Origin: a virus
Strand: one strand, 5' to 3'
DNA length: 27,871 nucleotides
IMG/VR virus record: IMGVR_UViG_3300046506_000200
Span: 1 to 27,871 of that record
The notes under the pieces are model-generated. The model was not told the DNA's origin. It worked only from the letters and a program-made list of their open reading frames with translations, and made no database searches. This document shows positions 1-27,871 of the stretch, one piece after another (position 1 is the first letter of the stretch; each line of letters begins with the position of its first letter). The position numbers were made by a program, and so were the translations under genes.

Positions 1-749
1 GATTCTGCATAGGTCGCGCCTTCCTCAACGGTGACCAGCATGCCCGGCGTGACCTCGTGACTGCTGTCGGCATCGGCCGCCCGTATCCATCGCCCGGCTG
101 CCGATGCAACGTAAATACCGCGATCCTTGGCAAGGGTCTGAAATGCCGCGAATACCCGGTCACCGGAAGCAACCTGCACGCCGTCAAGTATCGGCAGACC
201 GCTCAAAGCGATGTTGGCCGTAGCTGCCACCCTTACTGATCGTTTACCGTCAAGCTTGTTGATTTCCTCGACCACTCTGCGGTCGACGTATTCACGCGTT
301 GCCAGCACTACGGACGGATCAATCTTCAGCTCTACGTTGCCGGTATTGCTGACCAGCAGGTTGAGCCGCACTACTTGCGTGCGCCCCGCACCTTGGTTCA
401 GTAAGGGTTTGAAGGTTGGTGCACAGTTGGCAACCGCCACCAGATCGCCGTCAGCGTCATACAGGCCGATCTCACGAATCCACCAGCCGCCGACCTCGGG
501 CGGAATAACCTGTTCGGCGATGATGGTTGCAGCATTGTTGGGGTCGGCCTTCAACTGATTGAGCGGCGCCCGGCGGCGCTCGTTGATCAGAGTCTTTTGT
601 GCGGCGCTTGGCACTGGGTCGGTATCGTTGGCATCCCCCACACCCATGGCCGTGATCTTCCAGGGCAAGCCCAGGGCATCAGCGTTCGCCTGTTTCGCCA
701 CGCCGACGTCGGTCAGGATTGCGAGGAACTGCGAGTTTTGGTTAATCAT
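1..749 (-). CDS. Phage tail-collar fibre protein, N-terminal part (partial)
   Basis: This is the adhesin gene that normally follows gene I in P2-like baseplate operons; the product should sit on the baseplate and contact the host surface. The ATG at 747-749 overlaps the stop of the gpI gene (ATGA). The frame is open to the left edge, so only about 249 N-terminal residues are visible. The start reads MINQNSQFLAILTDVGVAKQ, followed by KITAMGVGD and a GGWWIREIGLYD segment, the pattern of the tail-collar fibre N-terminal domain (DUF3751 type). A later ATREYVDRRVVEEI helix is common in such fibres. The receptor-binding C-terminus lies outside the window. Confidence 0.85.
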   Translation of the reverse strand, partial: MINQNSQFLAILTDVGVAKQANADALGLPWKITAMGVGDANDTDPVPSAAQKTLINERRRAPLNQLKADPNNAATIIAEQVIPPEVGGWWIREIGLYDADGDLVAVANCAPTFKPLLNQGAGRTQVVRLNLLVSNTGNVELKIDPSVVLATREYVDRRVVEEINKLDGKRSVRVAATANIALSGLPILDGVQVASGDRVFAAFQTLAKDRGIYVASAAGRWIRAADADSSHEVTPGMLVTVEEGATYAE

Positions 750-1351
750 GCGTACACATCCAAAGTGTCGATAGTGGATTCACGCCCAGGCAAACCGAAA
801 GTTCCTAAGACCTCGATATCACGTTGTGCAGGCGGATAAACATCGATTTCGTCGCCGTCATAAACAGAGGCCAGGACGGGCAGAATGGCCGTCGCTTCGA
901 GGCTGATCGCCAGCCCCGTCATGTGCCGACTGAGCGGCTTGGCGTCATCGATCAGCCAGGTCAGCTCCTCATACATTTCTTCGGTGATGCCGGTTTCAAG
1001 TACCCCAACTGTCATTGCGAAGGTTCCAGGGACTCCTTCCGGGACGGTCTGCCACCACTCCAGGACCTCGACCAGGTAGCCCAGTGGCTCTACCACGCGG
1101 CGCAGAGCACCAATCGTGCCTTTGTGCGCATGGATGTAGAACGAAGACCCGATAGCGGCTCGCTTGGCCGCCTCAGACCATTTCTCGTCCCATCGGTCCA
1201 CTGAGCACTCCCATGCCAGAAACGGCAGCAAGGCAACCGGGCAGGTTTCGGGGTCGTAAATGCTCCGAAGAGGTACAGGTGTGAAGTCGTCGGTAGCGGC
1301 CTCGATGGCACGCTCCAGGCGTGTGCTGTTGTTGGGCAGAAGACTGGTCAT
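746..1351 (-). CDS. Phage tail protein I (P2 gpI family), baseplate
   Basis: Baseplate wedge component linking gpJ to the tail fibre in P2-type contractile tails. The 201-residue product has family features: an early block with PVALLPFLAWECSVDRWDE near residues 37-56, and a central segment with HKGTIGALRRVVEPLGY near residues 95-111. The length is normal for gpI. The gene starts 1 bp after the gpJ stop, and its own stop overlaps the tail-fibre start. The order V-W-J-I-fibre is that of P2. Family assignment is by pattern, without a database search. Confidence 0.9.
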   Translation of the reverse strand: MTSLLPNNSTRLERAIEAATDDFTPVPLRSIYDPETCPVALLPFLAWECSVDRWDEKWSEAAKRAAIGSSFYIHAHKGTIGALRRVVEPLGYLVEVLEWWQTVPEGVPGTFAMTVGVLETGITEEMYEELTWLIDDAKPLSRHMTGLAISLEATAILPVLASVYDGDEIDVYPPAQRDIEVLGTFGLPGRESTIDTLDVYA

Positions 1352-1352
1352 G

Positions 1353-2234
1353 TCACGGTCCCAACCTCACGCTGTAATCGGTGCAGTAAGCAGCCTGTGC
1401 GTTGGTCGGGACGATGTCCTCCCAACCCACCAGCTCCACGCGCCGTACACCCGTGATATGCAGTTGTGCATCGATCGCCGATCTTGCGACCTCAACGCCC
1501 AGGCGGCGACGTGGATTGATCCAGGCGGCGAGCCGGCTTTCGCACTCGGCCAGAATCGCCTCATTTTCTGATCCGGAACCCACTGGGTGAACGACCGCCT
1601 CAATCGTGTAAGGCACCACCTCGGCGCTTTGCACCGTAAGCCTGTCGCCAAGCGGCCGGATGTCATCGTCGTTCAGGTAGGCTTTTACCTGCGCCACCAG
1701 CTCTGCATCCGCAGTGCCGTCACCCTGAAGGTGTTGAATGGTGACAACCACCACGGCTGGCGATGGACTTTCCGCCGTAGCATCACCCACCAGCGCAGTG
1801 GCGTTTCGTGAGTGCAGGATGTAACTACTTCGTGGCCCTGCCGTGGTCAGGCCCTCCCAACGCATCTGGATCCGCTCGCGCAGAGCATCGTCCTCCTCGA
1901 GCACCTCAGCCGTTGGCGGCACTGTCGAATTATCTGCCGCCTGAATGACCAGGCGCCGCAAGTTGACCCGAGCGGCAAGATGCTCCAGATCAGCGCCTTT
2001 GGCGTAGGCAAGCAGCAGGGCCTTTGCCGCATCGTTGACGCGCGCCCGGTTGGTCATCTTGCGATAGGCGCCGACCTCCAGCAGTTTGACTACAGGATCG
2101 CTCTCAAGGGCTGCAGTCCAACCGCTCCCCATCATCCGTTCGAAGGTCGCCTGTTCATCTTCGTAAATCTCCTCAAAGTCCAGTGTTTCCAGCACCTCAG
2201 GCACCGGCAGCGTAGACAAATCGACCGGATTCAT
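1353..2234 (-). CDS. Baseplate J-like protein (P2 gpJ family)
   Basis: Structural baseplate protein of contractile tails. The product has 293 residues, as usual for P2 gpJ. It starts MNPVDLSTLPVPEVLETLDFEEI, a typical gpJ N-terminus, and contains RVNDAAKALLLAYAKGADLEHLAARVNL around residues 45-72 (positions only approximate) and a C-terminal VRRVELVGWEDIVP segment. Its ATG overlaps the stop of the upstream gpW gene (ATGA at 2231-2234), so translational coupling is likely. Confidence 0.92.
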   Translation of the reverse strand: MNPVDLSTLPVPEVLETLDFEEIYEDEQATFERMMGSGWTAALESDPVVKLLEVGAYRKMTNRARVNDAAKALLLAYAKGADLEHLAARVNLRRLVIQAADNSTVPPTAEVLEEDDALRERIQMRWEGLTTAGPRSSYILHSRNATALVGDATAESPSPAVVVVTIQHLQGDGTADAELVAQVKAYLNDDDIRPLGDRLTVQSAEVVPYTIEAVVHPVGSGSENEAILAECESRLAAWINPRRRLGVEVARSAIDAQLHITGVRRVELVGWEDIVPTNAQAAYCTDYSVRLGP

Positions 2235-2557
2235 GCGGACACCTCCAGAACCCTGCGGTCGCCCTGATAATCAACGGCGAGCTGAAACGTGATGGTCCCA
2301 CCGAGGACGGCAATCACCCGAATGCTTGAGAGGTCTACACGTGGCTCCCATCGTCTAAGCGCGCGCGCGGCTTCCGCCTGAACGGCGCCCTTCCAGCCTT
2401 CGTTAACAGGAAGATCGACATATCGACGCAGGTTGCTGCCGTAATCCGGCCTCATTCGGCGACTGCCCAGCGGTGTTGAGAGGATGTCGCCGATGGACTG
2501 CCGCAGATGCCCCAGGCCTGCCAGCGGTTTGCCGGTGACGCGGTCCATTCCGATCAT
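2231..2557 (-). CDS. Baseplate assembly protein W (P2 gpW / T4 gp25-like)
   Basis: Small baseplate protein of the gp25-like fold that contributes to the inner baseplate and initiates sheath assembly in related phages. The 108-residue product begins MIGMDRVTGKPLAGLGHLRQSI and has SIGDILSTPLGSRRMRPDYGS near residues 20-41, the hallmark of this family (a conserved block ending in R-P-x-Y-G). The length fits. It lies between a small hypothetical gene and gpJ, with a 4-bp overlap to gpJ. Confidence 0.92.
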   Translation of the reverse strand: MIGMDRVTGKPLAGLGHLRQSIGDILSTPLGSRRMRPDYGSNLRRYVDLPVNEGWKGAVQAEAARALRRWEPRVDLSSIRVIAVLGGTITFQLAVDYQGDRRVLEVSA

Positions 2558-2562
2558 TGGGA

Positions 2563-2811
2563 TTACCTCGGTAGAGGCTCGAAATCGGGCTCAGCGGTGA
2601 GTAGGGCCAGCAGCATGTCGTTGGTGGCAGCGATCTTTCCTGCAACGACGGCAGCGGTTGAGCCATCAGGCAGGATCAGGGTCCGCGAGGTGTATACCGT
2701 GTCGCGAAACACCGGTACGACGCTCTGGCCTTCTATCGGCTGACTATCGGTGACGAGGGATACAGCAGGCGCTTCGTCCGTAGGCTGCGCGTTCGTTTTT
2801 TTGGTCGTCAT
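2563..2811 (-). CDS. Hypothetical phage protein in the baseplate cluster
   Basis: I do not recognise this 82-residue protein. A start at the ATG at 2809-2811 (MTTKKTNAQ...) is preferred to an in-frame start 15 nt further upstream, because GGAG lies about 6 nt before it. The N-terminal 25 residues are polar and low in complexity. The rest has a short VPVFRDTVYTSRTLILPDGSTAA stretch that may form a small beta domain (positions about 37-59), then a hydrophobic helix-like NDMLLALLTAE. It sits between gpV and gpW in the same orientation, directly downstream of an intrinsic terminator. It is probably an accessory tail gene. Confidence 0.65.
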   Translation of the reverse strand: MTTKKTNAQPTDEAPAVSLVTDSQPIEGQSVVPVFRDTVYTSRTLILPDGSTAAVVAGKIAATNDMLLALLTAEPDFEPLPR

Positions 2812-2826
2812 GCTTACTCCAGGCAT

Positions 2827-2848
2827 AAAAAAACCCGCCGAAGCGGGC
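2827..2848 (-). terminator. Intrinsic terminator inside the late operon, after gpV
   Basis: On the minus strand a GC stem (CCCGC at 2834-2838 paired with GCGGG at 2843-2847, 4-nt loop) is followed directly by seven T residues (A tract 2827-2833 on plus). It lies in the short gap between gpV and the next late gene, so it would stop leftward transcription unless polymerase is antiterminated. Confidence 0.8.
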
Positions 2849-2861
2849 CGATTGAACGAGG

Positions 2862-3422
2862 TTAGTGTGCGTGGTTTGGCGTGTTCCCACCCGTGTCGAT
2901 GATCATGCCAAGACCCGTTATGTCCCCGGACACGAGCAAGGTGCCGTTGATTACGGTGTTGCCGTTCAGCTTGATCGATGAGGCATCCAGTGAGACTTCG
3001 CCATCTGTAACGGTGAAGACTGAGCCGCCCACTCTGATCGTCGCGGTGCCCGCAGGCAGCGTGATGTCATAAGTGCTTGCCTTCCAGTCGTACACCAGCG
3101 AGCCGCCATCCTCGAATCGCCAGACCTCCACATGGTCACGGTTGTCGGGTTGAGGAAAGGCTTCGCTGTACAGTCCGGGAATAAATCGACCCAATTGCGG
3201 CTGGCCGTGGGGACAGATCAACGAACCCTTTTCATTCAGGCTTGGCGCTCGCCAGTGCCGCGCCTTGCCAGCGGCAAGGCTGTGCCAGCGGACCCAAGGA
3301 CTGACCCACCCTCGGGAATTGATACGCACCATGGCCTCAACGGTGTCAACGGCCACCACATGCCCCGGCATCAGCATGGCCGCGATCATCCGGTCATGTT
3401 CAGCAAGGATCTCGCGGCTCAC
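2862..3422 (-). CDS. Baseplate assembly protein V, central tail spike (P2 gpV family)
   Basis: Trimeric membrane-piercing spike at the tip of the tail tube. The product has 186 residues. The N-terminal OB-like region (about 15-95) contains MVRINSRGWVSPWVRW and GQPQLGRFIPGLY; the C-terminal half is a repetitive beta-helix region (SIKLNGNTVINGTLLVSGDITG). The protein ends in NTPNHAH; an HxH at the apex binds iron in P2 gpV. The chosen start is GTG at 3420-3422, overlapping the upstream stop; an ATG 33 nt further in (3389) is a possible alternative. A terminator follows the gene. Confidence 0.9.
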   Translation of the reverse strand: MSREILAEHDRMIAAMLMPGHVVAVDTVEAMVRINSRGWVSPWVRWHSLAAGKARHWRAPSLNEKGSLICPHGQPQLGRFIPGLYSEAFPQPDNRDHVEVWRFEDGGSLVYDWKASTYDITLPAGTATIRVGGSVFTVTDGEVSLDASSIKLNGNTVINGTLLVSGDITGLGMIIDTGGNTPNHAH

Positions 3423-3937
3423 AGGCGTACCGGCTCGATGCTGACATCGTCAGGATTCAGTTCCGGCTCAAGGAACGTCGGGGCGGCGTCCGGCCACGGC
3501 CATTGCTCCTCACCCAGATATATCTGCTGGGTCCACTCCACCTTCCAGACGGTGTACCCGTCCAGCTCCGGTTTGGTCCAGTCCGGACCGGCCTGCACGA
3601 ATTCAGCGGCGTCTATGTCCTCCAGATCCCAATATTGCGCGCGAAGTAGCACGGCAAGCTGTGTCGCTAATTGCGCGGCCTGGTGGTGATGCTGTGGCTG
3701 CTCGGACGCAATGATGATGTAAGCGTGCATCCTGCATTCCAGACCAACCTGGCCGGAGCCCGGATCCGTGCCGGGATCGACTTCTGCCAGTTCCAGAAAC
3801 AGGGCAGGCAGATGAACGCGATCCGTGATGTCGGGCCATGTGGCTACGGTTTGCAGGCCCGGCAGTTGCTCGGCAAGACAACGCTCAACCGTGTTGAAGA
3901 ACAGGTCCAGGGTAAGCGGTTGTTCATCCACGGGCAT
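3419..3937 (-). CDS. Putative tail terminator/completion protein
   Basis: The 172-residue product has features seen in tail-terminator proteins: an N-terminal FFNTVERCLAEQLPGL helix, LPALFLELAEVDPGTDPGSG near residues 43-62, an RMHAYIII strand, and a conserved PELDGYTVWKVEW block near the C-terminus. Its place between a Z-like gene and gpV matches lambda U or P2 R/S, which close the tail tube. This is position plus pattern, not a firm family call. The start is uncertain: ATG at 3935-3937 has GAGG only a few bases upstream, and the GTG two codons later is better spaced. The gene overlaps its upstream neighbour by 14 bp. Confidence 0.7.
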   Translation of the reverse strand: MPVDEQPLTLDLFFNTVERCLAEQLPGLQTVATWPDITDRVHLPALFLELAEVDPGTDPGSGQVGLECRMHAYIIIASEQPQHHHQAAQLATQLAVLLRAQYWDLEDIDAAEFVQAGPDWTKPELDGYTVWKVEWTQQIYLGEEQWPWPDAAPTFLEPELNPDDVSIEPVRL

Positions 3938-4589
3938 TCCCTCGCAAATACTTCTGCAGCTCAAAATTCATTTCCTGTTTGAGAATCTCCAGCAATCTGG
4001 CGTCTGCCTTGCGCACCCAGGTATCGAACGAAGATTGCGCGTCCTCAATCGAAACCTTGGCTTTCGCCAGCGGGAAACGGCTGTCGTTTTCGGAGATCCA
4101 GCCAGAACTGACCCCCGAAGCCTTGGAGACCTCGCTGTCCGGATAATCGCTGGCTTTGAAATGCTTGCTGGCGGTGCGGATCCAGATGTCGTCCTTTCCG
4201 CCGTAGACCTTTTTGTAGAACGCACCGGCATAGCGGCGGCGTCCCACGGATACACCTGCGGCGGTTTGGCGTGCGCGGCCGGTACGACTGGCCTCCAGCG
4301 CGTTGAGGCCGAACCACAGTTTGCCTTTCGTGCTGCCGCTTTTGACCGAATAGGCCCTCAGGCGCTGTCGCACGGCACGCATGGCAATGCCTTCTTTGCG
4401 TCCGACCTCACGGGCGATGTGCGTTCGCAACCATCCCAGTGTTTTGTTGATGGCCCGTCGCTGGGCATTGGCCGCAGCTTTGGGAACCAGCTTTGAAAAG
4501 TCGGCGAAAGCCTGCAGGTCAGACTTGGATAGCTGAAGACTGATCAAGCCATGGCCGGCACGCTTTTCTGCGTATGAGCCTATGTTCAT
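3924..4589 (-). CDS. Minor tail protein Z-like (tail completion)
   Basis: Protein of the lambda gpZ / prophage minor tail protein Z group, needed to finish the tail or join it to the head. The product has 221 residues. Family-like features are an N-terminal QAFADFSKLVPKAAANAQRR block, RAINKTLGWLRTHIAREV, and a basic RQRLRAYSVKSG segment around residues 70-85, with an aromatic YAGAFYKKVYGG stretch later. It overlaps the next upstream gene by 4 bp and the downstream gene by 14 bp, which implies coupled translation. Its place between an FII-like gene and the U-like gene matches lambda order. Confidence 0.8.
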   Translation of the reverse strand: MNIGSYAEKRAGHGLISLQLSKSDLQAFADFSKLVPKAAANAQRRAINKTLGWLRTHIAREVGRKEGIAMRAVRQRLRAYSVKSGSTKGKLWFGLNALEASRTGRARQTAAGVSVGRRRYAGAFYKKVYGGKDDIWIRTASKHFKASDYPDSEVSKASGVSSGWISENDSRFPLAKAKVSIEDAQSSFDTWVRKADARLLEILKQEMNFELQKYLRGNARG

Positions 4590-4900
4590 GGTTTTATCCT
4601 CAGGACCAGCGCAACGAGCCCCGCGCCGTCAGGCTCCAGCCGGACAATGGAGTAGTCACCTCCACCGTCCAGCGCGGGCAGCTCCACACTCATGCTTTGC
4701 CCCTTGTCTACGCCAGTGGCATCGTCGATCCGGACCACGAAGGTGGGCTCTCGCAAGCCCGTGTTGAGCCGACCGATTGCGGGCTGCAACCAGGGTGCCG
4801 AGAACATCCCGAACACCGGCCGGCCTTCAATGGTTGCCGAATCCCCCAGCGTTTCGAACACGATGTTGTCGACCTCGCTGACCAGATCCCGAAAGCCCAT
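4586..4900 (-). CDS. Head-tail joining protein (lambda FII-like)
   Basis: Small connector expected to bind the portal ring and provide the tail attachment surface. The 104-residue product starts MGFRDLVSEVDNIVFETLGD, close to the N-terminal pattern of gpFII-type proteins, and ends in a beta-rich part with YSIVRLEPDGAGLVAL. The ATG at 4898-4900 is chosen because it lies 2 bp after the capsid stop; the longer frame begins with a TTG inside the capsid gene. Order capsid-FII-Z agrees with lambda. Confidence 0.8.
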   Translation of the reverse strand: MGFRDLVSEVDNIVFETLGDSATIEGRPVFGMFSAPWLQPAIGRLNTGLREPTFVVRIDDATGVDKGQSMSVELPALDGGGDYSIVRLEPDGAGLVALVLRIKP

Positions 4901-4902
4901 GG

Positions 4903-5898
4903 TCAGAGTGTCAGCCGGATGACGGCACGTGGTCGGGTGCAAAGGTGCAGCGGGTTGGATTGCGCCTCGCCCGCTACGCCCTTGCCGAATGGCATTGGCT
5001 CGATCTTGCTGTAGTACGGAATGCCGAGCGTGTTGACGGTTTCCATATAGTCCGCAGGTGCGAAGGCCGACTTAAACAGATCGGGAACACCCTCAGGCAC
5101 CAGTTGGGCCTCGTCATCACCGATGAAAGGAATCTTGCCGACCTTCCCGCGATAACGCTCCCAGGTGATGCCGCCAAAGTCGAAGGACTCGCGACCATCG
5201 CCGCGCAGTGCAGCGGCCTGCAGGGTGGCTTTGTACGTCTCGATGACTGAGGGGTGACCGATCAGCTTCGTCCAGAAAGTCTTGCCGCAAAACGCAACGG
5301 ACCCGCTTGTAGTGACGTTGCCCAGCGCATCCTCCTGCATATCCAGCGCTTCAACGCACTTGACCTGAACCAGTGTGTCTTTATTCGCGAACTCCATAGA
5401 CAGGGTTTGTCGCTGCACGCCAAATCGCTCAAAAATGTCCAACAGCACCGTGGTCCCATCCGCGTCGAGAACCTGGCCCTTGATCGCCCCCATGCGCTGA
5501 AATTCATGGGTGATGTCCAGCTGGCGTTTCACCTTGGCGAGTCGTTGGTTGACCACGTCCTGAACCGCCTGCAGTTCGCTCTGGCTGCCAAACGCGCGAA
5601 TGCCCTGAATCTCATCCGCCTTGATGCTGAACCGTTGTGGCAGGTGGACGGTGTTGAACGGGATCAGTTGCCGCTTGCTGCCTCCTACCACCAGGCCGGA
5701 CGTACCGCGCTCACCGGCTGGCACAAGGGCAAGGGTATCGCCGTCCTTCTCCACCTGCACGGTGAGCGTGGTTACGCCCTCCTCCTCGAAAATACCGAGG
5801 CTTGAAATCCGGCCCGGCAGGTATTCCTGCTCGTTGATTGCGGTGGTCAGGCTTGAGACGCTGAACGCGTCATCTTCGAAAATGCCGATGTCGGCCAT
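4903..5898 (-). CDS. Major capsid protein (lambda gpE family)
   Basis: Main shell protein of the icosahedral head. The product has 331 residues, normal for the gpE group. Recognisable blocks are MADIGIFEDDAFSVSSLTTAI at the start, then YLPGRISSLGIFEEEGV, a central INKLPQ-like stretch seen here as NTVHLPQRFSIKADEIQGIR near residues 81-100, and a C-terminal FGKGVAGEAQSNPLHLCTRP block typical of the family. It follows the decoration gene across a small gap that contains an intrinsic terminator hairpin, unusual just ahead of the most abundant virion protein. Confidence 0.95.
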   Translation of the reverse strand: MADIGIFEDDAFSVSSLTTAINEQEYLPGRISSLGIFEEEGVTTLTVQVEKDGDTLALVPAGERGTSGLVVGGSKRQLIPFNTVHLPQRFSIKADEIQGIRAFGSQSELQAVQDVVNQRLAKVKRQLDITHEFQRMGAIKGQVLDADGTTVLLDIFERFGVQRQTLSMEFANKDTLVQVKCVEALDMQEDALGNVTTSGSVAFCGKTFWTKLIGHPSVIETYKATLQAAALRGDGRESFDFGGITWERYRGKVGKIPFIGDDEAQLVPEGVPDLFKSAFAPADYMETVNTLGIPYYSKIEPMPFGKGVAGEAQSNPLHLCTRPRAVIRLTL

Positions 5899-5910
5899 GG
5901 ACAGACTCCA

Positions 5911-5939
5911 GAAATAACAAACCCCGCACTTGGCGGGGT
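5911..5939 (-). terminator. Intrinsic terminator between decoration and capsid genes
   Basis: On the minus strand a perfect 7-bp stem (ACCCCGC at 5921-5927 with GCGGGGT at 5933-5939, 5-nt loop) is followed by a T-rich run (TTGTTATTT, plus-strand 5912-5920). Unless antiterminated, leftward transcripts would be cut before the capsid gene. An alternative role is mRNA stabilisation. Confidence 0.7.
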
Positions 5940-5959
5940 CAGGGGTGTGGGGGATCGCC

Positions 5960-6304
5960 TCAGCGGACGATGATGAATCGCAGGGAAAGCGCCTTTTCGG
6001 CGTCAGTATCCAGACCGGTCAAATGAACGTCGCTGACCTCGGCCATGCGTACGATCGCTCTTCCCCGGCGCGTAACGTCGGACTCGCCCAGTGGGCCGAA
6101 CAAGATGCAGGCGGCGTTTTCGCTACCGTCCTCGGCCGCCGGATCATAGGGGGCGAATTCACCGCTTTCGGTGATCAAGCCCAGGATCTGGCCGGGCTGC
6201 AGCGCAGCGCCTGCCGCGACATTGATGGCCTCCCGCGAGATCTGGCCGTTGCCTTCGGAGAGCAGGAACTCTCCAGCGTGGAACGATTCGGTTTTGATGT
6301 TCAT
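5960..6304 (-). CDS. Head decoration protein (lambda gpD family)
   Basis: Trimeric protein that binds the expanded capsid lattice and stabilises the filled head. The product has 114 residues, right for gpD. It shows the N-terminal FHAGEFLLSEGNGQISRE block, a VAAGAALQPGQILGLI turn, and a C-terminal VSDVHLTGLDTDAEKAL...LIVR-type ending. The start codon overlaps the protease stop (ATGA at 6301-6304), so the two are probably coupled, as in lambda C-D. Confidence 0.92.
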   Translation of the reverse strand: MNIKTESFHAGEFLLSEGNGQISREAINVAAGAALQPGQILGLITESGEFAPYDPAAEDGSENAACILFGPLGESDVTRRGRAIVRMAEVSDVHLTGLDTDAEKALSLRFIIVR

Positions 6305-7437
6305 CGGTTTGCTCCGCTTGCAGATGTTTGCTGTTTACCGCTGCTCCGGCGCGATGCCCAGATACCGCGTGGATCGGGTTGCCTGACGCCGGACTGAATC
6401 TCGTCTGTTTCCAAAGGCAGGCTGTTGTCGATTTCGAAGCCGCCCTTACCGGTGAGTTTGTCGAACAGCCGAGCGCGGACCGCCTGCGGGTCCAGCTCGG
6501 CACGGACATATCCCTCGACCAGTTCCGGCAAGCGCGCGGCCACGCACAAGTCATTTATCGCCTTGGCATTGGCAAGCGCCGCCTGAACCGTCGCCTCATC
6601 GGCAAGCTTCGTCAGGGCAATCAATGGCTCGATCAGGTTGCTGATCCCTGCACCGGTGCAGCCTTGGGTAATCACCAATGCGAGGTTGGAGGCATCGCTT
6701 TCGGCTGAAGGCGCTGGAGGGTCATCCGGCGCATCAGTTTCCGGCTGTTCATCCAGCTGGGCCAGCAAGGCTTTGGGTGCATGCTGGTAGCGATGCAACG
6801 CAGTGCCTTCACCGATGCAGGCCTTCACCTCGATGCCGTTGCCGATCTCGTCGGCCAAACCAAGCGCGACGGCTTCGGCTGCGGTCAGCCAGGTTTCAGC
6901 GTTAACCAGGCGTCGCAGTTCGGCGTCATCGATACCGGGTGCCTTGGTTTTGTAGGCCGCGATAATCGCTTCAAGCGTCTGATCCAGGACATCCGCCACG
7001 CGGCGGAAGTCATCGGCATCACCGCTGGAGTACGTCCAAGGGTTGTGGATCATCAACATCGCGCTGGCCGCAATAACAACCCTGTGCGCGCCACACACCG
7101 CAACGCTGGCCGCACTGGCCGCCAAGGCGTCCACACGGGCGGTACACCGCTCGCCGAGACGTGACAGTGCGTTGTGCATCGCCAGGCCGTCGAACAGATC
7201 GCCTCCGACGCTGTTGAACGCCACGAGAATCGGTGAGGTGCCATCGTCGAGCGCCCGAAGGTCCTGCACAAACTGACTGGCCGTAATGCCCCAGCCACCG
7301 ATCTCGCCGTAGACATAGACCTCGATCACAGGTTGCTCAGCCTCGCTACTGGCACGCACGTGATACCAGCTTTTTGCCGAGACAGGCACGGGCTTGCCCG
7401 TGCTGTCGTAGATGCGCGGCGGTGTCTTTTTGCTCAT
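6301..7437 (-). CDS. ClpP-like prohead protease
   Basis: Self-compartmentalised serine protease that matures the procapsid. The product has 378 residues. The ClpP-type domain spans about residues 35-200: oxyanion-region FNSVGGDLFDG (74-84), nucleophile in ALAASAAS (Ser108, less likely Ser111), and His131 in MLMIHNPW. The C-terminal 150 residues (from about 230) are outside the protease fold and acidic. In lambda the equivalent C gene contains the internal scaffold Nu3, so this tail may serve as scaffold; that is inference. The gene is coupled to portal upstream and decoration downstream by 4-bp overlaps. Confidence 0.92.
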   Translation of the reverse strand: MSKKTPPRIYDSTGKPVPVSAKSWYHVRASSEAEQPVIEVYVYGEIGGWGITASQFVQDLRALDDGTSPILVAFNSVGGDLFDGLAMHNALSRLGERCTARVDALAASAASVAVCGAHRVVIAASAMLMIHNPWTYSSGDADDFRRVADVLDQTLEAIIAAYKTKAPGIDDAELRRLVNAETWLTAAEAVALGLADEIGNGIEVKACIGEGTALHRYQHAPKALLAQLDEQPETDAPDDPPAPSAESDASNLALVITQGCTGAGISNLIEPLIALTKLADEATVQAALANAKAINDLCVAARLPELVEGYVRAELDPQAVRARLFDKLTGKGGFEIDNSLPLETDEIQSGVRQPDPRGIWASRRSSGKQQTSASGANR

Positions 7438-8912
7438 GGTTGTTCCTTGTCGTCCGTGGATTCGAACGTGTTGAGGGTTCTGTAATTGAGCCCCAGCGAT
7501 TGAGCGCGGTTCTGGTCTGCAGCGTTCTCGGCGTCCACCGTCTCGGCGTCGTAACCCGTCCGGAGGACCATCTCGCTGCGTGAGCCGAAGCCCGCGTTCA
7601 CTTCAAGCATGCGGGACTGCACGTCCTGCACCGGATGGATGTAGGCCCAACCCTGCGGCACCCAGCGCGTGCGCAGGTATTCACGCCGACGCTTGGCGTA
7701 GTCCGGCAGCATCAGCACACCCGACAGAATCGCCATGTCCATCCATGCCGCGCGGACCGGCCGGCACAACTGGTGGACGTAAACGCTGAACTGCAGTTGC
7801 TCAAGCCGCCGACGGAATTCGTTGAGCACGACGCGCAGCGCGCGGTCGTTCACATCCCGCATGTCCCCGGTGAGAATCTCGTAGGGTGTGCCACTGCCTG
7901 CTGCGGCTGCCATCAGTTGCTGCCGCATGAAGTCGGGGTAGTGATTGCCCGCATCGGGCGGCTTGGAGAATTCAACCTCCTCCCCCGGCCCCAGCTCCTG
8001 CATAGTGCCGGGCTCTAGCGCGACCATCGGCGTGAAGCCGTCTGCATCGGTGCTCAGCAACTGCCCGGTCACCGGATCGCGCGGCACCTGCCCCGAGTCC
8101 GGCGCGGGTCGGCTGATGAATCCCGCGAACAGGTTCGCGACCTCTTGCCGAAACAGCACGGCATCATCGTAATTGTCCAGACTGCGCAGACGCTTGAGCA
8201 CCGGGGACAACCTGGGCAAACCGCGCAGTTGCCCAGGTTCGACCGGTTCGAAAATGTGCAGCACCTGACTGGCCGGAACGCGCACCAGTTGGTTGTAGCC
8301 ACTGCTCAAGCCCGCACATTCGCGAGGGTGTGAGCGGTACATCCAGAACGCCGCACGCTTGCCGGATGGCTCGAACTCGATTCCGGCGCGGATGGAGTTG
8401 CCGTTGCTGGTCGTCTCGAACTTGTCGTGCGGGACGAACTCTGGCGCGAGGACTTGCAACTGCAGTGGCACGGCTAGGCCTTCGTCAAGGCTTCGCGGCC
8501 TTAACCTGACGAAGCATTCCCCCGCCGTTTCAACGGTGCGCGCAATTAATGCCTGCTGACCATAAAAGTCGGTGAGCCCGTCCGCGTCTGATTCTTCGCT
8601 CCAGTCTTCCCAGAGCACCTGCAGCAGTGCGCGGAGCTCTGGGTCATCCGTTTTCGGCCTGGGGTTTACCCCCGTGCCGATGAGGTTACTGACGCGTTTA
8701 TCTATCGCGTTGTAAGCGTAAGGGTCATTGCGCACGGCAGCGCGGGAGCGACTGCGGAGATTACGCAGTGCAGGCATCATCAGGGTGTTCGCGCTGCCGT
8801 CCGGAGCGTTCCAGCTGGCTGAACGACGGCCCTCCCCGGCGCCGTCGTAGCTGGCCTTGATGCGCTCCGGCAACAGGAACCCGTTACGGGTAAGCGTCGG
8901 GTAACGTGCCAT
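7434..8912 (-). CDS. Portal protein (lambda gpB family)
   Basis: Dodecameric ring at the head vertex through which DNA enters and leaves. The product has 492 residues, typical of the lambda B family. Family blocks are PALRNLRSRSRAAVRNDPYAYNAIDKRVSNLIGTG-like N-terminal sequence (about residues 48-82), VETAGECFVRLR (about 129-140), and QLRGLPRLSPVLKRLRSLDNYDDA (about 233-256). A later YEILTGDMRDVNDRALRVVLNEFRR segment is also characteristic. It overlaps the downstream protease by 4 bp and its ATG overlaps the stop of the upstream W-like gene. Confidence 0.95.
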   Translation of the reverse strand: MARYPTLTRNGFLLPERIKASYDGAGEGRRSASWNAPDGSANTLMMPALRNLRSRSRAAVRNDPYAYNAIDKRVSNLIGTGVNPRPKTDDPELRALLQVLWEDWSEESDADGLTDFYGQQALIARTVETAGECFVRLRPRSLDEGLAVPLQLQVLAPEFVPHDKFETTSNGNSIRAGIEFEPSGKRAAFWMYRSHPRECAGLSSGYNQLVRVPASQVLHIFEPVEPGQLRGLPRLSPVLKRLRSLDNYDDAVLFRQEVANLFAGFISRPAPDSGQVPRDPVTGQLLSTDADGFTPMVALEPGTMQELGPGEEVEFSKPPDAGNHYPDFMRQQLMAAAAGSGTPYEILTGDMRDVNDRALRVVLNEFRRRLEQLQFSVYVHQLCRPVRAAWMDMAILSGVLMLPDYAKRRREYLRTRWVPQGWAYIHPVQDVQSRMLEVNAGFGSRSEMVLRTGYDAETVDAENAADQNRAQSLGLNYRTLNTFESTDDKEQP

Positions 8913-9118
8913 CAGAGCCCCTTGCCCCCGTGGTACATCCGGTAGACACGCGAGCGCGGTTTGCCGCTGCTCGCCAGCGAGGTGCGGATCTCTTCGCGGG
9001 CTTTCAGGAGTTCATCGACAGTGCGGTATTCAACCGTCCGGTCGGTGTAGCGCACGGTTTTCTCGCCGCGAGCGATGGCCGCCTCGACGGCTTCGAGGTG
9101 CTTTTGGGTAAAGGACAT
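8912..9118 (-). CDS. Head-tail connector gpW (lambda W family)
   Basis: Small connector that plugs the portal and makes the head competent for tail joining. The 68-residue product is the expected length and has the family pattern: an N-terminal helix SFTQKHLEAVEAAIARGEKT, a central hairpin VRYTDRTVEYRTVDELLKAR, and a basic C-terminus (SGKPRSRVYRMYHGGKG). It lies directly upstream of the portal gene with a 1-bp overlap, as in lambda-like genomes. It should not be confused with the unrelated P2 baseplate gpW at 2231-2557. Confidence 0.88.
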   Translation of the reverse strand: MSFTQKHLEAVEAAIARGEKTVRYTDRTVEYRTVDELLKAREEIRTSLASSGKPRSRVYRMYHGGKGL

Positions 9119-9163
9119 GGGGGATTACTCTTGAGCGTGCGGACGAGGTGTTGTAAAAGGCCG

Positions 9164-9415
9164 TCAGCTGAAGTTCTGGATGCGAGATTGAATCTCTTGA
9201 CGGAACCGGCCACCGGCGAGCATTTCGGTGAGCGCCTCGGCCAGTTGATCGGTTTCGATGCCGGGAAGACGTAGTCGCCAGTACGCGCGTGCACGGACCC
9301 AGTCCATCCGACCGGTGAGCTGATCGGCTATGACCACTCTGAGCTCCCGCTGGAGTTCTGCAGCGTCTTTTACCTTTTGCGCTTTCTGCGCTTTATCTAC
9401 GGAGTTTTCTGACAT
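9164..9415 (-). CDS. Hypothetical phage protein upstream of gpW
   Basis: I do not recognise this 83-residue protein. The start at 9413-9415 (MSENSVDKAQK...) has GGAG about 7 nt upstream. It is highly charged and helical in appearance: a KAQKAQKVKDAAELQRELR stretch near residues 8-26 suggests a short coiled coil, followed by RVVIADQLTGRMDWVRARAYWRL and a C-terminal EMLAGGRFRQEI. Its start codon shares the CATG at 9413-9416 with the divergent plus-strand gene, so no promoter fits between them and the minus gene must be read from the terminase side, through DNA coding on the other strand. Confidence 0.6.
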   Translation of the reverse strand: MSENSVDKAQKAQKVKDAAELQRELRVVIADQLTGRMDWVRARAYWRLRLPGIETDQLAEALTEMLAGGRFRQEIQSRIQNFS

Positions 9416-9857
9416 GGCTGTCTCCAATATTGAGCGATTTGATGAAACCGTCGCCAAGATCTTTTCCGAGCTCTACCTGGAATTTCCGCTCCCCCATAAT
9501 TTGAGGGCGGAGTCGTTCATGAACAGTCCGATGGAGTTCCACGAGGTTTACGGAAAGGAAATGCCGACGCAGGATGATGCCGAGTTCTTTATTGCTACTG
9601 CGCAATGGCTGATCCAGACGGGGTACATCTACGGTGAGGTGCATCCCTATATCCGCGTCTCCGATGCCGTGCTTACGGCTAAAGGTCTTGAGGTGTTGAA
9701 AGCATCTCCGGACAGCTTGGCTACAGGCCCCTCAATTGGTGAGCAACTTGCAACGGCGACCAAAGATGGCAGTAAAGAGCTAATGCGGGGCCTCTTGGCT
9801 CAGGCACTTACACTGGGGACTCGACTGGTTAGTCCTCTTGTCGGCCTTACGCCGTGA
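9414..9857 (+). CDS. Plus-strand cargo gene (moron) in the late operon; winged-helix-like protein
   Basis: Product of 147 residues starting MAVSNIERFDETVAKIFSEL, with GGAG (9401-9404) 9 nt before the ATG. It has a helical N-terminal half, then TAQWLIQTGYIYGEVHPYIR and DAVLTAKGLEVLKASPDSL (about 72-100), a layout like a winged helix with a wing and a final helix; the C-terminus is Gly/Leu-rich (LLAQALTLGTRLVSPLVGL) and amphipathic. It is opposite to all flanking late genes. Its stop ends at 9857 and the terminase stop begins at 9858. That insertion pattern fits a lysogen-expressed cargo gene. Function unknown; defence or superinfection exclusion is only a guess. Confidence 0.75.
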   Translation: MAVSNIERFDETVAKIFSELYLEFPLPHNLRAESFMNSPMEFHEVYGKEMPTQDDAEFFIATAQWLIQTGYIYGEVHPYIRVSDAVLTAKGLEVLKASPDSLATGPSIGEQLATATKDGSKELMRGLLAQALTLGTRLVSPLVGLTP

Positions 9858-11879
9858 CTACCGTCGCTTCAAGTATCCACTCGCTGAAGAACGGCGACGT
9901 AGCGTGCTGGAGCGGACCGGGGACTGAACGGGCCTGACGACAACGCTCGGAACGCTCGTATCAGCCAAATTGTTAGTCTGTTCGGCTGATCCGGTGACCT
10001 GAGCACGCTCGATCTGTGGTGGCTTGGCGCACTCATCAAACAACCCCGACTGCGCCAGTGCCTGCCTCACCCGGTCCCATTCATGTTCCTTGTAACGGGC
10101 GATGCCCAGGTAATGGGCCATCGCCAGGTTGTACACCATCAGGTCGAGCGCTTCGTTGCGCTCGGCCTTGCCCTTGATCCATTCGATCCGTTTGTGCCCT
10201 CTGACGTAGCGCGCGACCTTGCGTTCTGCAACGCATTGGGCGAAGAAGTCGTCGGGCAGATCGTTGGCAAAGTGCAGCGCACCGGGCCCCGACTCGAACG
10301 GGTAACGGTTGTAGATCCAGTCCTTCGCGGTGTCTGTACCCACGAACCACAGTTCGGCGCCACCGCGTTCGGTCTGACCCTTCCAGGTCACATCAACCAT
10401 TGAAGGGCGCTGAGCGATTACCGGCTTGCCCGGCCTGCTCGCACCCTTGAGCGCGAACACGTTGCGCCAACGCCGCACACGGCAAAACTGATAAACCTCA
10501 TCGGTGTGATGACCACCGGAATCGACGCCCGTGGCGAGGATCCCGAGGCCCACGCCGGAAGGATGGCGGTATCGAACTTTGAGCAGCTCATCCAGCGCAG
10601 CCCATGTGCGCTCATCAGCCGGATCACCCGCGATGACTTTGAAATCGACGACCCAGCGCTCCATACCAATGCCCCAGCCCATGACCATCAACTCCAGACG
10701 GTTGGCTTGGACGTCAACGGCGGCAGTCAGCATCAATGCGCCTAGAGGGATGCCTCCGAGGGAAAACAACTCGCGCCGCGCCCGGGCGATCAGCACATCG
10801 GCTTTGGTCTGTTCCTGCGCGCTGTCCCACACCTTCGCCAGACGGGTGTTGTAGAACACCTGCATCGGCTCCAGGTCGCCCTTGGCCTGGGCTTTCTTTG
10901 CCTTCTCGTATTGCTGGGCGAGCGATGGCCAACTCGTCCAGCCCAACGGCGCATACAGCGCGTTGAGGTTGAAGCCGACCGTTTCGCCATCACCGGCTGC
11001 CGTCGCACGCCACTCACCCCGGGCGAGCATTTCGCCCTTGTGATGCTCCTCGATCAGTACGTCGCAGTCCGCGTTCGCGCACTGGTAGTGGACGATGCTG
11101 AAGTCTGCCGAGTAGTGCAGCCGTTCCCATTCCAGCGTTTGCATGTGGCCGCATGTCGGGCACGGTACGAAATAGAAGCGCTGGTCGCTGGACTCGAACA
11201 GATCGGCGATGCGTGATGCGCCCTTGATCGTGGGAGAGCTGGAGAAGTAGAACTTGGCGTTGCGGCCAAACGTGCTACCTCGGGTCTCCGCCAGCTCAAT
11301 GGGATCACCCTCCTCGCCCACGTCCACGTCCCAGCGATCAACTTCGTCGCCGTACACGTACCGCGCGGAAAGCTCGGCAAGGTTCGCCGCTGAGCCCGCT
11401 GTGGTGACGTACAGGGAGCCGCCTTCGAATTCCTTGGTGTCCATGGTGTTGCGTGCGTCTCGCGAACGACTGGCGGCCACACGCTCGCGCAGGGCAGGCG
11501 TCGCCTTGATCGTCTTGCTGATCCGGGACGACACCCGCTTGGCGAGGCCCAGGCTTGGCAGCAACGTCAGGATGTTGGACGGCGCCATGTGGATCAGCCC
11601 GCCGATCCAGTTCAGCGCGATCTGCGTTTTCATCAGTTGCGAGGCCACCATGGTGACGACGCGCTTGCAAGGATGCGCCGGTGACAGGCAGCGCATGGGC
11701 TCGCGTGCATAGGGTGTCCGTGCGGTGCGATAGGTGCCCGGCTCAGCGGCGCCAGTGTCACGCGGGATCCGCATGTACTCGTCGGCCCATTCATCGACCC
11801 AGAGGTCAGGGTCGGGTGTCAGTCCACGGATGTACGCGTCGAGGTACACCGCTGCACCGTCTGCGTATCCGTGCCGCAT
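9858..11879 (-). CDS. Terminase large subunit (lambda GpA family)
   Basis: Motor and nuclease that cuts and pumps DNA into the prohead. The product has 673 residues, as in the GpA family. The ATPase domain has a GpA-type P-loop variant TMVASQLMKTQIALNW near residues 75-91 and a Walker B-like stretch ending YGDEVDRWDVD near 172-182. A zinc-ribbon-like CPTCGHMQTLEW...CANADCD lies near residues 240-275. The nuclease region contains VDVQANRLELMVMGWG and ATGVDSGGHHTDEVYQFCR. It starts 4 bp after the small-subunit gene. GpA terminases usually act on cos sites. Confidence 0.95.
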   Translation of the reverse strand: MRHGYADGAAVYLDAYIRGLTPDPDLWVDEWADEYMRIPRDTGAAEPGTYRTARTPYAREPMRCLSPAHPCKRVVTMVASQLMKTQIALNWIGGLIHMAPSNILTLLPSLGLAKRVSSRISKTIKATPALRERVAASRSRDARNTMDTKEFEGGSLYVTTAGSAANLAELSARYVYGDEVDRWDVDVGEEGDPIELAETRGSTFGRNAKFYFSSSPTIKGASRIADLFESSDQRFYFVPCPTCGHMQTLEWERLHYSADFSIVHYQCANADCDVLIEEHHKGEMLARGEWRATAAGDGETVGFNLNALYAPLGWTSWPSLAQQYEKAKKAQAKGDLEPMQVFYNTRLAKVWDSAQEQTKADVLIARARRELFSLGGIPLGALMLTAAVDVQANRLELMVMGWGIGMERWVVDFKVIAGDPADERTWAALDELLKVRYRHPSGVGLGILATGVDSGGHHTDEVYQFCRVRRWRNVFALKGASRPGKPVIAQRPSMVDVTWKGQTERGGAELWFVGTDTAKDWIYNRYPFESGPGALHFANDLPDDFFAQCVAERKVARYVRGHKRIEWIKGKAERNEALDLMVYNLAMAHYLGIARYKEHEWDRVRQALAQSGLFDECAKPPQIERAQVTGSAEQTNNLADTSVPSVVVRPVQSPVRSSTLRRRSSASGYLKRR

Positions 11880-11883
11880 AGGC

Positions 11884-12453
11884 TCAACTCTCGGTCATGG
11901 CTTGTTCAAGGTCGGCGGCGCCCATCCGGCCGGCGTCCGTGAAGACGCGGCGAAAGGCGCCAGTGAGGTGTTTTTCGATTTCCCAGGGATCGGTCATTGC
12001 TGCTACTTCCGGCGCAAGCTGCGGCGAGAGGCCGAACATCAGGTCGCGCAGCATTCTTCCGGCCGCGAAGGCGGCGTTATTGACCGCTTCGCGCTCGACC
12101 AGTGAGCCCTGCACTTTGTGGAATTCAGCCTCAGCGAGCTGCGCGAGAAAGTATTCGCGATGAGCGCGTGCCTTCTGAAAGTCTGGCGCCTTGCCGCTGG
12201 CTGGCACCGCAGGTGTTTCGGCGCCTATTCCGAGCTCGGCGTGTACGTTTCGCTCGACACGTCCTTGATCATGCCGGGCGGTGACGGCCGCTTTGCTCGG
12301 ATCGGCCGACGATGCGAGGAGCAGCTCGGTGGCTTCAAGCTCCACCTTGCCGTCCTCCGTCAGAACCAGTCGGTCCTGTTTCGCCAGCTTGGAGACGTAC
12401 GATTTCGCCCAACCGCGCCGTGCCGCAAATTCCGATTTGCTGATAACGGTCAT
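11884..12453 (-). CDS. Terminase small subunit (Nu1-like)
   Basis: DNA-recognition subunit that brings terminase to the packaging site. The 189-residue product has an N-terminal helix-turn-helix (SKSEFAARRGWAKSYVSKLAKQ, about residues 5-26), as in Nu1, then a coiled-coil-like KARAHREYFLAQLAEAEFHKVQG region (about 93-116) and a C-terminal part expected to bind the large subunit. It lies immediately before the GpA gene. There is no good Shine-Dalgarno before the ATG. The non-coding stretch just upstream (12454-12626) holds the candidate binding and cutting sites. Confidence 0.85.
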   Translation of the reverse strand: MTVISKSEFAARRGWAKSYVSKLAKQDRLVLTEDGKVELEATELLLASSADPSKAAVTARHDQGRVERNVHAELGIGAETPAVPASGKAPDFQKARAHREYFLAQLAEAEFHKVQGSLVEREAVNNAAFAAGRMLRDLMFGLSPQLAPEVAAMTDPWEIEKHLTGAFRRVFTDAGRMGAADLEQAMTES

Positions 12454-12466
12454 GTCAGAAAGTCCA

Positions 12467-12524
12467 GTTCACCCAATAAATACGGGCTGTTCACCCGTTC
12501 ACTCGGTTCACTAAGCTGGTGAAC
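12467..12524. repeat. GTTCAC iteron array, candidate P4-type replication origin
   Basis: Five copies of a 6-bp core lie in 58 bp. GTTCAC occurs at 12467-12472, 12489-12494, 12497-12502 and 12506-12511, and the inverted GTGAAC at 12519-12524; three of the copies are spaced by 8-9 bp. On the minus strand one copy reads GGTGAACAG. From memory, this matches the type I iteron bound by the alpha primase-helicase of satellite phage P4. An AT-rich run (12474-12482) sits inside the array. Alternatively these are terminase small-subunit sites, since that gene starts at 12453. Confidence 0.6.
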
Positions 12525-12626
12525 CTCCCGCTAACAAAGTCCCGCGGGTTTCCCGTCCCGTACCCCCGAGGACGCCGCAGGGTCCCCGGCCATTTTTCGG
12601 TCCGGAACCCTGCATTTCGCTGGATA
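12525..12626. other. GC-rich non-coding stretch with dyad; candidate cos region
   Basis: No gene is seen. The stretch is very GC-rich and contains an inverted repeat GCAGGGT (12577-12583) / ACCCTGC (12607-12613), whose arms continue imperfectly inward (CCCCGG against TCCGGA) around a T-rich loop. A lambda-type GpA/Nu1 terminase usually cuts at a cos site just upstream of its small-subunit gene, and this is the only non-coding DNA in that position. The cut site itself cannot be read from the sequence. Confidence 0.4.
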
Positions 12627-12974
12627 TCACGACCGATTCTGACTGGAGGATGGCGAACTCTCGTCCACGCCCAGCCGCTTCGCGACCCAGCGTTCATAGA
12701 GGCCGATGGCAACGTCGGCCCCCGCCATCGCAGTGAGGCAGCCCGCCGCGCTGGCCGTCAGGATCGACACCCCCGCCGCATACAACAGCATCGTGGTCGA
12801 TACCCCGCACACCACACACGCGCCGGACCGAAGCGCCAAGCGCCGCATCAACGACCAGCCCTGCATGCCGGCTTTGTCGGCCCGCCACATCTCACCGGAG
12901 ATCCCTCCGACAAGGGACAGGAGGATCACCATCAAGATCGGCATGTCTGCCAGGGCGTGTTGCTCGTTGGTCAT
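12627..12974 (-). CDS. Phage holin (LydA / superfamily III-like)
   Basis: Small inner-membrane protein that forms the lysis hole. The 115-residue product has three predicted membrane segments: about residues 11-28 (PILMVILLSLVGGISGEM), 50-68 (SGACVVCGVSTTMLLYAAG) and 70-88 (SILTASAAGCLTAMAGADV), then a charged C-terminus (DESSPSSSQNRS). The GEMWRADK turn and the GADVAIGLYERW block are typical of LydA-type holins. AGGAG lies 6 nt before the ATG. It is the first gene on the leftward late transcript. No endolysin is present in the window, so the lysis genes are split. Confidence 0.82.
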   Translation of the reverse strand: MTNEQHALADMPILMVILLSLVGGISGEMWRADKAGMQGWSLMRRLALRSGACVVCGVSTTMLLYAAGVSILTASAAGCLTAMAGADVAIGLYERWVAKRLGVDESSPSSSQNRS

Positions 12975-13058
12975 TGAAACTCCTAAATGTCCTCGACATG
13001 TGTTCCCGCAACCGATGGCGCAGGCATATCATCAGCCCCTTTGCGCAAGGATCTGCAG

Positions 13059-13388
13059 ATGGTTACGTGGGTAGAGGTTTTGCAAGGTGGTGCAGCGATA
13101 GCGACAGCGGTGTACGGGTACGTGCGCCTGTCTCATAAACGGAGAGCAGAGGTCAAAACCATTGCCTACCGTTGGGGTTCGTACATCGGCTGTGCCGTCG
13201 TCGGCGGAGCGTCCGCAATCGAGATCTACAAATTCGGAGTCAGCGCCGAACTTTTAACCAGGAAGGACGTCCTGTGGCTCCTGCTGAACATCTGGAATGG
13301 CGTCGCTTATCTCGGCTGTGGCATTGCTCTGGCGGCGGTATGGTCCAAGCAGGGTAAAAGTAAAGAGCCGAACCCTGATGGTGATTGA
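13059..13388 (+). CDS. Small three-helix membrane protein, divergent from the holin (moron candidate)
   Basis: Product of 109 residues starting MVTWVEVLQGGAAIATAV; the ATG at 13059 has AAGGA about 7 nt upstream and is preferred over an upstream alternative start. Three hydrophobic segments are visible at about residues 7-22, 40-58 and 70-94, separated by a basic loop (SHKRRAEVK), and the tail is hydrophilic. It is transcribed against the late operon, and the hairpin at 13396-13419 follows its stop. The arrangement fits an independently expressed lysogenic cargo gene, for example an exclusion protein, or an antiholin-like partner of the neighbouring holin. I do not recognise a family. Confidence 0.72.
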   Translation: MVTWVEVLQGGAAIATAVYGYVRLSHKRRAEVKTIAYRWGSYIGCAVVGGASAIEIYKFGVSAELLTRKDVLWLLLNIWNGVAYLGCGIALAAVWSKQGKSKEPNPDGD

Positions 13389-13395
13389 GACGAAT

Positions 13396-13419
13396 AAAAA
13401 AACCGGCCCATTGGGCCGG
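13396..13419 (-). terminator. Strong leftward intrinsic terminator (tR'-like) ahead of the late genes
   Basis: A perfect 7-bp GC stem (CCGGCCC 13403-13409, GGGCCGG 13413-13419, loop ATT) is followed on the minus strand by seven Ts (A tract 13396-13402). It lies between the Q-like gene and the holin, where lambda has tR'. The same hairpin may weakly end the plus-strand gene that stops at 13388, but there is no T tract on that side. Confidence 0.85.
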
Positions 13420-13891
13420 CTCTCTTGAGCGCCTTCTACGCTCGCACCTATCGAAGATGACTACTTTTTACAGGTGGATTTTCCTGGCAGCAAGCCTGTT
13501 TTAATGCCACCGACGAATATGTACCCAACACTGCACCAACGCCCCGGCAATATCGACGAATACACACCCTCGGCTATTCGCTTCTGGTGCGCGGGGGTGC
13601 TGTCCCAACCCCCTAAAGCGTAGTGGGTCAGCTGAGAGCAGCGCAGATCAAGGCATAGCCTCACTGTCCTACCTTTATCTCTAATTTCTCGTGTAAAGGA
13701 AGAAAGTAAAAAGCACGCATGCGCGTGAAACGCGCGTACACACTTGCCCGCTACGCTCACATACGTGAGGGCACTAACACGCGGGACAGTGGGACAGCCC
13801 AGCAACGACAAGGCCCGCGCCTGTCCCATGCGATCCAATCGCCTTGGGACAACGCGGGCCAAAAAAGCAACTGCCGAGGATAGGCGAAGAC
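13420..13891. other. Non-coding region with repeated TGTCCCA; late promoter/origin candidate
   Basis: No convincing gene is seen in about 470 bp. It contains TGTCCCA at 13601-13607 and 13822-13828, its complement TGGGACA at 13790-13796 and 13845-13851, and a variant CGGGACA at 13782-13788 that forms a direct tandem pair with the copy at 13790. Smaller hairpins are GCGCGT-GAA-ACGCGC (13721-13735) and CTCAC-ATAC-GTGAG (13756-13769). Position downstream of a Q-like gene and upstream of a terminator is where a late promoter and antiterminator site belong. No clear -35/-10 pair could be assigned. Confidence 0.5.
13812..13860. repeat. 49-bp near-perfect dyad
   Basis: Three nested arm pairs: GGCCCGCG (13812-13819) with CGCGGGCC (13853-13860), TGTCCCA (13822-13828) with TGGGACA (13845-13851), and GCGAT (13830-13834) with ATCGC (13838-13842), closing on a 3-nt loop. 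Twenty bases per arm pair, interrupted only by 1-2 nt mismatches. There is no T tract on either strand downstream, so it is not a standard terminator. It could be a protein-binding dyad, an initiation structure or an RNA element. Confidence 0.7.
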
Positions 13892-14254
13892 TCAAGCAGC
13901 CTTCCCCATCAGCATGCAACCAATGAGCTCATGCGCCCGATGCAGGCGCTGGTAATAAGTCTTCGAACTGCATCCGCAGAACAGCATCTTCTGCGACAAC
14001 AAACTCTCTCGGTTGCAGTAATGCTCCCGCACCACCAAGGCCAATTCCGGGGCCAGGTGTTTGTTCACGATCAACTCAATGTCGGCAGACTCATCCAGCA
14101 GCACCCGACTTCCCCGAGTCCCCCGGATCAGCTCGCCCTTGCACTCCATCAGCATCGCGATCATGTTGCCCCCACCACCCACGCCAACAGACTGGTGGGG
14201 CGAATGCAGATCCTCAGCCCAGAGCCTCAATACCTCATCAACGTGCTTGATCAA
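13892..14254 (-). CDS. Putative late antiterminator, Q-like
   Basis: Probable late-gene activator that lets RNA polymerase read through terminators. The 120-residue product begins with an IKHVDEVLRLWAEDLHS helix. Its C-terminal half (about 66-114) has LAPELALVVREHYC, then SLLSQKMLFCGCSSKTYYQRLHRAHELI, a helix-turn-helix like that of the phage antitermination Q / sigma region 4-type family. The start is a TTG at 14252-14254, supported by GGAGG 7 nt upstream and by overlap with the primase stop (TTGA). It sits between replication and late genes, with a terminator downstream, as Q does in lambda. Family membership is by pattern only. Confidence 0.65.
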   Translation of the reverse strand: MIKHVDEVLRLWAEDLHSPHQSVGVGGGGNMIAMLMECKGELIRGTRGSRVLLDESADIELIVNKHLAPELALVVREHYCNRESLLSQKMLFCGCSSKTYYQRLHRAHELIGCMLMGKAA

Positions 14255-16464
14255 AAGCAGGCCTCCGGTTTTGGTTCAACAGCCAATGCGCAAGCGCCAC
14301 CCCAGCCATCAGGCTTCTTGTAAGCCCATGGCCGGACCTTACTTTTTGCCAGTGCCGGAAGACGCACGCGCCGCCATCCAAGCCGGTGCATGATTGCCCC
14401 TACGCGCATCTGCTCAGGTTTGCCCCAGTGGCCGAAGTCCAACTTCAAGGCCTGTGCGAGTACCTCGCTGCCAGTGGTGGTGGCCCCAATCTGGGACTCC
14501 TCAAGCCAGTTCAATATCGGCCCCTCCCACTCATCCACTACGAAGCGCTCGTCCTGCTCCTCAGTGAACATCGCCGCCTCGTCCTTGTTGACCCACCAGC
14601 GCTCGCCAGAGAGGTAGCAGAACATCGCCTCAGCCCACAGTTGATCTCGTATCTCAGTCAACAACTCTATGTCGGCCTTAGTGCACAACACCGGCCAATA
14701 CCTACGGTTTCCAGTAGGGTCCTTTAAGTACTCGCCCTGGTTAGTCGTACCCACGAAAACACACTGACGTGGTACATCGTTCGTTCTTCTGCCGTAGCTC
14801 TCGCGGTAGGTATCAGTGGACGCGGAGAAAAACTGCTTCGCCTTCGTACTTTCAGCCTTGTTGAAGCTGTCCAGCTCACCCAGTTCGATGAGCCATTTGC
14901 CGCGCAACGCCATGAAAGCTTCCTTGTCACCCAGGACAAAAGGGGTATCCATGAACCAGTCGCCACCGAGGGCCGCTACCGCCGAAGATTTACCCTCTCC
15001 CTGCAGACCTTCAAGAATAAGTACGCAGTCCGCTTTGCACCCCGGTTTCATGACCCGAGCAACGGCTGCGATCAACCAGCGCTTCCCGACCTTGGTCACA
15101 TACTCGCTGGACGCTACCCCCATCACATCGGTCAACCACTGCTCAAGCCTCGAAACACGGTCCCACTCCAGTCGATGCAGGTAGTCGCGCACGGGATGGA
15201 AGGCGTGGTCATGCGCAACAACGCTCACAGCCTCGATCACGCTCGACGGCTTAACCCGAAGGTTGTACTGCTGAGCCAGCCACTTCATCACGCGCGTATC
15301 ATCGATGTCCGCCCAAGCCCCGGTTTCACCGCCGTAAGGAGCGGTCCGCACCTTGACGATCTTGGAGCTGAACGCGCAGTAGCCGATTACGCCCTTCCAC
15401 CGCTCATCATTCGCCAGAATCATCTCAACATTGGACATATGGGCGATCAGGGCACCATTCTCGGTGCGGGCCAGACCATCCTTCCAGCCGCCTACGGCGG
15501 GTGGCTTGATGACTGCCGCCACCTGCCGACGCACGGCCTCCAGTCCCTCCGCACAATGCAGGTCGTTGAAGTCAGTCCACTTGTCTTTACGCTCACCTGA
15601 AAAGATCGGGCCGACAACCTGCCCCCCGACGATCAGAGCAGCGTTGCTGCCCTTCTCCTCCCCCGGGTTCCATGGCTCGCCGTTCGGACGTTTCGTCTTC
15701 CAGTCATCATCGCGGCAGACAACCAACGGCCGACCAGGGAATCGATCACGCATCGTCTTGGCAACCTCCCTGAGGTTGCCTGCATCAAACGCCACAGCGA
15801 CGGTCGCTGATGTCGCCATGTGCAGGCTGGCGCCAGTGGCGTATCCCTCACAGACCAGCACCGGATCACCTGGCTCCGGGTACGGGCCAATGAGATGAAA
15901 CGCACCCTCTTTGGACATGCCGTAAGGCCAATAGGACTTATCGCGTCCTGTGCTCTCCTGAGCCTCAGGAAAGATCACCTGCAGGCCGACGATCTGATCG
16001 CGCGCGTTGCACATCGGCACAAGGATCGCCCCGGTCCGGGGCGCGTAACGCACCCCAAACCCAACAATCTGTTTACGGTCCAGATAGGCGCTTTTGCCTT
16101 TGTCCGGCATCCGCTCAAACAAGCTACCCGCACGATTCGCAGCACGCCGCGCCGCATTGGCAGCCGTCTCGGCAGCACGGCGCTTGGCATCCTCCTGCCG
16201 AGCGCGCATCACCTCGCGCTCCTCGGCGCTCATGCGACCGGCCTTCACCTTGACCTTATGCGTGTCACCCGTGCGCCAGTCGCCGAAACTGCCGAAGATC
16301 AGCGTCTCGTTTTTTTCCGTGTGATGCTCATGCACCACATACCAGCCGTTCTTTTCCTTGCCCTTGTCCTGCGTGGTCTTACAGCGAGTCAGCTTGCCGA
16401 ACACCAACGGCAGCTTTGGCTCAAGACCATAATCGCCGAACTGGGCCAGTACCTCATCTAACAT
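14251..16464 (-). CDS. Primase-helicase (Toprim + VapE/D5-like SF3 helicase)
   Basis: Replication initiator of 737 residues. A Toprim-like core lies at about 200-270 (DPVLVCEGYATGASLHMA near 205, VAVAFDAGNL, then PLVVCRDDD). An SF3/VapE-type ATPase lies at about 420-640: Walker A LEGLQGEGKSS near 484-493, KWLIELGELDSF as the acidic motif, and VFVGTTNQGEYLKDPTGNRR as motif C. The C-terminus (about 655-737) looks like a winged helix that could bind the origin. AAGGAGG, 5 nt before the ATG at 16462-16464, fixes the start; a longer frame has no such signal. No zinc finger is visible at the N-terminus. It overlaps both neighbours. Confidence 0.9.
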   Translation of the reverse strand: MLDEVLAQFGDYGLEPKLPLVFGKLTRCKTTQDKGKEKNGWYVVHEHHTEKNETLIFGSFGDWRTGDTHKVKVKAGRMSAEEREVMRARQEDAKRRAAETAANAARRAANRAGSLFERMPDKGKSAYLDRKQIVGFGVRYAPRTGAILVPMCNARDQIVGLQVIFPEAQESTGRDKSYWPYGMSKEGAFHLIGPYPEPGDPVLVCEGYATGASLHMATSATVAVAFDAGNLREVAKTMRDRFPGRPLVVCRDDDWKTKRPNGEPWNPGEEKGSNAALIVGGQVVGPIFSGERKDKWTDFNDLHCAEGLEAVRRQVAAVIKPPAVGGWKDGLARTENGALIAHMSNVEMILANDERWKGVIGYCAFSSKIVKVRTAPYGGETGAWADIDDTRVMKWLAQQYNLRVKPSSVIEAVSVVAHDHAFHPVRDYLHRLEWDRVSRLEQWLTDVMGVASSEYVTKVGKRWLIAAVARVMKPGCKADCVLILEGLQGEGKSSAVAALGGDWFMDTPFVLGDKEAFMALRGKWLIELGELDSFNKAESTKAKQFFSASTDTYRESYGRRTNDVPRQCVFVGTTNQGEYLKDPTGNRRYWPVLCTKADIELLTEIRDQLWAEAMFCYLSGERWWVNKDEAAMFTEEQDERFVVDEWEGPILNWLEESQIGATTTGSEVLAQALKLDFGHWGKPEQMRVGAIMHRLGWRRVRLPALAKSKVRPWAYKKPDGWGGACALAVEPKPEACF

Positions 16465-16672
16465 CCCAGCCTCCTTGTACTTCCAGGCTTGTCTGGCACG
16501 ACATGCAACGCACACAATTGGCAACCGCAAAGCGTCGCTGCCAAGGAATCAAATTCCCGCACCCCACACAAAACATGGAAGCGGCCTGAGCCTCGGCAGG
16601 CTTGCGCGCTGCCAAGGCCAGATCCATGGATTTCAATAACAGGTCATTCGCAAAATCGGCGGCGTCAGACAT
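16454..16672 (-). CDS. TraR/DksA-type C4 zinc-finger protein
   Basis: Small zinc protein of 72 residues. Its C-terminal half has FCVGCGNLIP ... CVRCMSCQTSLE, i.e. C-x2-C-x17-C-x2-C with the IPxxR-like spacing of DksA/TraR. Members of this family enter the RNA polymerase secondary channel and alter promoter choice. The N-terminal half is one helix (DAADFANDLLLKSMDLAL), shorter than in DksA, as in TraR. GGAGG lies 6 nt before the ATG. It overlaps the primase start by 11 bp, so the two are coupled; a role as the missing zinc module of the primase is an alternative. Confidence 0.82.
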   Translation of the reverse strand: MSDAADFANDLLLKSMDLALAARKPAEAQAASMFCVGCGNLIPWQRRFAVANCVRCMSCQTSLEVQGGWDVR

Positions 16673-16735
16673 GGCACGCCTCCATCTCGCGAAAGTTTGA
16701 CAAAGAACATTTCTGTAAGAATGGTCCCCTGCAAT

Positions 16736-16990
16736 TTAGAGCTTTTTCCCCTCTCCATAAGGGGTCCAATCCGCAAGCCCCATCAACTCCTTGACCTCCC
16801 AGAACGCTAGAATTCTCGCTTCCTCCGGAGGGTCGATGACTCCATTGGTCAGCACCAGGGCGCCGGCTGGATAGGGCTCGCCCTCCCATGGGTCGTCCAC
16901 CAATTGGGTAAACCCAAAAAATTCCATCATCTGCTGGGACAGCACGGTTTTGCCACAGCCTGGTGGACCGACCACGATCAGAGTTCTCAT
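16736..16990 (-). CDS. Miniature P-loop protein
   Basis: Product of 84 residues, MRTLIVVGPPGCGKTVLSQQ..., with a textbook Walker A (GPPGCGKT, residues 8-15). The only candidate for a second motif is ALVLTNGVIDPPEEA (about 44-58), which resembles a strand followed by an acidic turn. The rest is too short for a full AAA or kinase fold, so it may work as an oligomer or as a partner subunit, for instance of the primase-helicase encoded downstream. AGAGG precedes the ATG by about 9 nt. It is divergent from the plus-strand gene at 17025, with 34 bp between their starts. Confidence 0.75.
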   Translation of the reverse strand: MRTLIVVGPPGCGKTVLSQQMMEFFGFTQLVDDPWEGEPYPAGALVLTNGVIDPPEEARILAFWEVKELMGLADWTPYGEGKKL

Positions 16991-17024
16991 GCTTTTTTAC
17001 CTCTTGTGAAAAAAAGGAGTTGCG

Positions 17025-17357
17025 ATGTTGTTTCAAGGAGAGATGCGCTTTACCCACTTCCCCTACTGTCTGTTTCAAATGGAAGATGGCCGCTACATCA
17101 TGCTTAACGCTCGGCATAAGCCGCTGGGTGTGAACAACCGGGCTCAATACGTGTATGAGGACCATCCAAGCGCGATGTATATAAAGGGGCTGACGCCCAA
17201 GCTGGCGTTGAAACTCGATGTAGCGAATGGTGCCAAACCGGGGAGAATCTACCTGTACAGCAAGCAGAGAATTCCGACTCGCCACCCGGATGCAATGGAC
17301 GATTACCTTTGCCGATTGGCAACGATTATGAAGCTCAAGACTTACTCGAAAGAGTGA
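17025..17357 (+). CDS. Hypothetical phage protein, divergent within the early region
   Basis: Product of 110 residues that I do not recognise. The ATG at 17025 has AAGGAG (17014-17019) 5 nt upstream; a second ATG at 17043 has its purine run too close. It looks like a compact alpha/beta domain: FTHFPYCLFQMEDGRYIMLN, then RAQYVYEDHPSAMYIKGL, then GRIYLYSKQRIPTRH and a C-terminal helix (DDYLCRLATIMKLK). It is transcribed against the leftward early operon and converges with the CII-like gene, 19 bp apart. Independent expression in the lysogen is plausible. Confidence 0.7.
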   Translation: MLFQGEMRFTHFPYCLFQMEDGRYIMLNARHKPLGVNNRAQYVYEDHPSAMYIKGLTPKLALKLDVANGAKPGRIYLYSKQRIPTRHPDAMDDYLCRLATIMKLKTYSKE

Positions 17358-17376
17358 CGGTTCGGTGAGGGCTGGC

Positions 17377-17895
17377 TTAACCACGGTCAGCCCCCCGAGT
17401 GGTCTGATTCACGTAGCACGCGCGATTCAACATCCCCAGCAACCCCTGAATCCCCCGGAACACCTGCAGGCGAATCTCGGCCAGCTCGGAATCATTCACC
17501 TGACCATCACCGATACTCTTCGCCCAGGTATCCGCAAGATCCGCAACCTGCCGAAAATAGGCAGCAATGCCGACCGTTAACGTCTCCGGCATATCACGGG
17601 TGTAAGCCTCTGCGAGTTCCTGCCAGATCGTGTCCCCCACCAAAGCATGCACGGCATCAAGGATGCGCCGGTCTTTGGTCAGCTCCAGGATCTCCGCGAA
17701 CTCCTGAACGTTTACGATGTGGCTCGGGTGCGTAGGTGAAAGCTTGTGCTGCAGCGTGGACGGGTTCCTGCCGGTGGTGGCGGCAATGGCTGCGGCTCCG
17801 CCCGTGTAGTCACGGGCTGCGTGGTACAGCGCCAGCTCGAGCGTAAGAACTTCCCTTTGTGCCCGATCAACGCAATTTAGAGCGATACGGCTCAT
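17377..17895 (-). CDS. Phage regulatory protein CII-like (CP76 family)
   Basis: DNA-binding regulator of the early leftward operon, in the cII position after cro. The 172-residue product has LALYHAARDYTGGAAAIAATT (about residues 20-40) and an HTH-like GRNPSTLQHKLSPTHPSHIV, followed by NVQEFAEILELTKDRRILDAVHAL (about 60-83), the pattern of the Phage_CP76 family. The C-terminal half is helical and may oligomerise. The start at 17893-17895 is chosen because AAGGGA lies about 9 nt upstream; a longer reading frame begins inside the non-coding region. Whether it activates a repressor-establishment or integrase promoter, like lambda CII, cannot be told. Confidence 0.8.
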   Translation of the reverse strand: MSRIALNCVDRAQREVLTLELALYHAARDYTGGAAAIAATTGRNPSTLQHKLSPTHPSHIVNVQEFAEILELTKDRRILDAVHALVGDTIWQELAEAYTRDMPETLTVGIAAYFRQVADLADTWAKSIGDGQVNDSELAEIRLQVFRGIQGLLGMLNRACYVNQTTRGADRG

Positions 17896-17940
17896 GGCAT
17901 TAATCCCTTCAAGTTGCCAGTGCCGCGCGGGACGCAATGG

Positions 17941-17949
17941 TGGTAAATT
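17941..17949 (+). promoter_or_regulatory. Extended -10 element, candidate promoter of the ncRNA
   Basis: TGGTAAATT gives a TG-N-TAAATT extended -10 on the plus strand, 4 of 6 matches to TATAAT. No good -35 is present at normal spacing; TTGCCA (17914-17919) is 24 bp away. Initiation would fall near 17956, the first base of the structured stretch. Confidence 0.3.
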
Positions 17950-17955
17950 GCCCGC

Positions 17956-18218
17956 GTGGCTGAGAGGCCCAAACGCCGGCTAGACCCGTAAAGTCGAAAC
18001 CGGCACCGTGCCGAGGCAAGCAATCCATTGCTCACCTCTGGCGCAACAGCTGCCCTATCTGTGGTGGAGACGGCAGCAACACCAAGGCATCCGTGCCTTG
18101 GAAACTCGGTAGCGACTGACGGTTTGCATGTGGTGTGCCCGTCAGTTGTTGCCGAGACCTGACAGCGTTGTGGTGACGCTGTCGGGGGGAACTGGGCGGC
18201 CTTTGGGTCGCCTTTTTT
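17956..18218 (+). ncRNA. Candidate structured phage RNA between cro and the CII-like gene
   Basis: About 260 nt with no ORF on either strand and six successive helices: GCCGG/CCGGC (17975-17979/18000-18004), GAGG..AGCAA/TTGCT..CCTC (18013-18038), GCTGCC/GGCAGC (18049-18054/18072-18077), CCAAGGCA/TGCCTTGG with a TCCG loop (18082-18101), CTCGG plus ACTGACGG paired with CCGTCAGT plus CCGAG (18105-18156), and GACAGCG/CGCTGTC (18161-18183). An intrinsic terminator on the plus strand ends it. The first 50 nt have a loosely tRNA-like look (GTGGCTGAGAGG..., CCGTAAA loop) but no T-arm. It is antisense to the cro-CII leader, which suggests a regulatory RNA analogous to OOP or to C4/CI-type immunity RNAs. 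Confidence 0.6.
18195..18218 (+). terminator. Rightward intrinsic terminator ending the ncRNA
   Basis: Stem GGCGGCC (18195-18201) with GGTCGCC (18206-18212), containing one G-T pair, 4-nt loop, followed directly by six Ts (18213-18218) on the plus strand. It stops just short of the cro stop codon, so the plus-strand RNA would not extend antisense into cro. Confidence 0.85.
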
Positions 18219-18220
18219 CC

Positions 18221-18412
18221 TTATGCGGCGTTTTCTATAAGGCCTTTGGTGTGACGGATTTTGAGTGATCCCCCAGAGAGAATGTTGAGCTGAAATTGCC
18301 TAAGCAACGGGACAAAGTCGCCCCATTGAGATACTGCGGCTGGCGATATCTGAAGGGCGTTCGCAAGCTTGGCTTTCCCTTTGAAATGTTTCACTGCATC
18401 TGAGGTGAGCAT
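18221..18412 (-). CDS. cro: Cro-like repressor (P22 Cro type)
   Basis: Small early repressor that favours lytic growth. The 63-residue product MLTSDAVKHFKGKAKLANAL... has the helix-turn-helix KLANALQISPAAVSQW (about residues 13-28), followed by a short tail LNILSGGSLKI. Both the HTH and the tail match the layout of P22 Cro. The ATG at 18410-18412 is chosen because it gives the family length and has AGGA upstream; the longer frame would run through the operators. It is the first gene of the leftward transcript and diverges from cI. Confidence 0.88.
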   Translation of the reverse strand: MLTSDAVKHFKGKAKLANALQISPAAVSQWGDFVPLLRQFQLNILSGGSLKIRHTKGLIENAA

Positions 18413-18440
18413 GGTGATCCGTCCTGTCCAAACATGAGCA

Positions 18441-18470
18441 AATTTAAGATCATTTAAATTTATTTTGCAA
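18441..18470 (-). promoter_or_regulatory. PR promoter of cro with operator dyad
   Basis: On the minus strand TTGCAA (18465-18470), a 17-bp spacer and TTAAAT (18442-18447) form a leftward promoter. The -10 lies in an inverted repeat AATTTAA (18441-18447) / TTAAATT (18454-18460), a candidate repressor operator in the cI-cro intergenic region. Confidence 0.6.
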
Positions 18471-18482
18471 GCGTTAAACACA

Positions 18483-18503
18483 CTTAAATTCGGTTGATTT
18501 AAG
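18483..18503. promoter_or_regulatory. Second operator dyad, next to the cI start
   Basis: Perfect inverted repeat CTTAAAT (18483-18489) / ATTTAAG (18497-18503) with a 7-bp spacer. It shares its half-site with the dyad at 18441-18460 and ends 9 bp before the cI start codon, so binding here would control cI transcription. Confidence 0.6.
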
Positions 18504-18511
18504 CTGCCTTA

Positions 18512-19129
18512 ATGAATATGTCAGAACGTGTTGCCATCGCCCTCGCCCAATGCCCTCGCACACCTAGGGATCTCGCAAAGGAGATCGGAGTGAGTGTGGC
18601 TCGGATAAGTCAGCTGAAATCTGGGATGGGAGGGATCAAAGCAGAAAATCTTTTCGCCTTGGCCCGCGCTACAGGATTTTCGCCACAATGGCTGGCAGAG
18701 GGGATCGGCAAACCTCAAAGCTCCAGCCAAGCGGTGGATGAATTCTCAGCCATACCGCCATTTGACGCCAAATCAGGGGACGGCTACCTAGTTTTTGACC
18801 GTTCTTGGATTAAAGGGCTTTGCGCCGACGAGGTGTCAGTGAAATATTACCTCGTCAAAAGCAGCAATATGGCGCCCACTATCGCTGCGCACGATTTGGT
18901 ACTTATTGACGAATCAGATAAAACACCAATTGATCGTCAGGTCTATCTTATTATTAAACCCGACGGCACACCGGTGATTAAACGACTTATTCAGACAATA
19001 AGTAATGACTGGCTCATTACTAATGGTGATGACAATGGACGTTATTTACCGACAGAGCAATTGGATGACCAGCAGGTTAAAGCGCTCGATGTCGCAGGGA
19101 AGGTTATTTGGCGAGGGGGAAAAATCTAG
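18512..19129 (+). CDS. cI: CI-like repressor, S24/LexA-type with altered catalytic serine
   Basis: Prophage repressor of 205 residues. The N-terminal HTH is near residues 17-38 (TPRDLAKEIGVSVARISQLKSG). The C-terminal S24-type domain spans about 92-200. Its catalytic box, canonically GDSMEPT, reads SSNMAPT (117-123), so the nucleophile Ser is Asn119; the Lys of the dyad appears present as Lys157 (PVIKRL). No obvious Ala-Gly or Cys-Gly cleavage site is seen in the linker. RecA-stimulated self-cleavage is therefore unlikely. The start at 18512 has no Shine-Dalgarno, suggesting leaderless or weak translation; the ATG at 18518 is an alternative. Confidence 0.9.
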   Translation: MNMSERVAIALAQCPRTPRDLAKEIGVSVARISQLKSGMGGIKAENLFALARATGFSPQWLAEGIGKPQSSSQAVDEFSAIPPFDAKSGDGYLVFDRSWIKGLCADEVSVKYYLVKSSNMAPTIAAHDLVLIDESDKTPIDRQVYLIIKPDGTPVIKRLIQTISNDWLITNGDDNGRYLPTEQLDDQQVKALDVAGKVIWRGGKI

Positions 19130-19138
19130 CCCCCCCTC
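19113..19138. terminator. GC hairpin between convergent cI and HNH genes
   Basis: GAGGGGG (19113-19119) pairs with CCCCCTC (19132-19138) around a 12-nt loop that includes the cI stop codon. It could slow or end transcription from both sides, but neither strand has a T tract after it. Confidence 0.3.
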
Positions 19139-19185
19139 TAACACCAACGAAAGTATAGCGAGCAGACACTGCAACATTATGAAGC

Positions 19186-19845
19186 TCACGCGCCGAGATC
19201 GAAATCTGCCTGTATCGTAAACGTCAAAACACTCATAAATCTGGCGATATCATCTTTAGTTGCGTTCGGGGGACACCTTTCAATAAACTCAGCAAAACTA
19301 GAAACAATTGCATAGTTAAAGTCATCCCACTCTCCAAAAGCATATGAAAATCTGACCAGATCGCACATCAGAAATGTTTCTTTAGCCTTATCGCCATTTT
19401 TTGGTCGATGAGTGATCCTTCCGCGAATCACAATTAGCTCGAAATGGTGTGAGTAAACATCGAAATACGGATGTACTATCTTATAGCTGCCAGAGTCTAC
19501 TGGTAACTTTTCCGCCTTTCGCAGCTTTCTGGTCAAGACATCACTATCCGACTTCGCAATATTGCATGCCTTGCATGACACAACCAAGTTATACGGCTCA
19601 TACAGATACTGCGGATGTAATGCTTTAGGGATAATGTGGTCAACATCCCAGGTCATCCCATGAAGCTCCTTTTTTTCCATCCGACAGTAAGCACACCGAT
19701 ATTTTTGCTGAGCGAGACAATGATCTCGAACACCCTTACGAATCGTCGCAACAGGACCAGTAACGCTATTCCATTGATGATGATCTCGGCCATCATAAGA
19801 CGATATATATTTCGAGTCCGGCTCTGAAAATTCAAATACTTTCAT
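19186..19845 (-). CDS. HNH endonuclease, PtuB-like effector
   Basis: Probable nuclease effector of a two-gene defence system. The 219-residue product carries a zinc-stabilised HNH core: C51-x2-C54 (YRCAYCRM), the catalytic pair D69-H70 in WDVDHIIPK, N86 in EPYNLVVSC, and C91-x2-C94 with N95 and K98 (SCKACNIAKSD). The C-terminal 110 residues are outside the HNH fold and may contact the ATPase. The ATG at 19843-19845 is preferred because AGGTG lies about 6 nt upstream; it begins 1 bp after the ATPase stop, so the two are cotranscribed. Base use is visibly AT-richer than in the flanking phage genes, a sign of transfer. Confidence 0.85.
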   Translation of the reverse strand: MKVFEFSEPDSKYISSYDGRDHHQWNSVTGPVATIRKGVRDHCLAQQKYRCAYCRMEKKELHGMTWDVDHIIPKALHPQYLYEPYNLVVSCKACNIAKSDSDVLTRKLRKAEKLPVDSGSYKIVHPYFDVYSHHFELIVIRGRITHRPKNGDKAKETFLMCDLVRFSYAFGEWDDFNYAIVSSFAEFIERCPPNATKDDIARFMSVLTFTIQADFDLGA

Positions 19846-19846
19846 T

Positions 19847-21196
19847 TCAGTCACCTAAAACCCGTACTTGTTCAATTAAATGCCAAACTGGATCTGTATC
19901 TGGAATTTCGCGTTGAATCTCCATCAACCACTGAGCCTTAAGCAGATCATCATCACCAAGCCCCTCCCGCTTTGCCAACTTGGAGAGAAGTGTAAGCGCC
20001 AAACGAATCAAGTATTCATTACCCTGTCCTGGTGCACGGAATATCTGCGCTAACTGATAGTCTGCGGACTTCTTAGCATACTCTCCCGAGTGATACAGCT
20101 TATTATCTTCGAGGCTCAAGACAAACCCATTGGACGTCGTCAAGCCGGAAACTATTTGAGGCGAATGTGTAGCTATAATGAAATGACAACCTTTGTAATC
20201 GGAGAACGCAGCTTGTAGCTGAGCAATAATATCTTCCTGCCATTTCGGATGGAGGCTAATTTCAGGTTCATCTATGCAGATGAGTGATCCATATTGGATC
20301 GCGCCTGCAATCCCTAAAATCATAGTTAACATGCACTGCTGACCGGAACTTGCCTGAGAAAGTCTTAACCGGTTTCCCGTCTTTAACTGACTTAATGTCA
20401 GATCAGAAATTCGAACTAATCCAGCTTTGAGAAGTTCTACAAGATCGCTCAGTTCCTCGAACTGCTCACCGAAATGTCGCTGGGTTAAATTTATCTCTAT
20501 GTTGAACTTGTTTTTGCTGCTCGCGTATGCATGAAAACGGCTGTATTTCTCCATTATCTCAATCTGAACCGGATCGAGAGAGTGCATGAATAAGTCATCT
20601 TTCAATAAGTCAACATTTCGCGACGGAGTGTTCTTCCAGTTGTAATCAAGCCCTGAAGGATCAAATACAAACTTAAAGTCCATAATAGGTGCGAAATCGA
20701 GATACAAAAATATTTCGGCTAACCTGTCAGACTTTCTATCATAGTCTTGCAGACCTTCAATAATAGCTATCAAACTCGGGGTCAGCGAAGAAAGGCTCCC
20801 TCCTCCAGAAGGAGCTATATAATGATAATCTGCAGTGATAGCATTTTTTTTTGTGTAATTTGGAGAGGGAAATCGGTCGTGCCGTCCAGTAGATACTGCT
20901 ATCACATTAGTCGGAGCCGCAATGGACAGAGCGTCGAGAACCACATCTGGATGAGGAGATAATTCTGAATAATATTTCCAGGAAGCACCCGGAGTGTTGT
21001 GGATGTATCGATCTCGTGGCGACCCTTGTCCCTTAAATATGAAATGGCTTACGACTTTTCTAAGCAATCTGCTTTTGCCAGTCGCATTCTGCCCTACCAC
21101 TAAAGTAAATATGTTTTCTCGGTCTCCCCAACTGCTGGGAGAACTCAACTCAACCAGTTTTCGATCTGTAGCAACAGTCGCAATGCGGAAAGCCAT
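19847..21196 (-). CDS. ABC-type ATPase (AAA_21), PtuA-like
   Basis: Sensor/regulator ATPase paired with the HNH nuclease. The 449-residue product has Walker A GQNATGKS (35-42), an ABC signature-like LSQASSGQQ near 280, Walker B LICIDEPE near 302-309, HPKW shortly after, and the switch His in IIATHSPQI near 335. An insert with VIAVSTGRHDRFPS (about 97-110) is of the kind found in ATPases paired with HNH nucleases in Septu and some retron systems. It lacks a long coiled coil, unlike SMC proteins. AAGGGA lies 6 nt before the ATG. No reverse transcriptase is nearby, so it is not a retron. Confidence 0.85.
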   Translation of the reverse strand: MAFRIATVATDRKLVELSSPSSWGDRENIFTLVVGQNATGKSRLLRKVVSHFIFKGQGSPRDRYIHNTPGASWKYYSELSPHPDVVLDALSIAAPTNVIAVSTGRHDRFPSPNYTKKNAITADYHYIAPSGGGSLSSLTPSLIAIIEGLQDYDRKSDRLAEIFLYLDFAPIMDFKFVFDPSGLDYNWKNTPSRNVDLLKDDLFMHSLDPVQIEIMEKYSRFHAYASSKNKFNIEINLTQRHFGEQFEELSDLVELLKAGLVRISDLTLSQLKTGNRLRLSQASSGQQCMLTMILGIAGAIQYGSLICIDEPEISLHPKWQEDIIAQLQAAFSDYKGCHFIIATHSPQIVSGLTTSNGFVLSLEDNKLYHSGEYAKKSADYQLAQIFRAPGQGNEYLIRLALTLLSKLAKREGLGDDDLLKAQWLMEIQREIPDTDPVWHLIEQVRVLGD

Positions 21197-21284
21197 TTCT
21201 ATTCCCTTAGCTATGTGACAAAAAATGTCGAGCGACGCGACGATACCAAAACGCCATATTGCTGTCGATCAGGGCGGGTGTCGG

Positions 21285-21313
21285 GCGATAAATCGCTCAG
21301 TTTAGACACTGAG
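21285..21313. repeat. Paired short hairpins upstream of the early promoter
   Basis: Two adjoining dyads, GCGAT-AA-ATCGC (21285-21296) and CTCAGT-TTAGAC-ACTGAG (21296-21313), lie in the 239-bp intergenic region between the ATPase gene and the rightward operon. They may be regulator sites for either side. The rest of 21197-21371 shows nothing else I can name. Confidence 0.4.
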
Positions 21314-21371
21314 GTCGGGATACCTATAGAAGGCGACCAAATAGAATGCTTACAAATAAAATTAAGCGAAC

Positions 21372-21400
21372 TTGACATATATCGTTAAGACATCTTTAAT
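21372..21400 (+). promoter_or_regulatory. PL-like early rightward promoter
   Basis: TTGACA (21372-21377), a 17-bp spacer and TTTAAT (21395-21400): perfect -35 and optimal spacing. The first gene of the rightward operon begins at 21436. TTAAG-type half-sites like those in the cI-cro operators occur around it (GCTTA 21348-21352 / TAAGC 21363-21367; TTAAG inside the spacer), so repression by CI/Cro is plausible. Confidence 0.75.
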
Positions 21401-21435
21401 ACCCTCACTCTCCACCACAGAGCGAGGCAACAACC

Positions 21436-21612
21436 ATGCACACCACAGCATCTCTGCACGTCCACCCGGCCGCTGCTAACCCGTTCCACGTCTTCGAAAT
21501 CCGCCGCCTGGCCCGCGAATCAGGCTGCGCTTTCGTCCCGTCCAAGCCGAAGGTTTCCCCAGCCACCCGCCCTGCCCCCGGCACGCCAAACGGCGGAGGG
21601 CATGCCGCATGA
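21436..21612 (+). CDS. Small leader-proximal ORF (58 aa)
   Basis: I recognise no family in this 58-residue product (MHTTASLHVHPAAANPFHVF...). GAGG (21423-21426) is 9 nt before the ATG. Residues 1-32 could include one helix (FEIRRLARESGC), and the C-terminus is Pro/Gly-rich. Its stop overlaps the next start (GCATGA at 21608-21612 region), so it is probably a real, translationally coupled first gene of the early rightward operon. Such small first genes in this position include host-takeover or CIII/Kil-like peptides, but nothing here identifies one. Confidence 0.6.
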   Translation: MHTTASLHVHPAAANPFHVFEIRRLARESGCAFVPSKPKVSPATRPAPGTPNGGGHAA

Positions 21613-22169
21613 GGACCTTCACCCTAAGCGATCAGTCGCTGCAGTTGCTCAACGCCCAGGTAAACCTGAGCGGCACCTTCAATCACACGCTGCGCTCTGC
21701 TGAACGGCCCGCGCTGCCCTTTCGGTTGATCGTTGATCGCGAAGCCCAAAGCACTGCTTTCATCGTCGAGATCGGCGAGCAGCGCCACTCAATAGTTCTG
21801 CGCAACGGCAAGACCACTCACCGCAAACTGGTGGATTTCATCACTGAAATTGCGAACGGATGCATCGAGCCGAGCCGGTCAGAGCCGAGTTGCGCCAAGC
21901 TAAATGAAGACCTGCGGGAGCAAGTGTTCGACGTCATCGGGCGCGGGGGCGCAGTGACGCTTGAGCTCGGCCTTGAGCTGCCTGTCAACGTCGCGGTACA
22001 CCGGAACCGGACTCGCTCAGCAGTGACCACCATTATGTCGATTGGCGTGAAACGTCCTCGCACCAAGTGTTTCACCGTTTGCGGAACCGACGCCGAGATC
22101 TACGCGCAAGTGTCCGAATCCCTCAACCACCTGATTACCGTTGCGACGCCTGCAGCGGAAGCCGCGTGA
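21609..22169 (+). CDS. Hypothetical early phage protein
   Basis: Unrecognised 186-residue product. It has an N-terminal part rich in beta-type sequence (FRLIVDREAQSTAFIVEIGEQ...), a central acidic helix (KLNEDLREQVFDVIGRGG, about 97-115), and a C-terminal part with VKRPRTKCFTVCGTDAEIYAQV. No membrane segment or known motif is visible. It is coupled to the preceding ORF by a 4-bp overlap and is followed 10 bp later by a KilAC-like gene. Confidence 0.75.
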   Translation: MRTFTLSDQSLQLLNAQVNLSGTFNHTLRSAERPALPFRLIVDREAQSTAFIVEIGEQRHSIVLRNGKTTHRKLVDFITEIANGCIEPSRSEPSCAKLNEDLREQVFDVIGRGGAVTLELGLELPVNVAVHRNRTRSAVTTIMSIGVKRPRTKCFTVCGTDAEIYAQVSESLNHLITVATPAAEAA

Positions 22170-22179
22170 GGGAGACGAC

Positions 22180-22464
22180 ATGGAACGTAGCCTGGAAAAA
22201 ACCGCGAAATACTTCGGCCTCACCCGGCCCAAGCTGATCAAGCTGATGCGGGATAAAGACCTGTTCAACGCTCTCAACCTGCCCACGTATCCCCACCGTG
22301 ACCGCGCTTACCTGCGCGTGAAAGCCGGTAGCTGGTATCACCACGAACTGGGTATGCAGTACAGCCAGTCAACCCGGATCAGACAGGCCGGCATTCCCTG
22401 GCTTGCTGATCAACTCGACCTTGCCCTGCCCGCTCTCCCGGCTGACCGCCGTGACGTGGCCTAG
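22180..22464 (+). CDS. KilAC/antirepressor-type DNA-binding protein
   Basis: Product of 94 residues: MERSLEKTAKYFGLTRPKLIK..., then RDKDLFNALNLP, a YLRVKAGSWYHHE block, STRIRQAGIPWLADQL at the end. The order (helix-turn-helix, small insert, aromatic strand, then a 'G-x-x-W-L' helix) resembles the KilAC domain of phage antirepressors. In larger Ant proteins this domain follows an N-terminal Bro or KilA-N domain, which is missing here. GGAG lies shortly before the ATG at 22180. Given the non-cleavable look of CI, a role in relieving repression is attractive but unproven. Confidence 0.6.
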   Translation: MERSLEKTAKYFGLTRPKLIKLMRDKDLFNALNLPTYPHRDRAYLRVKAGSWYHHELGMQYSQSTRIRQAGIPWLADQLDLALPALPADRRDVA

Positions 22465-22624
22465 GGAATACGCTCGCCAGATCATCGCAATGCGGACCAA
22501 AGAGGAGCGCAACGCCGCGCTCCTTGAGGTCCCTGAGCACCTGCGCGAGTTGACGAGAACACACTGCCTGATTGCTTGGGGTCACCCCAAAAGGAAGAGG
22601 AACCATGGAACACAGACTGATTGA
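22451..22624 (+). CDS. Small phage protein with PEHLR motif
   Basis: Product of 57 residues from a GTG at 22451 (MTWPREYARQIIAMRTKEERNAA...), overlapping the end of the previous gene by 14 bp. It has a mostly helical, basic sequence with TKEERNAALLEVPEHLREL, a short pattern seen in small phage proteins in early operons of Pseudomonas phages, and a lysine/arginine-rich tail. It overlaps the next gene by 20 bp. Function unknown. Confidence 0.6.
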   Translation: MTWPREYARQIIAMRTKEERNAALLEVPEHLRELTRTHCLIAWGHPKRKRNHGTQTD

Positions 22625-22991
22625 CCAGGCCATGGAGAAATTGATGCTCACTCCCGCCAATGAGCGCACGCCTGAGCAGATCCAGGGCGTTGCCCGGTTC
22701 ATCTGCAACGCAGCCGGCACGCCCATCGATTCCCCTGCATCAAGGCTGTTGGATCTGACGGAGTTGCATGCTGCGGCGTTAACCCTGGGCGCGGGACTGG
22801 ACTCCCCAACCGTTAACACCTACCTCAAGCTGAGCAAGGCAGAGCAGCCGCAACTTTCGACGTTCATTCACTATCCAGCGTTAGGGGATTGCGCGGGGTT
22901 GGTCCTCTCAGGGCGGGGAGACTCTGCTGCCTCTGTGATGAGCAACCTGCGCCAAAAAGCCTTGGAGCACTGCGCGCTGGTGGATGAATGA
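22605..22991 (+). CDS. Hypothetical early phage protein
   Basis: Unrecognised 128-residue product starting MEHRLIDQAMEKLMLTP; GGAAGAGG directly upstream supports the ATG at 22605 rather than the longer frame. It appears all-helical (TPEQIQGVARFICNAAG, LLDLTELHAAALTLGAG, SAASVMSNLRQKALEHCAL), with no known motif. It overlaps the preceding gene by 20 bp and the PrtN-like gene by 4 bp. Confidence 0.7.
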   Translation: MEHRLIDQAMEKLMLTPANERTPEQIQGVARFICNAAGTPIDSPASRLLDLTELHAAALTLGAGLDSPTVNTYLKLSKAEQPQLSTFIHYPALGDCAGLVLSGRGDSAASVMSNLRQKALEHCALVDE

Positions 22992-23317
22992 CTTCCCGCG
23001 TCGACCAACAGCCACTCCGGTTGCTCCCAGCCCCGGATACGGCCACCGTCGAACTGCTTTACCGCACCTTCGGCGATGTCCTCATCCCCCTTGAAAAGCT
23101 GCGCAGCCAGTACTTCCGGAACCTCAACGAGCGTTCGTTCGGCGCGGAGATTGAAAGCGGCCGCATCCAGCTCCCGGTCACCACCCTGGACAGCAGCCGC
23201 AAAGCGCCGAAGTTCGTACACATCCGCCACATCGCCGCACTGATCGACATCCGCGCTTACAAGGCGGACGAGGAAATGAACAGCGAAGCATCCAGCACCG
23301 CTGAATCCACGCAATAA
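22988..23317 (+). CDS. PrtN-family (pyocin activator) regulator
   Basis: Product of 109 residues. It has the family layout: TVELLYRTFGDVLIPLEKL (about 20-38), SQYFRNLNERSFGAEIESG (about 40-58), RIQLPVTTLDSSRKAPKFVHI and a final helix RHIAALIDIRAYK. In Pseudomonas, PrtN activates pyocin genes by binding upstream P-boxes when PrtR is inactivated. In prophages its target is not known; it may control phage late genes or interfere with host pyocin regulation. Its ATG overlaps the upstream stop. Confidence 0.82.
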   Translation: MTSRVDQQPLRLLPAPDTATVELLYRTFGDVLIPLEKLRSQYFRNLNERSFGAEIESGRIQLPVTTLDSSRKAPKFVHIRHIAALIDIRAYKADEEMNSEASSTAESTQ

Positions 23318-23360
23318 CCCATCCGGCCGCCACCACCGGCCCACATTGAGAGCACACCAC

Positions 23361-23777
23361 ATGACAACCATGCAGACGTACATCCTTTTCAGCCTGATCC
23401 TGATGGCCCTTTTGCTGTACTACCTCGGGTATCACTTCGGCAGCAAAGACGGTCGCAACAACGGGCTTGCCATAGGCCGAAAGCTTGGCCGCGAAGCGGC
23501 TCACATCAAGGTTCGAGAACTGGAGAACACGCTAGAGGATTCGTATCGCCAATACGGCCGGCTTGAGCATCAGTTTCGGCTGGCTGCTGCGAACGCCAAA
23601 CTCGGCGCCGAAGCACATCAGACCCTGATGGACATAGCGGACAAGCTGCAGTTGTCCTCAGAGACATTCAGCGCGCTGAACTCAAAGTCGCAGGCCGAGA
23701 AGACACTCAAGCTTCGAGAGGAAGCGCTGGCGCTCGCTGAAGTCATCCAGCCGGAAGCTCAGGAGCGTGCAGCATGA
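23361..23777 (+). CDS. Membrane-anchored coiled-coil protein
   Basis: Product of 138 residues with one N-terminal membrane segment (about residues 6-23, YILFSLILMALLLYYLGY), followed by a basic stretch (GSKDGRNNGLAIGRKLGREA) and a long helical, coiled-coil-like region from about residue 48 to the end. The ATG at 23361 is the likely start; an internal ATG at 23370 is possible. No family is recognised. Such proteins are common in early phage operons; cytoplasmic orientation of the coil is expected. Its stop overlaps the next start. Confidence 0.72.
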   Translation: MTTMQTYILFSLILMALLLYYLGYHFGSKDGRNNGLAIGRKLGREAAHIKVRELENTLEDSYRQYGRLEHQFRLAAANAKLGAEAHQTLMDIADKLQLSSETFSALNSKSQAEKTLKLREEALALAEVIQPEAQERAA

Positions 23778-24664
23778 CGCTGATCCAGACCTACCTCGGC
23801 AACACCCTTGAGCTTCTGGCCCCGGACGAAAATCAGATCGACCCGCGTGACATCGCCCATGCGCTGAGCCAGATCTGCCGCCACGGCGGTCACACGCGAA
23901 CGTTTTACAGCATTGCCCAACACAGCTGCATCGTCGCTGACCTGGCCCCAGAGGAACACAAACTCGCGGCCCTGCTTCGCCATGCGACCAAGGCGTATTT
24001 TGGCGAAGTGGTATGGCCGCTGAGCCATGTGATGCCTGGGTACGAAAGCATTCAGGACCAGATCTGGCTGAGCATCTGCAAGCGCTTCTGGCTGGATTCA
24101 GTCCTGCCGGATTGCGTTTGCCACATTGAAAAGATCGTCACCGCCACTGAGTACCGTGACCTGATGCCGTCCAGATCGGCAGCATTCGATCATCCGGAAG
24201 CGGTCGAGCCACTCAAGCGCACCATCCGGCCATGGGGCATCCAGGAAGCGCGGGACAACTATTTCCAGCGCCTGATGGACCAACTCGGCACCACGCACCG
24301 GAAGAAAGCGGGCGACCTCATCGCGCGGGAAGCACCACGCAAGCCAACCGCTTTGTTCCGCTACGCCATCGACGTCGCCGCACAGAAAATAGAGAGCCTC
24401 TGCTGCAACGCAGCAGGCATTACTGAAGCTGTCAGCGCCCCTGCAGAGGCGCGTATACCCCGTGGGAAGCTGCGCCGGGCAGCGACAAATGAGGTAACGC
24501 TAGACGCTCAGATTCGCCCGCCCGCGCAGCTTGCTCAGGGGTATGAGACCTCCCTGCCGGGGGCCAACGTGATTCAATCGCGCGCAATCTCCCCCAGCGG
24601 TGCTGGGTCAATTCATGTCGCGCACCGCTCGGTGACGCATCATGGCAAGAGGTCAATGGAATGA
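23774..24664 (+). CDS. HD-superfamily protein with degenerate HD motif
   Basis: Product of 296 residues. Residues 20-200 match phage HD-type phosphohydrolases: IDPRDIAHALSQICRHGGH, FYSIAQHSCIVADLAPEEHKLA (His50 aligning with the first metal ligand). But where family members have L-L-H-D-A-x-E-A-Y, this protein has LLRHATKAY (67-75): His to Arg69, Asp to His70 and Glu to Lys73. Catalysis as a nucleotide phosphohydrolase therefore looks lost. About 100 extra C-terminal residues (from 195) have no clear fold. AGGAG precedes the ATG. It could be a decayed enzyme or a nucleotide-binding decoy. Confidence 0.78.
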   Translation: MTLIQTYLGNTLELLAPDENQIDPRDIAHALSQICRHGGHTRTFYSIAQHSCIVADLAPEEHKLAALLRHATKAYFGEVVWPLSHVMPGYESIQDQIWLSICKRFWLDSVLPDCVCHIEKIVTATEYRDLMPSRSAAFDHPEAVEPLKRTIRPWGIQEARDNYFQRLMDQLGTTHRKKAGDLIAREAPRKPTALFRYAIDVAAQKIESLCCNAAGITEAVSAPAEARIPRGKLRRAATNEVTLDAQIRPPAQLAQGYETSLPGANVIQSRAISPSGAGSIHVAHRSVTHHGKRSME

Positions 24665-24691
24665 CCTGGCTTTTTTCTAAAAGGATGTGTG

Positions 24692-25105
24692 ATGAATACC
24701 TGTCAAATCTGCAAAAAGCCATTCAAAGCGAAACGCAAAGAACAGCGTTTTTGCTCCATACCGTGCCGACAATCGAACAATGCGAAAGGACGCAAAGGCC
24801 AACGCACCGGACGACAGCAACGCACCTACAAACAGCGTCTGACCAGGGATGGCCACTTACGGAGCTATGCGGCCAAGCATCCTTACGCCAACGGACGCAA
24901 AGAAATACACATACATGTGATGGTGATGGAGGTGCATCTGGGCAGGGCGCTGAAAGCTCTGGAGTGCGTCCATCACAAGAACGGAGTAAAGACGGACAAT
25001 CGATTAGAGAACTTGGAGTTAATGCTCCTCGCGGACCACTCTCGGCTGCACAACAAAATTCTCGCGACCAAGAGGAAAAGGAATGCCCGCGGACAATTTG
25101 CGTGA
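24692..25105 (+). CDS. HNH endonuclease (HNH_3 homing-type) with N-terminal zinc finger
   Basis: Product of 137 residues. The N-terminus has a zinc finger, C4-x2-C7 and C21-x3-C25. A basic linker follows (about 26-70). The HNH core is [20 protein letters not shown]: His94-His95, Asn97, then D102-N103 and N107, with ADHSRLH behind it. AAGGA lies 7 nt before the ATG at 24692. It overlaps the methyltransferase start by 23 bp. It may act as a homing-type or restriction-like nuclease, possibly paired with the neighbouring methyltransferase; the pairing is inference. Confidence 0.85.
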
Positions 25106-25979
25106 GCTTGCCCTGTTCGCGGGAACCGGTGGCGGGATTCTCGGAGGCCACCTCCTCGGCTGGAGGACCGTCTGCGCCGTTGAGCGTGATGCCTACGCCG
25201 CACAAGTTCTCGCGCAACGACAAAACGATAGAGCCCTCCCAGCTTTCCCGATTTGGTCTGACGTGCGCAGTTTTGACGGCCGACCATGGCGCGGCCTTGT
25301 TGACCTGGTATCGGGCGGGTTTCCCTGCCAGGACATCTCGTCTGCAGGCGCCGGTGCCGGCATCGACGGCAGCCGGTCCGGGCTCTGGCGGGAAATGGCA
25401 CGAATCATCGGTGAAGTACGACCCGATTGGGTGCTGCTGGAAAACTCACCGCTGCTTGTGGGACGAGGCCTTGCCGTGGTCATCGGTGACCTTACCCGCC
25501 TGGGGTATGACGCGCGCTGGCGTTGTCTTTCAGCGGCAGATTGCGGCGCCCCTCACAAACGAAACCGAATCTGGCTTGTGGCCTACGCCCACAGTCCACG
25601 GCAATCACAACCAGCCGGGCAGCAGCAAGAACGCCGGCTGGGGCCTGAGCAGTGCGGCGAAGCAATGGCCGGCACCACACGCGCGGCCAGCCAACCGTCG
25701 CCGTCGATCCTTCTCGATCGCTCACCCTTGGCCGACACCGGTCGCGAGCATGTCGAAAGGATCCTCACCCAATGCACTGACCCGCAGATCGGGAGCAAGC
25801 CGCGCCCGGGACCGACTGGACCATGCCGTCATGGCTTCGGACCATGGCCACCTGAACCCGACGTGGGTCGAGTGGCTGATGGGGTGGCCCACCGGCTGGA
25901 CCGACTTAAAGCCCTTGGCAATGGACAAGTTCCACGAGTGGCAGCTGCAGCATTCGATTTGCTGCACAGGGATGAATGA
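25083..25979 (+). CDS. DNA cytosine-5 methyltransferase
   Basis: Methylates the C5 of cytosine, probably to protect phage DNA from host restriction. The 298-residue product has motif [15 protein letters not shown] (9-22), an acidic turn AVERDAYA (32-39), motif [10 protein letters not shown] with catalytic Cys82, motif VI LLENSP with Glu120 (canonical ENV), motif [13 protein letters not shown] (156-164) and motif [13 protein letters not shown] near the end. The target-recognition region (about 165-265) is short and low in obvious structure. AGGA precedes the ATG. Most of its DNA is also open, and apparently coding, in another frame (25189-25995). Confidence 0.9.
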
Positions 25980-25995
25980 CAAGGAGGCCGCATGA
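25189..25995 (+). CDS. Second protein encoded in another frame inside the methyltransferase gene
   Basis: The plus frame +1 relative to the methyltransferase stays open over its whole length. From the ATG at 25189 it gives 268 residues with motifs I know from phage proteins: [61 protein letters not shown] and a C-terminal [18 protein letters not shown] ending before DKFHEW. These tryptophan/proline-rich blocks recur in proteins annotated beside phage cytosine methyltransferases. Its stop overlaps the excisionase start (CATGA at 25991-25995), as for a real operon gene. The start is unproven; GTG at 25186 is an alternative. Function unknown; it may be a methyltransferase partner. Confidence 0.55.
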   Translation: MPTPHKFSRNDKTIEPSQLSRFGLTCAVLTADHGAALLTWYRAGFPARTSRLQAPVPASTAAGPGSGGKWHESSVKYDPIGCCWKTHRCLWDEALPWSSVTLPAWGMTRAGVVFQRQIAAPLTNETESGLWPTPTVHGNHNQPGSSKNAGWGLSSAAKQWPAPHARPANRRRRSFSIAHPWPTPVASMSKGSSPNALTRRSGASRARDRLDHAVMASDHGHLNPTWVEWLMGWPTGWTDLKPLAMDKFHEWQLQHSICCTGMNDKEAA

Positions 25996-26333
25996 GCGCA
26001 GCAGAGAACACCGCCACCTATGAACTGGACAAGGTTTCGGAAGAGCAGATGGCGGAGATTTTGGGGACCACTGTCCATGGCCTCCGCGCCCGCCGAGCGC
26101 GAGGGCAGATCCCGCTCGGCGTGTGGAACAAGCAGGAAAGCAGAGTCATTTACAGCTTAAGGAGATACGACGAATGGCTGGAAAGTCAGTGGATATGCCC
26201 ACAGGAGTGGAAATCTTCCGCAACTCAATCCGCATCCGCTTCACCTGGAACGGCGTGCGCAAGTGCGAAACGCTCCCCTATCCCACGACACAAAAAGGGA
26301 TCCACGCTGCATCCAAACTTCGCGATCAGGTAG
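25992..26333 (+). CDS. xis: Excisionase-like DNA-binding protein
   Basis: Product of 113 residues. Residues 12-70 form a MerR/Xis-type winged helix: VSEEQMAEILGTTVHGLRAR, then RARGQIPLGVWNKQESRVIY and a SLRRYDEWLESQW helix. Such proteins bend attachment-site DNA and direct the integrase toward excision. The ATG overlaps the preceding stop. The last 53 residues (Ser/Ala/Pro-rich, basic) lie in DNA that also codes for the N-terminus of the integrase in a different frame; they may be unstructured. Confidence 0.8.
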   Translation: MSAAENTATYELDKVSEEQMAEILGTTVHGLRARRARGQIPLGVWNKQESRVIYSLRRYDEWLESQWICPQEWKSSATQSASASPGTACASAKRSPIPRHKKGSTLHPNFAIR

Positions 26334-27367
26334 TCAGCCTTCAGAAACACGGCCTGCTTGATGATGACAAATACGCCGAGCTGTTCCCGGGTTCAAAAAC
26401 CGTCGCTGGCAGCACTCCCCATTTTGGGGAGTATGCCCAGCTATGGCTGGACAGCCGAGAAATCGCAGCCGGCACCCGCCTCAACTACAAGGGGACGCTG
26501 AACCTGTATTGGGTGCCCAAACTGGCGCTGGTAAGGATCGACCTGATCACCACGACTCTGCTGCGCCGCGTCATAACATCTATTGAGTGGTCTTCACCGG
26601 GCGTCAAACGCAACGCCCTGGTGAAGCTCTCCACCATTTTGCGCTCTGCAGTGGGCGACGGGCTGCTGGACAAGAATCCGGCGGCGGCACTGGAGTTACC
26701 AAAGCGAACCCGTAAAGAGATCGACCCGTTCACGCTGGAAGAAGCGAACCTGATCATCGACAAGCTCTACCAGCACGAACACTGGCCGAGCCTTATCTAC
26801 GCCTCTTTCTTTGAGTTCGCCTTTTTCACCGGCTTGAGGTTGTCAGAAATCGCGGCGCTCAAGTGGGATGCCGTCGATCTCAAGAAAAAAATCGTCCATG
26901 TGCGTCGAACGGTCGCACTGGGCAAGATCGAGGAGCGAACGAAGACCGGTGGGGATCGCTTCGTTCTGCTCAACGACCGCGCGCTGAATGCGCTTAAACG
27001 CGCCCAGCAGTATGCAGAGCGTCGGAAAAAAGGGATTGGCAAGGTGCAGACGACACCCTTTGTCTTCCCGCCGTCCAAGAACAGCGAGTACATAAAACAG
27101 ACGTCGGACCTGCACCACCAATGGGGTCCGACCCTGAAAACACTGGGAATGAGGTATCGACCGCCATACAACTGCCGTCATACCTATGCGACAATATGTT
27201 TAATGTCCGGTTTGAATCCCGCATTTATCTCCCAGCAGCTCGGCCATAGCGTGCAGATGCTGCTGTCGACGTATGCGCGTTGGATTAACTCAAGCTCAGA
27301 TTGGAGCGAGCTGGAAAAGCTCCAAATAGGTATCAAATCGGTATCAGCTAAAACCAGCGCTCCGTAA
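26174..27367 (+). CDS. int: Phage integrase, tyrosine recombinase
   Basis: Site-specific recombinase of 397 residues that inserts and excises the prophage. An arm-binding domain of the DUF3596 type is at the N-terminus (GVEIFRNSIRIRFTWNGVRK... about residues 10-65), a core-binding SAM-like domain at about 85-175, and the catalytic domain after that. Visible active-site features are Arg in FTGLRLSE, the CRHTYAT box (with Tyr-Asn-Cys before RH in place of the usual H-x-L), GHSV and the nucleophile Tyr in LLSTYARWI. AAGGAG (26159-26164) is 9 nt before the ATG at 26174, which fixes the start. It lies at the prophage edge, as expected. Confidence 0.95.
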   Translation: MAGKSVDMPTGVEIFRNSIRIRFTWNGVRKCETLPYPTTQKGIHAASKLRDQVVSLQKHGLLDDDKYAELFPGSKTVAGSTPHFGEYAQLWLDSREIAAGTRLNYKGTLNLYWVPKLALVRIDLITTTLLRRVITSIEWSSPGVKRNALVKLSTILRSAVGDGLLDKNPAAALELPKRTRKEIDPFTLEEANLIIDKLYQHEHWPSLIYASFFEFAFFTGLRLSEIAALKWDAVDLKKKIVHVRRTVALGKIEERTKTGGDRFVLLNDRALNALKRAQQYAERRKKGIGKVQTTPFVFPPSKNSEYIKQTSDLHHQWGPTLKTLGMRYRPPYNCRHTYATICLMSGLNPAFISQQLGHSVQMLLSTYARWINSSSDWSELEKLQIGIKSVSAKTSAP

Positions 27368-27387
27368 GTTATTGATAGGTAAGCACT
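27368..27387. other. Prophage/host junction zone; attachment site expected here
   Basis: Only 20 bp separate the integrase stop from the TTG start of the host ybiT gene. The crossover core must lie here or in the first codons of ybiT, because the downstream sequence is host coding DNA. The matching left copy is outside the window, so the core cannot be delimited. Confidence 0.45.
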
Positions 27388-27871
27388 TTGATTTCCACAG
27401 CAAATATCACGATGCAGTTCGGCGCAAAACCGCTGTTCGAGAACGTTTCGGTCAAATTCAACAACGGCAATCGCTACGGCCTCATCGGCGCCAACGGCTG
27501 TGGCAAATCCACGTTCATGAAGATTCTGGGCGGTGATCTGGAGCCGTCTGGCGGTCAGGTCATGCTCGAGCCGAACGTGCGCCTGGGTAAATTGCGTCAG
27601 GATCAGTTCGCCTACGAAGAATTCACCGTGATCGATACCGTGATCATGGGCCACGAGGAACTGTGGAAAGTCAAAGCCGAGCGTGACCGTATCTATTCGC
27701 TGCCGGAAATGAGCGAAGAGGACGGCATGGCCGTGGCCGAGCTTGAAACCGAGTTTGCTGAAATGGACGGTTACACCGCCGAATCCCGCGCGGGTGAGCT
27801 GTTGCTGGGTCTGGGTATTCCCCTGGAACAGCATTTCGGTCCGATGACTGAAGTCGCGCCAGGCTGGAAGC
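27388..27871 (+). CDS. ybiT: ABC-F family ATPase YbiT, N-terminal part (partial)
   Basis: Host ribosome-associated ATPase of the ABC-F group (no membrane domains), expected to act on stalled or initiating ribosomes. The visible 161 codons read [20 protein letters not shown] from a TTG start, with AGG about 8 nt upstream, and include Walker [10 protein letters not shown] (about 34-42), [16 protein letters not shown] and a C-terminal [18 protein letters not shown]...VAPGWK. These match E. coli YbiT closely. The gene runs off the right edge. The prophage is inserted directly before it, so its promoter or 5' region has been separated by the insertion. Confidence 0.92.

Follow-up and report, generated by a model that had tools for sequence, protein, structure and literature searches.

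Organization of the switch region

The window, by which the whole stretch of DNA analysed is meant (27,871 nt; IMG/VR virus record IMGVR_UViG_3300046506_000200), is a temperate-phage record of the Pseudomonas type. A left arm with cII, a structured RNA and cro is followed by a rightward cI, a PtuAB-like cassette and a rightward operon, the 3′ end of which carries a methyltransferase, an excisionase and an integrase. The switch region comprises:

17377..17895, minus strand: cII, CP76 family (PF06892, 2.8e-20; phrog_101), proposed activator of the RNA
17956..18218, plus strand: candidate antisense RNA of ~263 nt with about eight hairpins (fold and pair covariation; 5′ end estimated)
18221..18412, minus strand: cro (PF14549, 8.1e-20)
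18512..19129, plus strand: cI repressor (HTH and S24 domain matches)

Between cI and the rightward operon (19186-21196, minus strand), a gene pair encoding an HNH protein and an AAA ATPase has strong matches to the PtuB/PtuA (Septu) models (6e-70 and 1e-114) and is probably a cargo defence cassette.

A conserved structured RNA

The plus strand of 17941-18218 is predicted to fold at -145 kcal/mol, compared to -107.3 ± 5.0 kcal/mol for dinucleotide shuffles (z -7.5; 0 of 200 shuffles as stable), while the minus strand is less stable (-117.7 kcal/mol, z -3.7). In an alignment of 69 distinct sequences, 97.4% of the helix cells are paired, a value that falls to ~40% when the helix partners are slid, and changes on both sides occur in 29 of the 69 helix pairs (shuffles, 13.9 ± 1.9; slid controls, ≤8). 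Because G-U cells far outnumber A-C cells in the helices of the aligned relatives (396 to 63), the RNA folds as the plus strand. The feature is a real structured RNA that is selected as RNA, with the following elements, all on the plus strand:

18049..18077, plus strand: hairpin 1, loop UGUGGUG (18060-18066), pairing segment 18058-18070 (13 nt perfect complement to site A, 21409-21421)
18082..18101, plus strand: UCCG-loop hairpin between the pairing hairpins (helix 6, both sides changed in 5 of 6 pairs)
18106..18155, plus strand: hairpin 2, loop UGUGGUG (18129-18135), pairing segment 18127-18138 (12 nt to site C, 23352-23363; 10 nt to site B, 21438-21447); helices 7-9 covary
18159..18186, plus strand: hairpin 3, loop UGUGGUG (18169-18175) (helix 10, both sides changed in 6 of 10 pairs)
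18194..18218, plus strand: intrinsic terminator, stem 18194-18213 with a U run (from sequence; kept in aligned relatives)

The loops are mostly unpaired in the predicted ensemble of the window RNA. An additional helix proposed by RNAalifold that made use of the U tract was rejected, as it competes with the terminator.

Much of a preliminary description of this stretch is borne out by these results, including a structured plus-strand RNA lying between cro and the CII-like gene on the strand opposite to both, a strong U-tract terminator and the lack of reading frames, there being no plus-strand ORF of at least 50 aa within 17941-18218. The extended -10 that it placed at the front is present (TGGTAAATT), with the stretch beginning on the motif and the RNA itself expected to begin near 17956. 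Its suggestion that the first 50 nt are faintly tRNA-like found no support, with 0 genes predicted by ARAGORN and no tRNA match in Rfam, nor does the RNA belong to the C4 family it named for comparison: cmscan returned no credible Rfam match, RF01695 included, for either the window (E up to 1) or 17850-18300 (E up to 10). Weak matches to SorX and STnc70 fell far under the gathering scores and were discarded. No description of such an RNA in these phages was found in the open-access literature and, judged from its sequence, it would appear to be a previously undescribed variant of the phage antisense immunity RNAs that falls outside of C4.

A putative CII-dependent promoter

Two elements precede the RNA:

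17895..17922, plus strand: putative CII operator, an inverted repeat of TGGCA (17895-17899), N15 and TGCCAGTG (17915-17922), overlapping the cII start and conserved in relatives
17941..17949, plus strand: extended -10 of the RNA promoter, TGGTAAATT, at a constant distance from TGCCAGTG in divergent relatives

Based on the position of the extended -10, the RNA is expected to start near 17956. The spacing is kept even where the relatives are divergent (e.g., TGCTATAGT in locus L093), and TGGCA-N15-TGCC(A) occurs in 101 of 109 distinct promoters, with N14 in a further seven; in the Halomonas-type phages the RNA promoter has CATGGCA-N15-TGCCATG. The half-sites lie at about -59 and -38 from the estimated RNA start, a geometry that fits the spacing reported for phage 186, where CII binds an inverted repeat whose half-sites, at -38 and -58 relative to the pE start, are separated by two helical turns, pE being a promoter convergent with pR (PMC6593788). 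Due to this agreement with 186 and the CP76-type cII gene alongside, CII probably activates the RNA promoter. The promoter motif recurs exactly, as TTGCCAGTGCC, at 14346-14356 (plus strand) inside a VapE-like gene, where it may be a chance occurrence or a further CII site.

Complementary sites in the early operon

Within the window, the RNA has its two longest perfect complements at 21409-21421 (13 nt, with 18058-18070) and 23352-23363 (12 nt, with 18127-18138); both span a UGUGGUG loop and fall at translation starts in the operon beyond cI. While matches of 12-13 nt are not significant by length alone in 28 kb, their conservation carries weight. A third complement, of 10 nt at 21438-21447, covers the first codons of gene 1; a further 12-nt match inside a late gene looks like chance. 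The targets are about 3.2 and 5.1 kb from the RNA, behind another promoter. The operon features, all on the plus strand, are:

21372..21400, plus strand: promoter-like TTGACA-N17-TTTAAT of the target operon (read from sequence)
21403..21427, plus strand: gene 1 leader hairpin, 7-nt loop CCACCAC, 3′ arm with GAGG (Shine-Dalgarno); CACCA core looped in relatives
21409..21421, plus strand: site A, predicted to pair with hairpin 1 (complementarity and conservation; 13-nt counterpart in Halomonas phage H4907)
21436..21612, plus strand: gene 1, 58 aa, phrog_35204, function unassigned; ATGA overlap with gene 2
21438..21447, plus strand: site B, first codons of gene 1 (10 nt complementary to hairpin 2)
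21609..22169, plus strand: gene 2, 186 aa, phrog_15582, function unassigned
22177..22464, plus strand: ANT/KilAC-domain protein, antirepressor-like (PF03374, 1e-6; phrog_63, 1.2e-5)
22988..23317, plus strand: PrtN-like/excisionase-like protein (PF11112, 6.8e-30; phrog_1300)
23352..23363, plus strand: site C, over the start codon of gene 23361 (12 nt complement; covaries with hairpin 2)
23361..23777, plus strand: gene 23361, 138 aa, hydrophobic N-terminus (read from sequence), phrog_28176

The operon promoter is overlapped by TTAAGACATCTTTAA (21378-21400, plus strand), which resembles TTAA-rich repeats between cI and cro and is possibly a CI operator. The operons of the window, the P. aeruginosa phage Haddon and H4907 all encode an ANT-domain protein, and the first two also a PrtN-like protein; gene 1 and gene 2 overlap at ATGA in the cases inspected.

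When start regions were ranked by duplex energy, the target sites came out on top, except for the RNA's own antisense and one unsupported ORF. Site A was present in 121 of the 141 RNA-bearing loci with at least 1.5 kb of downstream sequence, and several of the others are too short to reach the site. In the reverse direction, a blind search for site A, the pattern of which itself imposes the invariance of the core across the collected sites, identified 70 loci, all 70 with an ATG no more than 20 nt further on. Upstream sequence is sufficient in 52 of these, and in 50 of the 52 the loop motif is present, on the same strand. Of the two exceptions, one is on a contig whose RNA lies in a different locus (L125), and the other is probably a truncated locus. 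Site C is missing in about half of the Pseudomonas loci, often because the flanking sequence is short.

Of 117 distinct gene 1 leaders, 116 place the CACCA core in a hairpin loop, with a mean hairpin stability of -12.3 kcal/mol compared to -4.2 kcal/mol with shuffled flanks, amongst which the core is looped in 53%. The predicted folds present complementary hairpin loops in both RNAs, as expected of a kissing-loop antisense RNA, and the modelled structures look like loop-loop recognition followed by growth of the duplex. The start of the target transcript might cut the lower stem of the leader hairpin.

Two further partners were considered for the loops. A role as a sponge for CsrA/RsmA was rejected, GGA being present in only some loops; UGGUG would fit a sponge for the CACCA of tRNA 3′ ends, yet the phage targets explain more.

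Distribution amongst Pseudomonas and Halomonas phages

Among the CII-anchored IMG/VR loci, 73 rows, counting the window, contain a near full-length copy; it lies beside cII, with its position and orientation preserved, and is about 77-96% identical. Amongst annotated phages, DNA similarity returned a single 44-nt match, to Haddon, pointing to a divergent class. In these wider relatives, among them the P. aeruginosa phages Haddon and vB_Pae_U5, hairpins with UGUGGUG-type loops are retained but differ in number and stems. In bacterial genomes, copies of the RNA with promoter and terminator were found in Pseudomonas species; the many chance matches to the loop pattern in genomes of other phyla had neither the promoter motif nor a site A nearby.

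Three loci (L003, at about 4831-4956, L004 and L042) have a second, decayed copy of the RNA that adjoins cII, about 630 nt from the intact copy, lacking the promoter motif and the terminator and with small reading frames between the copies. In Haddon, a hypothetical protein annotated opposite the RNA region (CDS0011; L203 5215-5355) is probably spurious, and at the end of the H4907 genome (L377 10280-10407, plus strand) there is a partial tmRNA-like match (E 1.4e-9, under the gathering score) that is perhaps an attachment site.

Phages that share the RNA and its sites mostly encode CI proteins with no relationship, or only a very remote one, to the CI of the window, based on automatic ORF picks of which some may be wrong. 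The RNA-target code therefore appears common to several likely immunity groups. At the locus itself, CI is of many unrelated types while cII, the RNA and the target are conserved, as if repressor genes were exchanged as cassettes.

Covariation between the RNA and its targets

The letters of the RNA and of its distant sites change together. Amongst the Pseudomonas phages, about 100 loci combine GCATGTGGTGTGC in hairpin 2 with CACACCACATG at site C, and hairpin 2 with GCATTTGGTTTGC is found with site C CAAACCAAATG in all four loci that show both, with no crossed cases, though related sequences make these counts non-independent and the four-locus switch may be one or two events. The compensatory pairs are CATGTGGTGTGC/CACACCACATG vs CATTTGGTTTGC/CAAACCAAATG, and L060 and L143 each have one departure from the matching. 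Hairpin 2 and site B likewise co-occur (42 loci with both, 14 with neither and 6 discordant, a distribution that kinship inflates). The Haddon RNA contains a segment, CUCUGUGGUGGAGAG, that is perfectly complementary to the target CUCUCCACCACAGAG of that phage.

The layout is repeated in Halomonas phage H4907, whose own, different RNA is complementary over 13 nt to site A (TACCCCACCACGG), over 13 nt to site B (TGCAAACCAATGC) and over 14 nt to a site ahead of a DUF2303 gene (GCAAACCAATGCAA), with a changed loop letter in the 13-nt site A. IMG/VR relatives of H4907 pair GCAAACC, GCTAACC and GCACACC with GGTTTGC, GGTTAGC and GGTGTGC, respectively, at site B or C. Across the Halomonas phages, matches of 12-16 nt persist at site B or C despite the changed letters, while in most of the Halomonas-type phages site A pairs over 8-9 nt only. 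Covariation of this kind between RNA and target sequences is as expected of a trans-encoded antisense RNA.

Proposed mechanism and alternative explanations

It is quite probable, in our assessment, that the RNA belongs to the lysogeny switch and acts in trans, as an antisense RNA that silences the early operon to the right of cI. CII of the CP76 family would bind TGGCA-N15-TGCCA and turn on the promoter overlapping the cII start; the resulting ~263-nt RNA, whose anatomy is read from sequence, would run toward cI and stop at its own terminator. Its exposed loops, mostly UGUGGUG, would kiss the complementary loop of the leader hairpin at site A, and further pairing of the RNA could occur around the starts of gene 1 (site B) and the downstream gene 23361 (site C). 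Such duplexes would most likely keep ribosomes from binding at gene 1 and, via the overlapping genes, perhaps affect gene 2 and the ANT-domain gene, so that the lytic/antirepressor side would stay silent while CI takes over. Because the operon carries ANT-domain and PrtN-like proteins, its silencing would favour lysogeny. As the matching letters of RNA and target change together across the Pseudomonas and Halomonas viruses, the RNA is therefore probably a second, RNA-based lock on lytic growth.

The preliminary description had proposed an RNA layer of immunity control acting on the cro-cII leader. An antisense RNA with C4-like logic is still the best reading, with its targets relocated: the best-supported sites lie in trans, in the operon to the right of cI. 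Complementarity to the cro-cII mRNA follows automatically from the position of the RNA, whereas targets in trans would also account for the recurring loop motif, the distant and conserved start-codon sites and the covariation of sites and RNA, which the cis position does not.

The position and direction of the promoter, with cI downstream on the same strand, would also fit a pRE/pE-type transcript in which the RNA is mainly the structured leader of a CII-activated cI message, the terminator serves as an attenuator and the pairing is secondary. A conserved strong terminator before cro argues against this, though some read-through to cI is possible, and a leader would predict neither complementary sites at distant start codons nor their covariation, so we regard this as unlikely.

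The same pairing could have the opposite sign, because the leader hairpin already hides the Shine-Dalgarno sequence: with GAGG in its 3′ arm, a duplex of 13-16 nt with the loop and upper stem would melt the hairpin, free the Shine-Dalgarno of gene 1 and activate translation. Though a genuine competitor, this reading seems quite unlikely given that the best hybrid in the window covers the GGCA adjoining the Shine-Dalgarno and that sites B and C are on or just past start codons, where pairing normally blocks ribosomes. Repression of gene 1 translation is likely and offers the simplest reading of the sequence, given where the sites fall (at start codons or immediately to either side of them) and the overlap of gene 1 with gene 2.

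That the RNA is instead a cis-antisense of the cro-cII mRNA that lowers cII or cro, in the manner of OOP and as first envisaged, is very unlikely; it is fully complementary by position and convergent transcription may interfere, but cis pairing needs no conserved loop letters because both strands change together, and here the loops are nearly invariant and repeated, with partners elsewhere. A DNA site for one regulator, present as an identical short sequence at both loci, can be dismissed as extremely improbable, the orientation being always complementary relative to transcription, both copies lying in hairpin loops and the flanking letters matching differently for each hairpin-site pair.

Beyond the switch of a single phage, antisense silencing in trans might extend to incoming phages. 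Because the RNA and target loops stay matched across phages with unrelated or very distant CI, it is conceivable, as a tentative proposal, that the RNA of a prophage could shut down the early operon when heteroimmune phages superinfect and so define a common RNA immunity group in Pseudomonas; a strictly CII-dependent promoter would count against it.

Comparison with known regulatory RNAs and biological implications

The 7-nt hairpin loops complementary between antisense and target are shared with RNAI-RNAII of ColE1, in which RNAI is transcribed opposite its target, unlike the separate loci found here. C4, the immunity RNA of P1 and P7, is about a third of the length of the RNA described here. 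C4 blocks expression of an operon that begins with the small gene icd and contains an antirepressor gene, thereby reinforcing the protein repressor (PMC8198154, PMC12197685). The sequence suggests the same logic here, with an RNA complementary to the start of a small first gene in an operon with an ANT-domain gene. Whereas C4 lies within its target operon, this RNA (17956-18218) is encoded elsewhere in the switch region and not upstream in the operon of its targets (21409-21447 and 23352-23363), and it has repeated loops and no Rfam kinship. The sar RNA of P22 pairs with the translation start of the ant mRNA and helps to establish lysogeny (PMC12197685); it is 68/69 nt in length, compared to ~263 nt for an RNA that lies away from its targets and may act at up to three sites in one operon. 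By analogy, the logic resembles that of P1 C4 and P22 sar without detectable sequence kinship. Lambda OOP is likewise a small terminated RNA of the cI-cII region, but it is cis-antisense to cII, whereas this RNA, starting near 17956 and past the cII start at 17895, does not overlap the cII coding sequence and has its putative targets in another operon. The repeat spacing and the CP76-type cII neighbour are like those of pE/CII in 186; the transcript from pE carries cI, whereas here cI is preceded by a terminated, structured RNA.

These results describe a conserved regulatory RNA that very many Pseudomonas prophages, as well as Halomonas phages, carry in their lysis-lysogeny switch. The covariation of the RNA with its distant targets makes the mechanism testable by a few point mutants, two of which already exist in nature. 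Several small phage genes of unassigned function gain a regulatory context. If the proposed mechanism is true, a CII of the 186 type would control an antisense RNA, tying an RNA layer of immunity to the protein layer as in P1 and, unlike in P1, the RNA would act on a separate operon and be conserved across phages with differing repressor types.
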